Below, in pieces: positions 1 through 64,000 of a DNA stretch of 64,000 nt. The stretch is from Brevundimonas sp. M20. GTDB lineage: Bacteria > Pseudomonadota > Alphaproteobacteria > Caulobacterales > Caulobacteraceae. The DNA is taken from positions 1,193,001 to 1,257,000 of the forward strand of contig NZ_CP041243.1 in NCBI RefSeq assembly GCF_006547065.1, read 5' to 3'. The notes below the pieces were generated by a model. The model was not told the origin of the DNA. It ran no database searches and was given only the letters and a program-made list of their open reading frames with translations. The translations under genes were made by a program, and so were the position numbers. Each line of letters begins with the position of its first letter. The stretch's first letter is position 1.

Positions 1-291
1 CGCCGCGCGATCACCCGCCAGATGAAGCGTCAGGGCCGCGTCTGGATCCGGGTGTTCCCGGATCTGCCCGTCACGGGCAAGCCGGCTGAAGTCCGGATGG
101 GTAAGGGCAAGGGCGCCGTGGACCACTGGGCCGCGCGTTGCCACCCGGGCCGCATCCTGTTCGAAATCGACGGCGTGCCGGACGATGTGGCGCGTGAAGC
201 GCTGCGTCTCGGCGCCGCCAAGCTGCCGGTCCGCACCAAGGTGGTCACCCGCCTTGACGCCGGCATCGCTCATGTGGAGGCCGCTGCCTGA
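1..291 (+). CDS. rplP: 50S ribosomal protein L16 (5' truncated by window edge)
   Basis: C-terminal 96 residues of L16, a large-subunit protein near the A-site tRNA elbow. The frame is open from the first base, so the true start lies upstream of the window. Recognisable L16 segments are [16 protein letters not shown] and [13 protein letters not shown]. The stop codon shares one base with the rpmC start (TGATG), giving the usual S10-operon order. The internal ATG at base 22 is not the start. Identification is secure; only the N terminus is missing. Confidence 0.97.
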
Positions 292-488
292 TGACCAAGA
301 TCGCCGATCTCCGGTCGCAAACCGCTGACCAGCTGTCCGACGAGCTGCTGAAGCTCAAGAAGGAACAGTTCAACCTGCGCTTCCAGGCCGCCACCGGCCA
401 GATGGAAAAGACCCACCGGGTCTCGGAAGTGCGCAAGGACATCGCCCGCATCTCCACGCTTCTGCGTGAGAAGCGCGCGGCTGTTTAA
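291..488 (+). CDS. rpmC: 50S ribosomal protein L29
   Basis: 65 aa, normal for L29, a helical hairpin protein at the exit-tunnel rim that helps dock SRP and trigger factor. The sequence shows the usual two-helix pattern ([20 protein letters not shown], then the VRKDIARI segment). The start overlaps the rplP stop by one base, which implies translational coupling, and rpsQ starts ten bases after its stop. Order and length both match the end of a bacterial S10 operon. Confidence 0.97.
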
Positions 489-498
489 GGAAACGAAG

Positions 499-750
499 AT
501 GCCGAAGCGAATTCTCGAAGGCGTGGTCGTCTCCGACAAGGGCGACAAGACTGTCATCGTCAAGGTCGAGCGCACCCTGCTGCACCCGGTCCTGAAGAAG
601 ACCGTCCGTCTGTCCAAGAAGTACCACGCTCACGACGAAGCGAATGCCCTCAAGGTCGGTGACCTGGCCCGCATCGTCGAGTGCGCCCCGAAGTCCAAGC
701 TGAAGCGCTGGGAAGTCCTGTCGGACGCCTCGGCCGCCTCGGCCTCGTAA
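499..750 (+). CDS. rpsQ: 30S ribosomal protein S17
   Basis: 83 aa OB-fold protein binding the 5' domain of 16S rRNA. The start was placed at MPKRILEG because this is the conserved N terminus and a purine-rich AAGGAAACGAAG lies just upstream. A longer in-frame start at 466 would lie inside rpmC and adds residues foreign to the family. Motifs seen are [12 protein letters not shown] and the KKYHAHDE region. The tail is short and Ser/Ala-rich. Confidence 0.96.
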
Positions 751-768
751 GAAGAAGGATCGGATCCC

Positions 769-1137
769 ATGATCCAGATGCAAACTAACCTGGAGGTGGC
801 CGACAATTCGGGCGCTCGCCGGGTCATGTGCATCAAGGTGCTTGGCGGCTCGAAGCGCCGCTACGCCTCGGTGGGCGACACCATTGTCGCCTCGGTGAAG
901 GAAGCGATTCCGCGCGGCCGCGTGAAGAAGGGCGACGTCGTTCGCGCCATCGTCGTGCGCACCGCCAAGGACATCATGCGCAAGGACGGCTCTGTCATTC
1001 GTTTCGACAAGTCGGCCGCCGTCATCGTCAACAAGCAAAACGAGCCTGTCGGCACCCGTATCTTCGGGCCGGTTCCGCGCGAACTGCGCGCCAAGAACCA
1101 CATGAAGATCATCTCGCTGGCTCCGGAGGTCCTGTAA
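769..1137 (+). CDS. rplN: 50S ribosomal protein L14
   Basis: 122 aa, the exact family length. L14 sits at the intersubunit face and contacts L19 and the GTPase-centre side of 23S rRNA. The start [18 protein letters not shown] is the family N terminus. The C terminus [10 protein letters not shown] is also typical. It is the first gene of the spc operon and is followed after two bases by rplX. An 18-base gap after rpsQ shows no clear terminator, so the S10 and spc units are probably co-transcribed. Confidence 0.97.
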
Positions 1138-1139
1138 CC

Positions 1140-1448
1140 ATGGCCGCCAAGATCAAGAAGGGCGACAACGTCGTCATCCTGACCGGCAAGGACAAGGGCC
1201 GTACCGGCCAGGTCCTGAAGGTCCTTCCGACCGAGAACCGCGTCGTCGTGCAAGGCATCAACATGGTGCAGCGTCACACGCGTCCGACCCAGGGCGACCC
1301 CCAGGGCGGTATCAAGAACAAGGAAGCCTCGCTTCACCTGTCGAACGTCGCGATCGCCGACGCCAACGGCAAGGCGACCCGCGTCGGCTTCAAGGTTGAA
1401 GAGGGCAAGAAGGTCCGCTTCGCCAAGACGACGGGAGACGTCATCTAA
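1140..1448 (+). CDS. rplX: 50S ribosomal protein L24
   Basis: 102 aa KOW-domain assembly initiator of the large subunit. The start was chosen at [20 protein letters not shown], the family N terminus with the KOW motif right behind it; a longer upstream reading in this frame is only an overlap with rplN. The C-terminal [19 protein letters not shown] is characteristic. The stop overlaps the rplE start (TAATG), another coupled junction. Confidence 0.96.
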
Positions 1449-2005
1449 TGGCCGACACCAAGTACACCCCGCGGCTGAAGACGGAATACAACTCGCGCAT
1501 CCGCGGCGAGATGAAGACCAAGTTCGGCTACACGAACGAGATGCAGATCCCCAAGCTGGACAAGATCGTCCTGAACATGGGTATCGGTGAAGCTGTCGCT
1601 GACTCCAAGAAGGCCACCGCGGCCCTCAAGGATCTGACCGCCATCGCCGGTCAGAAGGCTGTGCCGACCAAGGCCCGCAACTCCATCGCCGGCTTCAAGC
1701 TGCGCGAAGGCATGGTTGTCGGCGGCAAGGTCACGCTGCGCGGCGACCAGATGTACGAGTTCCTGGACCGGTTCATCACGATCGCGCTGCCGCGCGTGAA
1801 GGATTTCCGCGGCCTCAAGGGCACTTCGTTTGACGGTCGCGGCAACTACGCCACCGGTCTGAAGGAGCACATCGTGTTCCCGGAGATCAACTACGACCAG
1901 ATCGACCAGATGTGGGGCATGGACATCATCGTCTGCACCACGGCCAAGACCGACGAGGAAGCCAAGGCTCTCCTCGCCGAGTTCAAGTTCCCGTTCGTGA
2001 ACTGA
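1448..2005 (+). CDS. rplE: 50S ribosomal protein L5
   Basis: 185 aa, normal for L5, which binds 5S rRNA in the central protuberance. Motifs include [11 protein letters not shown] and the C-terminal [19 protein letters not shown]. The start overlaps the rplX stop by one base. Codon usage is strongly GC-biased, as in its neighbours. No anomaly was seen. Confidence 0.97.
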
Positions 2006-2024
2006 GCGGGAAGGGAAACAGACA

Positions 2025-2330
2025 ATGGCAAAGAAGTCCGCTGTAAACCGTAACGAGAAGGTCAAGGCCCTCGTCGCGAAGTACGCCGACAAGCGCGCTG
2101 CCCTCAAGGCCACCGCGAATGACGAGTCCCTGCCGCTGGAGGAGCGCTTCGAGGCGCGCCTGAAGCTGGCGGAACTGCCGCGCAACTCGGCGCCGAACCG
2201 CATCCGCAACCGCTGCGAGGTGACGGGTCGTCCGCGCGCCTACTATCGCAAGCTGAAGATGAGCCGGATCGCCCTGCGTGAGCTGGGCAACCTGGGGCAA
2301 ATCCCCGGCCTGACGAAGTCGAGCTGGTAA
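2025..2330 (+). CDS. rpsN: 30S ribosomal protein S14 (zinc-free long form)
   Basis: 101 aa head protein of the small subunit. This is the long form without the CxxC zinc pairs, as usual in proteobacteria. Conserved segments are [20 protein letters not shown] and the C-terminal IPGLTKSSW. The ribosome binding site GGGAAGGGAAA lies a few bases ahead of the start. It sits between rplE and rpsH as expected for the spc operon. Confidence 0.97.
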
Positions 2331-2345
2331 GGGGAGCATAAAGTC

Positions 2346-2744
2346 ATGATGATCAACGATCCCCTGAGCGACATGATCGCCCGCATCAAGAACGCTGCGA
2401 CCCGCAAGCGTTCGAAGGTGCTGACCCCGGCCTCGCGCCTGCGCCAACGCGTCCTCGACGTGCTGCAGGACGAAGGCTACATCCGCGGCTACAACCTGGT
2501 GCAAAACCCGGGTGAGTTCCCGCAGTTCGAGATCGAGCTGAAGTACTTCGACGGCCAGCCGGTGATCGCCGAGATCGCCCGCGTGTCGAAGCCCGGCCGC
2601 CGCGTCTATTCGGCTATCAGCGACCTGAAGCCGATCAAGAACGGCCTGGGCATCTCGATCCTTTCGACGTCCAAGGGCGTCATGTCGGACGCTGCCGCCC
2701 GCGACGCCAATGTCGGCGGCGAAGTCCTCTGCAGGGTCTACTAA
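2346..2744 (+). CDS. rpsH: 30S ribosomal protein S8
   Basis: 132 aa; S8 binds helix 21 of 16S rRNA and in E. coli represses the spc operon by binding its mRNA. The start [17 protein letters not shown] could begin at either of two adjacent ATG codons. The C-terminal [15 protein letters not shown] region matches the family. rplF begins one base after the stop codon. No obvious S8-binding mimic was identified by eye near rplE. Confidence 0.97.
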
Positions 2745-2745
2745 G

Positions 2746-3279
2746 ATGTCCCGTATCGGCAAGAAAACCATCGCTGTGCCGAAGGGCGTGACTGTCACGC
2801 TCGACGGCCAGAACATCACCGTGAAGGGTCCGAAGGGCGAACGCGCCTGGACCGTGGCGGAAGAGATCGAGGTCAAGCAGGAAGGCGACGAACTGTCGCT
2901 GACCCCGCGTTCGGACACCCAGCGCGCTCGCGCGATGTGGGGCCTGTCGCGCACCCTGGTCGACAATATGGTCACCGGCGTCACCACCGGTTTCGACAAG
3001 ACGCTCGAACTGGTCGGCGTGGGTTACCGCGCCGCGATGAAGGGCAACCAGCTGTCGCTGCAGCTCGGCTTCTCGCACGACGTCGACATCGATCCGCCGG
3101 CCGGCGTTTCGTTCGCTGTTCCGAAGCAGACCGAGATCAAGATCTCGGGTTCGGACAAGCAGGCCGTCGGTCAGATCGCCGCCGTCATCCGCAAGCTGCG
3201 TCCGCCGGAGCCCTACAAGGGCAAGGGTGTCCGCTACGCCGGTGAGACCGTGCGTCGCAAGGAAGGCAAGAAGAAGTAA
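2746..3279 (+). CDS. rplF: 50S ribosomal protein L6
   Basis: 177 aa, two tandem L6 folds, near the sarcin-ricin loop. The start was set at [15 protein letters not shown], the conserved N terminus; a longer start at 2710 would lie inside rpsH and adds non-family residues. The second domain ends with the typical [15 protein letters not shown] signature. Only three bases separate it from rplR. Confidence 0.97.
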
Positions 3280-3282
3280 GTC

Positions 3283-3639
3283 ATGGCTCTTTCTCTTCAA
3301 CAGCAAGCCAAGCGCCGCGCCGAGCGCAATCGTCGCCGCCTGAAGGCTGTCGCCAACGGTCGCCTGCGCCTGTCGGTCAGCCGTTCGGACAAGAACATCT
3401 CGGCCCAGATCATCGACGACGCCCAAGGCGTCACCGTGGTCGCCGCCTCGTCGCTGGAAGGCGGCAAGGGTTCGAAGGGCTCGGACGTCGCCGCGGCTGC
3501 CGCCATCGGCAAGCTGATCGCCGAACGCGCCATCGAGAAGGGCGTCAAGGACGTCGTCTTCGACCGCGGCGCCTACATCTATCACGGACGGGTGAAGGCG
3601 CTGGCGGAAGCCGCGCGTGAAGCCGGCCTGAACTTCTAA
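3283..3639 (+). CDS. rplR: 50S ribosomal protein L18
   Basis: 118 aa 5S-rRNA-binding protein of the central protuberance. The basic N terminus is followed by [18 protein letters not shown] and the C-terminal [20 protein letters not shown] signature. The position between rplF and rpsE and the length are canonical. No unusual features were seen. Confidence 0.97.
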
Positions 3640-3651
3640 GGGACGCGACAG

Positions 3652-4263
3652 ATGGCGCAACAACCCCAGCGCGGCGGACAGGGCGGCAACGACCGCAACC
3701 GTCGTGACAACCGTAACGCTCCCGCTGTCGATGGTCCGGACTCGGACATCGTCGAGAAGCTGGTGCACATCAACCGCGTCGCCGCCACCGTGAAGGGCGG
3801 CCGTCGCTTCAGCTTCGCTGCCCTGATGGTCGTCGGTGACGGCAAGGGCCGCGTCGGCTTCGGTCATGGCAAGGCGCGTGAAGTGCCGGAAGCCATCCGC
3901 AAGGCGACCGAAGAAGCCAAGAAGACCATGATCAAGGTTCCGCTTCGCGAGAACCGCACCCTGCACCACGACGGCAACGGCCGTTGGGGCGCCGGCAAGA
4001 TCATGATGCGCGCCGCCCCTCCCGGGACCGGCGTGATCGCGGGTGGTCCGATGCGCGCCGTGCTCGAAACCCTCGGCGTCCAGGACGTCGTCGGCAAGTC
4101 GACCGGTTCGTCGAACCCCTACAACATGATCCGTGCGACGTTCGAGGCCCTCAAGGTCCAGTCGTCGCCGCGTCAGGTTGCTTCGAAGCGTGGCAAGAAG
4201 GTCGCTGACCTGATGGGCCGCCGCAACGACGGCGCCTCGGCGCCTGAAGCCATCGAGGGCTAA
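3652..4263 (+). CDS. rpsE: 30S ribosomal protein S5
   Basis: 203 aa; S5 lies at the mRNA entry side and influences decoding fidelity. The first ~28 residues are a low-complexity, Gln/Asn/Arg-rich extension ([20 protein letters not shown]) that E. coli S5 lacks. The double-stranded-RNA-binding-like domain follows ([18 protein letters not shown]), then the C-terminal domain with [16 protein letters not shown]. The extension may be a clade feature. It is coupled closely to rpmD. Confidence 0.96.
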
Positions 4264-4266
4264 GAC

Positions 4267-4464
4267 ATGGCCAAGACTGAATCGAAAGCCACCGTCACCA
4301 TCCGCCAGACCGGTTCGCCGATCCGCCGCAAGTCGGACCAGCGCGCCACCCTGATCGGCCTGGGCCTGAACCGCGTGGGTCGTGAATCGACCCTCGAGGA
4401 CACCGCCTCGGTCCGCGGCATGATCGCCAAGGTCCACCACATGGTGGAAGTGGTCGAGAAGTAA
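4267..4464 (+). CDS. rpmD: 50S ribosomal protein L30
   Basis: 65 aa, slightly longer than E. coli L30. The signature [19 protein letters not shown] and the central [10 protein letters not shown] stretch identify it. It starts three bases after the rpsE stop. In most bacteria rplO follows immediately; here about 250 bases rich in hairpins intervene, which makes this an internal break in the operon. Confidence 0.96.
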
Positions 4465-4470
4465 GACTGC

Positions 4471-4653
4471 AGGTCTCCCTCCCTTTCGGGGGAGGGCGGA
4501 TCGCCGCAAGGCGGTCCAGCATGGGGCGGCTCCGCAAGAGCCGCCTTTACTGCTATCCGGGGAGCGGCTATAGCGCGCGACCTTGAGGTTTGGGGGAGGG
4601 CGGTTCGCCATCCCCTTCCGGCTGCGTCGCAGCCATCCTCCCTGAACGGGAGG
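4471..4653. repeat. Hairpin-rich intergenic repeat inside the spc operon
   Basis: A chain of palindromes: a CCCTCCC/GGGAGGG pair at the left end, an ATCGCCGCAAGGCGGT hairpin, GGCGGCTC/GAGCCGCC at 4525-4545, and a closing CCTCCC/GGGAGG pair around 4637-4651. The pyrimidine-rich ends resemble the outer arms of intergenic repeats near 20973, 26530, 47511, 47929 and 57629, so it is probably a diverged member of the same family. It separates rpmD from rplO. No reading frame in it resembles a protein. Confidence 0.75.
4525..4548 (+). terminator. Possible intrinsic terminator or attenuator after rpmD
   Basis: An 8-bp perfect GC stem (GGCGGCTC/GAGCCGCC) with a 5-base loop is followed by TTTA. The T-run is short, so termination is probably partial. 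If it works it would set expression of rpmD and upstream genes above rplO, secY and adk. Confidence 0.4.
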
Positions 4654-4714
4654 GACATTGAAAACGCCGAGTCCGGAGTGTCTCCGGGCGCTAGAACCCG
4701 AAAGGATCAGGCAT

Positions 4715-5305
4715 ATGAAACTGAACGAAATCCGCGACAACGAAGGCGCACACAAGAAGCGCATGCGCGTCGGCCGTGGCCCGGGCTCGGGCAAGGGCAA
4801 GACCGCCGGTCGCGGCGTCAAGGGTCAGAAGTCGCGTTCGGGCGTCGCCATCGGCGGCTTCGAAGGCGGCCAGATGCCGCTGTACATGCGTATGCCGAAG
4901 CGCGGCTTCAACAACCCGAACGCGCTGAAGCTGGCTGAAGTGAACCTGTGGCGCCTGCAGGACGCCATCGACGCCGGCAAGCTGGACGCCAAGTCGGAAA
5001 TCAACGGCGAGGCCCTGGTGGCCGCCGGCGTGATCCGCCGCGTCAAGGACGGTGTCCGCGTTCTGGGCACCGGTGAACTGAAGGCCAAGCTGAGCCTGGT
5101 CGTCTGGTCGGCCTCGGCCGGCGCCAAGTCGGCCATCGAAGCGGCCGGCGGTTCGGTCGTCGAACAACGCATCGAAGCCGAGGCCAAGGCCGCGGCTCGC
5201 GTCGAGAAGCGCAACGCCGCCAAGGGCAAGGTTCCGGCCCCCAAGGCGCCGAAGGGCGACGCCAACAAGGTCTCGGCCCGCGCCAAGCGCACGGCCGCGA
5301 AGTAA
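4715..5305 (+). CDS. rplO: 50S ribosomal protein L15 with long C-terminal tail
   Basis: 196 aa. The start [20 protein letters not shown] is the family N terminus and has AAAGGAT ahead of it; a longer frame from 4658 runs through repeat sequence. The Gly-rich rRNA-binding segment ([19 protein letters not shown]) and the core are normal. After about residue 150 there is a Lys/Ala-rich tail ending [12 protein letters not shown], beyond the roughly 145-160 residues usual for L15. The tail is probably disordered and RNA-binding (inference). Confidence 0.95.
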
Positions 5306-5315
5306 AAAGACTGTC

Positions 5316-5347
5316 GGGCGCCCTCGCCATGAGGGCGCCCTTCTCCT
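5316..5347 (+). terminator. Stem-loop between rplO and secY
   Basis: A perfect 10-bp stem (GGGCGCCCTC/GAGGGCGCCC) with a 5-base loop is followed by TTCTCCT. The stem is strong but the T-tract is weak, so it may act as an attenuator that lowers read-through into secY rather than as a full terminator. Confidence 0.55.
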
Positions 5348-5411
5348 ATCTGGACGCAGGCGCGGACTCGTCGTCCGATGCGCCGCGTTCTGATCAGTCG
5401 GGGTGACACTT

Positions 5412-6812
<1,401 letters not shown>

Positions 6813-6832
6813 GCCGACCAGAGGGGGAAGCG

Positions 6833-7393
6833 ATGAACCTGATCCTGTTTGGGCCGCCCGCGGCCGGCAAGGGCACCCAGGCCAAGCGTCTGGTCGAGAC
6901 CCGGGGCATGATCCAGCTCTCGACCGGCGACATGCTGCGCGAGGCGATCGCTTCGGGCTCTGAGTTGGGCAAGGAGTGTCAGGCCATCATGTCGCGCGGG
7001 GATCTGGTTCCCGACGCGGTCGTGATCGCCCTGATCGAAGCCCAGCTGAAGGCGGCGGAAGACGCTGGCGGCGCCATCTTCGACGGCTTCCCGCGCACCC
7101 TGGCCCAGGCCGAGGCGCTGGACGCCATGCTGGCCAAGCTGGGCAAGAAAATCGACCACGTCGTGCGCCTGAAGGTGGACGATGAGGCCCTGCTGGCCCG
7201 CGTGGCCAAGCGGTTCTCCGACCAGGGCCGTCCGGACGACAACCCCGACAGCTTCAAGGTCCGTCTGGACGCCTACAACCGCAACACGGCGCCTCTGCTG
7301 CCCTACTATGCGGACAAGGGCCTGCTGACCGAGGTCAACGGCATGGACTCCATCGAGGCCGTCTCGGCCGACATCGACGCCGCCCTGAACTGA
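6833..7393 (+). CDS. adk: Adenylate kinase (short-LID type)
   Basis: 186 aa; converts AMP plus ATP to two ADP in the cytosol. The N terminus LILFGPPAAGKGTQAKRLVE holds the P-loop. FDGFPRTLAQAEAL is the core kinase signature. The LID region is reduced to a short loop (KRFSDQGRPDDNPDSFKVRL), and there are no zinc cysteines. This is the short form common in alphaproteobacteria. It sits behind secY as in most bacteria. The start is an ATG with GAGGGGGAAG in front. Confidence 0.96.
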   Translation: MNLILFGPPAAGKGTQAKRLVETRGMIQLSTGDMLREAIASGSELGKECQAIMSRGDLVPDAVVIALIEAQLKAAEDAGGAIFDGFPRTLAQAEALDAMLAKLGKKIDHVVRLKVDDEALLARVAKRFSDQGRPDDNPDSFKVRLDAYNRNTAPLLPYYADKGLLTEVNGMDSIEAVSADIDAALN

Positions 7394-7400
7394 ACCGGTT

Positions 7401-7428
7401 TCCGCCCGCCGACCCGGCGGGCGGACCT
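7401..7428 (+). terminator. Stem-loop after adk
   Basis: A 10-bp stem (TCCGCCCGCC/GGCGGGCGGA) with a 5-base loop lies directly behind the adk stop. Only a pyrimidine stretch (CCTTCCCCCC) follows, so classical Rho-independent termination is uncertain. It may mark the end of the spc transcript, since the next ribosomal gene has its own promoter. Confidence 0.45.
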
Positions 7429-7474
7429 TCCCCCCGACAGCCCGCGTTCATGTCCGGTGTGACATGGGAAGCGC

Positions 7475-8200
7475 GTGAGCACGGGACATTCCATCCTGAA
7501 CCGTCGCCGGTGGCGCAGCGCCGGCTTCGCCGTCGGCATCGTGGCGGCGCATCTGGCTGTCTTCGCCGTGATCGGCGCAGGCGCGCCCGGCGGTGCGGTC
7601 GTCCCGCCGCCTCCGGCGTTGGAGGTGGTGCTGTTCCGGCCGCCCGTGCCGCCGCCACCTCCACCGCCGCCGCCGAACCCCTCGCCCGTGGCCGGGGGAG
7701 GGGCGCCCGCCGCTCCGTCGCGCATCCATACGCCGCCCCCGGCGCCCGCTCCTCCGCCGGACAGCCCGCCCGCGCCGGTCGTTCAGGCCCCGGAGCCCGC
7801 GATCACGGTCGGCGTGGCTCCCACCGCCTCTCCGGAGCCGGGATTCGGTCCGGGCGGGGAGGGGGAGGGACGGGGAACCGGCCTCGGGGACGGCGACGGT
7901 CCCGGCTCGGGCTCCGGCGCCCTGATCCTGCGCGGCGCCAACGGGCGAGAGATTTTTCAGGACACGCCGCGCGAGTTGCGCGGTCGCGCCCGCAACGTGG
8001 ACATCACCGTCAGCTGCGAGATCACGCTGGAGGAGCGCCTGACCGGCTGCCGGGTCGTCAGGGAGCGGCCCGCCGGGCAGGGATTCGGTCCGGTCGCCGT
8101 GCGCGTCGCCGAAACCCGCTTCCGCGTCCGCCCGCCGATGACGGCCTCCGGTCGCCCGATCCCGGGCGGCCGTATCACCATCGGGGTGATCTGGCCCTGA
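7475..8200 (+). CDS. TonB-like energy transducer protein
   Basis: 241 aa with a GTG start preceded by GGGAAG. Layout: a single N-terminal membrane helix (about 18-36), a Pro-rich spacer (about 45-110, including a run of nine prolines), a Gly-rich stretch (about 123-150), then a TonB-C-type domain with paired cysteines (VSCEITLEERLTGCRVV). This architecture fits proteins that carry proton-motive energy from the inner membrane across the periplasm to outer-membrane receptors. No ExbB, ExbD or receptor gene is adjacent. Its place between adk and rpsM is unusual. A second protein of this type lies at 35649-36404. Confidence 0.75.
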   Translation: MSTGHSILNRRRWRSAGFAVGIVAAHLAVFAVIGAGAPGGAVVPPPPALEVVLFRPPVPPPPPPPPPNPSPVAGGGAPAAPSRIHTPPPAPAPPPDSPPAPVVQAPEPAITVGVAPTASPEPGFGPGGEGEGRGTGLGDGDGPGSGSGALILRGANGREIFQDTPRELRGRARNVDITVSCEITLEERLTGCRVVRERPAGQGFGPVAVRVAETRFRVRPPMTASGRPIPGGRITIGVIWP

Positions 8201-8242
8201 GCGGTTGACGGACCGAAGTGCCGATACGGCGTTCGCGACCTG

Positions 8243-8270
8243 TTGACGGAAACTGAATCCCCTGTATAAG
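8243..8270 (+). promoter_or_regulatory. Sigma70-type promoter for the rpsM-rplQ unit
   Basis: TTGACG and TATAAG hexamers are separated by 16 bases, close to consensus. It lies about 85 bases upstream of the rpsM start and just after the TonB-like gene. A start site near 8277 would give an untranslated leader of about 80 bases carrying a hairpin. It is the clearest housekeeping promoter in the window. Confidence 0.75.
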
Positions 8271-8294
8271 GCCCGCTTCCGCGAAGGGCGCGCA

Positions 8295-8325
8295 CGCTCC
8301 TGGTCTGTTGACCGGAGCGTTTATT
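8295..8325 (+). promoter_or_regulatory. Leader hairpin upstream of rpsM
   Basis: CGCTCC-T-GGTC pairs with GACC-GGAGCG across a 4-base loop, followed by TTTATT. The shape is that of an intrinsic terminator, but it lies between a strong promoter and rpsM, so an attenuator or a ribosomal-protein-binding leader is more likely. S4 is the regulator of this operon in E. coli; rpsD is not in this cluster, and the regulator here is unknown. Confidence 0.5.
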
Positions 8326-8355
8326 GCGTCCGCACACGCGTATCTGGAGAGCTTC

Positions 8356-8724
8356 GTGGCCCGTATTGCTGGCGTCAACATCCCGACCAACAAGCGCGTT
8401 GAAATCGCGCTTCAGTACATCCATGGCATCGGCCCCGCCGCCGCCAAGGATATCGCCGCCAAGGTGGGCATCGAGCCCGCCCGCCGCGTGAACCAGCTGA
8501 CGGACGCTGAAGTCCTGTCGATCCGCGAAACGATCGACCGCGACCACACCGTCGAGGGCGACCTGCGTCGTGAGACGTCGATGAACATCAAGCGTCTGAT
8601 GGATCTGGCCTGCTACCGCGGCCTGCGTCACCGCAAGGGCCTGCCGGTCCGCGGCCAGCGCACCCACACCAACGCCCGCACCCGCAAGGGTCCCGCCAAG
8701 CCGATCGCCGGCAAGAAGAAGTAA
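8356..8724 (+). CDS. rpsM: 30S ribosomal protein S13
   Basis: 122 aa head protein that touches the P-site tRNA and forms bridges to the large subunit. The GTG start is chosen because [18 protein letters not shown] is the family N terminus and GGAGAGC lies ahead. The C-terminal [20 protein letters not shown] signature is intact. It is the first gene of the alpha operon, with its own promoter and leader. Confidence 0.97.
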
Positions 8725-8734
8725 GAGCTGACAC

Positions 8735-9124
8735 ATGGCCAAGGAACCGGGTCGCGTTAAGAAGCGCGAGCGCAAGAACATCACCTCGGGCGTCGCTCAC
8801 GTGAATGCGTCGTTCAACAACACGATGGTGACCATCACCGACGCGCAAGGGAACGCGATTTCCTGGTCGTCGGCCGGTCACATGGGCTTCAAGGGTTCGC
8901 GCAAGTCGACCCCCTACGCCGCCCAGATGGCTGCTGAAGACGCCGGCAAGAAGGCGGCAGAGCACGGCGTGAAGACGCTGGAAGTCAACGTCTCGGGTCC
9001 GGGTTCCGGCCGCGAGTCGGCCCTGCGCGCCCTGCAGGCCGTGGGCATGACCATCACGACCATCCGCGACGTCACCCCGATGCCGCACAACGGCTGCCGT
9101 CCGCCCAAGCGCCGCCGCGTCTAA
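8735..9124 (+). CDS. rpsK: 30S ribosomal protein S11
   Basis: 129 aa platform protein near the mRNA exit. Motifs: [18 protein letters not shown] and the C-terminal [16 protein letters not shown], both typical. It begins ten bases after rpsM. rpsD, which follows rpsK in E. coli, is absent here, as in alphaproteobacteria generally. Confidence 0.97.
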
Positions 9125-9152
9125 GCGAACCGCCGCCGACTCTATTCTCCGT

Positions 9153-9184
9153 CGCTCCCCATACGCCTGACGAGGCGGGGAGCG
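9153..9184 (+). promoter_or_regulatory. Structured spacer between rpsK and rpoA
   Basis: CGCTCCCC (9153-9160) pairs with GGGGAGCG (9177-9184), and GCCT pairs with AGGC inside it. This makes a long bulged hairpin about 25 bases ahead of the rpoA start. No T-run follows. It may stabilise or pace the message between ribosomal and RNA polymerase genes; no protein partner can be named. Confidence 0.4.
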
Positions 9185-9209
9185 GCGAACTCCGACTCGA
9201 GGGACATCC

Positions 9210-10229
9210 ATGATCGAACGAAACTGGCAAGAGCTGATCCGTCCCGAGAAGCCGCAGATCGAGGCGAGCTCCGACCCCCAGCGCAAGGCGCGCCTGGTCG
9301 CTGAGCCCCTGGAACGCGGTTTCGGCGTGACGCTCGGCAATGCCCTGCGTCGCGTTCTCCTGTCGTCGCTGCAAGGCGCCGCGGTGACCGCGATTCAAAT
9401 CGACGGCGTCGTCCACGAATTCTCGTCGCTGGAAGGCGTGCGGGAAGACGTCGTCGATATCGTGCTGAACATCAAGCAACTGGCGCTGCGCATGCACGCC
9501 GAAGGTCCGAAGCGCATGACCCTGCGCGCCACGGGCCCCGGTGTCGTCACGGCCGGCCAGATCGAAGTCCCTGCGGACATCGAGGTGCTGAACCCGGATC
9601 ACGTCATCTGCACCCTGGATGACGGCGCTTCGATCCGCATGGAACTGACCGTCCAGAACGGCAAGGGCTATGTAGCTTCAGAGTTCAACCGTCCGGAAGA
9701 CGCCCCGATCGGCCTGATCGCCGTCGACGCCCTGTACTCGCCGGTCAAGCGCGTCGCCTATCGCGTCGAGCCGACCCGTCAGGGCCAGTCGCTGGACTAC
9801 GACAAGCTGGTGCTGGAAGTCGAAACCAACGGCGCCGTCTCGCCGGTTGACGCTGTGGCCTACGCCTCGCGCATCCTGCAAGACCAGCTGCAGATCTTCA
9901 TCACCTTCGACGAGCCGAAGAAGGCTGTTGAGCAGTCGGACGGCAAGCCCGACCTGCCCTTCAACCCGGCTCTGCTGAAGAAGGTGGACGAGCTGGAGCT
10001 GTCGGTCCGTTCGGCCAACTGCCTGAAGAACGACAACATCGTCTACATCGGCGACCTGATTCAGAAGACCGAGGGCGAAATGCTTCGCACCCCGAACTTC
10101 GGCCGCAAGTCGCTGAACGAGATCAAGGAAGTTCTCGCGACGATGGGCCTCAGCCTCGGCATGGATGTGCCGAACTGGCCGCCCGAAAACATCGAAGACC
10201 TGGCCAAGAAGTTCGACGACCAGATCTAG
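9210..10229 (+). CDS. rpoA: DNA-directed RNA polymerase subunit alpha
   Basis: 339 aa. The N-terminal assembly domain has [20 protein letters not shown]. The C-terminal domain, which contacts UP elements and activators, has [15 protein letters not shown] and the [20 protein letters not shown] helix. Length and order are normal. The start ATG follows GAGGGAC. Confidence 0.97.
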
Positions 10230-10337
10230 TTTCAACCCTCCGCCCATGACCCTTTCGGGGATCGCGGAGCGGTTAGAATGATAGAGCCCCAGGTCCACAC
10301 GTAGCGTGGATACCAGGGTTGAGTAGGAGAGACCCCG

Positions 10338-10757
10338 ATGCGCCACGGCGCCGCCTATCGCAAGCTCGGCCGTACGGTCAGCCACCGCCAGGCCATGTTC
10401 GCCAACATGGCTGCTTCGCTGATCAAGCACGAGCAGATCACGACCACCCTGCCGAAGGCGAAGGAACTGCGTCCCTTCGTCGAGAAGCTGGTCACCCTCG
10501 CCAAGAAGGGCGACCTGCACGCTCGTCGTCAGGCCATCAGCCAGGTCCGTGACGTGCCGCAAGTCGGCAAGCTGTTTGAAACGATCGGCCCGCGTTACGC
10601 CGAACGTAACGGCGGCTACATCCGCATCATGAAGGCCGGCTTCCGCCACGGCGACAACGCCGCCATGGCCGTGATCGAGTTCGTCGACCGCGACGTCGAC
10701 GCCAAGGGCCAGGACTCGGGTCCGGTCTATGAGATCGAGGGCGACGACGAAGCCTAA
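10338..10757 (+). CDS. rplQ: 50S ribosomal protein L17
   Basis: 139 aa exit-tunnel protein. The N terminus [20 protein letters not shown] is the family signature. The start has GTAGGAGAG ahead of it. It is the last gene of the alpha operon. The 108-base spacer after rpoA holds a small hairpin (TCCAC/GTGGA near 10294-10310). A strong terminator follows. Confidence 0.97.
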
Positions 10758-10780
10758 GCTTCGTTCGTTGGGGCAAAGAA

Positions 10781-10813
10781 GGGGCGGCGGGCGAAAGCCT
10801 GCCGCCCCTTTCT
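10781..10813 (+). terminator. Rho-independent terminator of the ribosomal operon
   Basis: A 12-bp GC stem (GGGGCGGCGGGC with GCCTGCCGCCCC, one G-T pair) around a GAAA loop, followed by TTTCTC. It lies 23 bases after the rplQ stop and before a gene of unrelated function. Confidence 0.85.
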
Positions 10814-10870
10814 CGTTCGTGGTCTTCCGCTGTCGGGCTCGCCTCCCCAGATGGAGGCTCCGGAGGGCCC

Positions 10871-11347
10871 ATGCCGACACCTGACCCTGTCATCATCATC
10901 GCGCCGTACCGGCCCGACCACGCTTCCGCTTGGCGGTCGCTGAACGAGGACTGGCTGGTGGCGGGCGGCTATGCGCTGGAAGCCAAGGACCAGCTGGTGC
11001 TGGGCGATCCGGAGGGCGCGATCCTGAGCAAGGGCGGCCACATCTTCATCGCCGAGCGGGACGGGGCGCCGGTCGGCTGCTGCTCGCTGATGGCGATGGA
11101 TGACGGCGGCTATGAGGTCGGCAAGATGGCCGTGCTGGCGGCGGCGCGCGGGCTGAACCTCGGGTATCGACTGCTGGAGGCCTGCGAGGCCACCGCACGC
11201 GCCGCCGGAGCCCCGCGCCTGTATCTCGAGACCAACAGGGCCCAGACCCACGCCATCGCCCTGTACCGCCGCTTCGGCTTCACCGACCTGCCGCCACGCC
11301 CCAGCCCCTATGCGCGGGCGGATACGTGGATGGAGAAGCGGTTCTGA
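10871..11347 (+). CDS. GNAT family N-acetyltransferase
   Basis: 158 aa with the GNAT fold order: an N-terminal strand (IIIAPYRPDH), the central AERDGAPVGCCSLM strands, the KMAVLAAARGLNLGYRLLEA acetyl-CoA-binding region (a variant of Q/RxxGxG/A), and LYLETNRAQTHAIALYRRFG with the usual C-terminal tyrosine. The acceptor substrate is not evident. It stands alone after the ribosomal terminator and converges with the ABC exporter genes. Confidence 0.85.
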   Translation: MPTPDPVIIIAPYRPDHASAWRSLNEDWLVAGGYALEAKDQLVLGDPEGAILSKGGHIFIAERDGAPVGCCSLMAMDDGGYEVGKMAVLAAARGLNLGYRLLEACEATARAAGAPRLYLETNRAQTHAIALYRRFGFTDLPPRPSPYARADTWMEKRF

Positions 11348-11350
11348 CCG

Positions 11351-12211
11351 CTACTCCTTCGACAGGTCCTGCTTCCTGAACCACGCCAGGGCGCCGGCGA
11401 GGGGGAGGATGGTCCACAGGGTCAGACCGGTCAGGGCCTTCCACACCACCGCCCCGGTCAGGGGCGCGTCCAGAGGGCCTTCGACGGCGGCCTTCAGCGT
11501 GTCATAGGCCAGCCCCGGGAGCAGCAGTTGCAGCGTCCAGCCGCCGGGATCCATGCCGAACAGCGCCGGGCCGAGCTGACCGGCCAGGCTCTGGATGAAG
11601 CCCAGCGCCCACGGCACGATCAGGGCGGCCAGCAGGGAACGCGTCATCACCGCCGCCAGCAGGCCGATCAGGGTGAACTGGACGATGCGGACATAGGACA
11701 GCAGCCAGGTCAGGGCGATGCCGCCGATGTCGCCCGCCGGGACCGAGAAGCTCAGCCCGCGCTGATAGACCATGGCCTGGGCGAGGAAGAAGATCAGGCT
11801 GGCCGCGAGGAAGAACAGGCTGCTGATGATGGCGATCAGCTTGACCACCCCGACCTTGGCCAGGAGCAGGGATGTGCGGTCATTGCGGGCGCTGATCAGT
11901 CGCCAGGTCTCCCAGCGATAGTCCCCGGCGTAGAGGGTGGCGGCGGCGATCAGCACGCAGATCAGCACAAAGCCGTTGGCGCAGCCGGCGGCGGCGAAGC
12001 CGAAGACATCGCCCAGATTCACCGCCTCGCTCGGGGCGGCGACGTTCAGTTTGGCGGCCTGGGCGGCCTTGTCGCCGTTGATCTTGCTGACCCAGTGGAA
12101 CAGCACGCCGCCGATCGCGAACAGCAGGGGCGTCAGCAGGACGGAGATGAAGACCAGCACCCGGTTCAGGGAGAAGCGGTAGCTCTCGGCTTTCAGCGCA
12201 TCAACGAGCAT
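11351..12211 (-). CDS. ABC-2 type transporter permease
   Basis: 286 aa with about six hydrophobic segments and the ABC-2 layout: an N-terminal helix (residues about 14-35), a long periplasmic loop, then clustered helices. The start was chosen at MLVDALKAESYRFSL because it overlaps the end of the upstream ATPase gene by 11 bases and removes a charged, non-family leader. It pairs with the ATPase to form an exporter; the cargo is unknown. Confidence 0.82.
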   Translation of the reverse strand: MLVDALKAESYRFSLNRVLVFISVLLTPLLFAIGGVLFHWVSKINGDKAAQAAKLNVAAPSEAVNLGDVFGFAAAGCANGFVLICVLIAAATLYAGDYRWETWRLISARNDRTSLLLAKVGVVKLIAIISSLFFLAASLIFFLAQAMVYQRGLSFSVPAGDIGGIALTWLLSYVRIVQFTLIGLLAAVMTRSLLAALIVPWALGFIQSLAGQLGPALFGMDPGGWTLQLLLPGLAYDTLKAAVEGPLDAPLTGAVVWKALTGLTLWTILPLAGALAWFRKQDLSKE

Positions 12212-13109
12212 CGTCGGCCTCCTGCACGGCGCCCGTCTCGGTGAAGAAGATGCTTTCAAGGTCGGCGCCGACCCATTTGGCTTCGTGAATGTCGACGCCC
12301 TGTTCGACCAGGGCCCGGATCAGGGCCGGGGCGTCCGGGCGCTTGATCTCGGCCAGCACGGCCTCGCCGTCGCGGGTGGCGCGGACGCTGAGGGCGCCCA
12401 GCACCTTCTCGACAGGCGTGCCGATAAGGCGCAGGCGTTCGCCGCCGGCCGCGGTCAGGTCGCTGACCGCGCCCTCCAGCACCAGCTTGCCCTTGTTCAT
12501 GATCGCCACGCGGTCGCAGATACGCTGGACCTCGCTGAGCTGGTGGCTGGCCAGAATGACGGTCACGCCGTCGTCGGCGGCGAGCGAGCGGATCAGGCCG
12601 CGCATCTCCTGAATGCCGGGCGGGTCCATGCCGCTGGTCGGTTCATCCAGAATGACCAGATCGGGCCGGGTCATCAGCGAGGCGGCGATGCCGAGACGCT
12701 GCATCATGCCGACCGAGAAGCCGCGCACCTTACGGTCCGCCGCCCGGGTCAGGCCGACGCGCTCCAGCCAGTAGGGGATGTCGGCGTCCCTGGCCGTCCC
12801 ATGCTCCAGAGCCAGCCAGCGCAGCACCATCCGGGCGGTCATGTAGGGCGGGAAGCGCGGGGTCTCGATCATCGAGCCCATGCGGCGCATGGCGGCCGGA
12901 TCGCCGATGGCGCCGCCCATGACGGTCGCGGATCCGTCCGTCGGACGGATCAGGCCCAGCAGGATGCGGAACAGGGTGGACTTGCCCGCCCCGTTCGGCC
13001 CCAGCACGCCATAGACCCCGCCCTTGGGAATGGTCAGATCAAGCCCGTCCAGGGCGCGCACGTCGCCATAGATCTTGGTCAGGCCGCGAGTTTCGATAAC
13101 AGCGCTCAT
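12201..13109 (-). CDS. ABC transporter ATP-binding protein
   Basis: 302 aa nucleotide-binding subunit. Walker A is GPNGAGKST, the signature is degenerate (FSVGMMQRLGIA instead of LSGGQ), Walker B is LVILDEP, and the switch histidine is in ILASHQLSE. The C-terminal ~80 residues form an accessory domain found in many ABC-2 exporters (lantibiotic-protection or CcmA-like type). It is first in a two-gene operon with the permease and divergent from a phosphodiesterase gene. Confidence 0.9.
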   Translation of the reverse strand: MSAVIETRGLTKIYGDVRALDGLDLTIPKGGVYGVLGPNGAGKSTLFRILLGLIRPTDGSATVMGGAIGDPAAMRRMGSMIETPRFPPYMTARMVLRWLALEHGTARDADIPYWLERVGLTRAADRKVRGFSVGMMQRLGIAASLMTRPDLVILDEPTSGMDPPGIQEMRGLIRSLAADDGVTVILASHQLSEVQRICDRVAIMNKGKLVLEGAVSDLTAAGGERLRLIGTPVEKVLGALSVRATRDGEAVLAEIKRPDAPALIRALVEQGVDIHEAKWVGADLESIFFTETGAVQEADDAR

Positions 13110-13242
13110 AAAGCGCAGGTTGAACGTGTGTCGGGTCCGCTGGCAAGGCGCTTCGCATTAAGCTTTTGCAACCGCGACGTCCGGTCGTCGTGCGCCTGTC
13201 GCCGAGACCGACTAGGCAGCCGGCTTCTGTACGGAGTCCGCC

Positions 13243-14502
13243 ATGTTCCTTCGCGCCCTGTTTCTGACCGTCGCCGCCGTATCGGCTCTGGCGATGGCCC
13301 CGACGACCGCGGAGGCGCAGGCCCCGGCTCCGGCCCCGGCTCCGGCGGTGCAGCGCGAACGGCCGGTGATCCTGATCGGCATCGACGGCTTCCGGGCCGA
13401 TTATCTGGACCCGGCGCGGACCCCGACCCTGTCGCGACTGGCCGCCGAGGGCGTGCAGACCGTGGACGGCATGCGCCCGTCCTGGCCCAGCGTGACCTTC
13501 CCGAACTTCTATACGCTGGTGACCGGCCTGCATCCCGACCACCACGGTCTGGTCTACAACACCATGAACGATCCGGACCTGCCGGGACGCCGGTTCTCCC
13601 TGGGCAACCGGACCGAGGTGATGGACCGGGTCTGGTACGACGCCGGCGAGCCGATCTGGGTGACGGCTCACAAGGCGGGCCTGCGCAGCGCCGCCATGTT
13701 CTGGCCGGGCTCGGAAGCGCCGGTGCGCGGCGTGCGCCCGGACTACTGGGTCCCCTATGAGAAAGGCGTGCCGTCGCTGTCGCGGGTCAACATTCTGCTG
13801 GGCTGGATGAGCCTGCCTCCGGAGGAACGCCCGGCCATCTCGACCCTGTATTTCGACATCGTCGACACCCAGGGACACACGTTCGGCCCGGACGCGCCGG
13901 AAACCCTGCAAGCCGTCGCTGACGTCGACACCGCGATCAAGGCTCTGGTCGAGGGACTGGAGAAGCTGAACCTCGACGCCGATCTGGTCATCGTGGCCGA
14001 TCACGGCATGGCGGCCCTGTCGGGCGAGCGAGTGGCCTTCCTCGATGACCTGATCGACCCGGCGGCGGTCAATGTGACGGCTTGGGGGGCGGTCGTGTCG
14101 CTGGATCCTGTCCCGGGCCGCGAGGCCGAGGTCGAGGCGGCCCTGCTGGGCGTGAAGCCGCACATGGAGTGCTGGCGCAAGGGCGACATCCCCGCGCGTC
14201 TGGCCTATGGAACCCACCCGCGCATCCCGGCCATCGTCTGTCTGGTGCAGACCGGTTGGACCGTTGGCCTGCGCGGGCGCGTCGATCCGGCGCGGATCCG
14301 GGGCGGGGGGCACGGCTTCGACAACCAGGCACCCGAGATGCGCGCCCTGTTCATCGCCCACGGCCCGGCTTTCGCATCGGGCGTGCGCCTGACCGAGATG
14401 GACAGCATCGACGTCGAGCCCCTGCTGGTCCGGCTGCTGGGCGTCACCGGCCCCGCCGTCGACGGACGGCCCGAGGACACCCTGCCGGCGATGGCGCGCT
14501 GA
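13243..14502 (+). CDS. Secreted ectonucleotide pyrophosphatase/phosphodiesterase family protein
   Basis: 419 aa with a signal peptide (cut near AEAQA) and an Ala/Pro linker. Alkaline-phosphatase-fold metal and nucleophile motifs are present: IGIDGFRADYL (metal Asp), WPSVTFPNFYTLVTG (nucleophile Thr in SVTFPN), YFDIVDTQGHTFGP and IVADHGM (metal ligands). It probably hydrolyses phosphodiester or pyrophosphate bonds in the periplasm. An MFS carrier gene begins 26 bases later and may be co-transcribed. Confidence 0.88.
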   Translation: MFLRALFLTVAAVSALAMAPTTAEAQAPAPAPAPAVQRERPVILIGIDGFRADYLDPARTPTLSRLAAEGVQTVDGMRPSWPSVTFPNFYTLVTGLHPDHHGLVYNTMNDPDLPGRRFSLGNRTEVMDRVWYDAGEPIWVTAHKAGLRSAAMFWPGSEAPVRGVRPDYWVPYEKGVPSLSRVNILLGWMSLPPEERPAISTLYFDIVDTQGHTFGPDAPETLQAVADVDTAIKALVEGLEKLNLDADLVIVADHGMAALSGERVAFLDDLIDPAAVNVTAWGAVVSLDPVPGREAEVEAALLGVKPHMECWRKGDIPARLAYGTHPRIPAIVCLVQTGWTVGLRGRVDPARIRGGGHGFDNQAPEMRALFIAHGPAFASGVRLTEMDSIDVEPLLVRLLGVTGPAVDGRPEDTLPAMAR

Positions 14503-14528
14503 CGCCCGGCGGGCTAGAACCGCCGTCG

Positions 14529-15839
14529 ATGAACGCCCTGAATGATCTGAAAGTCCGCCGCGCGGCCATCGCCTTCATTCTGGTGACGGCGGTGCTCGAC
14601 ATCATCGCCATGGGGATCATCATCCCCGTGCTGCCACACCTGATCGAGGAGTTCGTCGGGTCAAACGCCCAGGCGGGCTGGATCAACGGTGTCTTCGTGG
14701 CCCTCTGGGCGGGGATGCAGTTCATCTGCTCGCCCATCATCGGCTCGCTGTCGGACAAGTACGGCCGCCGTCCGGTCATCCTGATCAGCTGCGCCGGTCT
14801 GGCGCTGGACTATGTGCTGATGGCGCTGGCGCCGAACCTGTGGTGGCTGGCGGTCGGGCGGATCATCGCCGGGATCACTTCGTCCAGCTTCACCACCGTC
14901 TTCGCCTACATGGCCGACATCACCGCGCCGGAGAAGCGGGCCAAGGCCTATGGGCTGATCGGCGCGGCCTTCTCGGGCGGCTTCGTACTGGGGCCGGTGC
15001 TGGGCGGCTTCCTGGGCGAGCTGGGGCCGCGCGCCCCCTTCTGGTTCGCCGCCGTCCTGTCGGGCGTGGCCTTCCTGTACGGCCTGTTCGTCCTGCCCGA
15101 GAGCCTGGCGCCGGAGAAGCGGATGCCGTTCAGCTGGAAGCGGGCGAACCCCGTCGGCGCCCTGATCCTGCTGAAACGCCATGCGGAGCTCAGCGGCCTC
15201 GCGGTCGTGAACTTCCTGCTCTACTTCGCCCACCACGTCTTCTCGGCGGTGTTCGTGCTGTACGCGGGCCTGCGCTACGGCTGGGGCCCGTTGCAGGTCG
15301 GGATGCTGCTGGCGCTCGTGGGCGTGCTGGACATGATCGTTCAGGGCCTGCTGGTGGGGCCGGTCTCCAAACGCTTCGGCGAGCGCAGGACGCTGGTGCT
15401 GGGCCTTATCGGCGGCACCGTCGGCATCGCCCTGATGGGCTGGGCGCCGACCGGCTGGGCCTTCATCGCCGCCATGCTGCCCAACGCCCTGTGGGGCTTG
15501 GCCATGCCGACGATTCAGGCCCTGATGACCCGCCGCGTCGGCGAGGATGAGCAGGGCCAGCTTCAGGGCGCGAACAACAGCGTCGGGGCCATCGCGGGCG
15601 TGCTTTCGCCCCTGTTCTTCGGCTGGCTCTACACCCATTCGACCGGCGGCCAGTTCCAGAGCGTGGCGCGCTGGATCGAGGGCTGGGCGGGGCAGGGGCC
15701 GGCCTCGCGCCTTCTGGTCGGCGGCCTTTATGATCCGGGACTGGCCTTCTACGTCGCGGCGGGCGTGCTGCTGCTGGCGGCGGTGATCGGCTGGGTCGTG
15801 GGACGGCAGGCGTCCCGGGCCGAGGCGTCGGGCGCCTGA
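14529..15839 (+). CDS. MFS transporter, TetA-like
   Basis: 436 aa with 12 predicted helices. The start [19 protein letters not shown] was chosen because the reading frame upstream overlaps the phosphodiesterase gene. Motif A ([14 protein letters not shown]) lies between helices 2 and 3, and [13 protein letters not shown] is typical of the tetracycline/multidrug group. The substrate is unknown; the group includes drug:proton antiporters. Helix 11-12 is preceded by a short periplasmic insert ([16 protein letters not shown]). Confidence 0.85.
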
Positions 15840-15908
15840 TCGCGTCGCCTTGATCCGGCCCGAAATCCGTAGCCGTATGGGAACGTCTCTCCCGCCTTTG
15901 CCTTACGG

Positions 15909-17288
15909 ATGATGATGAAGACCGGCTCTCTCGCGATCGCACTCGCCCTCACGCTCGCCGCCTGCGGACAACCCTCGAACTCCAAGGCGCAGGACGGCGT
16001 CTTCTCCGACAACCGGGTCGTGCCCGGCCACGCCATGGCGATGAAGTCCAGCTTCGCGCCGGTTGTCCGCACCGCCGCCCCGGCCGTGGTCAACATCTCC
16101 GCCCGCGGCGTGCAGCAGGTCCGCGATCCCTTCTTCGGCATGCCGGGACAGCGGGAGACCGGCTCGGTCGGCTCGGGCGTCATCGTGCGTGAGAACGGGG
16201 TCGTGGTGACCAACTACCACGTCGTCAACGGCATGAGTTCGATCCGCGTCATCCTGAACGACCGGCGCGAGTTCGACGCCCGTGTGGTTCTGGGCGATGA
16301 GCGCTCCGATCTGGCGGTGCTTCAGCTGCAGGGCGTCAACGAGCGCCTGCCGACCCTCAACATCGACGACCGCGAGGAACAGCAGGTCGGCGATCTGGTG
16401 CTGGCCATCGGCAATCCGTTCGGCGTCGGCCAGACCGTGACCAACGGCATCATCTCGGCCCTCAACCGGACCGAGACGAACATTTCCGACAGCGGCTCCT
16501 TCATCCAGACCGATGCGGCCATCAATCCCGGCAACTCGGGCGGGGCGCTGGTCGACATGGACGGCGACCTGATCGGCATCAACTCGGCCATCTTCTCGCG
16601 CTCGGGCACCTCGTCCGGCGTCGGCTTCGCCATCCCGGCCTCGATGGTGAAAAGGGTGGTCGACAACGCCGTCGGCGGCGCCACCATCGTCGTGCGCCCC
16701 TGGTTGGGCGTGAAGGGCGAGACGGTCAGCGCCGACATCGCCCGCAGCCTCGGCCTCGAACGGCCGCAGGGCATCGTCATCACCCAGGTCTGGAACAACG
16801 GGCCGGGCGACCGTGCGGGCCTGCGCGAAGGCGACCTGATCACCGCCGTCGACGGCGCCGAGATCAACGATCAGGGCGGGCTCAATTTCCGCGTCGGCCT
16901 GCATGACCCCAACGAGACGGTGGAGGTCACCTATCTGCGTGACGGCCGCCGTCAGACGGTCAACGTCCGCATCAGCAGCCTTCCGGGCGATCCGGATGTC
17001 GACAAGGCCACCACCATCCAGACCGGCGCCCTGTCCGGCGCCCGGGTCCTGGCCCTGAACCCGGCGCTGGCGGATGCGCTGGGCGGCGATCCGTTCTCCA
17101 GCGGGGTCATCATCGGCGGGGTGCAGCGCGGCAGCTACGCCAACCGCGCCGGTTTCCAGGGCGGCGACGTGGTCGTGGCCGTCAACGGCCGTCCGGTGAC
17201 CAGCGTGGGCCAACTGGCCAATGTCGGGCGCGGGGCCGAGGTCAGCATCAATCGCCGCGGCCGGACCATCACCGGCGTGATGCGCTGA
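15909..17288 (+). CDS. DegP/HtrA-family serine protease, lipoprotein type
   Basis: 459 aa. The signal ends in a lipobox LAAC (Cys19), so it is likely membrane-anchored in the periplasm, unlike soluble E. coli DegP. The trypsin-like triad is His104 (TNYHVV), Asp134 (RSDLAVL) and Ser210 (NPGNSGGALV). Two PDZ domains follow (about 250-350 and 365-455), with VIIGGVQRGSYANRAGFQGG in the second. Role: periplasmic protein quality control. It converges with a VOC gene four bases after its stop. Confidence 0.92.
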   Translation: MMMKTGSLAIALALTLAACGQPSNSKAQDGVFSDNRVVPGHAMAMKSSFAPVVRTAAPAVVNISARGVQQVRDPFFGMPGQRETGSVGSGVIVRENGVVVTNYHVVNGMSSIRVILNDRREFDARVVLGDERSDLAVLQLQGVNERLPTLNIDDREEQQVGDLVLAIGNPFGVGQTVTNGIISALNRTETNISDSGSFIQTDAAINPGNSGGALVDMDGDLIGINSAIFSRSGTSSGVGFAIPASMVKRVVDNAVGGATIVVRPWLGVKGETVSADIARSLGLERPQGIVITQVWNNGPGDRAGLREGDLITAVDGAEINDQGGLNFRVGLHDPNETVEVTYLRDGRRQTVNVRISSLPGDPDVDKATTIQTGALSGARVLALNPALADALGGDPFSSGVIIGGVQRGSYANRAGFQGGDVVVAVNGRPVTSVGQLANVGRGAEVSINRRGRTITGVMR

Positions 17289-17292
17289 TCGC

Positions 17293-17712
17293 CTATTTCC
17301 GGATGGGGGATCCGATCGACCAGGTGTGGCCGAACGGATCCTTCAACTGGCCGTAGCGGTCGCCCCAGAACTGGTCTTCCAAGGGATACAGCGGCACGCC
17401 GCCGGCCAGAATGGCGCGGTTCCACCACTCGTCGGCGTCGTCGACCTGAAGATGCAGGACCACGCCGGTCGGCACGATATCCTGTTGGCCGTTGAACTCG
17501 GGAAACTCGTCGGCCAGCAGCACGCTGGCGCCGTTGATCAGCAGGTGGGCGTGCATCAGCCGCTCGCCGTCCTCGGCGGGCATGCGGCGCACCTCCTCGG
17601 CTCCGAAGGCGCGCTGATAGAATTCGATGGCCGCCTGTCCGCCGCGCGAGGGGATGGTCAGGTGAGGCGAGACGCCGGTGATCGGGCCCATGGGCTTGTT
17701 GTCGTCGGCCAT
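17293..17712 (-). CDS. VOC/glyoxalase family protein (PhnB-like)
   Basis: 139 aa. The start was set at MADDNKPMGPITGVSPHL because GAGGAGAA lies seven bases upstream; a longer frame adds unrelated residues. It shows the PhnB-type pattern: SPHLTIPSRGGQAAIEFYQR, AHLLINGASVLLADE and a C-terminal DPFGHTWSIG. Such proteins may bind metal and small ligands, but no function can be assigned. It is divergent from rarA. Confidence 0.85.
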   Translation of the reverse strand: MADDNKPMGPITGVSPHLTIPSRGGQAAIEFYQRAFGAEEVRRMPAEDGERLMHAHLLINGASVLLADEFPEFNGQQDIVPTGVVLHLQVDDADEWWNRAILAGGVPLYPLEDQFWGDRYGQLKDPFGHTWSIGSPIRK

Positions 17713-17783
17713 CTCGTTCTCCTCGGACCCTGGGCACAGTAACGCGTGAAAACCCGCGCGGTTACGCCTATCTGTGACGGGCA

Positions 17784-19088
17784 ATGACCGATCTGTTCGA
17801 AGCCTCCGGCATCCATCCCCCCGACGCTCCGCTGGCCGACCGCCTGCGGCCGCAGACGCTAGAGGAGGTGGTCGGGCAGGACCACCTGCTGGGGGAGGGC
17901 GGGCCGATCCGGCGGATGATCGAGGCGGGCCGTCTGGGCTCGATGATCCTGTGGGGACCGCCCGGCACGGGCAAGACCACCATCGCCCGCCTGCTGGCCA
18001 GGGCGGCGGGCTATCAGTACCAGCAGATCAGCGCCGTCTTCTCGGGCGTGGCCGATCTGAAGAAGGCGTTCGAGCAGGCGCGGATGCGCCGCGCCGCCGG
18101 TCAGTCGACCCTGCTCTTCGTCGACGAAATCCACCGCTTCAACCGCGCCCAGCAGGACGGCTTCCTGCCGTTCGTGGAGGAGGGGATCGTCACCCTCGTG
18201 GGGGCCACGACCGAGAACCCGTCGTTCGAGCTGAACGGGGCCCTGCTGTCGCGCTCGCAGGTCTATGTGCTGAAGCGGCTGGACGACGCGGCGCTGGATC
18301 AACTGTTGATCAGGGCCGAGGCGATGGAGGGCAAAAGCCTGCCCCTGACGCCGGAATCCCGCCACGCCCTGCTGGCTCTGGCCGACGGCGACGGGCGTTA
18401 CCTGCTGACCATGTCGGAGGTGCTGTTCGATCTGACGGCGACCGAGCCTCTGGACGTGCAGGCGTTGGCGGGCATCCTCCAGAAGCGCGCGCCTGCTTAC
18501 GACAAGAGTCGAGAAGAGCACTACAACCTCATATCCGCGCTGCATAAATCGGTTCGCGGGTCGGACCCGGATGCGGCCCTCTACTGGCTGGCGCGGATGC
18601 TGAACGGGGGCGAGGATCCGCTGTATCTGGCCCGCCGGATCGTGCGGATGGCGGTCGAGGACATCGGTCAGGCCGACCCCCTGTCCATCCTCGTCGCCAA
18701 TGCGGCCAAGGACACCTACGACTTCCTCGGCAGCCCCGAGGGCGAGCTGGCGTTGGCGCAGGCGGTGGTCCACCTCGCCACCGCGCCCAAGTCGGTCGGG
18801 GTGTACGAGGCCTACAAGGCGGCCAGGCGCGCGGCGGCCGAAACCGGCTCCCTGATGCCGCCCGCCCACATTCGCAACGCGCCGACCAAGCTGATGAAGT
18901 CGCTCGGCTACGGCGAGGGTTATCAGTACGATCCCGACACCGAGGACGGCTTTTCGGGCGCTGACTTCTTCCCCGAGGGGATGGAGCGCCGCACCTTCTA
19001 CAAGCCCAAGGGCGAGGGGCACGAAGCCAAGGTCAGGGAACGGCTGAAACGCTGGGCCGAGTTGCGGGCGCGGAAGTCGGGACAGTAG
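17784..19088 (+). CDS. rarA: Replication-associated recombination protein A
   Basis: 434 aa AAA+ ATPase of the RarA/MgsA/WRNIP1 family, which acts at stalled forks. Walker A is GPPGTGKT (58-65), Walker B is [10 protein letters not shown] (111-120), and [12 protein letters not shown] is the sensor region. The C-terminal tetramerisation domain has [19 protein letters not shown] and [12 protein letters not shown], both hallmark segments. The start ATG follows GTGACGGGCA without a strong Shine-Dalgarno. Confidence 0.95.
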
Positions 19089-19098
19089 CACTTCTGCC

Positions 19099-19254
19099 GC
19101 TATCGTCGTCCCGGGGCGCGTAGCGAACCCCGGGACCCAGCGGCGCCGCGACGGCGGCGAAACACTGGCCTCGAACGTTAAAGCAGCTGTGCTCCCGACA
19201 GCTTCGCGCTCCCGCGCGCCGCTGGGTCCCGGCTATCGCCGGGATGACGATAGC
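19099..19254. repeat. Nested palindromic intergenic repeat
   Basis: Two nested inverted repeats. The outer arms GCTATCGTCGTCCCGG (19099-19114) and CCGGGATGACGATAGC (19239-19254) differ by one G-T pair. The inner arms CGGGACCCAGCGGCGC (19131-19146) and GCGCCGCTGGGTCCCG (19216-19231) are perfect. The element fills the gap between rarA and a membrane protein. A related short hairpin lies at 48090-48119. Confidence 0.8.
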
Positions 19255-19329
19255 AGGCGGGTGTGAGGCGTTGCCGTAACGTTGTTTCGGGCGCATCGTC
19301 CCTCCATCACATGACCTTGGGAGGGGACC

Positions 19330-19785
19330 ATGACTGATACCAACACGATGACTGTCCGCACGCCCTGGCACCTTTGGGTGGTCGGGGTGCTGTCTCTGCT
19401 GTGGAACGGCTTCGGCGCCTTTGACTTCATCAGCACCACCACGCGGGGCGAGGCCTATTTCCGCGAGTCCGGCTTCGATCAGCCGATGATCGACTATTTC
19501 AACGCCATGCCGACCTGGATGTATGTCCCGTGGGTGCTTGGCGTCTGGGGCGCGGTGATCGGCACGATCCTGCTGCTGGTCCGGCGCAGATGGGCGGTGC
19601 ACGCCTTCGCCCTGTCGTTCCTCGGCGCGCTGGTGAGCCTGATCTACGGCAAGTTCATCGATGCGCCGCCTCCGCCGCCGCCGGGCATGGAGATGATGCA
19701 GTGGATGCCGTTCGTCATCCTCGCCATCGCCGCCTTCCTGCTCTGGTACGCCTGGAGCATGGCGAAGAAGGGCGTTCTGCGCTGA
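19330..19785 (+). CDS. Hypothetical integral membrane protein
   Basis: 151 aa with four hydrophobic helices (about 15-33, 63-83, 90-108, 125-143). A Pro run (PPPPPP) followed by GMEMMQWM lies before the last helix. The N terminus is short and Thr-rich. The start ATG follows GGGAGGGGACC, a strong ribosome binding site. No domain is recognised. It is followed by another small membrane protein in the same direction. Confidence 0.7.
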   Translation: MTDTNTMTVRTPWHLWVVGVLSLLWNGFGAFDFISTTTRGEAYFRESGFDQPMIDYFNAMPTWMYVPWVLGVWGAVIGTILLLVRRRWAVHAFALSFLGALVSLIYGKFIDAPPPPPPGMEMMQWMPFVILAIAAFLLWYAWSMAKKGVLR

Positions 19786-19830
19786 CAGGAACGGCTTGGG
19801 TCGGGTGCGGATCGTGCTAAGCGGTCGGGC

Positions 19831-20250
19831 ATGCAGATCGTCGCTCCCCGCCGCACCCTGACCCTCGCCGCCGCCTGCCTGATCGGGGTGGGGGTGCTGA
19901 TCCAGTGGCTGCTGGGCTATCGGCTCAATCCGGGCTCGGCGCCGCTGGTCGAGATCGTGGCGCTGGTCCTGTGCGGCGCGGCCATCATCCTGATGGTGGC
20001 TCCGCAGGCGCGGGGACGGCCGCTGATGGGCGCCGGTCTGGGCTTCATCCTGATGTGCTGGGCGGTTCATCTGAACGCCCGCCTGTCCGTCTTCCTCGAG
20101 ACCGAGGCGGGCGGCGACGTCATCGGCGCCCACCGCATCCTTCTGGCCACCCTGTTCGCGGCGCCGTTCGCCGGCCTGATCGTCGGCGTCATCTGCGGGC
20201 TGCTGGTCCGCGCCGGCCGCATCCGCTTCGCGCCCAAGGCCGCGTCGTGA
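19831..20250 (+). CDS. Hypothetical membrane protein
   Basis: 139 aa with four hydrophobic segments (about 10-30, 40-57, 65-82, 103-127) and a basic C terminus. Its stop overlaps the GTG start of the next pseudouridine synthase gene (GTGA), so the two are translationally coupled. No family is recognised. Confidence 0.7.
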   Translation: MQIVAPRRTLTLAAACLIGVGVLIQWLLGYRLNPGSAPLVEIVALVLCGAAIILMVAPQARGRPLMGAGLGFILMCWAVHLNARLSVFLETEAGGDVIGAHRILLATLFAAPFAGLIVGVICGLLVRAGRIRFAPKAAS

Positions 20251-20972
20251 GCACCCGCGCGCCGGCCGAACTGACGCCTGAAGAGATCGCCGCCGTCCGC
20301 TCGTGGGTGATCCACGAGGACGAGCATGTGCTGGCCTTCAACAAGCCGTCGGGCCTGTCCAGTCAGGGCGGGCGGATTCAGGCGCATACGCTGGACGACC
20401 TGCTGTGGGCCTTCATGCGCTCGAACGGCAAGCGGCCCGAACTGGTGCACCGACTGGACCGCGACACTTCCGGGGTCATCATCGCAGCGCGGACCAAGCC
20501 CGCCGCCGGTTTCCTCGGCAAGGCGTTGCAGGCGCGGCGGTTCAGGAAGACCTATCAGGCCCTGCTGTCGGCGGCGCCCGAGCCGCGCGCCGGGACCATC
20601 GACACCCCCCTGATGCGGCAGGAGATCGGGCGTGAAAGCTACACCCGCGCCGTCACCGCCGACACGCCGGGCGCCCAGGCGGCGCTGAGCCGTTATCGCA
20701 CCCTGTCGTCGTCGGAGGAGGGGGCTCTGGTCGAGCTGGACCCCGCCACCGGCAGGATGCACCAGCTGCGCGTCCATATGGCCTCCATCGGCCGTCCGAT
20801 GGTGGGCGACGTCCGCTACGGCGGCGCGCTGACCTTCGCCGGCCGCGCGGCGCCGAGGCTGATGCTCCACGCGTCGAAGCTGGTCTTCCCGCACCCGTCC
20901 GGCGGCTACGTCACCGTCGAGGCGCCGTTGCCGGAGGACTTCTTGGCGCTGAAGGCGGCGGGGGGGCTTTAA
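20247..20972 (+). CDS. RluA-family RNA pseudouridine synthase (no S4 domain)
   Basis: 241 aa from a GTG start that overlaps the preceding stop. The catalytic motif is LVHRLDRDTSGVIIA, with the aspartate in RLDRD. Also seen are FNKPSGLSSQGG and GRMHQLRVHMASIGRPMVGD. There is no N-terminal S4 domain, which points to an RluA or TruC-like subgroup acting on rRNA or tRNA. The exact uridine cannot be told from sequence alone. Confidence 0.88.
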   Translation: MSTRAPAELTPEEIAAVRSWVIHEDEHVLAFNKPSGLSSQGGRIQAHTLDDLLWAFMRSNGKRPELVHRLDRDTSGVIIAARTKPAAGFLGKALQARRFRKTYQALLSAAPEPRAGTIDTPLMRQEIGRESYTRAVTADTPGAQAALSRYRTLSSSEEGALVELDPATGRMHQLRVHMASIGRPMVGDVRYGGALTFAGRAAPRLMLHASKLVFPHPSGGYVTVEAPLPEDFLALKAAGGL

Positions 20973-21102
20973 CCCTCCGTCACGGCGCGAAGCCGCGCCG
21001 CGCCACCTCCCCACTGGGTGGAGAGGCGAATTCCAGCCTCACCTCTCCAGCGAAGCTGGGGAGGGGGATCATGCGAGCCGGAGGCGAAGCATGGTGGAGG
21101 GG
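20973..21102. repeat. Dispersed palindromic repeat, copy A
   Basis: It starts with CCCTCCGTCACGGCGCGAAG directly behind the preceding stop and contains CCTCCCCACT-type and AGCTGGGGAGGGGG arms and a closing GTGGAGGGG. A 36-base block at 20974-21009 and a 20-base block at 21061-21080 recur essentially unchanged at 26591-26626 and 26641-26660. No coding potential is evident. Confidence 0.85.
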
Positions 21103-21171
21103 TGAAGCCGCCGCCGCTGGCCGGAACCACCGTCCGCCGCTACGGTTACCTCCCCAATACGGAGCACCGTC

Positions 21172-21675
21172 ATGAAGCGCCTTGTCCTGCCTGTGATCCT
21201 CGCCGCCGGTCTCGGCCTGTCGGCCTGCGCCAGCCTGGCCCCCTACGGCGCCCAGCAGTCCGCGCGCGGGCAGGGCTATTCCGAGCAGCGGATCGAGAAC
21301 AACCGCTACCGCGTCACCTACAACGGCGTCGGCGCGCCCGGGCCGGTGGCCGACTACGCCCTGCTGCGCGCCGCGGAACTGACCACCGCGCAGGGCTATG
21401 ACTGGTTCGAGGTCACCCAGCGCTGGATCGACGGCAGCCCCGACAGCGCCGGCGGCGTGCGCCCCAGCGTGGGCGTCGGCTACGGCGGCGGCAGCTATCG
21501 CGGGCCCTATGGCAGCCGGTACTCCACCTCCGGCGTGGGCGTGGGCGTCGGCCTGAACTTCAGCGGCCCGTCCCCGACCTCGACCTCGCTGGAAGTCGTC
21601 ATGGGCCGTGGCGCGAAACCGGATCGCCCGGAGGTGTATGACGCCCGGGGGGTGCAGGATGCGCTGCGGCGGTAA
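21172..21675 (+). CDS. Conserved lipoprotein (CC0125/CC1285-like)
   Basis: 167 aa. The signal peptide ends in the lipobox LSAC (Cys19). The core has GYSEQRIENNRYRVTYNGVG and YALLRAAELTTAQGYDWFEV, a pattern I associate with a Caulobacterales lipoprotein family (moderate certainty). A Gly/Tyr/Ser-rich middle (GVGYGGGSYRGPYGSRYS) follows. Likely outer-membrane anchored; function unknown. An imperfect palindrome begins inside its stop codon. Confidence 0.75.
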   Translation: MKRLVLPVILAAGLGLSACASLAPYGAQQSARGQGYSEQRIENNRYRVTYNGVGAPGPVADYALLRAAELTTAQGYDWFEVTQRWIDGSPDSAGGVRPSVGVGYGGGSYRGPYGSRYSTSGVGVGVGLNFSGPSPTSTSLEVVMGRGAKPDRPEVYDARGVQDALRR

Positions 21676-21778
21676 GTGAATAGTGGCTAGTGGTTAGTGG
21701 ATCGCCGCCGCCGATATCCGGCGAAGCGGGCTCGGCTCGTGACGCCGCCACCCACTAATCACTGATCACCAATCACTT
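21674..21778. repeat. Long imperfect palindrome between convergent genes
   Basis: A 27-base arm (21674-21700) built of TAGTGG/TTAGTGG units is matched by its complement (21752-21778, built of CACTAATCACTGATCACC-like units) at 21 of 27 positions. A GC-rich centre (CCGATATCCGG) lies between. It may serve as a bidirectional terminator for the genes converging here. The arm style recalls the element at 55798-55883. Confidence 0.7.
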
Positions 21779-21816
21779 CCCGGCACGACGCCAGCCGGTC
21801 AGCGCCGGCGCCTGCG

Positions 21817-23055
21817 TCAGCGCCCCCGCGTCAGCGCCCGGTACTCCACCAGCCGTTCCTTGTCGCGGCGGACCTGATCGGCGACGGCGTTGTCGACGTC
21901 CAGCGAGGCGTAGCGGACCCAGCCGTCGACGCCGAGCTTCTCCTGAACCGCCGCCACCGGCGTGCGCCAGCGGAAGTAGGACAGCCAGCTGACCCCGAGG
22001 CCCAGCACCACCGCCAGCGCCTGCAGGGCGCGGAAGGCGACGGCGTCGCTCGGCGCGGGCTCCAGCAGGAAGATCGCCAGCCAGACGATAAACACCAGCG
22101 GCGTCATGATCCGCTGCGCCCAGCGCATCCAGTAGCGCTCGCGCCGGACACGCCACAGCTCCATCTGAACGTACTTTTCGAGGTACTCCATCCGCGCGCC
22201 GATCCACATGGTCAGGCGGGTCAGATAGAGGGCGCGACGGCCCCAGCCCTTGCCGTCCATCTGGTACTGGGTCTCGGCCTGATCGGCCATGGCGCGGGCG
22301 CTGGTGAACAGGTTCTGCAGCTCGCGCGTCCGGGTCACGATCTCGCGCGACAGCTCGTAGGAGTCGTTCTCCAGCTGGAACCGGTACTGGATGAACAGGA
22401 TCGCCTGCGCGGCCCAGAAAATCCCGACCACGGCCAGCATGGCGGCGACGGCGAGGCCGAGTCCCATCGGCGGCGAACCGGTCCAGGCCGAGAACCAGGT
22501 CGGCCCCAGCGTGGCCAGCAGGGTGAAGCCGATCAGGGCGGCCAGCTGGCTGCCCCGCTTGACCGAGACGTGCACCATCAGCGCCCTGAACACCCGGCGG
22601 CCGTAGTCGTGGATCAGCTTGCGGATGTCGCTGTCGACCGGGAAACGTTCCTCGATCTGGCGGCTGAACAGGACGTGGAAGCGGTCCGGCTTGCCCTCGG
22701 TCTCCCAGAAGGGGAACAGGTCCAGCGGCTGGTTGAAATACTCGTCGATATGGCTCGACACCGCGGCCACCGAGGCCGGGTCGTAGGAGAAATACTCGCT
22801 GTCCTGAATGGGGCGCAGGATGCCGTCGGCGCTGCGCAGCGGCGGCGCCGAGGTGTGCGAGGTCGGCTGCGGCGCCTCGCGGTTCGGGGCCTCCTGCGCG
22901 CCCGGCGGCGGCGGGTTCGGCGCGGCCTGCAGGCGCTCGTCGGCGCCATGGCCGCCGTGGCCGCCGTCGTTCAGTGCGCCGAACGGCTCGGGCTCCGGCG
23001 CATTGTGCGGATGCGCGTTGGGGTTCGGGGCGTGGTTGTGATCGTCGTGCGACAT
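21817..23055 (-). CDS. Hypothetical membrane protein with disordered N terminus
   Basis: 412 aa. Residues 1-80 are His/Asn/Pro-rich (MSHDDHNHAPNPNAHPHNAP) and could bind metal, though this is inference. Two hydrophobic hairpins lie at about 165-215 and 310-360. Between them is a helical stretch with SREIVTRTRELQNLFTSARA. The start MSHDDHNH was picked over an upstream frame without family character. It is probably an inner-membrane protein; no family is assigned. Confidence 0.65.
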   Translation of the reverse strand: MSHDDHNHAPNPNAHPHNAPEPEPFGALNDGGHGGHGADERLQAAPNPPPPGAQEAPNREAPQPTSHTSAPPLRSADGILRPIQDSEYFSYDPASVAAVSSHIDEYFNQPLDLFPFWETEGKPDRFHVLFSRQIEERFPVDSDIRKLIHDYGRRVFRALMVHVSVKRGSQLAALIGFTLLATLGPTWFSAWTGSPPMGLGLAVAAMLAVVGIFWAAQAILFIQYRFQLENDSYELSREIVTRTRELQNLFTSARAMADQAETQYQMDGKGWGRRALYLTRLTMWIGARMEYLEKYVQMELWRVRRERYWMRWAQRIMTPLVFIVWLAIFLLEPAPSDAVAFRALQALAVVLGLGVSWLSYFRWRTPVAAVQEKLGVDGWVRYASLDVDNAVADQVRRDKERLVEYRALTRGR

Positions 23056-23196
23056 GGCGCTTCGGCGGTCCCTTGAGTCTCGATGGACGCGACTATGGCA
23101 GATCACGCCGCCCGGCGGACGGTGTTCTCTCACGACGCGAAGCGCCGCTGTTCAGCTATCGCTGTTAACCTTGCCCGGGGGCAAGTGAAGTTTCGG

Positions 23197-23598
23197 TCAG
23201 GAGGGCCATGTGGGCTGCAGCGCCCAGATAAGGGCCGCCCCTCCGACGACCGAGAATGGCGCGATCAGCCGCACGGCAGTCACCGGGATGCGCGCCGCCC
23301 ACCAGGTCGAATAGGTCGAGTGCCAACGCCGAGGCAGAACCGCCAGAACCAGCGCCGACACGATCAGGAAGCCGCCGAATACGGTCAGGATCAAAGGCGC
23401 GTGCGAGAGCTCGGCTGCGCCGATGATCGCCGCGCCGATCAGGGCCCGGACGGCCATCTCGCCGAAATGGATGGCGGGGCTGCTTCCCATGGCGGCGAGA
23501 ACGCCCAGCGCCTGACGCGGCCTGAGCCCCATCCAGACGCCGAGGCCGATGAGCCAGAGGCCCGCGGTCAGGCCAATGATCTGTGCAACGCCCGCCAC
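23197..23598 (-). CDS. Hypothetical small membrane protein
   Basis: 133 aa from a GTG start with AAGGGAT ahead of it, and four predicted helices. It is divergent from crcB with only 45 bases between the two starts, so the promoters must overlap. No recognised domain. Confidence 0.6.
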   Translation of the reverse strand: MAGVAQIIGLTAGLWLIGLGVWMGLRPRQALGVLAAMGSSPAIHFGEMAVRALIGAAIIGAAELSHAPLILTVFGGFLIVSALVLAVLPRRWHSTYSTWWAARIPVTAVRLIAPFSVVGGAALIWALQPTWPS

Positions 23599-23643
23599 GC
23601 GCGATCCCTTCGCAATGCCGCAATCGGCGCTATAAGCCGCACC

Positions 23644-24030
23644 ATGACACGTTTTCTCATCGTTGCAGCCGGGGGCGCGCTCGGCGCCATGGCCCGCTAC
23701 GGGCTGGGGCGACTGCTGCCCGTGACGGCGGGCTGGCCTTGGCCGACGCTGACGGCCAATGTGGTCGGCGGGCTGCTGATGGGCGTGCTGACCGGCTGGT
23801 TGGCCTTCAGGGGCGGGACGCACGGCGAGAACATCCGCCTGTTCGCCGCCGTCGGCGTGCTGGGCGGCTTCACCACCTTCTCGGCCTTCTCGCTGGAGAC
23901 GGCCCTGATGATCGAGCGCCGTCAGTTCGCCATGGCTTCGGGCTATGTCGCCGTTTCGGTGGTCGTTTCGATCACCACCCTGTTTATCGGCCTGATGCTG
24001 GCCCGCCGCGCTTTCGGAGCCGCACTTTGA
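23644..24030 (+). CDS. crcB: Fluoride channel CrcB/Fluc
   Basis: 128 aa with four membrane helices; works as a dual-topology dimer to expel fluoride. Diagnostic residues: GGALGAMARYGLGRL at the N terminus, TANVVGG with the conserved Asn, and GGFTTFSAFSLET with the Phe-box. The 45-base upstream gap is too short for the usual crcB riboswitch, and none is seen. Its stop overlaps the TTG start of an RluC-like gene. Confidence 0.93.
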   Translation: MTRFLIVAAGGALGAMARYGLGRLLPVTAGWPWPTLTANVVGGLLMGVLTGWLAFRGGTHGENIRLFAAVGVLGGFTTFSAFSLETALMIERRQFAMASGYVAVSVVVSITTLFIGLMLARRAFGAAL

Positions 24031-25085
24031 CCGACGAGACGTACAATCCCGCTGACGGCGAGCCCGCCGACGCGACCCCGGACGCCCCCAAACGCGAGGT
24101 CCAGACGATCTATGTGGCCGAGGCCGAGGACGGCATCCGGCTGGACCGCTGGTTCCGTCGCCGCTGGCCGCACCTGTCGAATATCCAGGTGCAGAAGATG
24201 GCCCGCAGCGGCCAGATCCGCGTCGACGGCGCCCGCATCAAGCCTGAGGGCCGCCTGACCGCAGGCGCCGCCGTGCGTGTGCCGCCGATCCCGGACGACA
24301 CCTCGCGGCAGGCGGGCGACGCCCATACCCTGTCCGAGAAGGACATCGCCTTCGCCAAGTCGCTGGTCATCTACGAAGACGACATGGTCATCGCCCTGAA
24401 CAAGCCGCACGGTCTGGCCGTGCAGGGTGGGACGAAGACCAGCCGTCACGTCGATCGCCTGCTGGGCGCCTGGGGCGAGGGGATGGACCGTCCGCGTCTG
24501 GTCCACCGCCTCGACCGCGACACCTCGGGCGTGCTGCTGCTCGGCAAGGGACCGGAGGCGGCCAAGCGCCTCGCCGGCGCCTTCGCCCGCCGTCAGGCCA
24601 AGAAGACCTACTGGGCCATCGTCATCGGCAACCCCAAGCCGTCGGCGGGCCAGATCGACATGCCGCTGAAGAAGACCGGCATCAACGACTTCGAGATGAT
24701 GCGCCCGGCCGAGCGCAAGGATCCACGCGCCGAACCGGCCGAGACGGCCTTCACCACCATCAGCCGCGCCGCCCACCGCGCCGCGTGGATGGCGCTGCGC
24801 CCCTTCACCGGCCGCACCCACCAGCTGCGCGCCCACATGGCCGCCATCGGCCACCCGATCCTGGGCGATCCCAAATACGGTGACGACAAGTCGCGCGAAC
24901 TGTCCGGTGGCCTGAAGCTGCAACTTCACGCCCGCCGCATCGAGCTGGACCATCCCGCGGGCGGCAAGCTGATCGTCGAGGCGCCGATGGGCCCCGAGAT
25001 GAAGGCCGGCTTCGCCCACTTCGGTTTCGACCCGCACGAGGCGGATGGGGAAGACCCGTTCGAGGGAGTCCGCCGCCAGCGATGA
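24027..25085 (+). CDS. RluC-like 23S rRNA pseudouridine synthase
   Basis: 352 aa from a TTG start overlapping the crcB stop (TTGA). An S4 domain (about 35-90: IRLDRWFRRRWPHLSNIQVQ) precedes the RluA-type catalytic domain with LVHRLDRDTSGVLLLGKG. The acidic N terminus (about 25 residues) is unlike E. coli RluC. The target is probably large-subunit rRNA. The HAD phosphatase gene overlaps its stop by four bases. Confidence 0.9.
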   Translation: MTDETYNPADGEPADATPDAPKREVQTIYVAEAEDGIRLDRWFRRRWPHLSNIQVQKMARSGQIRVDGARIKPEGRLTAGAAVRVPPIPDDTSRQAGDAHTLSEKDIAFAKSLVIYEDDMVIALNKPHGLAVQGGTKTSRHVDRLLGAWGEGMDRPRLVHRLDRDTSGVLLLGKGPEAAKRLAGAFARRQAKKTYWAIVIGNPKPSAGQIDMPLKKTGINDFEMMRPAERKDPRAEPAETAFTTISRAAHRAAWMALRPFTGRTHQLRAHMAAIGHPILGDPKYGDDKSRELSGGLKLQLHARRIELDHPAGGKLIVEAPMGPEMKAGFAHFGFDPHEADGEDPFEGVRRQR

Positions 25086-25753
25086 CCCGCCCTCTCGCAG
25101 TTTTCGACATCGACGGCACCCTGGTCGACAGCCGGGCCTCCATCCACCGCGCGGCGGTCGAGGCGGCGCGCGACATGGGCCTGCCGGAACCAGAGTACGA
25201 CCGCGTCCGCATGATCGTGGGCCTGAGCCTGCACAAGGCCCTGCATACGCTGGAGCCCCAGCTGACCGACGCCGAACTGGCCGACTTCGTGGCCGGCTTC
25301 CAGCGCAGCTTCCGCCGGATGTACGAGGCCGGGCACGAGGAGCCGCTATACGACGGCGCCATGGACCATCTGCGCCGCCTGCACCGGGACGGCTGGCGTC
25401 TGGCGCTGGCCACCGGCCAGAACCGCCGCGGCGTGGCCCGCAATCTGGCGCGTCAGGGTTGGGGCGAAATCTTCCTGTCCTCGCACTGCGCCGAGGACGG
25501 CCCCGGCAAGCCGGACCCAGCCATGCTGCACGCCGCCATGGCCGCCTGCGGCGCGGATGCGGCCTCGACCGTGATGATCGGCGACACCGCGCATGACGCC
25601 GCCATGGCCGTCAACGCGGGCGTCCTGCCGCTGGGCGTCGGCTGGGGCTTCCATACGGCCGAGGAACAGATCGCTGGCGGCGCCCGCCATGTGGCGAAAA
25701 GCTTCGGCGAACTGAACGTGGTGCTGGACGGCTTCGCCCGCGCCGCCGCCTGA
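25082..25753 (+). CDS. HAD-family hydrolase (phosphoglycolate-phosphatase-like)
   Basis: 223 aa. Motif I is FDIDGTLVDS (nucleophile Asp9, acid Asp11), motif II is LALATGQ, and motif III/IV are GKPDP and MIGDTAHDAAM. The alpha-helical cap between residues 16 and 85 fits the Gph/subfamily IA group. It is coupled to the RluC-like gene (ATGA). The substrate is likely a small phosphate ester. Confidence 0.88.
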   Translation: MTRPLAVFDIDGTLVDSRASIHRAAVEAARDMGLPEPEYDRVRMIVGLSLHKALHTLEPQLTDAELADFVAGFQRSFRRMYEAGHEEPLYDGAMDHLRRLHRDGWRLALATGQNRRGVARNLARQGWGEIFLSSHCAEDGPGKPDPAMLHAAMAACGADAASTVMIGDTAHDAAMAVNAGVLPLGVGWGFHTAEEQIAGGARHVAKSFGELNVVLDGFARAAA

Positions 25754-25767
25754 TTTCGAGAGTTTCG

Positions 25768-26529
25768 ATGTCGCACATCCCCCCGCTTGATCCCATGGTC
25801 GCCGCGAAGAAGGGCTTTCGCGAGTCCGAGGAGCGACTGAAGCGCTTCTGGAAGGTCGTGGACTTGTCGGAAGGCGAGGGCGGCTGGACCGTCCTGCTCG
25901 ACGGTCGCGCGCCGAAGACGCCCGCCCATGCGAAGCTGACCCTGCCGACCGGGGCCTCCGCGCGTCTCGTCGCCGACGAATGGGCCGCGCAGGGCGAGTT
26001 CATCGACCCCGCCACCATGCCCGCCACCCGTCTGGCCTCGACCGCCATCGACCGGGTCAGTCAGGTGCGCGAGGCCGTGGCCGACGAGGTCGCCGCCTAT
26101 GCCGGGTCTGACCTGCTCTGCTACCCCGCCGAGGCGCCCGGCTCGCTGGTCGAGCAGCAGGCGCGCGAGTGGGGGCCGTGGCGCGACTGGGCGCGGGAAC
26201 TGGGCGTGCCGCTGGCGCTGGCCGAGGGCATCACCCACAAGCCGCAGGACCCCGCCGCCGTCGCCCGCGTGCGCGAACTGGCGCTGGAGCTGGACGACTT
26301 CGCCCTGACCGGTCTGGCCGCCGTCACGCCCCTGCTGGGCTCGGCCGTGCTGGGTCTGGCGGTCCAGCGCGGCGTTCTGGGCGGCGAATTGGCCTTCGAC
26401 CTGTCCCGCATCGACGAGGCCTTCCAGGAATCCCGCTGGGGCGTGGACGAGGAGAACGCCCTGCGCACCGCCGCCCGCCGCGCCGAGGCCGTGCTGTTCG
26501 ACCGGTGGTTCCGCAGTCTCGAAGCCTGA
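25768..26529 (+). CDS. ATP12-family F1-ATPase assembly chaperone
   Basis: 253 aa. It matches the alphaproteobacterial and mitochondrial ATP12 type (KRFWKVVDL near the N terminus, LDGRAPKTPAHAKLTLPT, DEWAAQGEFIDPATMPATRL, SDLLCYPAEAP, WGVDEENALRT). Mitochondrial Atp12 holds the alpha subunit before F1 assembly; the bacterial role is inferred. It is the last gene of the crcB-to-ATP12 run and ends at an intergenic repeat. Confidence 0.9.
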   Translation: MSHIPPLDPMVAAKKGFRESEERLKRFWKVVDLSEGEGGWTVLLDGRAPKTPAHAKLTLPTGASARLVADEWAAQGEFIDPATMPATRLASTAIDRVSQVREAVADEVAAYAGSDLLCYPAEAPGSLVEQQAREWGPWRDWARELGVPLALAEGITHKPQDPAAVARVRELALELDDFALTGLAAVTPLLGSAVLGLAVQRGVLGGELAFDLSRIDEAFQESRWGVDEENALRTAARRAEAVLFDRWFRSLEA

Positions 26530-26684
26530 CCCCTCCGTCTCTCCGGCTTCGCCGTCGAGCCACCTCCCCACTGCGTGGAGAGGTGAGAACCCCTCCGTCA
26601 CGGCGCGAAGCCGCGCCGCGCCACCTCTCCACGCAGTGGGGAGGGGGATCATGCGAGCCGCATGGCGAAGTATGGTGGAGGGGT
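26530..26684. repeat. Dispersed palindromic repeat, copy B (double)
   Basis: Two CCCTCCGTC-headed units lie side by side: a shorter one at 26530-26589 and a fuller one at 26590-26684. Arms CCACCTCTCCACGCAGTGGG and GTGGAGAGGTG pair within the element. The fuller unit shares long identical blocks with copy A at 20973-21102. It ends ten bases before the first palindromic operator of the next operon. Confidence 0.85.
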
Positions 26685-26694
26685 TGTCCGATCT

Positions 26695-26765
26695 CACTTT
26701 CCAATCCGGAAAATTATCACTTGCCAACATGGAAAGTGACGTCTAGCTTTCCAATATGGAAAGTG
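26695..26765 (+). promoter_or_regulatory. Three-copy palindromic operator
   Basis: Three copies of CACTTTCC-N5-GGAAAGTG. Copy 1 (26695-26715) keeps CACTTTCC and GGAAA. Copy 2 (26718-26738) has both 8-base arms with one mismatch. Copy 3 (26745-26765) keeps CTTTCC and all of GGAAAGTG. Centres are 23 and 27 bases apart. A weak TTGCCA-17-TAGCTT promoter would run through copies 2 and 3. The likely binder is the winged-helix protein encoded two genes downstream (autoregulation, inferred). Confidence 0.8.
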
Positions 26766-26776
26766 AGGAGGTCGCC

Positions 26777-27226
26777 ATGACGGAGAACCAAACCCCCGAG
26801 GAAGCCCTCGCCGCCATCAGGGCCGCGCGGGGGGAGGTGGGACGGTCGCTGGACTATCACCCGATCTGGGATGTGGTCGGCGGCATCCCCGTGGCCGTTA
26901 TGGTCGGCGGGCAGGGCCTGCCGCCGCCCTGGAGCACCCTGACGGTGGTGTTCGGCATCCTCGGCGTCGTCTGGATGATGAACGCGTGGAAGGCCCGCTA
27001 CGGCTGGTGGGTGAACGGCTACAGCCCCAGGAAGGCCCGCTGGGTCTCCTACGCCCTGGTCGCCCTGATCCTCCCGCTGATGGTCTCGGGTCTGTGGACC
27101 AGCTTGTGGGACGGCCCCTGGTGGCTGCCGCTGGTCAACGCGGTCATCGCCTGGGTCATCATGTCCATCGGCAGCCGCGTCTGGATGAAGGTCTATCGCA
27201 AGGAACTGGCCGGGGCCGACGCATGA
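26777..27226 (+). CDS. Hypothetical membrane protein, first gene of a regulated operon
   Basis: 149 aa. The start MTENQTPEEALAAIRAARGE was chosen because GAGGAGG lies eight bases ahead; an ATG at 26756 falls inside the operator. Three to four hydrophobic helices: about 35-50, 54-70, 88-105 and 118-136. The short N-terminal cytosolic helix is polar. It overlaps the regulator gene (ATGA). No known family was recognised; proteins like this often accompany small winged-helix regulators as sensors or targets, but this is inference. Confidence 0.65.
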   Translation: MTENQTPEEALAAIRAARGEVGRSLDYHPIWDVVGGIPVAVMVGGQGLPPPWSTLTVVFGILGVVWMMNAWKARYGWWVNGYSPRKARWVSYALVALILPLMVSGLWTSLWDGPWWLPLVNAVIAWVIMSIGSRVWMKVYRKELAGADA

Positions 27227-27513
27227 GCGACGTGCCTGTCTTCGACCCCCTCCTGCACGCCCCCGGCCGCCTGCAGATCGGCGCCATCCTGTCCCGCGTC
27301 GACGAGGCCGAGTTCGCCATGATCCGCGACGCGATCAAGGTCTCGGACTCGGTCCTGTCCAAACACCTGAAGCAGCTGGAAGAGGTGGGCTATATCAAGC
27401 TGACCAAGGCGGCGCAGGACGGGCGGCAGCGCACGTGGATCAACTTCACCATGACCGGCAAACTGGCCTTCAAGGCCCATGTGGCGGAGTTGCAGAGGTT
27501 GGCGGGGGCTTGA
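27223..27513 (+). CDS. Winged-helix transcriptional regulator (HTH_34/MarR-like)
   Basis: 96 aa. It begins with FDPLLHAPGRLQIGAILSRV, then a helix-turn-helix (FAMIRDAIKVSDSVLSKHLK), a wing (KLTKAAQDGRQRTWINFTMT) and a C-terminal helix. This matches the single-domain winged-helix family used as local repressors. The start overlaps the preceding stop by four bases, and its own stop overlaps the next start (TTGA). It probably binds the triple palindrome ahead of the operon. Confidence 0.85.
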   Translation: MSDVPVFDPLLHAPGRLQIGAILSRVDEAEFAMIRDAIKVSDSVLSKHLKQLEEVGYIKLTKAAQDGRQRTWINFTMTGKLAFKAHVAELQRLAGA

Positions 27514-27839
27514 AAAACCTCCTCTTCCTCTGCTCCCGAAACCGTCTGCGCTCGCCCACCGCCGAGCAGGTGTTCGCGCGCCACCCCGGCGTCGAGACCG
27601 CCTCCGCCGGGCTGGCGCCGGATGCGGAGGAGGAGTGTTCGGTCGAACTTGTTGAACGGGCCGACATCATCTTCGTGATGGAGAAGGCGCACCGGTCGAA
27701 GTTGCAGCGCCGCTTCGGCAAACACCTGAAGCGCGCCCGGGTGATCCGCCTCGACATCCCCGACGACTACGCCTTCATGCAGCCCGAGTTGGTGGCCCTT
27801 CTGGAGAAGAAGGTGGAACCGCACCTTCGTCGCCTATAG
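27510..27839 (+). CDS. Low-molecular-weight protein tyrosine phosphatase-like protein
   Basis: 109 aa from a TTG start coupled to the regulator gene. The loop CSRNRLRSP (Cys8-X5-Arg14-Ser) is the phosphatase P-loop signature. IIFVMEKAHRSKLQRRFG follows, and DIPDDY near residue 90 could supply the general acid. It is shorter than classical LMW-PTP (about 150 aa) and fits the predicted-phosphatase group COG4551. The substrate is unknown. Confidence 0.82.
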   Translation: MKNLLFLCSRNRLRSPTAEQVFARHPGVETASAGLAPDAEEECSVELVERADIIFVMEKAHRSKLQRRFGKHLKRARVIRLDIPDDYAFMQPELVALLEKKVEPHLRRL

Positions 27840-27935
27840 ATTGATGTGTGTTAACTTCACCAAACTTTGAGTTGTGATCCAGTGTCCCGGCGCGTCCCAT
27901 CCATTTGCGCAAAAAGCGCAATCAGGGAGGATCGT

Positions 27936-28217
27936 ATGTCTAACAGGATCAGAAGCCTCGCCGTCGTCTCCGCCGTGGCCTTCGCCGCCGTCGGCCTCAC
28001 TGGAGCGACCGCGCTCGACTATCCGCCGGAGCACACCGGCTACATCTACGACTGGTACCATGACGCCGCGAAAACCCAGTACGGCGGCACCGTTTCCGAT
28101 TCCGGTTGCGGCGGCTGGGGCGAGAACCGCTGGGTCCAGCGGGCGTATGTGCCGTCCGGCTACTATGACACCTATGTGGCCTTCTACTGCGGGCCTTACG
28201 GCATGGAGCCGATCTAG
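27936..28217 (+). CDS. Small secreted cysteine-containing protein (DUF6289-like)
   Basis: 93 aa with a signal peptide (cut near ATA-LDYP). The mature part has a short repeat-like pattern YDWYHDAAKTQYGGTVSDSG, then CGGWGENRW and a second Cys near the end (FYCGPYG), giving two cysteines that may pair. The start has AGGGAGG ahead. I match it tentatively to DUF6289-type exported peptides. A perfect TTGCGC-AAAAA-GCGCAA hairpin sits just upstream of the Shine-Dalgarno. Confidence 0.65.
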   Translation: MSNRIRSLAVVSAVAFAAVGLTGATALDYPPEHTGYIYDWYHDAAKTQYGGTVSDSGCGGWGENRWVQRAYVPSGYYDTYVAFYCGPYGMEPI

Positions 28218-28223
28218 GAGCGT

Positions 28224-28251
28224 GTCCTTCTCTCCTTCGGGGGAGAAGGAC
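28224..28251. terminator. Bidirectional stem-loop between convergent genes
   Basis: GTCCTTCTC pairs perfectly with GAGAAGGAC (9 bp) around a TTCG-containing loop, six bases after one stop codon and five bases before the opposing one. There is little T-run on either strand. The CCTTCTC arm recalls the larger repeat at 55120-55271. Confidence 0.55.
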
Positions 28252-28256
28252 TGTCC

Positions 28257-28919
28257 TCACTCCACCAGAGCATTCGCCGCGATCACCACGCCGGTCGTCG
28301 CCGCGAACAGTCCGAACGCCCACAGTCCCGCCCGCCGGCCGGTCATGCCCTCGACCGACATCAGCCAGCGGCGCTGGATGGCGATGTACCAGATGGTGGC
28401 GACGAGAATGACCAGGGCGCCCAGCAGCGTCGTCCACAGGGCGTCGTCCCGCACGCCCATCGAGCCGAGGCTGACCAGAATGGACGTCGCGCCGGACAGG
28501 TAGCACTGGGCGAAGAAGGGCGGGCGCAGGGTGTCGCGGTCGATCTTGCGGCCAGACAGGTGCAGCCACGCCCAGGCGAAGACCAGCGGGTGCAGGGCGA
28601 ACATCAGGGCGCGGAAGATCAGCAGGTTCTGGTCGCTGGCGGTGATCATCGCACCCAGCCCGGTATGGCGCCCCTCGACCCCGAAGCCGGCGATCAGCTC
28701 GATCCCGTGCGCCAGCAGGATGCTGAGCACCAGGAACATCGGCGGGCTCAGGGTTTCCAGATACTGCTTTTCCGGCTTGTCGCGCTGCTCGGCATCCGAA
28801 TAGCGCATCGTCTTCAGCGGGTGGCGCAGCGTCATCAGCAGGGTGCGCGGATAGAACAGCAGCCACGACATGACCTCGTAGAGCAGCTCTTCCACCGAGC
28901 GCAGGATGGTCAGGAACAT
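28257..28919 (-). CDS. Hypothetical multi-pass membrane protein
   Basis: 220 aa. The start MFLTILRSVEELLYE was chosen over an upstream ATG because GGGGAGACC precedes it. About five hydrophobic helices occupy residues 65-215, after an amphipathic N terminus (LFYPRTLLMTLRHPLKTMRY). It resembles permease-like proteins that are often annotated as hypothetical; no motif gives a function. Confidence 0.6.
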   Translation of the reverse strand: MFLTILRSVEELLYEVMSWLLFYPRTLLMTLRHPLKTMRYSDAEQRDKPEKQYLETLSPPMFLVLSILLAHGIELIAGFGVEGRHTGLGAMITASDQNLLIFRALMFALHPLVFAWAWLHLSGRKIDRDTLRPPFFAQCYLSGATSILVSLGSMGVRDDALWTTLLGALVILVATIWYIAIQRRWLMSVEGMTGRRAGLWAFGLFAATTGVVIAANALVE

Positions 28920-29069
28920 GGGCGGTCTCCCCTTGTGGGCCGACCACCCTGGCACGAAACCCTGACGGTTTCTCGTGTTGACGTGACGACAGCCGCGAAT
29001 CGGCCCAACCGTGATGCACGTATAGAGAGTAATCGCGATTTCTCCAGACCCCGAAAGGAGGTCAGGGCC

Positions 29070-29318
29070 ATGTGGATGCGAGGATTGGAAGGCGCGGTCC
29101 GGGTGCGTTGTCCGGGGTGTTGCGAGGCCGACTGGCGCACCCGGATCGAGCTGGAGAGCGACCGCCCGTTCATCTGCTACATGTGTCTGTGTCGAAGCCC
29201 CAAACCCTTGCCCGCGCAGGGGCTCAAGGAGGGCTGCGCCGCCCGCCTGCGCTCCGTCGGCCGCCGCGTCGGTGGAATATTCCGTCGCCGGAATGGTGAA
29301 GACGGGGCGGTGGTCTGA
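29070..29318 (+). CDS. Small CxxC zinc-ribbon-like protein
   Basis: 82 aa with a textbook ribosome binding site (AAAGGAGGTCA) ahead of the start. Two cysteine clusters, CPGCC (about residues 12-16) and CYMCLC (about 33-38), could hold one zinc in a ribbon. The C-terminal half is strongly basic (RLRSVGRRVGGIFRRRNG), suggesting nucleic-acid contact (inference). It has no recognised family. Its stop TGA directly abuts the opposing stop of the MarR gene (TGATCA). Confidence 0.65.
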   Translation: MWMRGLEGAVRVRCPGCCEADWRTRIELESDRPFICYMCLCRSPKPLPAQGLKEGCAARLRSVGRRVGGIFRRRNGEDGAVV

Positions 29319-29768
29319 TCAGGGCTTGAGAAGACGGCGCAGATCGGCGCGGACGCGGTCGCCGCCGCCGTCCTCCAGTTCCGCTTCAACCTCCTTGTGG
29401 GTCTCGACCCAGATCGGCGTGGCCCGCGCCAGCAGGTCCTTCCCCGCCGCCGTCAGGCCGACCCGGCGTCCGCGCCGGTCGTCGGGATCCACCGTCGAGA
29501 CCACCGCGCCGGCGCGCTCCAGCGGTTTCAGATTGGCCGTCACCGTGGAGCGATCCATGGCCAGGGTCTCCGCCACCTGACCGATGGTCGGCGGGGCAGG
29601 GCGGTTCAGGCTGTTCAACAACGAGAACTGTCCGCTGGTCAGGCCGAGCGGCCGGAACACCTCGTCGAACCGCCGCGACAGCGCCCGCGCCGCCTGCTGC
29701 GCATGCAGGCACAGGCAGTGATCGCGGATGTGCAGGGTGGTCGCGAAGGGCTCGGTCACGTTTGACAT
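29319..29768 (-). CDS. MarR-family transcriptional regulator
   Basis: 149 aa. The winged-helix core has LGLTSGQFSLLNSLNRPAPP, QVAETLAMDRSTVTANLKPLE (recognition helix) and the wing DPDDRRGRRVGLTAAGK. Two cysteines in the N-terminal helix (HCLCLHAQQ) could act as redox sensors as in OhrR, but that is inference. It is divergent from a GST gene, with a perfect 12-bp palindrome between the two. MarR proteins usually repress such divergent partners. Confidence 0.9.
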   Translation of the reverse strand: MSNVTEPFATTLHIRDHCLCLHAQQAARALSRRFDEVFRPLGLTSGQFSLLNSLNRPAPPTIGQVAETLAMDRSTVTANLKPLERAGAVVSTVDPDDRRGRRVGLTAAGKDLLARATPIWVETHKEVEAELEDGGGDRVRADLRRLLKP

Positions 29769-29780
29769 GCTCCGAGATAG

Positions 29781-29792
29781 GTTGATATCAAC
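29781..29792. promoter_or_regulatory. Perfect palindrome, probable MarR operator
   Basis: GTTGATATCAAC is a perfect 12-bp palindrome 13 bases upstream of the MarR start and about 50 bases upstream of the GST start. Its TTGATATCAA core resembles known MarR-type operators. It probably controls both divergent genes. Confidence 0.7.
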
Positions 29793-29843
29793 TCAAACGT
29801 CAAGAACTGACCGGCCGCAGGGCCCGACAAGAGGAAATGTCCC

Positions 29844-30521
29844 ATGATCCAGGTCTCCGCCTTCAAATGGGTGCCGCCCTTCGCCCAGGGATCGGTGCGC
29901 GATCTGCGGGTGCGCTGGGCGCTGGAAGAGGCCGGGCTGGGTTATGATGACCACCTGATCGGGTTCGAGGATCAGGCGACGCCTGACTATCGCGCGCTGC
30001 AGCCCTTCGGTCAGGTTCCGGCCTATCGCGACGGCACGGTCGAGATGTTCGAGAGCGGGGCCATCGTTCTCTGGATCGCCCAGACCTCGGATCAGCTGAT
30101 GCCCGCCGATCCCGCGGGCCGGGCCATGGTCATGACCTGGCTGTTCGCCGCCATGAACAGCGTCGAGCCCTTCGTGGCCGAGCTGGCGGGCATCGACCTG
30201 TTCAACGCCGACAAGGACTGGGCCAAGGCTCGCCGCCCGGAGGTCGAGGCCTTCCTGCGCAGGCGGTTGGGCGATCTGCAGACCGCGCTGGGGGACCGCC
30301 GCTGGTTCGCCGACGACCGGTTCAGCGCCGCCGACATCCTGATGACCCACGTCCTGCGCGACCTGCGCCACACCGACATCGTCGCCGACTTCCCGGCTCT
30401 GGCCGCCTATGTCGCCCGTTGCGAGGCTCGTCCCGCCTTCAGGCGCGCGCTTGAGGACCAGATGAAGCCCTTCCGCGCCGCCGAGGCGAAGAATCCGGCC
30501 CTGACCGGCGGGGCCGCCTGA
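29844..30521 (+). CDS. Glutathione S-transferase family protein
   Basis: 225 aa. The thioredoxin-like N-terminal domain has VRWALEEAGLGYDDHLIGF, then QPFGQVPAYRDG (cis-Pro) and MFESGAIVLWIAQ (the SNAIL/TRAIL-like glutathione site). The all-helical C-terminal domain has FSAADILMTHVLRDLR. The first residues (FKWVPPFAQGSVRD) offer serine rather than tyrosine as a possible catalytic residue. It is probably regulated by the divergent MarR protein and followed within two bases by a RibD-like gene. Confidence 0.9.
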   Translation: MIQVSAFKWVPPFAQGSVRDLRVRWALEEAGLGYDDHLIGFEDQATPDYRALQPFGQVPAYRDGTVEMFESGAIVLWIAQTSDQLMPADPAGRAMVMTWLFAAMNSVEPFVAELAGIDLFNADKDWAKARRPEVEAFLRRRLGDLQTALGDRRWFADDRFSAADILMTHVLRDLRHTDIVADFPALAAYVARCEARPAFRRALEDQMKPFRAAEAKNPALTGGAA

Positions 30522-30522
30522 C

Positions 30523-31053
30523 GTGGCCCGTCTCGTCTTCGGCATGAACCAGTCGCTGGACGGCTACGTCGACCACGACGCCTTCGCCCCCGACGCCGTC
30601 CTGTTCCGTCACTTCATCGAGCAGGTGCGGGGGCAGGCGGGCAGTCTCTACGGCCGTCGCCTCTACGAGATCATGGCCTACTGGGACGAGGACCGCCCCG
30701 AATGGACGGCTGATGAGCGTGAGTTCGCGGAAGGCTGGCGCGCGCATCCGAAATGGGTGGTGTCGAACTCGCTGAAATCGGTCGGCCCCAACGCCACCCT
30801 GATCTCCGGCGACGTCGAGGCGGCGATCCGCGAACTGAAGACGGAAGTCGAGGGCGAGATCGAGGTCGGCGGCCCGAAACTGGCGCACAGTCTCGGCCAG
30901 ATGGGCCTGATCGACGCGTACCGCATCTATCTGCACCCCTATGTCACCGGCGGCGGCGCGCCCTATTTCGCCGGGCCGCGCCCGCCGCTGCATCTGGTCA
31001 GCAGCGAGCGCATCGGCGCGGAAGCCATCCTGCTGACCTACGAGCCGGCCTGA
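30523..31053 (+). CDS. Dihydrofolate reductase / RibD C-terminal family protein
   Basis: 176 aa from a GTG start two bases after the GST stop. It has the RibD_C pattern: FGMNQSLDGYVDHD, LYGRRLYEIMAYW, WVVSNSLKS, and GGPKLAHSLGQMGLIDAYRI. Members bind NADPH, but many have unknown substrates. Its end overlaps the convergent pseudouridine synthase gene by 16 bases. Confidence 0.87.
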   Translation: MARLVFGMNQSLDGYVDHDAFAPDAVLFRHFIEQVRGQAGSLYGRRLYEIMAYWDEDRPEWTADEREFAEGWRAHPKWVVSNSLKSVGPNATLISGDVEAAIRELKTEVEGEIEVGGPKLAHSLGQMGLIDAYRIYLHPYVTGGGAPYFAGPRPPLHLVSSERIGAEAILLTYEPA

Positions 31054-31808
31054 CCGCCCCGGATCAGTGCGTCCCGTTCTTCCGCCGTCAGCATCCGCCA
31101 TTTGCCCTCGGGCAGGTTGTCCAGCTTCAGCGGGCCGATGCGGACGCGGAGCAGGTCGGTGACCTCCAGCCCGACCATCTCGCACATCCGGCGGATCTGA
31201 CGATTCCGGCCCTCGCGCAGGATGAATTTCAGCCGGTGGGACTCCATCCGACTGACGTAGGCAGGGCGAAGCTGGCGGCCGTCCAGCATCAGGCCGTGAC
31301 GCAGCATCTTCAGCTTCTTCTCGGTGATGTCGCCGGTGACGCGGACCAGATATTCCTTGTCCAGATCGGACTCCGGCCCGATCACCGCCTTGGCCACCAC
31401 CCCGTCGGACGACAGCATCAGGAGGCCGCGAGAGTCCTCGTCCAGCCGCCCGATGGGGGGCAGGGAGACGTCGCCCGGAACCTCGCCGGGTCCGACCTGG
31501 GTGCCCGCGCTGATCAGGCGGATGGCCGGCAGCTTGTCAGGCTCAGGCTGACCCGAGACATAGCCGACCGGCTTGTGGATCACGACGGTGATGCCCTCGG
31601 CCAGCTGGGCCGTCGCCGCATCGTTCAGCGTCAGGGTCTGACCCGGCTCCAGCTTGCGGCCCGCGTCGCGCACCACCTCGCCGTCGATGGACACCAGCCC
31701 GTCCGCGATCAGGGCGTCGGCCTCGCGCCGGGAACAGACGCCCGACTGGCCCAGCCATTTGTTGATCCGGACGGGCTCGGCGCCGTCATAGGTTTTCGTC
31801 CACGCCAT
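31038..31808 (-). CDS. RsuA/RluB/RluF-family pseudouridine synthase
   Basis: 256 aa. An S4 domain (RINKWLGQSGVCSRREADAL) is followed by the RsuA-type catalytic domain with IGRLDEDSRGLLML (catalytic Asp) and LREGRNRQIRRMCEMVGLEV. The spacing fits RluF or RluB, which modify 23S rRNA near the peptidyl-transferase centre. It is adjacent to a methyltransferase gene upstream with one base between them, so it is co-transcribed. Confidence 0.88.
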   Translation of the reverse strand: MAWTKTYDGAEPVRINKWLGQSGVCSRREADALIADGLVSIDGEVVRDAGRKLEPGQTLTLNDAATAQLAEGITVVIHKPVGYVSGQPEPDKLPAIRLISAGTQVGPGEVPGDVSLPPIGRLDEDSRGLLMLSSDGVVAKAVIGPESDLDKEYLVRVTGDITEKKLKMLRHGLMLDGRQLRPAYVSRMESHRLKFILREGRNRQIRRMCEMVGLEVTDLLRVRIGPLKLDNLPEGKWRMLTAEERDALIRGGQAGS

Positions 31809-31809
31809 C

Positions 31810-32445
31810 TCAGACCGCCCGGAACAGAAGCATGATGTTGTTGGCCGGCATGGCGATCCTTCGGGTGAACGACAGCCCGGCCGTCTTCGCCTCGGCGATC
31901 ACCGCATCCCGGTCGCGCAGGCCCCACTCGGCGTTACGGGTCTTCAGGCTGATGTCGAAGTCGGCGTTGGACGGGGCCAGGTCGACCTCCGTCTCGCGAT
32001 AGGGGCCATAGACCGCCAGCAGGCCGCCCGGGCGCCGCAGGGTCCGCCCCGCCAGTCGCATCAGCCCTTCGGTCGCCGCCCAGGGGCTGATGTGGATCAT
32101 GTTGATGCAGACCATCGCCTCGACACTGTCGGTGGGCCAGCCGGTCTCGTCCAGCATGTCCAGCGCGACGGGCGGGTTCAGGTTGGGCAGTTGCGCCTGC
32201 GCGGCCCAGGCGGCCATGCTGGCTCGGGCCTCCGCGGACGGATCGCTGGGCGTCCAGTCCAGTCCCGGCAGTCCGGCCGCGAAGGCGACGGAGTGCTGGC
32301 CGCTGCCGCCCGCGATCTCCAGCACCCGGCCGCGCGCGGGCATGTGCGCCTTCAGAACCTCCAGGATCGGCCCGGCGTTGCGGATCGAGGCGGGCGAGTT
32401 CAGTCCGCCTTCGGGCGTCGCGGTCAGGTCGTCCATCGTCTGCAT
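31810..32445 (-). CDS. DUF938-family SAM-dependent methyltransferase
   Basis: 211 aa. Motif I is VLEIAGGSGQHSVAFA, and SIRNAGPILEVLKAHMPARG and INMIHISPWAATEGLM are diagnostic for DUF938 methyltransferases. The start MQTMDDLTA is one of two close ATGs (the other is three codons on). The frame upstream, up to 32565, is not family sequence. The substrate is unknown. It is divergent from pckG over a 210-base spacer. Confidence 0.85.
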   Translation of the reverse strand: MQTMDDLTATPEGGLNSPASIRNAGPILEVLKAHMPARGRVLEIAGGSGQHSVAFAAGLPGLDWTPSDPSAEARASMAAWAAQAQLPNLNPPVALDMLDETGWPTDSVEAMVCINMIHISPWAATEGLMRLAGRTLRRPGGLLAVYGPYRETEVDLAPSNADFDISLKTRNAEWGLRDRDAVIAEAKTAGLSFTRRIAMPANNIMLLFRAV

Positions 32446-32655
32446 GGCCGCCGGATACCCCGACCGCGCCCGGTTCGCGACCGGAAAGTGCGGGACGGGC
32501 TTCGGCGAACCGGTCCCACAGGCACAAAGTTGCACCGGTTGACGATGGTCCGGGTTCGGTGTCATTCCGGCTGAAACACTGCGTGAACACCGCGCACAAG
32601 GGAGCGGTCACGGGGGCGGCAAAGACCTCCGGGCCAGACGGTTCAGGAGACCACC

Positions 32656-34500
32656 ATGCCCCACTCGATCCCCGGCCTTCTGCCGGCCCCGACCCGTCAC
32701 GCCGGGCTCATCGCCTGGGTTCAGGAGATCGCGGCGCTGACCAGGCCCGCCCGCGTCCACTGGTGCGACGGTTCGCAGGCCGAGAAGGACGCCATCGTCG
32801 CCGACCTGATCGGCAAGGGCACGCTGAAGGCGCTGGACCCGGTCAAGCGTCCGGGCAGCTATTACGCCGCTTCGGACCCCCGGGACGTCGCCCGCGTCGA
32901 GAGCCGCACCTTCATCTGCTCGGCCAATGAGATCGACGCCGGTCCGACCAACAACTGGGCCGACCCGGTCGAGATGCGCGCCCGAATGGCGGGCCTGTTC
33001 GACGGCTGCATGGCCGGCCGGACCATGTATGTCGTGCCCTTCTCGATGGGCCCGCTGGGCTCGAAAATCAGCGCCTTGGGCGTCGAGATCACCGACAGCG
33101 GCTATGTCGCCGTCTCCATGGGCATCATGACCCGCATGGGCCAGCCGGCGCTGGATGTGCTGGGCGACGATGGCGTCTTCGTCCCCGCCGTCCACACCCT
33201 CGGCGCGCCGCTGGCGGAGGGTCAGGCCGACGTGCCGTGGCCCTGCAACGACGACAAGTGGATCGTCCACTATCCCGAGACCCGCGAGATCTGGTCCTAC
33301 GGTTCGGGCTACGGCGGCAACGCACTGTTGGGCAAAAAATGCTACGCCCTGCGCATCGCCTCGGTCATGGCCCGCGATGAGGGCTGGCTGGCCGAGCACA
33401 TGCTGATCCTCAAGCTGACCAATCCGGAAGGGCAGGCGAAATACATCGCCGCCGCCTTCCCGTCGGCCTGCGGCAAGACCAACCTCGCCATGCTCCAGCC
33501 CGCCATTCCCGGCTGGAAGGCCGAGACGGTGGGCGACGACATCGCCTGGATGCGCTTCGGCGATGACGGCCGCCTCTACGCTGTGAACCCGGAAGCGGGC
33601 TTCTTCGGTGTGGCGCCCGGCACCAGCCGCAACACCAACCAGAACGCGCTGGCGACGCTGGCCTCGAACACCGTCTTCACCAACACCGGCCTGACGGAGG
33701 ACGGCGATGTCTGGTGGGAAGGTCTGACGAAGGAGGCCCCCGCCCGGCTGACCAACTGGAAGGGCGCGGCCCACGATCCGGCCTCGGGCCAGCCCGCCGC
33801 GCATCCCAACGCCCGCTTCGCCGCCCCTGCGCATCAGTGCCCGACCATCGCGCCCGAATGGGAAGACCCAAAGGGCGTGCCCATCGACGCCATCCTGTTC
33901 GGCGGCCGCCGCGCCAGCGCCGTGCCGCTGGTCACCGAGGCCTTCGACTGGGAGCACGGCGTCTTCATGGGCTCGACGGTCGCCTCGGAAGGCACCGCCG
34001 CCGCCGAGAACAAGGTCGGCGAGCTGCGCCGCGACCCGTTCGCGATGCTGCCCTTCTGTGGCTACAACATGGGCGACTACTTCGCCCACTGGCTGTCGAT
34101 GGGCGGCCGGACGGACGCCTCCAAACTGCCGCGCCTCTACTTCGTCAACTGGTTCCGCAAGAACGAGGACGGCAAGTTCATCTGGCCGGGCTTCGGCGAC
34201 AACGCCCGCGTGCTGAAGTGGATCGCCGAACGTCTGGACGGCAAGGCCGAGGCCGTGGACACCCCGGTCGGTCGCGTGCCGTCGGTCGAGGCGCTGGACC
34301 TGTCGGGCCTTGAGCTGTCGGACGCCGACCTGTCGACCCTGCTGGACGTGGACGCCGAGGTCTGGGCCGAGGAAGCCGCCCTGATCCCCGAGTTCTACGC
34401 CACCTTCGGCGACCGCCTGCCCAAGGCCCTGTGGGACCAGCACGCGGCCCTGACCGCCCGCATCGACGCCCGCCGCGCCGCCGCCATCGCGGCGGAGTAG
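32656..34500 (+). CDS. pckG: Phosphoenolpyruvate carboxykinase (GTP)
   Basis: 614 aa, the length of GTP-dependent enzymes rather than the roughly 540-aa ATP type. It makes PEP from oxaloacetate for gluconeogenesis. The nucleotide-binding kinase loop is [12 protein letters not shown] (near residue 270, with the reactive Cys). Also typical: [34 protein letters not shown] and the [15 protein letters not shown] segment. A tandem repeat follows the stop. Confidence 0.95.
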
Positions 34501-34510
34501 CAAATCAGGC

Positions 34511-34605
34511 GCGGTCGCCGCTCAAGCAGCGAGCGACCGCGTCTCGAGCGTTAGCGCCAAACCTTCGCTCAAGCAGCGAGCGACCGCGTCGCGAGCGATA
34601 GCGCC
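34511..34605. repeat. Two-copy tandem repeat with internal hairpins
   Basis: Two 40-base copies (34519-34558 and 34566-34605), 47 bases apart, match at 38 of 40 positions. Each contains CGCTCAAGCAGCG with CGCT/AGCG pairing, and GCGGTCGC at 34511-34518 pairs with GCGACCGC in copy 1. This makes strong hairpins right after pckG, so one use may be termination. Only two copies are present, so it is not a CRISPR. Confidence 0.8.
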
Positions 34606-34642
34606 CTTGCAAAACAAGCGCGGCGGGTCGATGTGACCCGCC

Positions 34643-35680
34643 GTGTCTTCTTCCCCGGATGTGATCGTCATCGGCGCGGGGGTGCTGGGTCTGTCCAGCG
34701 CCGCCGAATTGGCCGCGCGCGGTCATGCGGTGACCGTGCTGGATCCCGGCGGCTCCAACGCCTCTTCGGCGGCGGCGGGGATGATCGCTCCGGCCATGGA
34801 AAGCCTGATCGACGGCCTGTCGCCGGACCATGCCGCCCTGCTGAAGCGCGGGCGCGACCTGTGGCCCGCCTTCGCGAGCCGACACGGCCTGACCCTGCAC
34901 CTGGACGGCGCGGAGTGGCGCGGGGCTGATCCGGACGCCGCCGTCGCCCGTCTGCACGCCCTCGGCTTCGCCGCCGGGCGGGCGGGGGAGGGGCTGTTCA
35001 CCCCCGACGACTGGCGGATCGAGGCTCAAGCCGCGCTGGGTCAGCTGTCCGCCATCCCCGGCGTAACCCGGGTCGAGGCCACGGTCGCGCGACTGTCGCG
35101 GGCGGATGGCGTCTGGACGGCGACCGCCGACGACAGCCGCGAATGGTCAGCGCCCTCGCTGGTGCTGGCGACCGGCGCGGCGGCGGCTCTGGGCGGCTTG
35201 CCCGACGATGTGACGGCGGTGGTGAACGCCATCGAGCCGATCCGGGGCCAGTTGACGCCGATCCGCTGCGCGGTCCCGGCTCAGGTGATCCGCGGGCCGG
35301 GCGGCTATGCGACGCCGACCGCGGACGGGGCCCTGTGCGGCGCCACCATGCAGTCGGGCGACCGCAGTCTTGAGCCGGATACGGAGATCGCCGCAAAACA
35401 GGCCGCCAACGGGTTGTCGCTGATCGGCGGGGAGGGGCAGGCAGGCGAGCCGCGCGTCGGCGTGCGCGGCGCGTCGCCGGACGGTCTGCCCATCGCGGGC
35501 GTGACCGGAACGCCGGGCCTGTTCCTGGCCCTCGCCCCGCGCCGCAACGGCTGGCTGCTGGGGCCGATGGTCGGCGCGATCGTCGCCGACGGGATCGAGG
35601 ACCGCGCGCCTCTTGCGGACGCGTCGGCCCTCTCGCCCCTGCGGTTCGTCAGTCAGCCGGCGGCACGAAGCGCAGGTTGA
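34643..35680 (+). CDS. D-amino-acid-oxidase-family FAD-dependent oxidoreductase (ThiO-like)
   Basis: 345 aa from a GTG start. The Rossmann FAD motif is VIVIGAGVLGLSSAAELA, followed by GGSNASSAAAGMIAPAME, typical of glycine-oxidase-like DAO proteins. The C-terminal GVRGASPDGLPIAGVTG and LALAPRRNGWLLGPMV are also typical of the family. Glycine oxidase (ThiO) in thiamine synthesis is one candidate, but no thi genes are nearby. It overlaps the convergent TonB-like gene by 32 bases. Confidence 0.85.
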   Translation: MSSSPDVIVIGAGVLGLSSAAELAARGHAVTVLDPGGSNASSAAAGMIAPAMESLIDGLSPDHAALLKRGRDLWPAFASRHGLTLHLDGAEWRGADPDAAVARLHALGFAAGRAGEGLFTPDDWRIEAQAALGQLSAIPGVTRVEATVARLSRADGVWTATADDSREWSAPSLVLATGAAAALGGLPDDVTAVVNAIEPIRGQLTPIRCAVPAQVIRGPGGYATPTADGALCGATMQSGDRSLEPDTEIAAKQAANGLSLIGGEGQAGEPRVGVRGASPDGLPIAGVTGTPGLFLALAPRRNGWLLGPMVGAIVADGIEDRAPLADASALSPLRFVSQPAARSAG

Positions 35681-36404
35681 TGGCGACCCGCGACCCTTCC
35701 GCGGCCCCGTCGACGGTGCGCGGATTGATCTGGAAGTAGCGCGCCAGCCGTTGGGCCGCTGTGCCGAAGCCGTTGCCGCCGGGCGTCTCGCTGCTGACCG
35801 CGCAGGCCGAGACCCGCCCGTTTGCCTCGACCATGCAGTTCAGCGTCACCGAACCGGCCAGCCCCCGTTGCAGGGCCCGGTCCGGATAGGCCCGCATCAA
35901 CTGGTCGCCGGTCGGCTGGCTGATCCAGGTCGGATTGCGGATCACGCGAGTCGCGGGCGGCTGCGGCGGCTGGGGTTCGACCGCCGGTTTGGCGTCATCC
36001 ACAGAATCAGAGACCGGCGTTGTGAAGGTCAGGGTGGTGCTGTCCGTGGCGGTGGCGTCCGGGCTGGTCTCGGCATGGATCACGTCCGTCGGCGTGGTCG
36101 GCGGGGCGGTCGGATTCAGCGGTGGGTTGGGCGCCACCGGCTTGCGTTCGACCTCGTCCGGCGGGATCACCGGCGGCCGCTGCAGTTCGAAGAAGAGGCC
36201 CGAGCTCGGGGGCTCCGACACGACCGGCTCCGGCATCTCAAAGCGCTGATAATACAGCGCAATCCCCACCCCGACGTGGGCTGCGGCCACCAGGCCGATC
36301 GCCGCCCAGGCCGAGCGTGACAGGCGCGGAGTCTTGCGCTCGTGGAAGTCGATGGGGCTCACCAGTCCGGGGCCGCCTGCGGTTCTGATCATCATGGCCT
36401 TCAT
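35649..36404 (-). CDS. TonB-family protein
   Basis: 251 aa. One N-terminal helix (AAIGLVAAAHVGVGIALYY, about residues 34-52) is followed by a Pro/Thr-rich linker (about 60-160) and a TonB C-terminal domain (about 165-251) with LAGSVTLNCMVEANGRVSAC. The start could be this ATG or one three codons further in, where AGGG is better spaced. The Cys pair and the GNGFGTAAQRLARYF region recall the protein at 7475-8200. No ExbBD genes lie nearby. Confidence 0.85.
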   Translation of the reverse strand: MKAMMIRTAGGPGLVSPIDFHERKTPRLSRSAWAAIGLVAAAHVGVGIALYYQRFEMPEPVVSEPPSSGLFFELQRPPVIPPDEVERKPVAPNPPLNPTAPPTTPTDVIHAETSPDATATDSTTLTFTTPVSDSVDDAKPAVEPQPPQPPATRVIRNPTWISQPTGDQLMRAYPDRALQRGLAGSVTLNCMVEANGRVSACAVSSETPGGNGFGTAAQRLARYFQINPRTVDGAAEGSRVAINLRFVPPAD

Positions 36405-36523
36405 CCCTGTTCTGCTGCCCCCGCAGCACTCCCGGATGAAAGTGGAGCGCTGCCGTTGGGGCGGGTTTGCGGCGAGGGTCAGGCGGAATTGGGCGGCTCG
36501 GAGAACGTGGCTTTTCCGTCACG

Positions 36524-36540
36524 TTAAGGGCTCGTTAACC
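36524..36540 (+). promoter_or_regulatory. CtrA-binding box upstream of the lytic transglycosylase gene
   Basis: TTAA-GGGCTCG-TTAACC fits the CtrA consensus TTAA-N7-TTAA exactly, and a third TTAA follows at 36555-36558. CtrA is the cell-cycle master regulator of Caulobacterales. The box ends about 23 bases upstream of the gene's ATG, so the transcript would start at or very near the start codon. It could also influence the divergent TonB-like gene. Confidence 0.75.
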
Positions 36541-36563
36541 AGAGTTCTCCAGCGTTAACGATT

Positions 36564-37364
36564 ATGACCATCAGGGCGATTCCATCGTCAGGCGGGGTAG
36601 AGGCGGCCATCCGGCGTGCGTCGAGCGCGACGGGTGTGGACGCCGACTTCCTCGTGCGCACGGCGCGTCGCGAAAGCGCGATGAACCCGTCCGCGCGCGC
36701 CCCGACCTCGTCGGCGGCGGGGCTGTTCCAGTTCATTGAGCAGACCTGGCTGGCGACGGTGAAGCAGCACGGCGCCAAGCATGGGTACGGCCAGTACGCG
36801 GACCTGATCTATCGCGGCTCGGACGGGCGGTGGCGGGTCGAGGGTTCGGCGCGCAATGTGGTGCTCGACCTGCGCTTCGACCCGCAGGCGGCCTCGACCA
36901 TGGCCGCCGAGCTGACGGCCCAGAACGCCGCCTATCTGCGCGGCCGCACAGGGCGCGAGCCGGGGGCGGGCGATCTTTACGCGGCCCACTTCCTCGGCCC
37001 GGCGGGCGCGGCCCAGCTGATGGAGGCCATGGACCGCAGGCCCGGCTCCAGCGCGGCGTCCATCTTCCCCGAGGCGGCGGCGGCGAACCGCTCGATCTTC
37101 TACCGCAACGGCCGTCCGGCGACCGTGGCCGAGGTTCACGCCAATCTGCAACGCTCGGCCGGCGACGGCGCGCCCGCCGCCGGTTCAGGCAATATCGAGC
37201 CAGCCGCGCCGCCGCTGTCCGAGCGGGACCAGATGCTGGCCGCGCGGCTGGATCGCCTGAAGCAGGATCAAAGCCTGCTGGCCCTGCTGCTGGGGCAGGA
37301 CGGCGAGGGCAAGGGCGGCGGCTTCGGCGGCGCCTTCGGCCCGGGCGATAGTACGAACGCGTAG
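36564..37364 (+). CDS. SLT-domain lytic transglycosylase
   Basis: 266 aa. The catalytic Glu lies in the RRESAMNPSARAPTSSAAG segment (near residue 38), followed by GLFQFIEQTW, the SLT signature. Further marks are LRGRTGREPGAGDLYAAHFL and the AAHFLGPAGAAQLM stretch. No signal peptide is obvious, which is unusual for a peptidoglycan-cleaving enzyme. The C-terminal half is Ala/Pro-rich and ends in a Gly-rich tail. The CtrA box makes cell-cycle-timed expression likely; a role in flagellum or pilus insertion is possible but not shown. Confidence 0.85.
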   Translation: MTIRAIPSSGGVEAAIRRASSATGVDADFLVRTARRESAMNPSARAPTSSAAGLFQFIEQTWLATVKQHGAKHGYGQYADLIYRGSDGRWRVEGSARNVVLDLRFDPQAASTMAAELTAQNAAYLRGRTGREPGAGDLYAAHFLGPAGAAQLMEAMDRRPGSSAASIFPEAAAANRSIFYRNGRPATVAEVHANLQRSAGDGAPAAGSGNIEPAAPPLSERDQMLAARLDRLKQDQSLLALLLGQDGEGKGGGFGGAFGPGDSTNA

Positions 37365-37442
37365 GGCCGAATCCGGCCATGGTGAACCGCCCGTTAACGA
37401 TGACGGGCTGATGCTGTCGCAAAGTCAGACCCTGAGCGTTTC

Positions 37443-38585
37443 ATGACCGCCTTTCGCGCCCGCCTCACCGAGATCGACATCCGCCGTCTGATCCATTCGG
37501 CCGACGAGGACGAACGCGCCGCCGCAGCCCACAAGCTGTGCCGCAACATGGACCGGGCCAGGCTGGACGATCAGGAGCGCGAGGCGGCCCGGAAAATCCT
37601 TCGCCTGCTGGCCAATGACGCCGCCGAGCTGGTGCGTCGGGCCATGGCGGTGACGCTGAAGGCCTCGGACCTGATCCCGCGTGACGTGGCCCGCCGTCTG
37701 GCGGCGGACGTGGACAGCGTGGCCCTGCCGTTGATCAACTTCTCTCCGGCCTTCACGGACGAGGACCTGATCGAGATCGTCCGCGCCGGTTCGCCTGTGC
37801 GTCAGGCCGCCGTGGCCGGTCGTCCCCGCGTCAGCCGCGACGTCGCCGACGCCGTGGCCGAGGTCGGGGGCGAGACCGCCGTGCGGACGCTGGCCGCCAA
37901 CGACAACGCGGACATCTCCGAGACGGCGCTGGGCCGCTGCGTCGACCGCTTCGGCGATACGCCTGAAATTATCGCGGCTCTGGCCTATCGTCAGGTCCTG
38001 CCCCTGTCGGTCAGCGAACGTTTGATCGAGCTGGCGTCCGACGCCGTGCGCGAGCATCTGGTCACCCGCCACGCCGTGGCCCCCGAGACCGCCATCCGTC
38101 TGGCCTCCTTCGCGCGTGAGCGGGCGACGGTCGATCTGGTCGATCAGGCCTCGACACAGGCGGATCTGCCGCGCTTCGTCGCCACGCTGAACGGTCGTCG
38201 CGCCCTGACCGGCTCCCTGCTGCTGCGCGCGCTGGCGCGGGGACAGATGGCGCTGTTCGAGCATGGTCTGGCCGAGTTGGCCGGCGCGCCGCATTCGCGC
38301 GCATGGCTGATGATCCACGATGCCGGGCCGCTGGGTCTCAAGGCGATCTATGACCGCGCCGGCCTGCCGCCGCGCCTGTTCCAGGCCTTCCGCGCCGGGG
38401 TCGACACCTGGCGCGCGCTTCAGGCCGAGGGCGTGGACACCACCGACGACGCCTTCCGCCAGCAGATGCTGGAGCGCTTCCTGACCCAGCGCCCGAACGC
38501 CCCGCGCGAAGACCTCGCCTATCTGATGGAACGTCTGGATCAGGCCCCCACCCCAGCGCGCGGCGCTGTCGGCGCCGCCGCATAG
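37443..38585 (+). CDS. DUF2336 domain protein (copy 1)
   Basis: 380 aa, predicted all-helical and HEAT-like. It matches DUF2336, a family restricted mostly to alphaproteobacteria. Seen: IDIRRLIHSADEDERAAAAH at the N terminus, SPVRQAAVAGRPRVSRDVAD, and a C-terminal RPNAPREDLAYLMERL. Function unknown. It follows the CtrA-driven transglycosylase by 78 bases. A paralogue lies at 40132-41274. Confidence 0.85.
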   Translation: MTAFRARLTEIDIRRLIHSADEDERAAAAHKLCRNMDRARLDDQEREAARKILRLLANDAAELVRRAMAVTLKASDLIPRDVARRLAADVDSVALPLINFSPAFTDEDLIEIVRAGSPVRQAAVAGRPRVSRDVADAVAEVGGETAVRTLAANDNADISETALGRCVDRFGDTPEIIAALAYRQVLPLSVSERLIELASDAVREHLVTRHAVAPETAIRLASFARERATVDLVDQASTQADLPRFVATLNGRRALTGSLLLRALARGQMALFEHGLAELAGAPHSRAWLMIHDAGPLGLKAIYDRAGLPPRLFQAFRAGVDTWRALQAEGVDTTDDAFRQQMLERFLTQRPNAPREDLAYLMERLDQAPTPARGAVGAAA

Positions 38586-38592
38586 GCTGTGA

Positions 38593-38682
38593 AGGAGCGC
38601 GGACCTCCGGTCCGCATCTTTAACAAAACGGATGCCGTCACTGATCGCCGACAGTCTTGCGGACCTAGAGGTCCGCGCTCCT
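38593..38682. repeat. Inverted repeat carrying two copies of one hairpin
   Basis: The arms AGGAGCGCGGACCTC (38593-38607) and GAGGTCCGCGCTCCT (38668-38682) are perfect 15-bp complements. Inside each arm the same small hairpin (GCGGACC/GGTCCGC) can also form at 38599-38615 and 38659-38676. It begins eight bases after the DUF2336 stop. Confidence 0.8.
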
Positions 38683-38708
38683 CTCATGCGCTTCATCTCG
38701 TACACAGC

Positions 38709-38738
38709 AAAACGCCCGCCGGTGAGGGCGGGCGTTTC
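38709..38738. terminator. Bidirectional Rho-independent terminator
   Basis: A perfect 10-bp stem (AACGCCCGCC/GGCGGGCGTT) has A residues upstream and T residues downstream, so it works in both directions. It sits between the convergent DUF2336 and Hpt genes. Confidence 0.8.
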
Positions 38739-38761
38739 AATCTCTCAATCCTGAATCTGGC

Positions 38762-39238
38762 TCAGGCGTAGTGCTGGGCCACCTTGGCTTCCAGCGTCTC
38801 CGCCAGAACCTTGCCGGTCGGGTGGTCATCGGTCTGGATCTGGTCCCGGACCACGGCCTTGATGGCGTCGATGTGGGCGTCGATCAGCACCATCGGCGCG
38901 GCCATGCGCTTCGCCGGATCGTCCATCATCTTGCACAGCGAACCGGCCAGACGCGTCACCAGCGGGTATTGGTAGGTGGTCCCCAGACCCTTCAGGTCAT
39001 GGGCGCGGAAATACAGGGCTTCGGCGGTCTGGGCGTTATAGCCCTGGGCGCGGATGTCCGACTGGGCCTTGTCCAGCTTGACGATCTCGTCCTGCAGCCA
39101 CTGGCCGAACTGGGCCGACATGGCCTTGAGGGCTTCTTCCGCCTTGGCGATCGCATTGGCGTCGATGCCGCCGAAAGCTCCGCCGACCTTCATGCGAAGG
39201 GTGTTGGGCGGACGAATGACCTGGGCCGAGTTGCTCAA
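38762..39238 (-). CDS. Histidine phosphotransfer (Hpt) domain protein
   Basis: 158 aa from a likely TTG start (SNSAQVIRPPNTL) with GGGAG seven bases ahead; a longer ATG start at 39277 is possible. The phosphoacceptor motif is FRAHDLKGLGTTYQ with His80. Stand-alone Hpt proteins relay phosphate between a hybrid kinase and a response regulator. It lacks the ATPase-like domain of ChpT, so it is not ChpT. Neighbours are NAD kinase and DUF2336, not a kinase, so partners are unknown. Confidence 0.8.
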   Translation of the reverse strand: MSNSAQVIRPPNTLRMKVGGAFGGIDANAIAKAEEALKAMSAQFGQWLQDEIVKLDKAQSDIRAQGYNAQTAEALYFRAHDLKGLGTTYQYPLVTRLAGSLCKMMDDPAKRMAAPMVLIDAHIDAIKAVVRDQIQTDDHPTGKVLAETLEAKVAQHYA

Positions 39239-39317
39239 GGGCGCGCTCCCGAAAATACCTGACGACCATGGTCGCATGGACGGGCTTAAGAAGCCGTGCA
39301 CGGCGGTTGGGAAAGGT

Positions 39318-40100
39318 TCAGGACGCGAATTGTTCGGCCAGAACACGTTCCTCGAACGACCGTCCGGCGTCGAACAGCATGGTCAGGGCGATGTCCCGGC
39401 GCTCGCGCACATCGACCCGCGTGACCCGCCGGACCTCGAAATTGTCGGCTGTGGCGCTGACCGGGCGTTTGTCGGCCTCGAGGATTTCGAAACAGACCTT
39501 CGCCTGATGCGGCAGCAAGGCGCCGCGCCAGCGCCGGGGCCGGAACGCGCTGATCGGGGTCAGGGCCAGCACCCGCGAGTCCAGCGGGATGATCGGTCCG
39601 TGGGCCGACAGGTTGTAGGCGGTCGAGCCCGCCGCCGTGGACACCAGACAGCCGTCGCAGGACAGCTCTTCCAGCCTCACCCGGTCATCGACGCTGATGC
39701 GGATCTTGGCGCTCTGGCGGGTCTGGCGCAGCAGGGAGACCTCATTGATCGCCAGACCGCTGTGGACCTGCCCGGTCTCGGTCCAGGCGTCCATCTGCAG
39801 CGGATGGATGACGGCCCGCCCGGCGTCCGACAGACGTTCCAGCAGGCCCTCTTCCTCATAGTCGTTCATCAGGAAGCCGACCGAGCCGCGGTTCATCCCG
39901 AACACCGGCGTCCGGCGCTCCATGACCGTATGCAGTGTCTCCAGCATGAAGCCGTCGCCGCCCAGGGCGATGATCACATCGGCCTCGTCCTCGCGCACCG
40001 CGCCGTACAGGGCGATCAGGCGTTCACGCGCCTCCTGCGCCTCGGGGCGATCCGAGGCGACGAAGGCGAGGCGAGGGGCGGGATCGGATGTCGAGGTCAC
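39318..40100 (-). CDS. nadK: NAD kinase
   Basis: 260 aa; phosphorylates NAD to NADP. It has the GGDG motif ([15 protein letters not shown], residues 47-50) and [13 protein letters not shown], then the NE/D motif in [10 protein letters not shown] and a [18 protein letters not shown] segment. The start was set at GTG ([15 protein letters not shown]); a TTG four codons earlier is possible, and neither has a strong Shine-Dalgarno. It lies 31 bases downstream of a DUF2336 gene. Confidence 0.92.
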
Positions 40101-40131
40101 CGGGACACGCAAGCCGAGCGTGAGGATGAAG

Positions 40132-41274
40132 TCAAACGGCGATGCGCTGTTCGGTCGGGTCCGGGGCCACCAGCGCGCGGAAGGCGCGGGCGGCCGAGGC
40201 GTGTGACAGGGCGCCGCGCTGCCAGATCGGATCGCCCTGATCGCCGGGCAGGCCACGATTCAGCTTGCGTAGTTCCGTCAGCAGGGTGGGGAAAACCGCC
40301 CGGTCGATGCCGATGGCGGCGCAGGCGTAGTACATCGGCTCGGGCGTGGGGGCGTTCAGCGCCTGCCGCACCTGATTGACCGTGAAGCCGCCCAGCGCCG
40401 ACAGGCTGTGCACCACCAGCGACAGGCGACGCTCGCGCGCGGCGCGGATCAGGATGGCGGGCTTCAGCTGGCCGGCGGCCTGAAGCTTCATCACCAGCCG
40501 ACGCTCCATCTCCTCGCGCTCGGGCGTATCGACGGGAACGGGCTCGTTCGGGTCCCTGCGGATCACGCCCTCGATGGCGTCATAGACCGCCGAACCGAAC
40601 TTGCGCTCATCGACCTGGAAGCGGGTGGCGATGGACTCGCGCAGGGCGGCGCCGACCCAGTGATACATCTGCTCGGCCAGCGCCTGACTCAGGCCGGGGT
40701 GGCGTGACAGCGGGCCGCGCAGGGCGGCGACACGGCGCGAGTGCTCCACCAGACGGCGGAAGCCTTCGCCGCTGATCTGGGCGGTGCGATTGGTGGCCAC
40801 CGCGGCCAGAACGGCGGGCACGGCCTGTTCAATGACGGCGTCGGCGACCCGGCCGCTCAGGCGCGGACGGCGAGCCACGGCGATCTGATGGTCCAGGGAC
40901 GCCTCGATCAGGATTTGCAGCAGGTCTTCGTCCCGCAGCACGGGGCTGGAGGCCAGTAACGGGGCGGCGATTTCGATCTCGTCCAGCGCCAGTACATTCA
41001 CCAGCGCGGGCGGGGCCCAGTCGGCGTGGGCCAGACGGGCGGCCAGCACCTTGCGGATGTCGCGCTCGGCCTGACGGGCCAGATAGAGGAAGATTTCGCC
41101 CAGGATCGGCGACAGCTGCCCGTCCGGCGGACTGGCGTCGCACAGGGCCATCACGCCGAGCAACAGCCGTTGGCGGGCGTCCGGGCTGTTGTTCCGGGCC
41201 AGCGACAGCAGGTCTTCGGCGCGCGGCGCGCGTTCCGGTTCCCGCGACGGGTTGAGCTGGACGAGGACGGTCAC
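40132..41274 (-). CDS. DUF2336 domain protein (copy 2)
   Basis: 380 aa, the same length as copy 1 but clearly diverged. Shared features: the internal [18 protein letters not shown] (compare VAGRPRVSRDVADAV in copy 1), the [13 protein letters not shown] helix pair and the helical-repeat pattern. It is the first gene of a nadK-Hpt operon on the minus strand. Function unknown; placement next to an Hpt protein hints at signalling, but that is inference. Confidence 0.82.
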
Positions 41275-41436
41275 AAACCTCTCCGGAAAGCCGATATGGT
41301 TTCAGGCGGCTTTACCGTAACGCTCGCAAGTTAAAGACGCGGTTAACGGAACCTGAATCTTGACGCAGATCAACGTCCGCGCGAGCGTGCGAGGTATGTA
41401 AAGGCCGATAACAAAAATCAGGCGAGGGACACGGCT

Positions 41437-42201
41437 ATGGCGGACGGCGCGATCACATCGATCCGGTCGAAGGTCTCGGAGGCGGAATGGAAGGTGCGCG
41501 TCGAACTGGCGGCGCTGTACCGGCTGGTCGCCCTGCACGGGTGGGACGACATGATCTTCACCCACATCTCGGCCCGTGTGCCGGGGCCCGAGCATCACTT
41601 CCTGATCAACCCCTACGGCTGGTATTTCGAGGAGATGACGGCCTCCTGCCTCGTCAAGGTCGATCTGGACGGCAACATCGTTCAGGAGACCGACAGCTTC
41701 ATCAATCCGGCCGGTTTCACCATCCACTCGGCGATCCACGGCGCCCGCGAGGACGCGCATTTCGTCATCCATCTGCACACGGTCGCCGGCGTCGGAGTGG
41801 CCGCGCAGCAGGAGGGCCTTCTGCCCATCGGCCAGAACGCCTGCCTCCTCCAGCATCAGGTCGCCTACCATGGCTATGAAGGTCTGGCGCTGAACCACGA
41901 CGAGCGCGAGCGTCTGGTGGCGGACCTCGGCGACAGGCCGCTGATGCTCCTGCGCAACCACGGCACTCTCGCCACCGGCCAGACGGCGGCTCAGGCCTGG
42001 ATCGGCATCTTCTTCCTGGAGCGCGCCTGCGCGCAGCAGGTCGCCGCCCTGTCCGGCGGTCGTGAGCATGTCCTGTTCGCTCCCGATGCGGCCCAGGCCG
42101 AGACAAAGGAGCAGGGCAAGGGTCTCGGTTTCATTTCGGCCCTCGCCTGGCCGGGCGCGTTGCGTATGCTCGACAGGAAGTCGCCCGGCTACGACACTTG
42201 A
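41437..42201 (+). CDS. Class II aldolase/adducin family protein
   Basis: 254 aa. The zinc-ligand histidines are in FVIHLHTVAGVGVAAQ and LRNHGTLATG, and ARVPGPEHHFLINPYG is typical. Family members catalyse aldol cleavage of sugar phosphates, but this subgroup is often annotated only as a class II aldolase. The start has GAGGGACACGGCT in front. Its stop overlaps the TTG start of the next gene. Confidence 0.88.
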   Translation: MADGAITSIRSKVSEAEWKVRVELAALYRLVALHGWDDMIFTHISARVPGPEHHFLINPYGWYFEEMTASCLVKVDLDGNIVQETDSFINPAGFTIHSAIHGAREDAHFVIHLHTVAGVGVAAQQEGLLPIGQNACLLQHQVAYHGYEGLALNHDERERLVADLGDRPLMLLRNHGTLATGQTAAQAWIGIFFLERACAQQVAALSGGREHVLFAPDAAQAETKEQGKGLGFISALAWPGALRMLDRKSPGYDT

Positions 42202-42980
42202 AGCCGGCCGGGGGGCTGCTGCTGACGCTGGCGGCCCTCGCGGTCGCCGCTCCCGCCGCCGCGGGGCCCTGGGTCATGCCCAAGGGCGACGGTCAGGTCA
42301 TCCTGAAGTACGAGGACATGCGCGCCACCGAGGGCTTCGACCCCAATGGCGTGTCCATGCCCATGCCCGCCGAACGGCGCGAGACCTTCATCTCCGTCTT
42401 CGCGGAATATGGCCTCACCGCCCGTCTCGGCGTTCAGTTCAAGGGCGACTGGCAGTCCGGGCGGGACGCCTTCGTCGACTATGAGGGGACCGGCCCGCTC
42501 GAGATCGGCGTCAACTGGCAGGTCTGGCGCAACACCAACACCGCCGTCGCCCTGTACGGCGGCGTGGCCCAGGCCGGGGCCGGGCGGAACGCCGGCTATG
42601 CGACGCCGGGCGCCGGCAACCAGGACTTCGAGGTTCGCGCCGCCTTCGGCCGCTCCTACGGCAAGCTGAAATGGCTGAACTACACCGCCGATTCCGGCTT
42701 CGTGACCCTGGAGGTCGCCCGCCGGATGCGCAGCGGCCTGCCGCATGAAACCCGCGTCGACGCCACCCTCGGCGCCCATTTCGGCCAGGACTGGATGACC
42801 CTGACGCAGGTCTACGCCGGTCAGGCGGACAATGACGGCCCGCGCTGGGTCCAGATGGAAAGCTCGGTCGTCCGCCGCATGGGAAACTGGAGCGCCCAGC
42901 TGGGCTGGCGGACCACGCTTTCCGGGCGCGAGGCTCCGGACGTGTCGGGTCTGGTCGTGGGCCTGTGGCGGCGCTTCTGA
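42198..42980 (+). CDS. Hypothetical secreted or outer-membrane protein
   Basis: 260 aa from a TTG start coupled to the aldolase gene. A signal peptide (cut near AAA-GPW) is followed by alternating beta-like segments (VILKYEDMRA, ISVFAEYGLTARLGVQFKG, AVALYGGVAQAGAG) and a C terminus ending in aromatic GLWRRF. A terminal Phe and beta pattern suggest an outer-membrane beta barrel (inference). No family was recognised. Confidence 0.65.
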   Translation: MKPAGGLLLTLAALAVAAPAAAGPWVMPKGDGQVILKYEDMRATEGFDPNGVSMPMPAERRETFISVFAEYGLTARLGVQFKGDWQSGRDAFVDYEGTGPLEIGVNWQVWRNTNTAVALYGGVAQAGAGRNAGYATPGAGNQDFEVRAAFGRSYGKLKWLNYTADSGFVTLEVARRMRSGLPHETRVDATLGAHFGQDWMTLTQVYAGQADNDGPRWVQMESSVVRRMGNWSAQLGWRTTLSGREAPDVSGLVVGLWRRF

Positions 42981-43104
42981 AACGCCGAATGGTCGCAGGT
43001 CTTCGGCGACGGAAAACGAAACCGATCCCGTTACATGAACTTTAGTTGCGTCGACGGCGGTAGCCGCTAAGTCGGCTCGTCCCTGGATTCGGAGCGCCAG
43101 CCGC

Positions 43105-44217
43105 GTGATCAAGCGTCACTTCTTCCTCATCGTCGCCGCGGCCGTTCTGGTCCTGATGGTCGTCGCCGTTGTCTTCCGCATGGCCTTCGCCGAGGAAGAA
43201 AAGGGCGGCGGGCGCGGTCCGGGCGGCGGCGGCCGGGGTCAGGCCGTGTCCGAAGCCGTCGTGGGACCCCGTGAGTTCAGCGACCAGATCCGCGTTCTGG
43301 GCGTCGCCCGCGGCCGTCGCTCGGTCAACATCACCTCATCGACCAGTGAACTGATCACCCGCGTGATGTTCGCCGACGGCCAGACCGTCGCCGCCGGGAC
43401 GCCGCTGGTCCAGCTGCAGGCGCGCGAGGAAGACGCCGCCATCGCCGAGGCCCGCGCCCAGGTGGCCCGCGCTCGCACCATGTATGAGCGCTACAAGACC
43501 CTGAACGAGCGCGGCTTCGCCTCCGCCGCCATGCTGGAGCAGTACGAGACCGAGCTGGAATCGGCCCGCGCCTCGCTGGAGGCCTCGCAGGCCCGCGCCG
43601 GCGACCGCACCATCCGCGCGCCCTTCTCCGGCGTGCTGGGTCTCAGCACCGTCACGGCGGGCACCCTGGTCAACCCGGGCGCGGTGATCACCACCCTGGA
43701 CGACATCTCGGTGGTCCGCGTCGATTTCCCGATCCCCGAGCGCTACCTGTCGGTCCTGCGCCCCGGCGTGCCGATCACCGCCACCATCGACGCCTATGGC
43801 GACGAGGCCTTCACCGGCCGGATCGCCCTGATCGACACCCGCGTCAACGAAAACACCCGCTCGATCACCGCCCGCGCCGAAATCCCCAACCCCGGCGCCC
43901 GCATCCGTCCCGGGATGGCCGTGCGTGTGGCCGTCCAGCAGGGCCGCCGCACCAGCGTCGCGGTGCCCGAGGCGGCGATCCAGTATGAGGGCGAGGGCGC
44001 CTTCGTCTATCGCATCGCCACCGGCGAACGCGGGACCATCGCCCAGCGCGTCGAGGTCGAGGCCGGGGCCGTCGAGAACGGCTACGTCGAAATCCTGAGC
44101 GGTCTGAACAACGGCGACCGCGTCGTCGGCTCGGGCCTGAACCGCATCCAGCCGAACGCCCCCGTCACGGTCGGCGGCGGGCAGCGCGCCGCCGGTCAGC
44201 GGGGCGCCGCCCAATGA
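43105..44217 (+). CDS. RND efflux periplasmic adaptor subunit
   Basis: 370 aa from a GTG start. An N-terminal helix (residues about 5-25) acts as anchor or signal, then a Gly-rich linker, the biotinyl-lipoyl-like hairpin (LVQLQAREEDAAIAEARAQV), an alpha-helical hairpin (MYERYKTLNERGFASAAMLE) and the beta-barrel domain (RTIRAPFSGVLGLSTVTAGT). It links the inner-membrane pump with an outer-membrane channel. It is coupled to the pump gene (ATGA). No TolC-type gene is adjacent. Confidence 0.9.
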   Translation: MIKRHFFLIVAAAVLVLMVVAVVFRMAFAEEEKGGGRGPGGGGRGQAVSEAVVGPREFSDQIRVLGVARGRRSVNITSSTSELITRVMFADGQTVAAGTPLVQLQAREEDAAIAEARAQVARARTMYERYKTLNERGFASAAMLEQYETELESARASLEASQARAGDRTIRAPFSGVLGLSTVTAGTLVNPGAVITTLDDISVVRVDFPIPERYLSVLRPGVPITATIDAYGDEAFTGRIALIDTRVNENTRSITARAEIPNPGARIRPGMAVRVAVQQGRRTSVAVPEAAIQYEGEGAFVYRIATGERGTIAQRVEVEAGAVENGYVEILSGLNNGDRVVGSGLNRIQPNAPVTVGGGQRAAGQRGAAQ

Positions 44218-47200
44218 TGCTGTCCGACGTTTCCGTCCGCCGCCCCGTCATGGCGGCGGTGGCGGCGATCGTGCTCTGCGTGATCGGCGCCGCGGCCTTC
44301 TTCTTCCTGCCGGTGCGCGAGCTGCCGGACGTGGACCCGCCCATCGTGTCGGTGAACACCAGCTACGCCGGGGCCTCCGCAGAGGTCATCGAAAGCCGGA
44401 TCACTGAACCCATCGAGCAGCAGATCGCGGGCATCCAGGGCGTCGAGCGCATCACCTCGACCAGCCGTGACGGTCGCTCCAGCGTCAGCATCGAGTTCTC
44501 GCTCGACCGCAACATCGACGACGCCGCCAACGACGTGCGCGACCGCGTCTCGCGCGTGGTCGGCCGCCTGCCGGATCAGGCCGATCCGCCCGAAGTGGCC
44601 AAGGCCGACAGCGACAGCCAGCCCATCATCATCCTGTTCCTGCGCTCCAGCAGCCTGAACCGGCTCGAGCTGACGGACTACGCCGACCGCTATCTGATCG
44701 ACCGTCTGGCCACCGTGCCCGGCGCCGCCCAGGTGCAGATCTACGGCGAGCAGCGCTACTCCATGCGCGTCTGGCTGGACCCGGCGGCCATGGCCGCGCG
44801 CGGCCTGACCGTCACCGACGTCGAGACCGCCCTCACCAGCCAGAACATCGAGCTTCCGGCCGGTACGCTGGAGTCGGGCGAGAAGAACTACACCGTCCGC
44901 GTGGCCCGCACCTACGCCCGCGCCGACGACTTCCGCCAGCTGCCCATCGGCACGCGCGGCTCGGCCTCGAACGCCGCCGCCTCGAACAACACCAGCGGTC
45001 AGGCCTCGAACAACGCGGCCCTGCCCAGCGGCGCGTCCGGCGCCATTCAGGGGCAGGCCGGCTATGTGACCCGTCTGGGCGACATCGCCCGCGTCGAGGA
45101 AGCGCCCGAGGAAGACCGTCGCCTGTTCCGCGGCAACGGGCTGGACCAGATCGGTCTGGCCGTCACCCGTCAGGCCCAGTCCAACGACCTCGAAATCTCC
45201 GAGGGCGTGAACCGGATGATCGAGGACATCCGTCCCAGTCTGCCGCAAGGCACCGAACTGGTTGTCGGCTCGGACAACTCGGTCTTCACCAAACACGCCA
45301 TCGACGAGGTGTGGATCACCATCGGCATCTCGATGGCGCTGGTGGCCCTGGTCAACTTCATCTTCCTGGGCTCGCTGCGGGCCGCCCTGATCCCGTCCAT
45401 CGTGGCGCCGATCTGCCTGCTCGCGACCTTCATCGTGCTGGCCCCGCTGGGCTTCTCGCTGAACCTGCTGACCCTTCTGGCCCTGGTTCTGGCCATCGGT
45501 CTGGTGGTCGATGACGCCATCGTGGTGGTCGAGAACATCCAGCGTCGTCTGGATCACGGCGAGCCGCCGCTGGTCGCCGCCGAGCGCGGGGCGCGTCAGG
45601 TCTTCTTCGCCGTCGTCGCCACCACCGTCGTGCTTCTGTCGGTGTTCGCGCCGCTGCTCTTCCTGCCGGGATACGTCGGTCGGCTGTTCGTCGAGCTGGC
45701 GGCGGCCATCGCCGCGGCCGTGGCCTTCTCGGCCTTCCTGGCGCTCAGCCTGTCGCCGATGCTGGCGTCCAAGATCCTCAAGCCGGCCCAGACCGGCGGC
45801 TTTGTCGCCAAGCGGGTGGACTGGGCGATGGACCGGCTGAAAAACTCTTACGGCGCCTCCCTCGGCGCCCTGCTGGGCTCGAGGGTCGCGCTGGCGGGCG
45901 TGATCGGCGTCATCGTTCTGGTCGCGGCGGGGGCGACGGTCATGTTCATGACCCTGCCAGACGAGCTGGTCCCGCCCGAGGATCGCGGCCGCGTCACCGT
46001 GCGCGTTCAGGGCCCCGAAGGCGCGGGCTTCGACTACACCCGCCGCATCATGCTCGGCCTCGAGCCGATCCTGGCCGAGTACAAGGCGGGCGGCGAGGTG
46101 GAGAGTTATCTGATCTCCGCCCCCGGCTTCGGCGGCGGCAGCTACAACTCCGGCAACGCCACCCTGACCCTGAAGGACTGGTCCGAGCGCTCCCGTTCGG
46201 CCGACGAGATCGCGCAGGACCTGAACCGCAAGCTGCGCGGCCAGACCGACGCCCAGGTCAACGCCTCGACCCCCGGCGCCTTCCAGCGCGGCGGCGGCAA
46301 CTCGAACTCCATCGAGATGGTCGTCACCGGGTCCGAGTACGAGGAAATCTACAACTGGCTTCAGCCCGTGCTGGCCGCGGCGCTGGAGAACCCCGGCTTC
46401 TCGCGTCCGCGCCTGAACTATGAGCCGAACTCTCCGCGCCTGCTGGTCGATGTCGATCCGGAGAAGGCGGCGGTTCTCGGCGTGTCCTCCCAGGCCATCG
46501 GCCGCACGCTTGAGACCATGTTCGGTTCACGCAGGGCGACCACCTATCTGCGCGGCGGTCAGGAGTATGACGTCATCCTGCAGACGGATCGCGAGAACCG
46601 TCGCAACGTCAGCGATCTGGAGGCCCTGTACGTCAACACCGGCGCCGGCGCGCTGGTGCCCCTGTCGGCGGTGGTCACCACCCAGACCTCGGGTGACACG
46701 CCGGATCGCCGTCGTCTGGACCGCCAGCGCTCCATCAGCCTCTCGGCGGACCTGAACCCCGGCTACACAATCGCCGATGCGATCCAGTTCCTGAACGGCG
46801 TCGCCGCCGAGCAGCCGCAAGGCGTGGCCACCACCCAGTGGGGCGGCGCGGCGCGGGACCAGCAGGAAGCGGGCGGCGCGGTGGTCTGGGCCTTCGCCCT
46901 GGCCCTGCTGCTGGTCTTCCTCGTGCTGGCGGCCCAGTTCGAAAGCTGGATCACCCCGGCGGTGATCATGCTGACCGTGCCCCTGGCGGCGGCGGGCGGT
47001 CTGTTCGGTCTGGTGATGGCGGGCTCCAGCCTGAACATCTACTCCCAGATCGGTCTGATCATCCTGATCGGCGTGGCGGCCAAGAACGGCATCCTGATCG
47101 TCGAGTTCGCCAACCAGCTGCGTGATCAGGGGCGCTCGATCCGGGACGCGATCATCGAGTCCTCGACCCTGCGTCTGCGCCCGATCATCATGACCTCCAT

Positions 47201-47441
47201 CGCCACCGCCTTCGGCGCCCTGCCGCTGATGCTGTGGCAAGGCGCGGGCGCCGGCAGCCGTCAGACGATCGGCGTGGTGATCTTCTCGGGCGCGATGTTC
47301 GCGACGATCCTGACGCTGTTCGTGGTGCCGGTGATCTACGGCGTTCTGGCGCGCTTCACGAAATCGCCGGAGTGGACCGCCCGCAAGATCGAGGAATGGG
47401 AAGCCCAGGAAGCGAGCGCCGAAACGAAGCGGGTGGAGTAG
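44214..47441 (+). CDS. RND efflux pump inner-membrane subunit
   Basis: 1075 aa; 12 helices and two large periplasmic loops, as in AcrB/MexB-type proton antiporters. The proton-relay region is LAIGLVVDDAIVVVENIQRR (two Asp in TM4). The C-terminal region has ILIGVAAKNGILIVEFANQL. An unusual Asn/Ser/Ala-rich insert (about residues 249-281: SASNAAASNNTSGQASNNAA and on) breaks the first periplasmic loop. The substrate is unknown. No local regulator is present. Confidence 0.93.
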   Translation: MMLSDVSVRRPVMAAVAAIVLCVIGAAAFFFLPVRELPDVDPPIVSVNTSYAGASAEVIESRITEPIEQQIAGIQGVERITSTSRDGRSSVSIEFSLDRNIDDAANDVRDRVSRVVGRLPDQADPPEVAKADSDSQPIIILFLRSSSLNRLELTDYADRYLIDRLATVPGAAQVQIYGEQRYSMRVWLDPAAMAARGLTVTDVETALTSQNIELPAGTLESGEKNYTVRVARTYARADDFRQLPIGTRGSASNAAASNNTSGQASNNAALPSGASGAIQGQAGYVTRLGDIARVEEAPEEDRRLFRGNGLDQIGLAVTRQAQSNDLEISEGVNRMIEDIRPSLPQGTELVVGSDNSVFTKHAIDEVWITIGISMALVALVNFIFLGSLRAALIPSIVAPICLLATFIVLAPLGFSLNLLTLLALVLAIGLVVDDAIVVVENIQRRLDHGEPPLVAAERGARQVFFAVVATTVVLLSVFAPLLFLPGYVGRLFVELAAAIAAAVAFSAFLALSLSPMLASKILKPAQTGGFVAKRVDWAMDRLKNSYGASLGALLGSRVALAGVIGVIVLVAAGATVMFMTLPDELVPPEDRGRVTVRVQGPEGAGFDYTRRIMLGLEPILAEYKAGGEVESYLISAPGFGGGSYNSGNATLTLKDWSERSRSADEIAQDLNRKLRGQTDAQVNASTPGAFQRGGGNSNSIEMVVTGSEYEEIYNWLQPVLAAALENPGFSRPRLNYEPNSPRLLVDVDPEKAAVLGVSSQAIGRTLETMFGSRRATTYLRGGQEYDVILQTDRENRRNVSDLEALYVNTGAGALVPLSAVVTTQTSGDTPDRRRLDRQRSISLSADLNPGYTIADAIQFLNGVAAEQPQGVATTQWGGAARDQQEAGGAVVWAFALALLLVFLVLAAQFESWITPAVIMLTVPLAAAGGLFGLVMAGSSLNIYSQIGLIILIGVAAKNGILIVEFANQLRDQGRSIRDAIIESSTLRLRPIIMTSIATAFGALPLMLWQGAGAGSRQTIGVVIFSGAMFATILTLFVVPVIYGVLARFTKSPEWTARKIEEWEAQEASAETKRVE

Positions 47442-47510
47442 GTTCTTCCCTCTCCCGATGGGAGAGGGCTTGAGCTGTCCCTCTGCGCCTGCACCTGACG
47501 CTGGCCCTGC

Positions 47511-47564
47511 GTCTCCTCCCCGTCGCGCCGCGATGGCGAGGGGGACCGCGAAGCGGTGGAGGGG
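47511..47564. repeat. Left inverted repeat of the DUF559 cassette
   Basis: 54 bases reading GTCTCCTCCCCGTCGCGCCG at the left and closing with CGCGAAGCGGTGGAGGGG. Its complement (47929-47982) matches at 49 of 54 positions. It ends four bases before the stop codon of the DUF559 gene. It shares arms with the dispersed repeats near 4471, 20973, 26530 and 57629. Confidence 0.9.
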
Positions 47565-47568
47565 GGCT

Positions 47569-47925
47569 TCACCCCAAGCGCCGCTCGGCGACCATCCGTA
47601 GCGACAACAGAACACCGTCAAGATTTGTCCGCACCTCTTCGGCGGCGATCCTCAAAACGGCCAGTCCCTGCCGTTCCAGCCAAGCGGTCCTGCGACGATC
47701 GTGGTTGATGCGGTCGGGGTGGGAATGGCTTTGGCCATCGACCTCACCCGCCAGCTTCGCTTCGGCGCAGTAGAAGTCGAGCAAATAGGGGCCAATGGGA
47801 TGCTGGCGGCGGAACTTCAGGCCGGCCAGAGCGCGACGCCGCAAGCAAACCCATAGTCGGGCCTCCGGCGGCGTCAGAGCTCGACGGTGGATGCGCGCTC
47901 GCGAGACAGAACCTTCGGAACTCAA
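47569..47925 (-). CDS. DUF559-domain endonuclease-like protein
   Basis: 118 aa if begun at the TTG placed right against the right repeat arm, whose GGAGG gives a Shine-Dalgarno five bases away. A longer reading into the repeat (to 48003) is probably an artefact. The DUF559 core is ALTPPEARLWVCLRRRALAG, KFRRQHPIGPYLLDFYCAEA and GEVDGQSHSHPDR, with Asp50 and Glu61 in the expected places of a PD-(D/E)XK-like, Vsr-related nuclease. Function in the cell is unknown. Lies exactly between two 54-bp inverted repeats. Confidence 0.85.
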   Translation of the reverse strand: MSSEGSVSRARIHRRALTPPEARLWVCLRRRALAGLKFRRQHPIGPYLLDFYCAEAKLAGEVDGQSHSHPDRINHDRRRTAWLERQGLAVLRIAAEEVRTNLDGVLLSLRMVAERRLG

Positions 47926-47928
47926 AAG

Positions 47929-47982
47929 CCCCTCCACCGCTTCGCGGTCCCCCTCCCCATTGCTCCGCAACGGGGAGGAGAC
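47929..47982. repeat. Right inverted repeat of the DUF559 cassette
   Basis: The inverse of the left arm at 47511-47564 (49/54 identical). It starts three bases before the DUF559 start codon on its strand and supplies its ribosome binding site. The two arms read into the cassette symmetrically, as terminal inverted repeats of a mobile unit would. Confidence 0.9.
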
Positions 47983-48051
47983 GTCAAGACAGCGCCAACT
48001 CACGGTCGGAAGTCCGCAGTGGGTCGCGGGCAGTCACCCGCCTGTGAGCCG

Positions 48052-48145
48052 AACTGGCCCCCGCCCAAAGAGGCTGACCTTTGCTGTTATCGTCATTCCG
48101 GCCTTCGCCGGGATGACGACAGCTCGTGTGGGCTCCGGGCCAGTT
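48052..48145. repeat. Nested hairpin repeat upstream of the orphan gene
   Basis: The outer arms AACTGGCCC (48052-48060) and GGGCCAGTT (48137-48145) enclose a 13-bp hairpin (TCGTCATTCCGGC/GCCGGGATGACGA, 48090-48119, one G-T pair). The inner hairpin is related to the arms of the element at 19099-19254. Degenerate GCTGACCTT direct repeats flank it. No coding sequence. Confidence 0.7.
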
Positions 48146-48236
48146 GAACCCGGAAGTCAGCAACGTCCGCCGAGGGTGGAACGCTGACCTTCCGTCTGTA
48201 TCCTCACCGGATTCTTCTTCGGCGGAGGGGGCAAGC

Positions 48237-49034
48237 ATGAGGTGGCTGGATCGGGTGTTCGGCAGAACGCGATCAACTGTGGGCTCGCAGTCCCCCGCTA
48301 CCGATGAGCATCTGACGATGGATCCGTACGCGATAAACAAAGCAGATGCGTCGGCCTGGATCGCAGGCTCCCACGACGCAATTCCTGACCTGGTCAAAGC
48401 TGGCGATTTCGCCTGGGTGGCGAACAATCATCGCATGATTGCGGAGAAACAAACCGAGCTTGGCCTGTTGAACTGGCGGCATGGCCTCGATCCCCGTCCG
48501 GATTTCGAGAGAGCGATCAAGGCCTATGACGACCTCCGCGAGATAGCGCAGACGCACAATCTGGCTCGGAGCGATTACGAGCCATCGCTGGTCTATGCGA
48601 TGCTCTCACTCATGGGACGAAGGGTTCCCATCGCGTTCCATGATGCAAGAGCTCATGAGGCGTATCGCATCGGCTGCTATCAGTTCTGCATCGTCAGTGC
48701 GCTGCATGATCAGCCGCTGGACGGACGTCACGTCGGCTTGCTCGATAAACACTTCGGGCAGAACGACGGCCTGCCAGACAGGAGCTTCCTGACCTACTTC
48801 CAACTTCTGGGGATGCGTCCGACCGATAAATCTCCCGACGAGTTGGTGCGATTCGCGGAGGCCAACTGGGCAGAGCGCCGATACGACAGGTTCTTCGCCG
48901 AAGGTCCGGCTTGGAACGGCTATGGCGATGCCAATGAGCTGTACGTCGACATTTATCTCGCCGGTGTCCTGAGAAAGATCGGATGGAAGGGCGAGGGTCT
49001 TCATCGCTGGAGATGGGAAGCGCCGGTAAGTTGA
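48237..49034 (+). CDS. Orphan protein of unknown function, lower GC than neighbours
   Basis: 265 aa. The start MRWLDRVFGRTRSTVG was chosen because GGAGGGGGC lies ahead; an upstream frame to 48126 is repeat sequence. The body looks helical and soluble, with FAWVANNHRMIAEKQTELGL, DFERAIKAYDDLREIAQTHN and a C-terminal LYVDIYLAGVLRKIGWKGEG. By eye, GC is clearly below the neighbours (more AT at third positions). It resembles no family I can name; an immunity-like or accessory protein is one guess. Confidence 0.6.
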   Translation: MRWLDRVFGRTRSTVGSQSPATDEHLTMDPYAINKADASAWIAGSHDAIPDLVKAGDFAWVANNHRMIAEKQTELGLLNWRHGLDPRPDFERAIKAYDDLREIAQTHNLARSDYEPSLVYAMLSLMGRRVPIAFHDARAHEAYRIGCYQFCIVSALHDQPLDGRHVGLLDKHFGQNDGLPDRSFLTYFQLLGMRPTDKSPDELVRFAEANWAERRYDRFFAEGPAWNGYGDANELYVDIYLAGVLRKIGWKGEGLHRWRWEAPVS

Positions 49035-49163
49035 GCCCCGGAAGTCTCAGCGTCGGTGCCCGGCGGCTTCGTCCGCAACGGGTCGTAATCAGTCATGCGC
49101 TGATGCGCCGAAAGCGGAAGTGTCTTGTCTGACCCTGGATCGAGCCGGAACGACGACGTCCGA

Positions 49164-49688
49164 CTATTGAGCCGTCGCGGAAACAGGCGCCGCCGCTGGA
49201 GCGGCCTCCGCCACATACCCCGTCTCGACCTTCAACCAGGCGATGACATCCCGGCGGTCGGTCGGATTATCCAGACCCGCGAAGCTCATCTTCGTGCCCT
49301 TCAGGAAGGTGTGCGGGTTCTCCAGCCAGTGATCCAGATGCTCGGCGTCCCAGACGAAGCCGGCGTTCTTCACGGCGGTTGAGTAGGTGTAGCCCTCCAG
49401 GCCGCCCGCCTTGCGGCCGAAGACGCCGTACAGGTTCGGCCCGGTCATGTTGGCGCCGCCCTCCGCGACCGTGTGACACGAGCGGCAGCGCGAGAAGACC
49501 CGGCGGCCGTTCTCCAGATCACCCTGATTGTAGGGGGCGGGCAGGGCGGCCAACAGGACCGCCTTCTGCTCCGGCGTCATCGCCGGTCTGGGCGGGGTCG
49601 CGGGCGCCTTCGCGGCGCCGCCGTCGCCACAGGCGGACAGGCTCACCAGGGCGGCCACGAGGGGGAAGGCGAGGGCGTTGCGGCGCAT
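49164..49688 (-). CDS. Lipoprotein c-type cytochrome
   Basis: 174 aa. The signal ends in a lipobox LSAC (Cys20). The heme motif is CRSCH (Cys68, Cys71, His72), MTGPNLYGVFGRKAGGLEGY is class I cytochrome c, and the Met ligand is in GTKMSFAGL. An Ala/Pro spacer precedes the heme domain. It is likely anchored to a membrane facing the periplasm and carries electrons to an oxidase. It is divergent from feoA with about 155 bases between. Confidence 0.9.
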   Translation of the reverse strand: MRRNALAFPLVAALVSLSACGDGGAAKAPATPPRPAMTPEQKAVLLAALPAPYNQGDLENGRRVFSRCRSCHTVAEGGANMTGPNLYGVFGRKAGGLEGYTYSTAVKNAGFVWDAEHLDHWLENPHTFLKGTKMSFAGLDNPTDRRDVIAWLKVETGYVAEAAPAAAPVSATAQ

Positions 49689-49785
49689 GACGGGGCTCCG
49701 GATTTCCGCGCCAGTGATAGACCAATGACGTGTCGGGACAACTGCCTGCGACGCTTCGGCAGGGTGGACGCTGGGGCGCCGCACC

Positions 49786-49800
49786 TGATAATCACTGTCA
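49786..49800 (+). promoter_or_regulatory. Fur-like iron box upstream of feoAB
   Basis: TGATAAT-C-ACTGTCA matches the 7-1-7 Fur box (TGATAAT-N-ATTATCA) at 12 of 14 arm positions, with the left arm perfect. It lies about 45 bases upstream of the feoA start, the right place for an iron-repressed promoter. It could also act on the divergent cytochrome gene. Confidence 0.6.
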
Positions 49801-49843
49801 GAAATGGCGCGCCCTTTCCGCGCCGGCGTCCTATACGAGTTTC

Positions 49844-50110
49844 ATGTCCGACACCCTCAAACTGAGCGAGGCCCGCAAGGGCGCACGCGGCGTCATCGTC
49901 AAGGTCGGCGAGCACTGCCATCACCAGAACGATGCGGTCGAACTGGAACGCCGTCTGCTGGAGCTGGGCTTCGTCGAGGGCGCGCGCGTCGAGCTGCTGC
50001 ACGAGGGCCTGTTCGGGCGCGACCCCATCGCCATCAAGGTCGATGACATGCGCGTCGCCCTGCGCCGCCACGAGGCCGCCAGCCTGATCGTCCAGCTGGA
50101 CGCCGCCTGA
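49844..50110 (+). CDS. feoA: Ferrous iron transport protein A
   Basis: 88 aa SH3-like protein that helps FeoB. Core motifs are KLSEARKGARGVIVKVG, LLELGFVEGARVELLHEG and GRDPIAIKVDDMRVALRRHE, as in FeoA. The start ATG was chosen at MSDTLKLSEA; upstream reading to 49730 overlaps the regulatory region. Its stop overlaps the feoB start (TGATG). Confidence 0.92.
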   Translation: MSDTLKLSEARKGARGVIVKVGEHCHHQNDAVELERRLLELGFVEGARVELLHEGLFGRDPIAIKVDDMRVALRRHEAASLIVQLDAA

Positions 50111-51993
50111 TGGACATCGCGCTCAAGACCGCCCGCATCGCCCTCGTCGGCAATCCGAACAGCGGCAAGACCGCCCTGTTCAACGCCCTGACCGGGTCGC
50201 ACCAGAAGGTCGCCAACTACGCCGGCGTCACCGTCGAGCGGAAGGAGGGCTTCATCCGTTCGGCCTCCGGGCGTTCGATCTCGGTCCTCGACCTGCCGGG
50301 CACCTACTCCCTGCGCGCCCGCAGCCCGGATGAGGAAGTCACCCGCGACGCCGTGCTGGGCAGGCTGGCGGGCGAGACGCCGCCGGACGTCATCGTCGCC
50401 GTGGCCGACGCCACCAACCTGCGCCTCGTCCTGCGCCTGATCCTCGAGCTGAAGGCCATCGGACGTCCGATGGTGCTGGCGCTCAACATGTTCGACATCG
50501 CCCAGCGTCAGGGCCTGCGCATCGACCTCGAGGGGCTCCGCGCCGAACTGGGCGTGCCGATCATCACCACGGTCGCCACCCGCCGTCGCGGCATCGATGA
50601 TCTGGTCGCCGAGGTCGAGAACACCCTGGCCGCAAACGCGTCCTTCGGCGACAGCGACTGGGTCGCCCCCGACGCCGAGGCCCTGCGCGGCAAGGCCCGC
50701 GAGGCCGAGCGCATCATGAAGGCCTACGTCCTGCCGCCCGAGCGGCCGGACACCCTGACCGGCAAGATCGACAGCGTCCTGCTGCACCCGGTCGCCGGTC
50801 TGGTGATCCTGCTGGGCATCCTGTTCGTGATGTTCCAGTCGGTCTTCGCCTGGGCCGCCCCGGCCATGGACGGCATCGAGGCGGGCATCGGCCTGTTGGG
50901 GCAGGGCGTCGCCGCCGTCATTCCGGACGAGGGCGTCTGGTCTCTGGTCCAGAGTCTGCTGGTCGACGGCCTGATCGGCGGCGTGGCCAGCGTGCTGGTC
51001 TTCCTGCCGCAGATCCTCATCATCTTCGCCTTCATCATCGCGCTGGAAGACTTCGGCTACATGTCCCGCGCGGCCTTCCTGATGGACAGGATCATGGGCG
51101 GGGCGGGCCTTCACGGCCGCGCCTTCATCCCGCTGCTCTCCAGCTTCGCCTGCGCCATCCCCGGCATCATGGCGACGCGGGTGATCGACAACCGCCGCGA
51201 CCGCCTGACCACGATCCTCGTCGCGCCGCTGATGACCTGTTCGGCGCGCATCCCGGTCTATGTCCTGATCATCGCCGCGTTTATCCCGAACGAGACCGTC
51301 TGGGGCTTCGTGAACCTGCAGGGTCTGGTCATGTTCGGCCTGTACGCCGCGGGCATCGTCAGCGCCCTGACCGTCTCCTTCGTCATCCGCAAGATCTTCT
51401 GGAGAGGCTCGACCGAGCCCTTCATGATGGAGCTTCCGGCCTACAAGGTGCCGGACCTGAAGAACGTCCTGTTCAATCTGTGGCTCCGGGCGAAGATCTT
51501 CATCAACCGCGCCGCCCGCATCATCCTGCCGCTGATGATCGCCGTCTGGTTCCTGTCGACCTTCCCCTATCCGCCCGAGGGCGCGACCGGCCCGGCCATC
51601 GACTACTCCTTCGCGGGCATGATCGGCCATGCGCTGGAGCCGCTGTTCGCCCCCATCGGCTTCAACTGGCAGATGGTCGTGGCGCTGGTCCCCGGCATGG
51701 CCGCGCGCGAGGTGGCCGTGGCCGCCCTGGGCACCGTCTATTCGGTCGCCGACGCCGAGAACGCCACCAGCGCCATGGCCGGCGTTCTGGCCGCCAACTG
51801 GTCGCTGGCGACGGGTCTGGCCTTCCTGGCCTGGTATATCTTCGCGCCCCAGTGCCTGCCGACGCTGGGCGTGGTCCGTCGCGAGACCAACTCGCTGCGC
51901 TGGACCTGGATCATGATCGTCTACATGTTCGGTCTGGCCTATCTGGCGTCCTTTGTGACCTATCGGGTCGCGGTGGCCCTGGGCGGCGGCTGA
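50110..51993 (+). CDS. feoB: Ferrous iron transporter FeoB
   Basis: 627 aa. The cytosolic G domain has GNPNSGKT (14-21), DLPGTYSL, and the NMFD base-specificity motif. Two Gate domains and the Nramp-like core follow. GRAFIPLLSSFACAIPGIMAT is the FeoB Gate signature. It is shorter than E. coli FeoB (773 aa). It imports Fe(II). The downstream hypothetical may be co-transcribed. Confidence 0.95.
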   Translation: MDIALKTARIALVGNPNSGKTALFNALTGSHQKVANYAGVTVERKEGFIRSASGRSISVLDLPGTYSLRARSPDEEVTRDAVLGRLAGETPPDVIVAVADATNLRLVLRLILELKAIGRPMVLALNMFDIAQRQGLRIDLEGLRAELGVPIITTVATRRRGIDDLVAEVENTLAANASFGDSDWVAPDAEALRGKAREAERIMKAYVLPPERPDTLTGKIDSVLLHPVAGLVILLGILFVMFQSVFAWAAPAMDGIEAGIGLLGQGVAAVIPDEGVWSLVQSLLVDGLIGGVASVLVFLPQILIIFAFIIALEDFGYMSRAAFLMDRIMGGAGLHGRAFIPLLSSFACAIPGIMATRVIDNRRDRLTTILVAPLMTCSARIPVYVLIIAAFIPNETVWGFVNLQGLVMFGLYAAGIVSALTVSFVIRKIFWRGSTEPFMMELPAYKVPDLKNVLFNLWLRAKIFINRAARIILPLMIAVWFLSTFPYPPEGATGPAIDYSFAGMIGHALEPLFAPIGFNWQMVVALVPGMAAREVAVAALGTVYSVADAENATSAMAGVLAANWSLATGLAFLAWYIFAPQCLPTLGVVRRETNSLRWTWIMIVYMFGLAYLASFVTYRVAVALGGG

Positions 51994-52051
51994 CGGGCCG
52001 ATTGACAAGGCGGCGGCGCGGGTTGATCTCCGGTCATCCGGGGGTTGGATC

Positions 52052-52543
52052 ATGCTGTCGCCGCTCAAGCCGCTGCTCTGCAGGCACGACTATGTCCGTT
52101 CGGACGCCGACGGCGCCGAGCGCTGCCGTCGCTGCGGCAGGCTGAACGAGGCGGTCGCCGCCGTCGTGCCCGAGGCCCCGGTCCAGACGCCCTTCGCGGA
52201 TCCAAAAAAGGTCGTCCGCCCCCGTCCGCCCGCGCCCGAGATGGGGCCGCCGGTCGAGGACGGCTTCCTCGACATCCCGGTCTTCCACGAGCCCCTGCCG
52301 CCCCGCCGCGCCGCCGCCGGGGACAGGGTGCTGAAGGCGCAGGCGCTGGAACGGCGTCAGGCCCTGATGACCTTGCTAGACCGGCTGGCCTACAGCGCCG
52401 CCGCCCCGTCCCGTGAAGAGGCGCTGGACGCTGTTCTGGCGGTGATCGAGGACGCCCACTCGGCCGAGCCCGTGCTGTTCGGCCCGCACGCCGCCGCCCA
52501 TTTCGCCCGCCTGCATGAGGCCCGGACGAAGCTGGTCTTCTGA
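52052..52543 (+). CDS. Hypothetical protein with N-terminal CxxC
   Basis: 163 aa. The N terminus has one Cys (LLCRHDY) and a CRRC pair (ERCRRCGR) that could bind zinc, then a Pro-rich middle (RPRPPAPEMGPP) and a helical C terminus (LERRQALMTLLDRLAYSAAA). It lies 58 bases after feoB and may be read through. No family was recognised. Confidence 0.6.
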   Translation: MLSPLKPLLCRHDYVRSDADGAERCRRCGRLNEAVAAVVPEAPVQTPFADPKKVVRPRPPAPEMGPPVEDGFLDIPVFHEPLPPRRAAAGDRVLKAQALERRQALMTLLDRLAYSAAAPSREEALDAVLAVIEDAHSAEPVLFGPHAAAHFARLHEARTKLVF

Positions 52544-52556
52544 CGGGAGGGGAAGA

Positions 52557-52631
<75 letters not shown>

Positions 52632-52692
52632 GTCCCGCTTGACGGGCGGTCCTTATGCTGGCGCAAGAGGCGTTACGCAAGCGGGAGCCGAC

Positions 52693-53046
52693 GTGCCGAT
52701 CTCCATTCCCCATATCGCGCCGGTGCTTCTGCTGGTCGCCTCCAACGTCTTCATGACGCTGGCCTGGTACGGGCACCTGAAATTCGGCTCCAAGCCGCTG
52801 TGGATCGTGGTGATCGTCAGCTGGGGCATCGCCTTCTTCGAATACTGCCTGGCCGTGCCCGCCAACCGCATCGGCCATCAGGTCTATTCGGCCGCCGAGC
52901 TGAAGACGATGCAGGAGGTCATCACCCTGATCGTGTTCGCCGTCTTCTCCGTCACCTTCCTCGGCGAGAAGCTGACGATGAACCACGCGGTCGGCTTCAC
53001 CCTGATCATCGCCGGCGCGTGGTTCATTTTCAGAGGACCGCTGTAG
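52693..53046 (+). CDS. DMT-family protein (DUF486)
   Basis: 117 aa from a GTG start with GGGAGCCGAC ahead. Four membrane helices. LLLVASNVFMTLAWYGHLKF, GIAFFEYCLAVPANRIG and VYSAAELKTMQEVITLIVFA are hallmarks of DUF486. Small drug/metabolite-transporter-like proteins; the function is not known. Confidence 0.9.
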   Translation: MPISIPHIAPVLLLVASNVFMTLAWYGHLKFGSKPLWIVVIVSWGIAFFEYCLAVPANRIGHQVYSAAELKTMQEVITLIVFAVFSVTFLGEKLTMNHAVGFTLIIAGAWFIFRGPL

Positions 53047-53076
53047 GCCAGTTTCTCTTTGCGTTCGTTGGCCGCT

Positions 53077-53511
53077 CTAGAGCGCCGCCGCGATCCGGTC
53101 GGCCAGCCCGCGCAGCACCCCGGCATCCGCCATCGGCGCATGACCATGCCCCTTCATCGGCCGGTCGGCCCAGCGGGGGATGACGTGGAAATGCAGGTGG
53201 AAGACGGTCTGCCCGCCCGCCTCGCCGTTGTACTGGACGATCTGGAAGCCTTCGGGCTCCAGCGCCCTTTCAATGGCCTTCGCCGTCCGTTGCGTCGCCG
53301 CGATCACCTTGGCCAGCGCCTCCGGCTCGATCTCCAGCAGGTTCCGGGCCATCGAGGTCTTCGAGATGATCAGCGCATGGCCTTCCGACTGCGGGAAGAC
53401 ATCCATGAAGACCAGCACGTCCTCGTCCTCCCACACCTTCACCGACGGGATTTCGCCGCGCAGGATCTTCGCGAAGACATTGTCGGGGTCATAGGCGGCG
53501 TGAAGGGTCAT
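53077..53511 (-). CDS. HIT-family protein
   Basis: 144 aa. The histidine triad is HLHFHVIPR (about residues 103-111), and FAKILRGEIPSVKVWEDEDV, FMDVFPQSEGHALIISK are the family N-terminal half. HIT proteins hydrolyse nucleotide phosphoramidates or dinucleoside polyphosphates (Hint/Fhit type). The start MTLHAAYDPD was chosen over an ATG seven codons upstream. Confidence 0.92.
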   Translation of the reverse strand: MTLHAAYDPDNVFAKILRGEIPSVKVWEDEDVLVFMDVFPQSEGHALIISKTSMARNLLEIEPEALAKVIAATQRTAKAIERALEPEGFQIVQYNGEAGGQTVFHLHFHVIPRWADRPMKGHGHAPMADAGVLRGLADRIAAAL

Positions 53512-53612
53512 ATCGGGCTCCTTGAGACCCACACGCTAGCAATCCGCGCGCGGGGAGGGGAGCCCCATCGCGGTTCGCGTGTTATGGTCAAGGTTCCCCC
53601 ACGGAGTTCGCC

Positions 53613-53966
53613 ATGATCCGCCTGATCGTCCAGTTCCTCGTCACCTGTCTGGCCCTGTGGCTGGCCGCCCGGCTGGTGCCCGGCGTGTCATTCAGCGACA
53701 ACGGCTCGCTGGCCCTGGCCGCCATCCTGCTGGGCCTCGCCAACGTCGTGGTGCGGCCGATCCTGACGGTGCTCACCTTCCCGCTGACGGTGGTGACCTT
53801 CGGCCTGTTCCTGCTGGTGGTGAACGCCGCGGTCATTGGTCTGGTCGCCTGGCTGCTGGGCGGCTTCACGGTCGCGGGCCTCGGCGCCGGCATCGGCGCG
53901 GCCATCGTCACCGGCATCGTCAGCTGGATCGCCGGCTGGTTCATCGGCGGCGAGACCGCGCGCTAA
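53613..53966 (+). CDS. Phage-holin-4-like small membrane protein
   Basis: 117 aa with four hydrophobic helices. VPGVSFSDNGSLALAAILLG and LANVVVRPILTVLTFPLTVV are diagnostic for the PF04020 family, named holin-like although most members are chromosomal. No phage genes are nearby, so a lysis role is unlikely. Its stop codon shares three bases with the stop of the convergent gene. Confidence 0.85.
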   Translation: MIRLIVQFLVTCLALWLAARLVPGVSFSDNGSLALAAILLGLANVVVRPILTVLTFPLTVVTFGLFLLVVNAAVIGLVAWLLGGFTVAGLGAGIGAAIVTGIVSWIAGWFIGGETAR

Positions 53967-55114
53967 TCCCCGGTCTTGCGGAACGGCGTCAGCTCCTCAG
54001 CCATCGCCCGCATCTCGGCCTCCACGGCCGGGCGCTCCCGCTCCAGATAGTCCGCCACCGGCCCGCGCAGGGCCGGGTCGGCGATGTAGTGCGCCGAATA
54101 GACGGGCGAGGGCAGGTAGCCGCGCGCGATCTTGTGGTCGCCCTGCGCCCCCGCCTCGACCCGCGACAGGCCGCGTTCGATGGCGAAGTCGATGGCCCGG
54201 TAGTAGCAAAGCTCGAAATGCAGGAAGGGGACCTCGTCCAGCGCCCCCCACTGTCGTCCGTACAGGGCGTCCCGCCCGATGAAGTTCAGCGCCCCCGCCA
54301 GCGGCGCCCCGTCGCGGAACGCCATCACCAGCGCGATCCGGTCGGCCATGGTCGCGCCGATGCGGCTGAAGAAGTCCCGCGTCAGATAGGGCCGCCCCCA
54401 CTTCCGCGCGCCGGTGTCCTGATAGAAGGCGAAGAAGGCGTCCCAGTGCGCCTCCGTGATCCCCGCCCCGGTCAGGACGCGGATATCCAGTCCGGCGTTG
54501 GCCTCGCGCCGCTCGCGCCGCACCGTCTTGCGGCGGCTTGACGACAGGGCCGACACGAAGTCGTCGAAGGTCTGATAACCGCCGTTGCGCCAGATATACT
54601 GGATGTCCTGCCGCCTCAGCAGCCCGGCCTCGCCCATCGCCTCCCACTCCTCGCGGGTGGGGAAGTTCACATGCAGGGAGGACGCGCCCAGCCGCTCCGT
54701 CAGGGCCAACGCCCCCTGGATCAGGGTCTCGCGCACCGTCGCCGCGTCGGCGTCCGGATGGCTCAGGAAGCGTGGCCCGGTCGCGGGCGTGAACGGCACG
54801 GCGTCCAGCAGCTTGGGATAGTACCGTCCACCCGCCCGCTCATAGGCGTCGGCCCAGCTGTGGTCGAAGACGTATTCGCCCTGGCTGTGGGCCTTGAGCC
54901 AGAGGGGCATGACGCCGATCACCCGGCCGTCCTCGTCCTCCAGCGCCAGATGGCGTCCGGCCCAGCCCTGTTGCGGCACAGCGCTGCCCGACGCCTCGCA
55001 GGCGTCCAGAAAATCATAGCTGACGAACGGATCGCCGGTCGGCCCGGCGCAGGCGTCCCACGCGTCACGGCCGATGTCGGCGACGGTATTGTGGACGCGG
55101 ATCTGGAAGCTCAC
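53963..55114 (-). CDS. GNAT / FemAB-like acetyltransferase (DUF482)
   Basis: 383 aa. It matches the PF04339 group with tandem GNAT folds: FVSYDFLDACEASGSAVPQQ, SLHVNFPTREEWEAM, FFAFYQDTGARKWGRPYLTR and VEAGAQGDHKIARGYLP. Substrate unknown; FemAB relatives add residues to peptidoglycan or other amines. A large palindromic repeat lies right upstream of its start. Confidence 0.88.
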   Translation of the reverse strand: MSFQIRVHNTVADIGRDAWDACAGPTGDPFVSYDFLDACEASGSAVPQQGWAGRHLALEDEDGRVIGVMPLWLKAHSQGEYVFDHSWADAYERAGGRYYPKLLDAVPFTPATGPRFLSHPDADAATVRETLIQGALALTERLGASSLHVNFPTREEWEAMGEAGLLRRQDIQYIWRNGGYQTFDDFVSALSSSRRKTVRRERREANAGLDIRVLTGAGITEAHWDAFFAFYQDTGARKWGRPYLTRDFFSRIGATMADRIALVMAFRDGAPLAGALNFIGRDALYGRQWGALDEVPFLHFELCYYRAIDFAIERGLSRVEAGAQGDHKIARGYLPSPVYSAHYIADPALRGPVADYLERERPAVEAEMRAMAEELTPFRKTGD

Positions 55115-55119
55115 CGGAA

Positions 55120-55271
55120 CCCTTCTCCCCTTGGGGGAGAAGGTGGGCGGCGAAGCCGCTCGGATGAGGGGTATGCTTCAGCCCGCGGGATGCGAGACGA
55201 TGAGCGCGAGGCCGGCAGCCCCCTCATCCGTCTCGCTCCGCGAGACACCTTCTCCCCCGAGGGGAGAAGGA
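55120..55271. repeat. Palindromic repeat with CCTTCTCCCC ends
   Basis: Ends CCTTCTCCCC-TT-GGGGGAGAAGGTG (55121-55145) and CACCTTCTCCCCCGAGGGGA (from 55246) are near mirror images, so the whole 150 bp can fold on itself, and each end can also fold alone. The middle has CCCTCATCC and GGATGAGGG in opposite orientation. A shorter relative sits at 28224-28251. Confidence 0.85.
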
Positions 55272-55286
55272 TGTTCAACGCTTGGC

Positions 55287-55745
55287 TCACTTCACCTCGA
55301 CGATCGCATCGACCTCGACCGCGAACCCCAGCGGAAGCTTGTACACGCCGACGGCCGAGCGGGCGTGACGGCCCTTGTCGCCGAACACCTCGACCATGAG
55401 GTCCGAGCAGCCGTTGATGACGGCCGGGATGGCTTCGAAATCACCGGCGGCCTGCACGAAGCCGCCCAGCTTCACCACGCGCACCACGCGCTCCAGATCG
55501 CCGTCCAGCGCGGCCGAGATCTGGGCCAGCAGGTTCACGCCGCACATGCGGGCGCCCTTCACGGCGTCTTCCTGCGACACGTCCGCGCCGACCGTGCCCT
55601 TCAGCCCGCCCGAGGCGTCGTTCGACAGCTGGCCGGAGATGTGCAGCAGATTGCCGGTCTGGACGTAGGGCACATAGTTGGCCACGGCCTTGGCCGGTTC
55701 GGGCAGTTCGATGCCGAGTTCGGCGAGACGGGCGGCGACGGTCAT
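55287..55745 (-). CDS. RidA/YjgF-family protein
   Basis: 152 aa, the longer YjgF group. Seen: LAELGIELPEPAKAVANYVP, LLHISGQLSNDA, and RSAVGVYKLPLGFAVEVDAI; the conserved arginine that binds the carboxylate in RidA is probably that of RSAVGV. RidA deaminates reactive enamines and imines, but this subgroup may differ. The start MTVAARLAELG was chosen over a repeat-derived upstream frame. Confidence 0.87.
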   Translation of the reverse strand: MTVAARLAELGIELPEPAKAVANYVPYVQTGNLLHISGQLSNDASGGLKGTVGADVSQEDAVKGARMCGVNLLAQISAALDGDLERVVRVVKLGGFVQAAGDFEAIPAVINGCSDLMVEVFGDKGRHARSAVGVYKLPLGFAVEVDAIVEVK

Positions 55746-55797
55746 GGGATTCTCCGAATGGGATTTGGGGCGGTTTAGCGCGGGGCCGGGGGTGGGG

Positions 55798-55883
55798 TGA
55801 AGAGTGCTAGTGAGCAGGAAGTGAGCGGATCGCGCTTTCCGCTCGCCACAGCAGCTCACTCCTTTGCTCACTAGCACTCTTCA
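55798..55883. repeat. Perfect 19-bp inverted repeat forming a cruciform
   Basis: The arms 55798-55816 and 55865-55883 are perfectly complementary over 19 bp. A second inner pair (AGTGAGC/GCTCACT) and a GAGCGG/CCGCTC hairpin lie in the loop. It sits between the dinB stop and the RidA-like start, both on the minus strand. The arm is made of GTGAGC/TAGTGAG words, similar in style to 21674-21778. Confidence 0.85.
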
Positions 55884-55891
55884 TTCCTCCC

Positions 55892-57136
55892 TCACTTCAA
55901 CGCCCGCCCCGCCACCACGGCCGCCTTGCCGAACTTCTGCCTCAGCGCGTCAATCGCCTTCTCGGTCTTCAGCGTCCGCGCCTCGCTGCTCTCGAACAGC
56001 GCCGCCGGGGCCTCCACCGCATCCACCACCTCGCCCATGCCGATGCCGATCAGGCGGTAGGGCACGCCCAGTTCGGGCGCCAGCAGTTCGCGCCCGGCGG
56101 CGAACAGGGCGCGCGCCGTCTGGACCGGCTCGGGCAGGCTGATCCGGCGGGTGATGATCCTGAAGTCGGTCTTGCGCAGCTTCAACACCACGACCCGGCT
56201 GGCCACCCCGTCGGCCCGCGCCTTGGACGCCAGTTTCTCGCACAGGGGCCACAGCTCGTTTTCGAGGTCCGCCACCGAGATCAGGTCCTCGTTGAACGTC
56301 GTCTCGGCGCTCATCCCCTTGCGGTCATGCTCGGGCTTCACCGCCCGGGCGTCGCGGCCATGCGCCAGATCGTGCAGGCGCAGCCCTGTCTCGCCGTATC
56401 GCTTCACCAGATCGCGCAGGTCGGCCTTCGCCAGATCCCCCACGGTGGCGTAGCCGTCGCTTTGCAGCGTCTTGCCGAACACCGGCCCGACGCCGGGCAG
56501 GATGCGCACCGACTTCGGCGCCAGCAGAGCCGTGCTCTCCGCCCCGATCACCGAAAACCCGCGCGGCTTGTCCAGTTCCGACGCGATCTTGGCCAGGAAG
56601 CGGTTGGGGGCCAGGCCGATGGACACCGTCAGCCCGACCTCCTCCTCGATCCATTTCTGCAACCGGATCAGCTGGAAGGCCGCGGGACCGCCGTTCAGCC
56701 GCTCGGTCCCCGACAGATCGATCCACGCCTCGTCCAGCGACAGGGTCTGCACCAGCGGCGTCAGCGCCCGCACCGCGCCGAAGATGCGCTCGCTCTCGGT
56801 CGCATATTTGCGGAAGTCGGGCTTCAGCACGACCGCCTCGGGACAGGCCTTCAGCGCCTTGAACATCGGCATGGCCGAATGCACCCCGTACATCCGCGCG
56901 ATGTAGCAGCAGGTCGACACCACGCCGCGCTTGCCCCCGCCGACAATCACCGGAACGTCGCGCAGCTCCGGTCGGTCGCGCTTCTCCACCGAGGCGTAGA
57001 AGGCGTCGCAGTCCAGATGGGCGAGGGTCAGGCTGGCCAGCTCGTCATGGCTGACCACCCGCCGCGACCCGCACGCGCCGCAGCGATCCAGCTTGCGCGC
57101 ATTGGTCTCCAGGCAATCGCGGCAGATGGATTTCAT
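55892..57136 (-). CDS. dinB: DNA polymerase IV with N-terminal CxxC domain
   Basis: 414 aa Y-family translesion polymerase. An extra N-terminal segment holds CRDC-x10-CGAC (Cys5, 8, 19, 22), a likely zinc knuckle absent from E. coli DinB. The palm has LAHLDCDAFYASVE (Asp42) and TLSLDEAWIDLSG; the thumb has LAPNRFLAKIASELDKPRGF and ILPGVGPVFGKTLQ. The little-finger domain follows with FNEDLISVADLENELWPLC. The start ATG was set where the knuckle begins. It is divergent from a small hypothetical gene. Confidence 0.93.
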   Translation of the reverse strand: MKSICRDCLETNARKLDRCGACGSRRVVSHDELASLTLAHLDCDAFYASVEKRDRPELRDVPVIVGGGKRGVVSTCCYIARMYGVHSAMPMFKALKACPEAVVLKPDFRKYATESERIFGAVRALTPLVQTLSLDEAWIDLSGTERLNGGPAAFQLIRLQKWIEEEVGLTVSIGLAPNRFLAKIASELDKPRGFSVIGAESTALLAPKSVRILPGVGPVFGKTLQSDGYATVGDLAKADLRDLVKRYGETGLRLHDLAHGRDARAVKPEHDRKGMSAETTFNEDLISVADLENELWPLCEKLASKARADGVASRVVVLKLRKTDFRIITRRISLPEPVQTARALFAAGRELLAPELGVPYRLIGIGMGEVVDAVEAPAALFESSEARTLKTEKAIDALRQKFGKAAVVAGRALK

Positions 57137-57241
57137 GCAGGTCAGATTGTGCCTGACGGGCCGTCCGCACGCTATCGGGATCGGGCATGCTGCTGCCACG
57201 ATACGTCCAATACTGACGCATCGGCATGCCATCCTGTCCGG

Positions 57242-57601
57242 ATGACCTGCGATCTCGCCCTCGACGACACGCCGCTTCCGGATATGGAGGAGGTTTATCG
57301 CCTCGCCGCCGCCCGCGTGACCGACGCCGTCCAACGGGGAAAGGTCGAGCTCGCCCTGCGCTGGGGGCGCATCCTCAACCTCGCCCTGCGCGACCGCCAG
57401 ATGCGCGCGCGGCTGCCGGTCACCGCCGATGAAGTCAACCAGCGCCTTGATCCGGCGCCGGAAACCCCGGCCGGGCGGGCGTCCCCGCCGTCACACCAAT
57501 TACACTCTTCACACCCGGTTTTCGACGCGCCCCCGCCGGAGCCCGTGCCCGGCCCCAACCCACCCCGTCCGCGCCTCCGCAAGCGCAGGCGACGACGATG
57601 A
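57242..57601 (+). CDS. Hypothetical protein with basic tail
   Basis: 119 aa. The N-terminal half is helical (EEVYRLAAARVTDAVQRGKV, LALRWGRILNLALRDRQMRA). The C-terminal half is disordered, Pro-rich and ends in RLRKRRRRR. Divergent from dinB with 105 bases between. No known family; the pattern is common among uncharacterised Caulobacterales proteins. Confidence 0.65.
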   Translation: MTCDLALDDTPLPDMEEVYRLAAARVTDAVQRGKVELALRWGRILNLALRDRQMRARLPVTADEVNQRLDPAPETPAGRASPPSHQLHSSHPVFDAPPPEPVPGPNPPRPRLRKRRRRR

Positions 57602-57940
57602 ATCGGGCTTCTGAACCCGAAAATCCCGCTTCTCCTCCCCGTTGGCGTCGCCAAGGGGGAGGTGGCGCGCCGCGAAGTCGCGGCGTGACGGAGGGGGTAT
57701 GCCCGCGTCCGGTCCCGAGAGCCCCTTCGAGGCGATGCTCGTTCCCCCTTGCTTTCGTCACCCTCCGGCAAGCCGCGACCGGCGAAAGACAGGTCTTGGA
57801 GGTTTGGCTTCAGCGCTGTCGTTAACCGCTGGAAAACCCCCGCTTCACGTCAACTTAAGAGAACCGTGTTGAGACTGTCAGGGAAGAAGGCAAAGCCCCC
57901 GCGCAGTCGCGCTTGAGAGGGGCGAACAGGCCGGGTGGTG
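57602..57940 (+). other. Intergenic region ahead of divK
   Basis: This 339-base gap holds three things. A small hairpin (TCGGG..CCCGA) lies right after the previous stop. A palindromic repeat at 57629-57697 starts CTCCTCCCCGTTGGCGTCGC and ends GACGGAGGGGG, of the same family as 20973 and 47511. The divK promoter region follows, with TTAACCGC (57822-57829) and TTAA (57855-57858), which resemble CtrA half-sites. No protein-coding ORF with family support is seen. Confidence 0.7.
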
Positions 57941-58306
57941 ATGTCGAAGAAGGTCCTCATCGTCGAGGATAACGAGCTGAACATGAAGCTTTTTCATGAT
58001 CTGCTCGATTCCCAGGGGTACGAGACCCTGCAGACCCGCGAGGGCTTGCAGGCGCTCGCCCTGGCGCGTCAGCATCGCCCCGACCTGATCCTGATGGATA
58101 TCCAGCTGCCCGAGATCTCGGGGCTGGAGGTCACCAAATGGCTCAAGGACGATGAAGAGCTGAACCATATCCCGGTGGTGGCCGTGACGGCCTTCGCCAT
58201 GAAGGGCGACGAGGAGCGGATCCGTCAGGGCGGCTGCGAGGCCTATATCTCCAAGCCGATCTCGGTGATGCATTTCCTTGAGGTCGTCCGGAAGCATCTG
58301 GGGTAG
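57941..58306 (+). CDS. divK: Single-domain response regulator DivK
   Basis: 121 aa, a bare receiver domain. Phosphoacceptor Asp53 ([13 protein letters not shown]), acidic pair in VEDNELN, Thr in AVTAFAM and Lys in ISKPIS are all present. In Caulobacter DivK binds kinases DivJ, PleC and DivL to control cell-cycle polarity and CtrA activity. It is followed seven bases later by pleD, as in C. crescentus. The start ATG follows two GTG codons; GGGTGGTG is the only upstream purine run. Confidence 0.93.
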
Positions 58307-58312
58307 GGCGGG

Positions 58313-59677
58313 ATGACGGCGCGCATCCTTGTCGTGGACGACGTTGAACCGAACGTCCGCCTGCTCGAAGCCAAGCTGACCCTCGAATACTATGAGGTGC
58401 TGACGGCCATGGACGGCCAGACGGCGCTGGACGTCGCCGCCGCCGAACGGCCCGACATCATCCTGCTGGACGTCATGATGCCCGGCATGGACGGGTTCGA
58501 GACCTGTCGCCGGCTGAAGGCCGACCCGGTCACGCGCCATATACCGGTCATTCTGGTCACCGCCCTGGACGGGCGCGAGGACAAGATCAGGGGCCTCGAA
58601 GCCGGCGCCGACGACTTCATCACCAAACCCATCGACGACGTCATCCTGTTCGCCCGCGTCAAGTCGCTGGTGCGTCTCAAGGCCGTCATGGACGAGCTGC
58701 GCGAGCGCGAGGAAAGCGGTCGTCGTTTCGGCGTCGACACCGACGGCGCGGGCCGCCTGCGCGGCTCCGGCGGCCGGGTTCTGGTCGTCGACGACAGCGC
58801 GCTTCAGGCGGGCAAGATCGTGGACCAGTTGTCGGACGATCACCGCCCGACGCATGAACCCGATCCCGCCGCCGCCCTGATCGCCGCGCGCGGTCCGGTG
58901 GACCTGATGATCGTCAATGTCTCGGCTTCGGCCTTCGACGGCCTGCGCTTCGTGGCGCAGGCGCGCTCGACCGAGGCCTCGCGCCGCGTGCCCATTCTGG
59001 CGGTGGTCGATCCGGCCGACCGCCCGCGCCTGATCAAGGCGCTGGAGCTGAGCGTCAACGACATCCTGCCCAGGCCGGTCGATCCCGAAGAACTGAACGC
59101 CCGCGCCCGCAGCCAGATCAAGCGCAAGCGCTACGCCGACTTCCTCAAGCAGAAGCTGGACTACAGCCTCGAAATGGCCGTCACCGACGCGCTGACGGGC
59201 CTGCACAACCGCCGCTACATGGCGGGCCAGCTTCAGGCCCTGATGGGCCGGGCCGGGCAGGGAGGCGACCCGGTCGCCGCCCTCGTGCTGGACATCGACC
59301 ACTTCAAGGCGGTCAACGACGGCTTCGGCCACGACGCGGGCGACGAGGTCCTGCGCGAGTTCGCCGTCCGTCTGGCCACCAATGTCCGCGCCATCGACCT
59401 GCCGTGCCGTCTGGGCGGCGAGGAGTTCGTCGTGGTCATGCCCGGCGCCTCGCTGGAGGACGCCACCCGGGTGGCCGACCGCATCCGCCGCGACGTGGCC
59501 TCCCTGCCGTTCCCGATCATGGGCGGAACCGAAAGCCTGACCATCACCGTCTCGGTCGGCGTTGCCTGCTCGACCGGCCCCGATGACACCCCCGACGCCC
59601 TGCTCAAACGCGCCGACGAAGGCGTCTACGAAGCCAAGAGCCGCGGCCGCAATCAGGTCATCGCAAGGGCGGCGTGA
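58313..59677 (+). CDS. pleD: Diguanylate cyclase response regulator PleD
   Basis: 454 aa with REC-REC-GGDEF layout. Receiver 1 keeps Asp53 (ILLDVMMPGMDGFE). Receiver 2 (about 155-270) is an adaptor. The cyclase site is GGEEF (RLGGEEFVVVMP), and the inhibitory I-site RxxD (RAID) lies five residues ahead of it, so c-di-GMP feedback is probably intact. In Caulobacter PleD drives the swarmer-to-stalked switch. It is probably in one operon with divK. Confidence 0.95.
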   Translation: MTARILVVDDVEPNVRLLEAKLTLEYYEVLTAMDGQTALDVAAAERPDIILLDVMMPGMDGFETCRRLKADPVTRHIPVILVTALDGREDKIRGLEAGADDFITKPIDDVILFARVKSLVRLKAVMDELREREESGRRFGVDTDGAGRLRGSGGRVLVVDDSALQAGKIVDQLSDDHRPTHEPDPAAALIAARGPVDLMIVNVSASAFDGLRFVAQARSTEASRRVPILAVVDPADRPRLIKALELSVNDILPRPVDPEELNARARSQIKRKRYADFLKQKLDYSLEMAVTDALTGLHNRRYMAGQLQALMGRAGQGGDPVAALVLDIDHFKAVNDGFGHDAGDEVLREFAVRLATNVRAIDLPCRLGGEEFVVVMPGASLEDATRVADRIRRDVASLPFPIMGGTESLTITVSVGVACSTGPDDTPDALLKRADEGVYEAKSRGRNQVIARAA

Positions 59678-59678
59678 G

Positions 59679-60167
59679 GTGAGGGCGGTCGGCATCGCGC
59701 TTCTGTTTGCACTGGCCCTTGCGGGGTGTCAGCCCGACCGGTCTGCTCGTCAGGACGTCGCGCCTTCCGTCCCCGAGGCCCCCGGCCCGGCGTCGGAGAC
59801 TGACTTCCCGTTCTGTGGCGGCGTCCTCAAGCCCGGCGCGGCGCGGGCCTTCTTCCAGCGTCTCGAACGGGCTCTGGACAGCGGCGAGCCCGTCCCGATG
59901 CGCTTCTATGACAAGGCCGTGGGCATCCGGTCCGGGGGGCGCTATCTGACCTTCCATCGTGACGATTTCCGCCCCGGCGCCCGCGCCCTGCTCTCGAACG
60001 CCGAGTGGCGCGAGATCGCGGATCGGGGATTCGGGGACCTTCAGGACATCGGCTGGCGGGGCTGCATGCTCGGGGACGGCAAGGCCGGGTTCCAGTCGAC
60101 CGCTGACGGCGAACTGGCCCTCCGCAGCTTTGACAAGGATCGGGCGTGGTCTAGCCTTCGCCCATGA
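59679..60167 (+). CDS. Hypothetical lipoprotein
   Basis: 162 aa from a GTG start one base after the pleD stop. The signal ends in the lipobox LAGC. The mature part has FPFCGGVLKPGAARAFFQRL and RGCMLGDGKAGFQSTADGEL, with two more cysteines. It is likely co-transcribed with pleD. No known family; a link to cell-cycle signalling is only suggested by position. Confidence 0.65.
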   Translation: MRAVGIALLFALALAGCQPDRSARQDVAPSVPEAPGPASETDFPFCGGVLKPGAARAFFQRLERALDSGEPVPMRFYDKAVGIRSGGRYLTFHRDDFRPGARALLSNAEWREIADRGFGDLQDIGWRGCMLGDGKAGFQSTADGELALRSFDKDRAWSSLRP

Positions 60168-60520
60168 CCCGCAAGACGCCGAAATCCCCGCAGGAGAAGA
60201 AGGCGCTCAGCTACGCCAACGATTGCCGCAACACCTACGGTGAGAGCGACAAGGCGTCCCGCAAGGCGATCCCGGCCCGAAAGGCCGGGGAGAACCGGCA
60301 GAGCCGCCGCAAGGCCGCCCAGGCCCTCGGCGACCTCAAGGCGCTGGACGAGGCGGGCCTGGACCTGGCCGAAAGCTCGCTGAGGCACGACGTTGAACGC
60401 GTCGGCGGCTGGAGGAAGGCCCCGGATGAGCCGCTTTCCGCGTTCCTCAAGGTGCAGGCGAAGCGCCGCTCATGGCGCGATCTGCCGCCGTCACGGACCC
60501 GCGACCCCAGGGACGCCTAA
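60164..60520 (+). CDS. Hypothetical basic protein
   Basis: 118 aa, overlapping the lipoprotein stop (ATGA). It is Lys/Arg-rich and helical (TPKSPQEKKALSYANDCRNT, SRRKAAQALGDLKALDEAGL), with a single cysteine and no membrane segment. It may bind nucleic acid (inference). Its stop shares bases with the stop of the convergent small gene. Confidence 0.65.
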   Translation: MTRKTPKSPQEKKALSYANDCRNTYGESDKASRKAIPARKAGENRQSRRKAAQALGDLKALDEAGLDLAESSLRHDVERVGGWRKAPDEPLSAFLKVQAKRRSWRDLPPSRTRDPRDA

Positions 60521-60702
60521 CGCGTCATCCACGGCTTGGACTTGCCCGCCGCGATGCGGGCCGCCTGCTCGCGCTGAAACTTGCCGCCACGCGGTGGTTG
60601 CGGCTTGGCGGCGATCCTGGCCTGCTTCAGGCGCAGCGCCCGCTGGACCGGCGTTTCGTTCTCGGGGGCGGGGGCGGGGGCGTCATCAGGCTGGTCGGTC
60701 AT
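60517..60702 (-). CDS. Small hypothetical basic protein
   Basis: 61 aa. Starts MTDQPDDAPAPAPENETPVQ, then a basic helix (RALRLKQARIAAKPQPP) and ends KSKPWMTR. The ATG was set where the acidic N terminus begins; the upstream frame is not convincing. It is of the kind often seen as an uncharacterised conserved protein in alphaproteobacteria. Confidence 0.6.
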   Translation of the reverse strand: MTDQPDDAPAPAPENETPVQRALRLKQARIAAKPQPPRGGKFQREQAARIAAGKSKPWMTR

Positions 60703-60746
60703 GGCTGCAGTCTCCCATGCCCGGCCCATGAGAGCGAGGGGCAACG

Positions 60747-60780
60747 AAAAACGCCCGGTCATCGCTGACCGGGCGTTTCG
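60747..60780. terminator. Terminator between rpmG and the small gene
   Basis: A perfect 13-bp stem (AAACGCCCGGTCA/TGACCGGGCGTTT) around a TCGC loop, with A and T runs on the two sides. It lies just downstream of rpmG on the minus strand and ends that transcript. Confidence 0.85.
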
Positions 60781-60802
60781 AAATCATCAGGCGATCAAGT
60801 GC

Positions 60803-60970
60803 TTACTTGATTTTGCCTTCCTTGAATTCGACGTGCTTCTTCACGACCGGGTCGTACTTCTTCACGACCATCTTCTCGGTCATGGTGCGGGCGTTCTTCT
60901 TGGTGACGTAGAAGAAGCCGGTGTCGGCGGTCGAGTTCAGGCGGATCTTGATGGAGGCGGGCTTGGCCAT
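60803..60970 (-). CDS. rpmG: 50S ribosomal protein L33 (zinc-free)
   Basis: 55 aa. It reads [20 protein letters not shown], then [14 protein letters not shown] and ends FKEGKIK. The family core ([12 protein letters not shown]) is clear. It has no cysteines, so it is the C-minus form that does not need zinc. It stands alone with its own terminator, near divK-pleD. Confidence 0.93.
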
Positions 60971-61100
60971 CGGAGTGAATACCTATGCGGACGGCGAAAG
61001 CCGCGGAAATGAGAGGCGCGGAACATACTCAGGCGCGGCCGGAAGTCAACGGGCGTGACGCCGCATTGAGCGGAACGCATCCAGAGGCCACCGTGTCAGC

Positions 61101-61667
61101 ATGAAAACCCTGCTCTTCACGGCCTTCGCGGCCGCCGCCGCCCTCACCACGCCCGCTCTCGCCCAGGAGGCCGCGAATCCGCAGGACGCTTTTCTGAACC
61201 GCCTGAACGCCCTGTGCGGACAGAGATTCGAGGGGCGGGTGGTCTCGACCGACGCCGCCGACGCCGATTTCCGCAACAAGCGGCTGGTCATGCATGTGCG
61301 CGACTGCGCGGCGGACGAGGTCGGGATTCCCTTCGCCGTCGGTGAGGACCGCTCGCGCCGCTGGGTCATCACCCGCACCGCTGATGGCCTGCGCCTGAAG
61401 CATGACCATCGTGACCCGCAGGGCGAGATCCACGGCTACCACATGTACGGCGGCGACACGGCGGAGGCCGGTACAGCCTCGCGGCAGCAGTTCCCGGTCG
61501 ATCAGGAGTCCATCGACCAGTTCATCGCCGGCGGCGCCCAGGTCTCGACCACCAATGTCTGGGCCGTCGAGGTGCACCCTGACCGGATGTTCGCCTATGA
61601 GCTCAGCCGCCCGGGCGGCCGCTTCTTCCGGGTGGAGTTCGACCTGACCCGGCCGGTGGCGGACTAG
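61101..61667 (+). CDS. Hypothetical secreted protein
   Basis: 188 aa with a signal peptide (cut at ALA-QEA). Core: DAFLNRLNALCGQRFEGRVV, LVMHVRDCAADEVGIPFAVG and DGLRLKHDHRDPQGEIHGYH; the two cysteines probably pair. Its beta-rich pattern is common in Caulobacterales but unnamed. The stop shares CTAG bases with the convergent DUF5990 stop. Confidence 0.65.
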   Translation: MKTLLFTAFAAAAALTTPALAQEAANPQDAFLNRLNALCGQRFEGRVVSTDAADADFRNKRLVMHVRDCAADEVGIPFAVGEDRSRRWVITRTADGLRLKHDHRDPQGEIHGYHMYGGDTAEAGTASRQQFPVDQESIDQFIAGGAQVSTTNVWAVEVHPDRMFAYELSRPGGRFFRVEFDLTRPVAD

Positions 61668-62074
61668 AGCGCGATCCAGCCCTTGATGGGCCGCACTGTC
61701 GCGCAGGCGGGCGTGCCGTCCTTGCCCCGGCCCGGCAGGACCACTTCCAGCACGGCGCCCGCGCGGGCCTTGTCCAGCAGGGCGGGCGGGATGTCGTGGA
61801 TGTCGATCTTGGCCCGGCGGCTCCATTCAGAGGCGTGGTCGCCCGCCGGGGTCCCGATGCGGATGTAGATGAAGCGTCGCTCCTTGCCCTCCCGCCGGAC
61901 GAAGGGACCGAGGAAGCGGCCGTCGTCCGACAGGCGCACGGGGACATCGAACGACAGGGCCTCGCCGGTCGCCGTCACCGGCTCGAACGGCATGTCGTCC
62001 TGCTGCAGGCTGTAGCGGACGCCGGAAACCGGGTCGGCGATGGTCAGGCGCAGGGTGATCGGGGTGTCGGCCAC
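61664..62074 (-). CDS. DUF5990-family protein
   Basis: 136 aa from a GTG start whose first base is the last base of the preceding stop. It shows ITLRLTIADPVSGVRYSLQQ, LSFDVPVRLSDDGRFLGPFV and ERRFIYIRIGTPAGDHASEW, a pattern I match to DUF5990. Function unknown. It is the second gene of a pair with a secreted protein. Confidence 0.72.
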   Translation of the reverse strand: MADTPITLRLTIADPVSGVRYSLQQDDMPFEPVTATGEALSFDVPVRLSDDGRFLGPFVRREGKERRFIYIRIGTPAGDHASEWSRRAKIDIHDIPPALLDKARAGAVLEVVLPGRGKDGTPACATVRPIKGWIAL

Positions 62075-62505
62075 TAACGGGCGTCCTTGAAGCCGTTCAG
62101 CATGGCCTCGGCCTGCTCGAGCCGCTGGAAGACGTCGGTCGCATCGCCACTGGTGCAGCCGGCGTCGAAGTTCAGCGACTCGTCCGCCTGCCCCGGTCGG
62201 GACCAGATCACACTGCCGTAGGCCCCGTCGGTGATGACCCGCTCACAGCGGAAGGGAACGCCTTCGTAGGGTGCGAACAGGGCGCGGAAACGGTCGAACT
62301 GGTCGGTGGTGACCGGAAAGATGACAGTCTCGCCCTCGCGGTTGACGTAGCGGCCTTCGCCGCCGCGGGGGAGGGTCCACTCGACCAGACGATTGCCCCA
62401 GGACTTCCAGACCAGGGTCATGCCCGCGGGCGCGTCCTGCGCGGTCGCGGGCAGGGCGGTCAGGCAGGCCGTGACGGCGGCGGCGATCAGGGCGAAACGG
62501 CGCAT
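62074..62505 (-). CDS. Hypothetical secreted protein
   Basis: 143 aa with a signal peptide (cut near ATA-QDA) and a basic N terminus. The mature domain has WGNRLVEWTLPRGGEGRYVN and FRALFAPYEGVPFRCERVIT, two cysteines. It overlaps the DUF5990 start by one base (TAGTG). RBS is GGAGGACCTGTCC upstream. Confidence 0.65.
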   Translation of the reverse strand: MRRFALIAAAVTACLTALPATAQDAPAGMTLVWKSWGNRLVEWTLPRGGEGRYVNREGETVIFPVTTDQFDRFRALFAPYEGVPFRCERVITDGAYGSVIWSRPGQADESLNFDAGCTSGDATDVFQRLEQAEAMLNGFKDAR

Positions 62506-62581
62506 GGACAGGTCCTCCGGCTGCAAGAGAACCCCCGTCCGCGGCGACTGGCAAGTCACGGCGCATCCCGCCCCGATCGCG

Positions 62582-63289
62582 TCAGTCCTGATGCTCGACC
62601 ATATGCTTGCCGCGCACCATGCGCACGAAGGGCAGGGGGCGATCGGGGGCGTGGAGCCGCTCGGCGATCTCGCCCAGCACGAAGCGGGTGATGGCGGGCA
62701 GGTCCTGCGCGCGAGCCTGCTCCAGCGGTAGCCAGGCGATCTCGTCCAGTTCGCCGGACCCCGACGTCGGTTCGGGATGCAGCAGGGCCGAGGCGTCGGC
62801 CATGAAGAAGCGGGCGTCGAACCGGCGCGGGCGCCCCGGTGGTGTGATGGCGCGGGCGACGTAGGACAGGGCGGCGAGATCGGGCAGGGCCCCGACGGCC
62901 CGGAACTCGCGCCAGCCCCCGGCCACCGAGGCCGCACGCGCCGGCGCCGCCAGCAGCAGGCCGGTCTCCTCGAAGGTCTCCCGCACGGCGGCCAGAGCCA
63001 TCGCGCGGCCCCGGCTTCGGGTCGCCTCACGCGCCAGCCGTCCGGCGTCGGCGGGCGACAGGTCGGTGGCGAAGGCCGCGAAGGCATCGGATCGCTCGAC
63101 CTTGCCGCCCGGGAAGACCCATTTCGAGGCCATGAAAACATGCCCCGGCGCCCGACGACCCATCAGCACCTCCGGTCCCTTCGCGCCGTTGCGGGTCAGG
63201 ATCAGGGTGGCGGCGTCCTTCGGGCGCTGGCGACCGCCGGTGCGCGGCGCGTCCTTCAGGTCCTGGGCGGCGTCGAAGGGCTGGATCAA
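62582..63289 (-). CDS. Nudix hydrolase, split-box type
   Basis: 235 aa from a TTG start overlapping the rnr stop (TTGA). The Nudix box is interrupted: WVFPGGKVERSDAF is followed by about 30 residues before AVRETFEETGLLL (REXXEE core). This layout recalls NUDT19-like enzymes that cleave CoA and related diphosphates, so the substrate may be an acyl-CoA (inference). Ends in VRGKHMVEHQD. Confidence 0.87.
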   Translation of the reverse strand: MIQPFDAAQDLKDAPRTGGRQRPKDAATLILTRNGAKGPEVLMGRRAPGHVFMASKWVFPGGKVERSDAFAAFATDLSPADAGRLAREATRSRGRAMALAAVRETFEETGLLLAAPARAASVAGGWREFRAVGALPDLAALSYVARAITPPGRPRRFDARFFMADASALLHPEPTSGSGELDEIAWLPLEQARAQDLPAITRFVLGEIAERLHAPDRPLPFVRMVRGKHMVEHQD

Positions 63290-64000
63290 CGCCGCTTGCC
63301 CTTTCTCACGCCCTTCAGCCCGCCCGAGGGCTTCTTGCCGTTGCGGGGCTTGTTCCCCGGCCCCGAGCGCTTCGGATAGCCGCCGTCCTTGGCGCCGCGC
63401 GCCCGCATGCCCAGACGGGCCGAGGGCGCGTTGGGGTCGCGTGGGGCGGGTTCGCTGAGCATTTCGAACAGCAGGCCGCCGGTGACCGGAGTGGCCTCTT
63501 TCAGCTTCACCTCGACCGTCCGGCCCAGCGTCCAGCGCAAGCCCGAGCGTTCGCCGACCAGCGCATGGCTGCGGTCGTCGTGGGTGAAGTACTCACTGCC
63601 CAGCGTCGAGACGGGCACGAGGCCGTCCGCGCCCGTCTCATCCAGCCGGATGAACAGGCCGAAGCGGGTCACGCCGGTGATCCGGCCGGTGAAGGTCGCG
63701 CCGACACGGTCCTCGAGGAAGGCGGCGATGTAGCGGTCCATGGCGTCGCGCTCCGCGGCCATGGAGCGGCGCTCGGTCATGACGACGTGCTCGGCGATGG
63801 CCGGCAGTTCGGCGATCTCGCGGTCCGTCAGCCCGTCCTTGCCCAGCCCCAGCGCTCGGATCAGGCCGCGGTGGACGATCAGGTCGGAGTAGCGGCGGAT
63901 CGGCGAGGTGAAGTGGGCGTAGCGGTCGAGGTTCAGGCCGAAGTGGCCGACGTTCTCGGGGCTGTAGATGGCCTGCATCTGGGTGCGCAGGACCACCTCA
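63286..64000 (-). CDS. rnr: Ribonuclease R, C-terminal part (continues past the window)
   Basis: Visible part is 237 residues of the 3' end. The RNB-domain end has YSPENVGHFGLNLDRYAHFT and SPIRRYSDLIVHRGLI, typical of RNase II/R. An S1 domain (VGATFTGRITGVTRFGLFIR) and a Lys/Gly-rich tail (KRSGPGNKPRNGKKPSGGLK) follow, the tail favouring RNase R over RNase II. The true start is beyond the right edge. Coupled to the Nudix gene. Confidence 0.92.
   Translation of the reverse strand, partial: EVVLRTQMQAIYSPENVGHFGLNLDRYAHFTSPIRRYSDLIVHRGLIRALGLGKDGLTDREIAELPAIAEHVVMTERRSMAAERDAMDRYIAAFLEDRVGATFTGRITGVTRFGLFIRLDETGADGLVPVSTLGSEYFTHDDRSHALVGERSGLRWTLGRTVEVKLKEATPVTGGLLFEMLSEPAPRDPNAPSARLGMRARGAKDGGYPKRSGPGNKPRNGKKPSGGLKGVRKGKRR

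Follow-up and report, generated by a model that had tools for sequence, protein, structure and literature searches.

The arrangement of arm, DUF559 nuclease gene and inverted arm is probably the gene-bearing (autonomous) form of a mobile family with ends of the PIT/TM type, in which the nuclease spreads the repeats that are cognate to it. The observations behind this reading are that DUF559 genes are boxed by such arms, that arm type follows nuclease clade, that arm pairs also occur without a gene, that arms and gene are present or absent as one block, and that the same type recurs at unrelated sites. This would make it a mobile unit of a new kind, with movement and cleavage that we infer from sequence, and it suggests that DUF559 is the missing engine that spreads a common bacterial repeat family.

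The unit in the window, the layout of its arms and its enzyme

In the window, by which we mean the whole 64,000-nucleotide stretch of DNA that was analysed, the unit and the elements related to it or close to it are the following (strand in brackets):

47511-47564 (+), left arm, type B, with a hairpin, a second hairpin and a gene-facing purine tail
47569-47925 (-), DUF559 (PF04480) nuclease gene, 118 aa, with a TTG start that is our choice of start codon
47929-47982 (-), right arm, type B, inverted, ending in a likely ribosome-binding stretch
47442-49163 (no strand), extra stretch between an AcrB-type pump gene and a cytochrome c gene (Pfam), holding the DUF559 unit and ~1.2 kb more
48089-48122, CGTC-REP-like palindrome (CGTCATTCCGGCCTTCGCCGGGATGACGA) shortly downstream of the DUF559 unit, within the extra stretch
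21041-21102 (+), type-B-like arm without a gene
26530-26584 (-), second arm near the one at 26624-26684, facing away from it
26624-26684 (+), type-B-like arm without a gene
55120-55271 (no strand), gene-less inverted pair of type-A arms, ~150 bp, tails inward, with a centre of ~54 nt
57634-57699 (+), single arm-like hairpin with a tail

The earlier note on this DNA had described a DUF559 gene tightly bracketed by inverted 54-bp repeats, one of which provides the ribosome-binding site, and both parts of the description hold. The arms are inverted and identical at 49 of 54 positions, with 4 nt between the left arm and the stop codon and 3 nt between the start codon and the right arm, and GGAGGGG at the end of the right arm, close before the TTG, can serve as a Shine-Dalgarno-like sequence. 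The full inverted repeat spans 69 nt at 84% identity (47496-47564 / 47929-47997), and the flank-to-flank score of the unit is 42.5, against a maximum of 18.5 in 1000 shuffles of the flanks and of 28.5 at 1000 random window positions with the same geometry. The left arm is too degenerate to be called by either the type-B pattern or the triplex detector, and the right arm is the only one of the two that passes the detector. Between the arms there is space only for the DUF559 gene, and the open reading frames and a Pfam scan revealed no transposase there.

The further claim that the same arm occurs elsewhere in the window without the gene holds loosely: the arms at 21041-21102 and 26624-26684 are related to those of the unit but not identical to them, the gene-less pair at 55120-55271 is of another type (A), and the stretch at 57634-57699 is one more arm-like hairpin. 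Genome-wide, the type-B pattern has nine exact matches, the window's right arm among them. The single-contig 3.3-Mb genome carries five DUF559 matches (L001-L005), three of which (L001, L003 and L005) are clearly boxed, each by its own arm sequence; L002 has a frame with a TGA and diverged arms, and at L004 the left arm is missing and two arm-like stretches lie on the 3' side. That arm pairs match within a unit and not between units was the first sign of a system.

Each arm follows the order of pyrimidine strand, loop, purine strand, linker (often with a second hairpin) and a purine tail toward the gene, and the tail mirrors the purine strand of the stem, in many cases with a T in place of one A, as in the stem and tail GGGAGAGGG and GGGTGAGGG or GGGGGAAGG and GGATGGGGG. 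A tail of this kind is what the third strand of an antiparallel purine triplex requires (triads G*G.C, A*A.T and T*A.T). At the named loci, 200 of 362 stems have a mirror tail with at most one misfit. With stems picked regardless of their tails, the mirror fits better than the direct repeat in 80 cases and worse in 9 (p 2e-13), the remaining 111 being ties; in 162 of 201 cases, against 39, a stem suits its own tail more closely than other stems do on average. We defined five arm types, A-E, by stem and tail (the letters are ours); types A-C mostly have an extra hairpin in the linker, and the E-type arm matches the published E. coli triplex-motif consensus. A hairpin with a third purine strand mirroring the stem is what defines PIT/TM repeats, and to judge by sequence the arms are members of this intrastrand-triplex class. 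No GTAG tag was noticed in them by eye.

The window protein matches PF04480 with an E value of 1.2e-29. A Pfam scan returned only this family and PF18741, the latter below its cut-off, and the YcjD model, also below its cut-off, was the only NCBIfam match. Across 32 members, E21, W25, R40, Q41, D50, F51, E61, D63, G64, D76 and R92 are invariant and H67 nearly so. The nearest fold to the AF2 model (mean pLDDT 89.6) is 3hrl from Neisseria, followed by I-Bth0305I (3r3p), the same order as in a profile search of the PDB; Foldseek gives 3r3p a probability of 1.00 and an E value of 3.5e-5, and Vsr 0.98-0.99 with E values of 0.02-0.07, the weaker matches being PvuRts1I, AbaSI, Vsr and mitoribosomal chains. 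As modelled, the DUF559 protein has the fold and the conserved acidic and histidine residues of the I-Bth0305I kind, an enzyme that we take to belong to the EDxHD group. Neither the Pfam scan nor the fold search found an HUH/Y1 tyrosine transposase at the window unit. A role in anti-phage defence was considered and set aside, the PADLOC matches being weak and partial (homing-endonuclease model, 2e-4; DpdF, 8e-5). In the accessible portions of the literature, YcjD has been linked to Vsr (PMC1189080), and the Caulobacter DUF559 protein VsrA, proposed as a very-short-patch repair enzyme, is needed for the SOS response and DNA-damage signalling without the methylase ScmA (PMC12907096), which is indirect evidence that a DUF559-type protein cuts DNA in cells.

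Boxed DUF559 genes and the match between arm type and nuclease clade

Boxing of DUF559 genes by arms, which the earlier note proposed to look for in related genomes, is found there and far beyond. With one triplex-arm detector, inward arms are present on both sides of 140 of 204 DUF559 loci and on at least one side of 192; these loci, which range from one genus up to several phyla, were best-scoring or pattern-chosen and non-random, so the boxed fraction among all DUF559 genes may be lower. Left out of this count were L012, L018 and L019 (short contigs) and the second domains of L054 and L075 in the genus set, L094 and L101 in the class, two of the 80 named loci, and L287 in the phylum. Inward arms number 367 at the 204 loci and outward arms 194. 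Arms on both sides were seen at 0/49 control ORFs (any side 1/49; genus and named loci only), 0/47 window ORFs (any side 4/47), 0/67 GIY-YIG loci (any side 2/67) and in 0/204 locally shuffled DUF559 flanks (any side 2/204).

Scores for inverted repeats in the flanks point the same way. PF04480 occurs in 57 of 61 same-genus genomes, mostly in 2-6 copies and with up to 9 matches per genome. Within the genus, the flank inverted repeat reaches at least 25 in 49 of 74 DUF559 domains (350-nt flanks; the five own domains, the best hits and the listed hits of well-assembled genomes), and none of 38 control genes in the same genus loci reaches even 20 (250-nt flanks). In the class draw, 9 of 27 DUF559 loci score at least 25, and in 21 of the 27 the triplex detector finds an inward arm on each side; in the phylum draw, 13 of 27 score at least 20 and 11 of 27 have arms on both sides. 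Of the 80 named loci, 78 were scored and 54 reach at least 20, a figure that becomes 53 without L216, which scores on N runs only and is not evidence; those at or above 20 include Chloroflexi, Nitrospira, beta-, gamma- and deltaproteobacteria, Gastranaerophilales and FCPU426. Mismatched flank pairs of named loci reach 20 in 8.4%, and 27 of the 78 loci show a direct-orientation match of at least 20, as expected of stacked palindromic arms, so the inverted scores overstate pairing somewhat. One unit in another family of the class (L294) has arms of ~100 bp that are almost identical (score 98.5), likely marking a recent copy, and a second DUF559 match lies ~5 kb from it.

Arm type follows nuclease clade, also across unrelated sites. 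Where both arms could be typed, they are of one type in 36 of 37 units from genus and class, with agreement in 32 of 32 genus units whose arms were both fully typed; the sole mixed unit, L092, combines A and E, two similar types. A nuclease tree of 58 typed rows, built on few columns and with many weak forks, requires 6 type changes, against a shuffled mean of 28.2 and a minimum of 22 (2000 shuffles). Several units share a locus, and the rows were therefore collapsed to 36, including four added loci typed by hand, which again require 6 changes against a mean of 16.7 and a minimum of 12 (5000 shuffles). One candidate, L322, was 55% identical to the type-C query and was rejected as type C; it falls in the type-B clade and has B-like arms.

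The earlier note also proposed to test whether repeat number rises in genomes that carry the gene; it does, with a weaker relation inside the genus. In the class draw of 142 genomes, nearly one per family, at least one copy of the E-type arm pattern is present in 26 of 37 genomes with a DUF559 match (E < 1e-20) and in 10 of 105 others (p 4e-12), and at least five times in 22 of 37 against 2 of 105. Outside the class (213 genomes), 24 of 31 DUF559 genomes have the arm pattern at least once against 13 of 182 (p 1.8e-16), and 17 of 31 at least five times against 7 of 182; these p values are uncorrected for kinship, and a single family supplies many genomes of the phylum draw. The reversed arm pattern, as a control, gave one match in one genome in all. 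Within the genus, type-C arms are commoner in genomes with a filled response-regulator junction (described below) than in the 40 genomes counted as not filled, several of which have a type-C gene elsewhere (median 9 against 1.5, p 0.0025). Some genomes, however, have many arms and no matching gene: G026, G055 and G045 carry 37, 29 and 23 type-C arms, and a type-C gene was not found in them. Conversely, G017 has a filled junction and zero type-C arms by the exact pattern. Gene and arm number thus match loosely within the genus, and the type-C gene predicts arm number only moderately.

Filled and empty sites and the competing explanations

Gene-less inverted arm pairs are common. For type C, 12 such pairs in 11 loci have centres of 42-44 nt and similar ends, with AGGGC next to one arm and GCGC/GCGG-like bases next to the other, much as at the inner junctions of units with a gene; other spacings also occur, some near 63. 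A possible second cargo between type-C arms (L193, 383-nt centre) was discarded, as the ORF list offered no convincing gene by eye.

The comparison of empty with filled sites, proposed in the earlier note, uncovered both versions of one site in species of the same genus. At the junction beside a response regulator (Pfam match; the next gene looks like its kinase, with no Pfam match in the 175 aa examined), a whole type-C unit is present in 17 of 57 genomes, and 25 of 57 have an armless gap of 3-31 bp, which means that the arms came or went with the gene there. A further 5 of 57 have a gene-less type-B pair and 10 of 57 an unrelated repeat. These classes were assigned by eye from the gaps, and 4 of 61 genomes (G005, G023, G038 and G041) were unclassable. 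The unrelated repeat is inverted, GAGTGGCGAGTGGCGAG-like and ~130-165 bp long, and was seen at L111, L119, L125, L173-L176, L178, L185 and L187. Arms and gene are thus present or absent as one block at one site, although such data alone cannot separate insertion from clean loss.

The window's own site gives a similar picture among the 29 of 60 relatives compared. The pump and cytochrome c genes lie 25-227 nt apart (aligned ends) in 28 of the 29, the exception being L148, with no cytochrome gene on its contig. In all 28 relatives with both neighbour genes, including G058, the closest by this gene, no DUF559 match was found at the site. By eye, 23 of the 29 are armless, four have a type-A pair, one a type-C pair, and one a type-B arm followed by masked bases. 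Some of these pairs stand where other genomes have a terminator-like hairpin, and simple insertion therefore does not explain every change. There are type-C genes at further loci, too, with no flank similarity to the response-regulator junction (L317/L318, L320/L321 and L323/L324). Type-C arms are present at L317, L318, L320, L321 and L324, the last with a decayed gene; L323 has the matching tail only, and L319, at a contig end, has no type-C arm. One genome, G046, has two type-C units.

These sites bear on an explanation that we regard as unlikely, in which a homing-type gene invades pre-existing arm pairs, cutting gene-less copies that are repaired from filled ones, and the arms spread by other means. 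It would account for the structural kinship to I-Bth0305I, for the abundance of gene-less pairs that could serve as targets, and for the different DUF559 clades found in the same glyQ-glyS gap and at a neighbouring site. Against it stand the 25 response-regulator junctions and 23 own-site relatives described above, which are armless, although cleavage targets without arms may exist.

Many DUF559 units occupy positions that several species have in common, and vertical inheritance with loss therefore accounts for some of the pattern. Units of two DUF559 clades in the genus, and one unit in another family, lie in the glyQ-glyS gap (Pfam for L001; units L001, L047, L054, L064, L075b and L087), which may be a resident or a hot-spot site. 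Fixed, conserved neighbourhoods without arms had been named as a finding that would count against mobility: several units do occupy shared sites, which makes some of them long resident. It is improbable, in our judgement, that DUF559 is simply a resident, vertically inherited repair nuclease of the Vsr kind around which arms gather as common intergenic triplex repeats or terminators. The shared sites and the part of VsrA in the SOS response as a proposed repair enzyme, in the available text of PMC12907096, speak for this explanation; the lack of arms on both sides of other genes (0/49, 0/47) and of GIY-YIG genes (0/67), the agreement of arm type with nuclease clade across unrelated sites, and the up to 9 PF04480 matches per genus genome speak against it.

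Target-site duplications show no excess over mismatched flanks in 127 units, with one isolated 8-bp candidate at L294 and one of 9 bp at L005 (by eye), which makes classic cut-and-paste less likely and accords with a route through single strands or repair. We give very little credence to passive carriage, in which an unrelated transposase uses the arms as terminal repeats with DUF559 as its passenger: terminal inverted repeats and gene-less derivatives do look like a MITE family, but a general target-site duplication is absent, DUF559 is the gene common to the groups, with type-specific co-evolution and conserved putative active-site residues, and transposase or integrase remnants were never found around E. 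coli motif sites according to the accessible part of Holder et al. (PMC4666352).

A possible route of copying, known systems and a probable second nuclease/repeat pair

For the mobile unit with triplex-type ends that we favour, the following route can be envisaged. DUF559 would act as a PD-(D/E)XK enzyme of the Vsr / EDxHD homing-endonuclease kind that recognises its own arm type when one strand folds into a hairpin with a purine third strand, most likely at replication forks. It would nick or cut at the folded arm, and host repair and replication could then insert copies at new intergenic sites, either of the whole unit or, in trans, of a gene-less two-arm form.

Set beside known systems, the DUF559 units compare as follows:

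(i) REP/REPIN-RAYT systems, as generally understood, likewise have a small nuclease gene bracketed by inverted palindromes, numerous pairs that lack the gene, and a repeat type that matches the enzyme type. RAYT (TnpA-REP) is an HUH tyrosine enzyme and its palindromes are GTAG-tagged, whereas the DUF559 units have a PD-(D/E)XK enzyme and a purine/pyrimidine hairpin with a mirror purine tail. The proposal of a REP/RAYT-type system therefore stands for appearance and probable working and fails for descent, as an HUH transposase was not found and the repeat class differs.

(ii) PIT/TM/ITxF repeats follow the same rule as the DUF559 arms but have been presented as a cause of instability, with no mobility gene attached, whereas here they are the ends of a nuclease unit.

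(iii) I-Bth0305I and Vsr share the fold and a similar set of acidic and histidine residues. Unlike the homing endonuclease I-Bth0305I, DUF559 units are repeat-flanked, no intron or intein was seen, and their empty sites are armless.

(iv) MITEs and IS elements also have terminal inverted repeats and short gene-less derivatives (in type C, many with a 42-45-nt centre), but DUF559 units are without a transposase and without general target-site duplication.

In another family of the class (L301), DUF559 is likewise boxed by type-A-like arms, which Rhizobium RIME repeats may resemble.

Intrastrand-triplex motifs, known earlier as PIT elements (Hoyne et al., as cited), include a G/C-rich motif in >260 genomes; as far as the accessible part of the report tells, those of E. 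coli form five inverted pairs, their flanking genes have no common function, and the motif forms a triplex in vitro that in vivo footprinting did not support (PMC4666352). The same source places TM no. 9 of E. coli K-12 beside ycjD, which encodes the E. coli DUF559 protein. In K-12, a triplex motif lies ~170 bp beyond the ycjD stop codon, and a second arm-like hairpin overlaps the stop. The fabI-sapF gap of this strain holds ycjD and the triplex motif (L285; L314-L316 are strains without), and a place that covers 80% or more of the ycjD region exists in 3362 of 5426 genomes. A clean empty/filled site at ycjD was sought and rejected: in the three other genomes examined, the place next to fabI is taken by a TetR regulator and an RND periplasmic adaptor gene, which looks like a replacement.

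That a DUF559 mobile system of this form had not been described, as the earlier note believed, agrees with the titles, abstract openings and passages of the accessible literature that were searched, where neither the DUF559/triplex-repeat nor the GIY-YIG/REP pairing is reported. If confirmed, the unit would assign a function to DUF559, a family frequently classed with Vsr-like repair enzymes, and would point to nucleases that may read unusual DNA folds.

A broader idea, which we put forward tentatively and hold to be nearly an even bet, is that the palindromic repeats of bacteria form a guild of selfish elements. Every class would have a small stand-alone nuclease to itself, with a fold unrelated to the others, and would move via structured single strands without a classical transposase. 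HUH enzymes driving GTAG REPs are the known case; DUF559 would serve PIT/TM repeats and small GIY-YIG nucleases the CGTC REPs. Were a nuclease tied to each repeat, the commonness of the repeats could be tested by adding or removing one small gene. CGTC REPs have been described as seemingly without a dedicated transposase (PMC3733652, accessible part). GIY-YIG (PF01541) loci were chosen as a plain negative control, a use that is valid for triplex arms and fails otherwise, as they show repeats of their own: inverted flank repeats of at least 20 occur in 22 of 67 loci (L327-L396, phylum draw, three of 70 left out), against 2.1% of 795 mismatched pairs. GIY-YIG genes and these other palindromes are, by sequence, a probable second nuclease/repeat pair. 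Several of the flank palindromes are of the GTCATTCCCGCGAAAGCGGGAATCCAG or GTCGTCCCTGCGAACGCAGGGACCCATA kind and resemble CGTC REPs, others are TTCGACAAGCTCAG-like or different, and most of these GIY-YIG frames are short.
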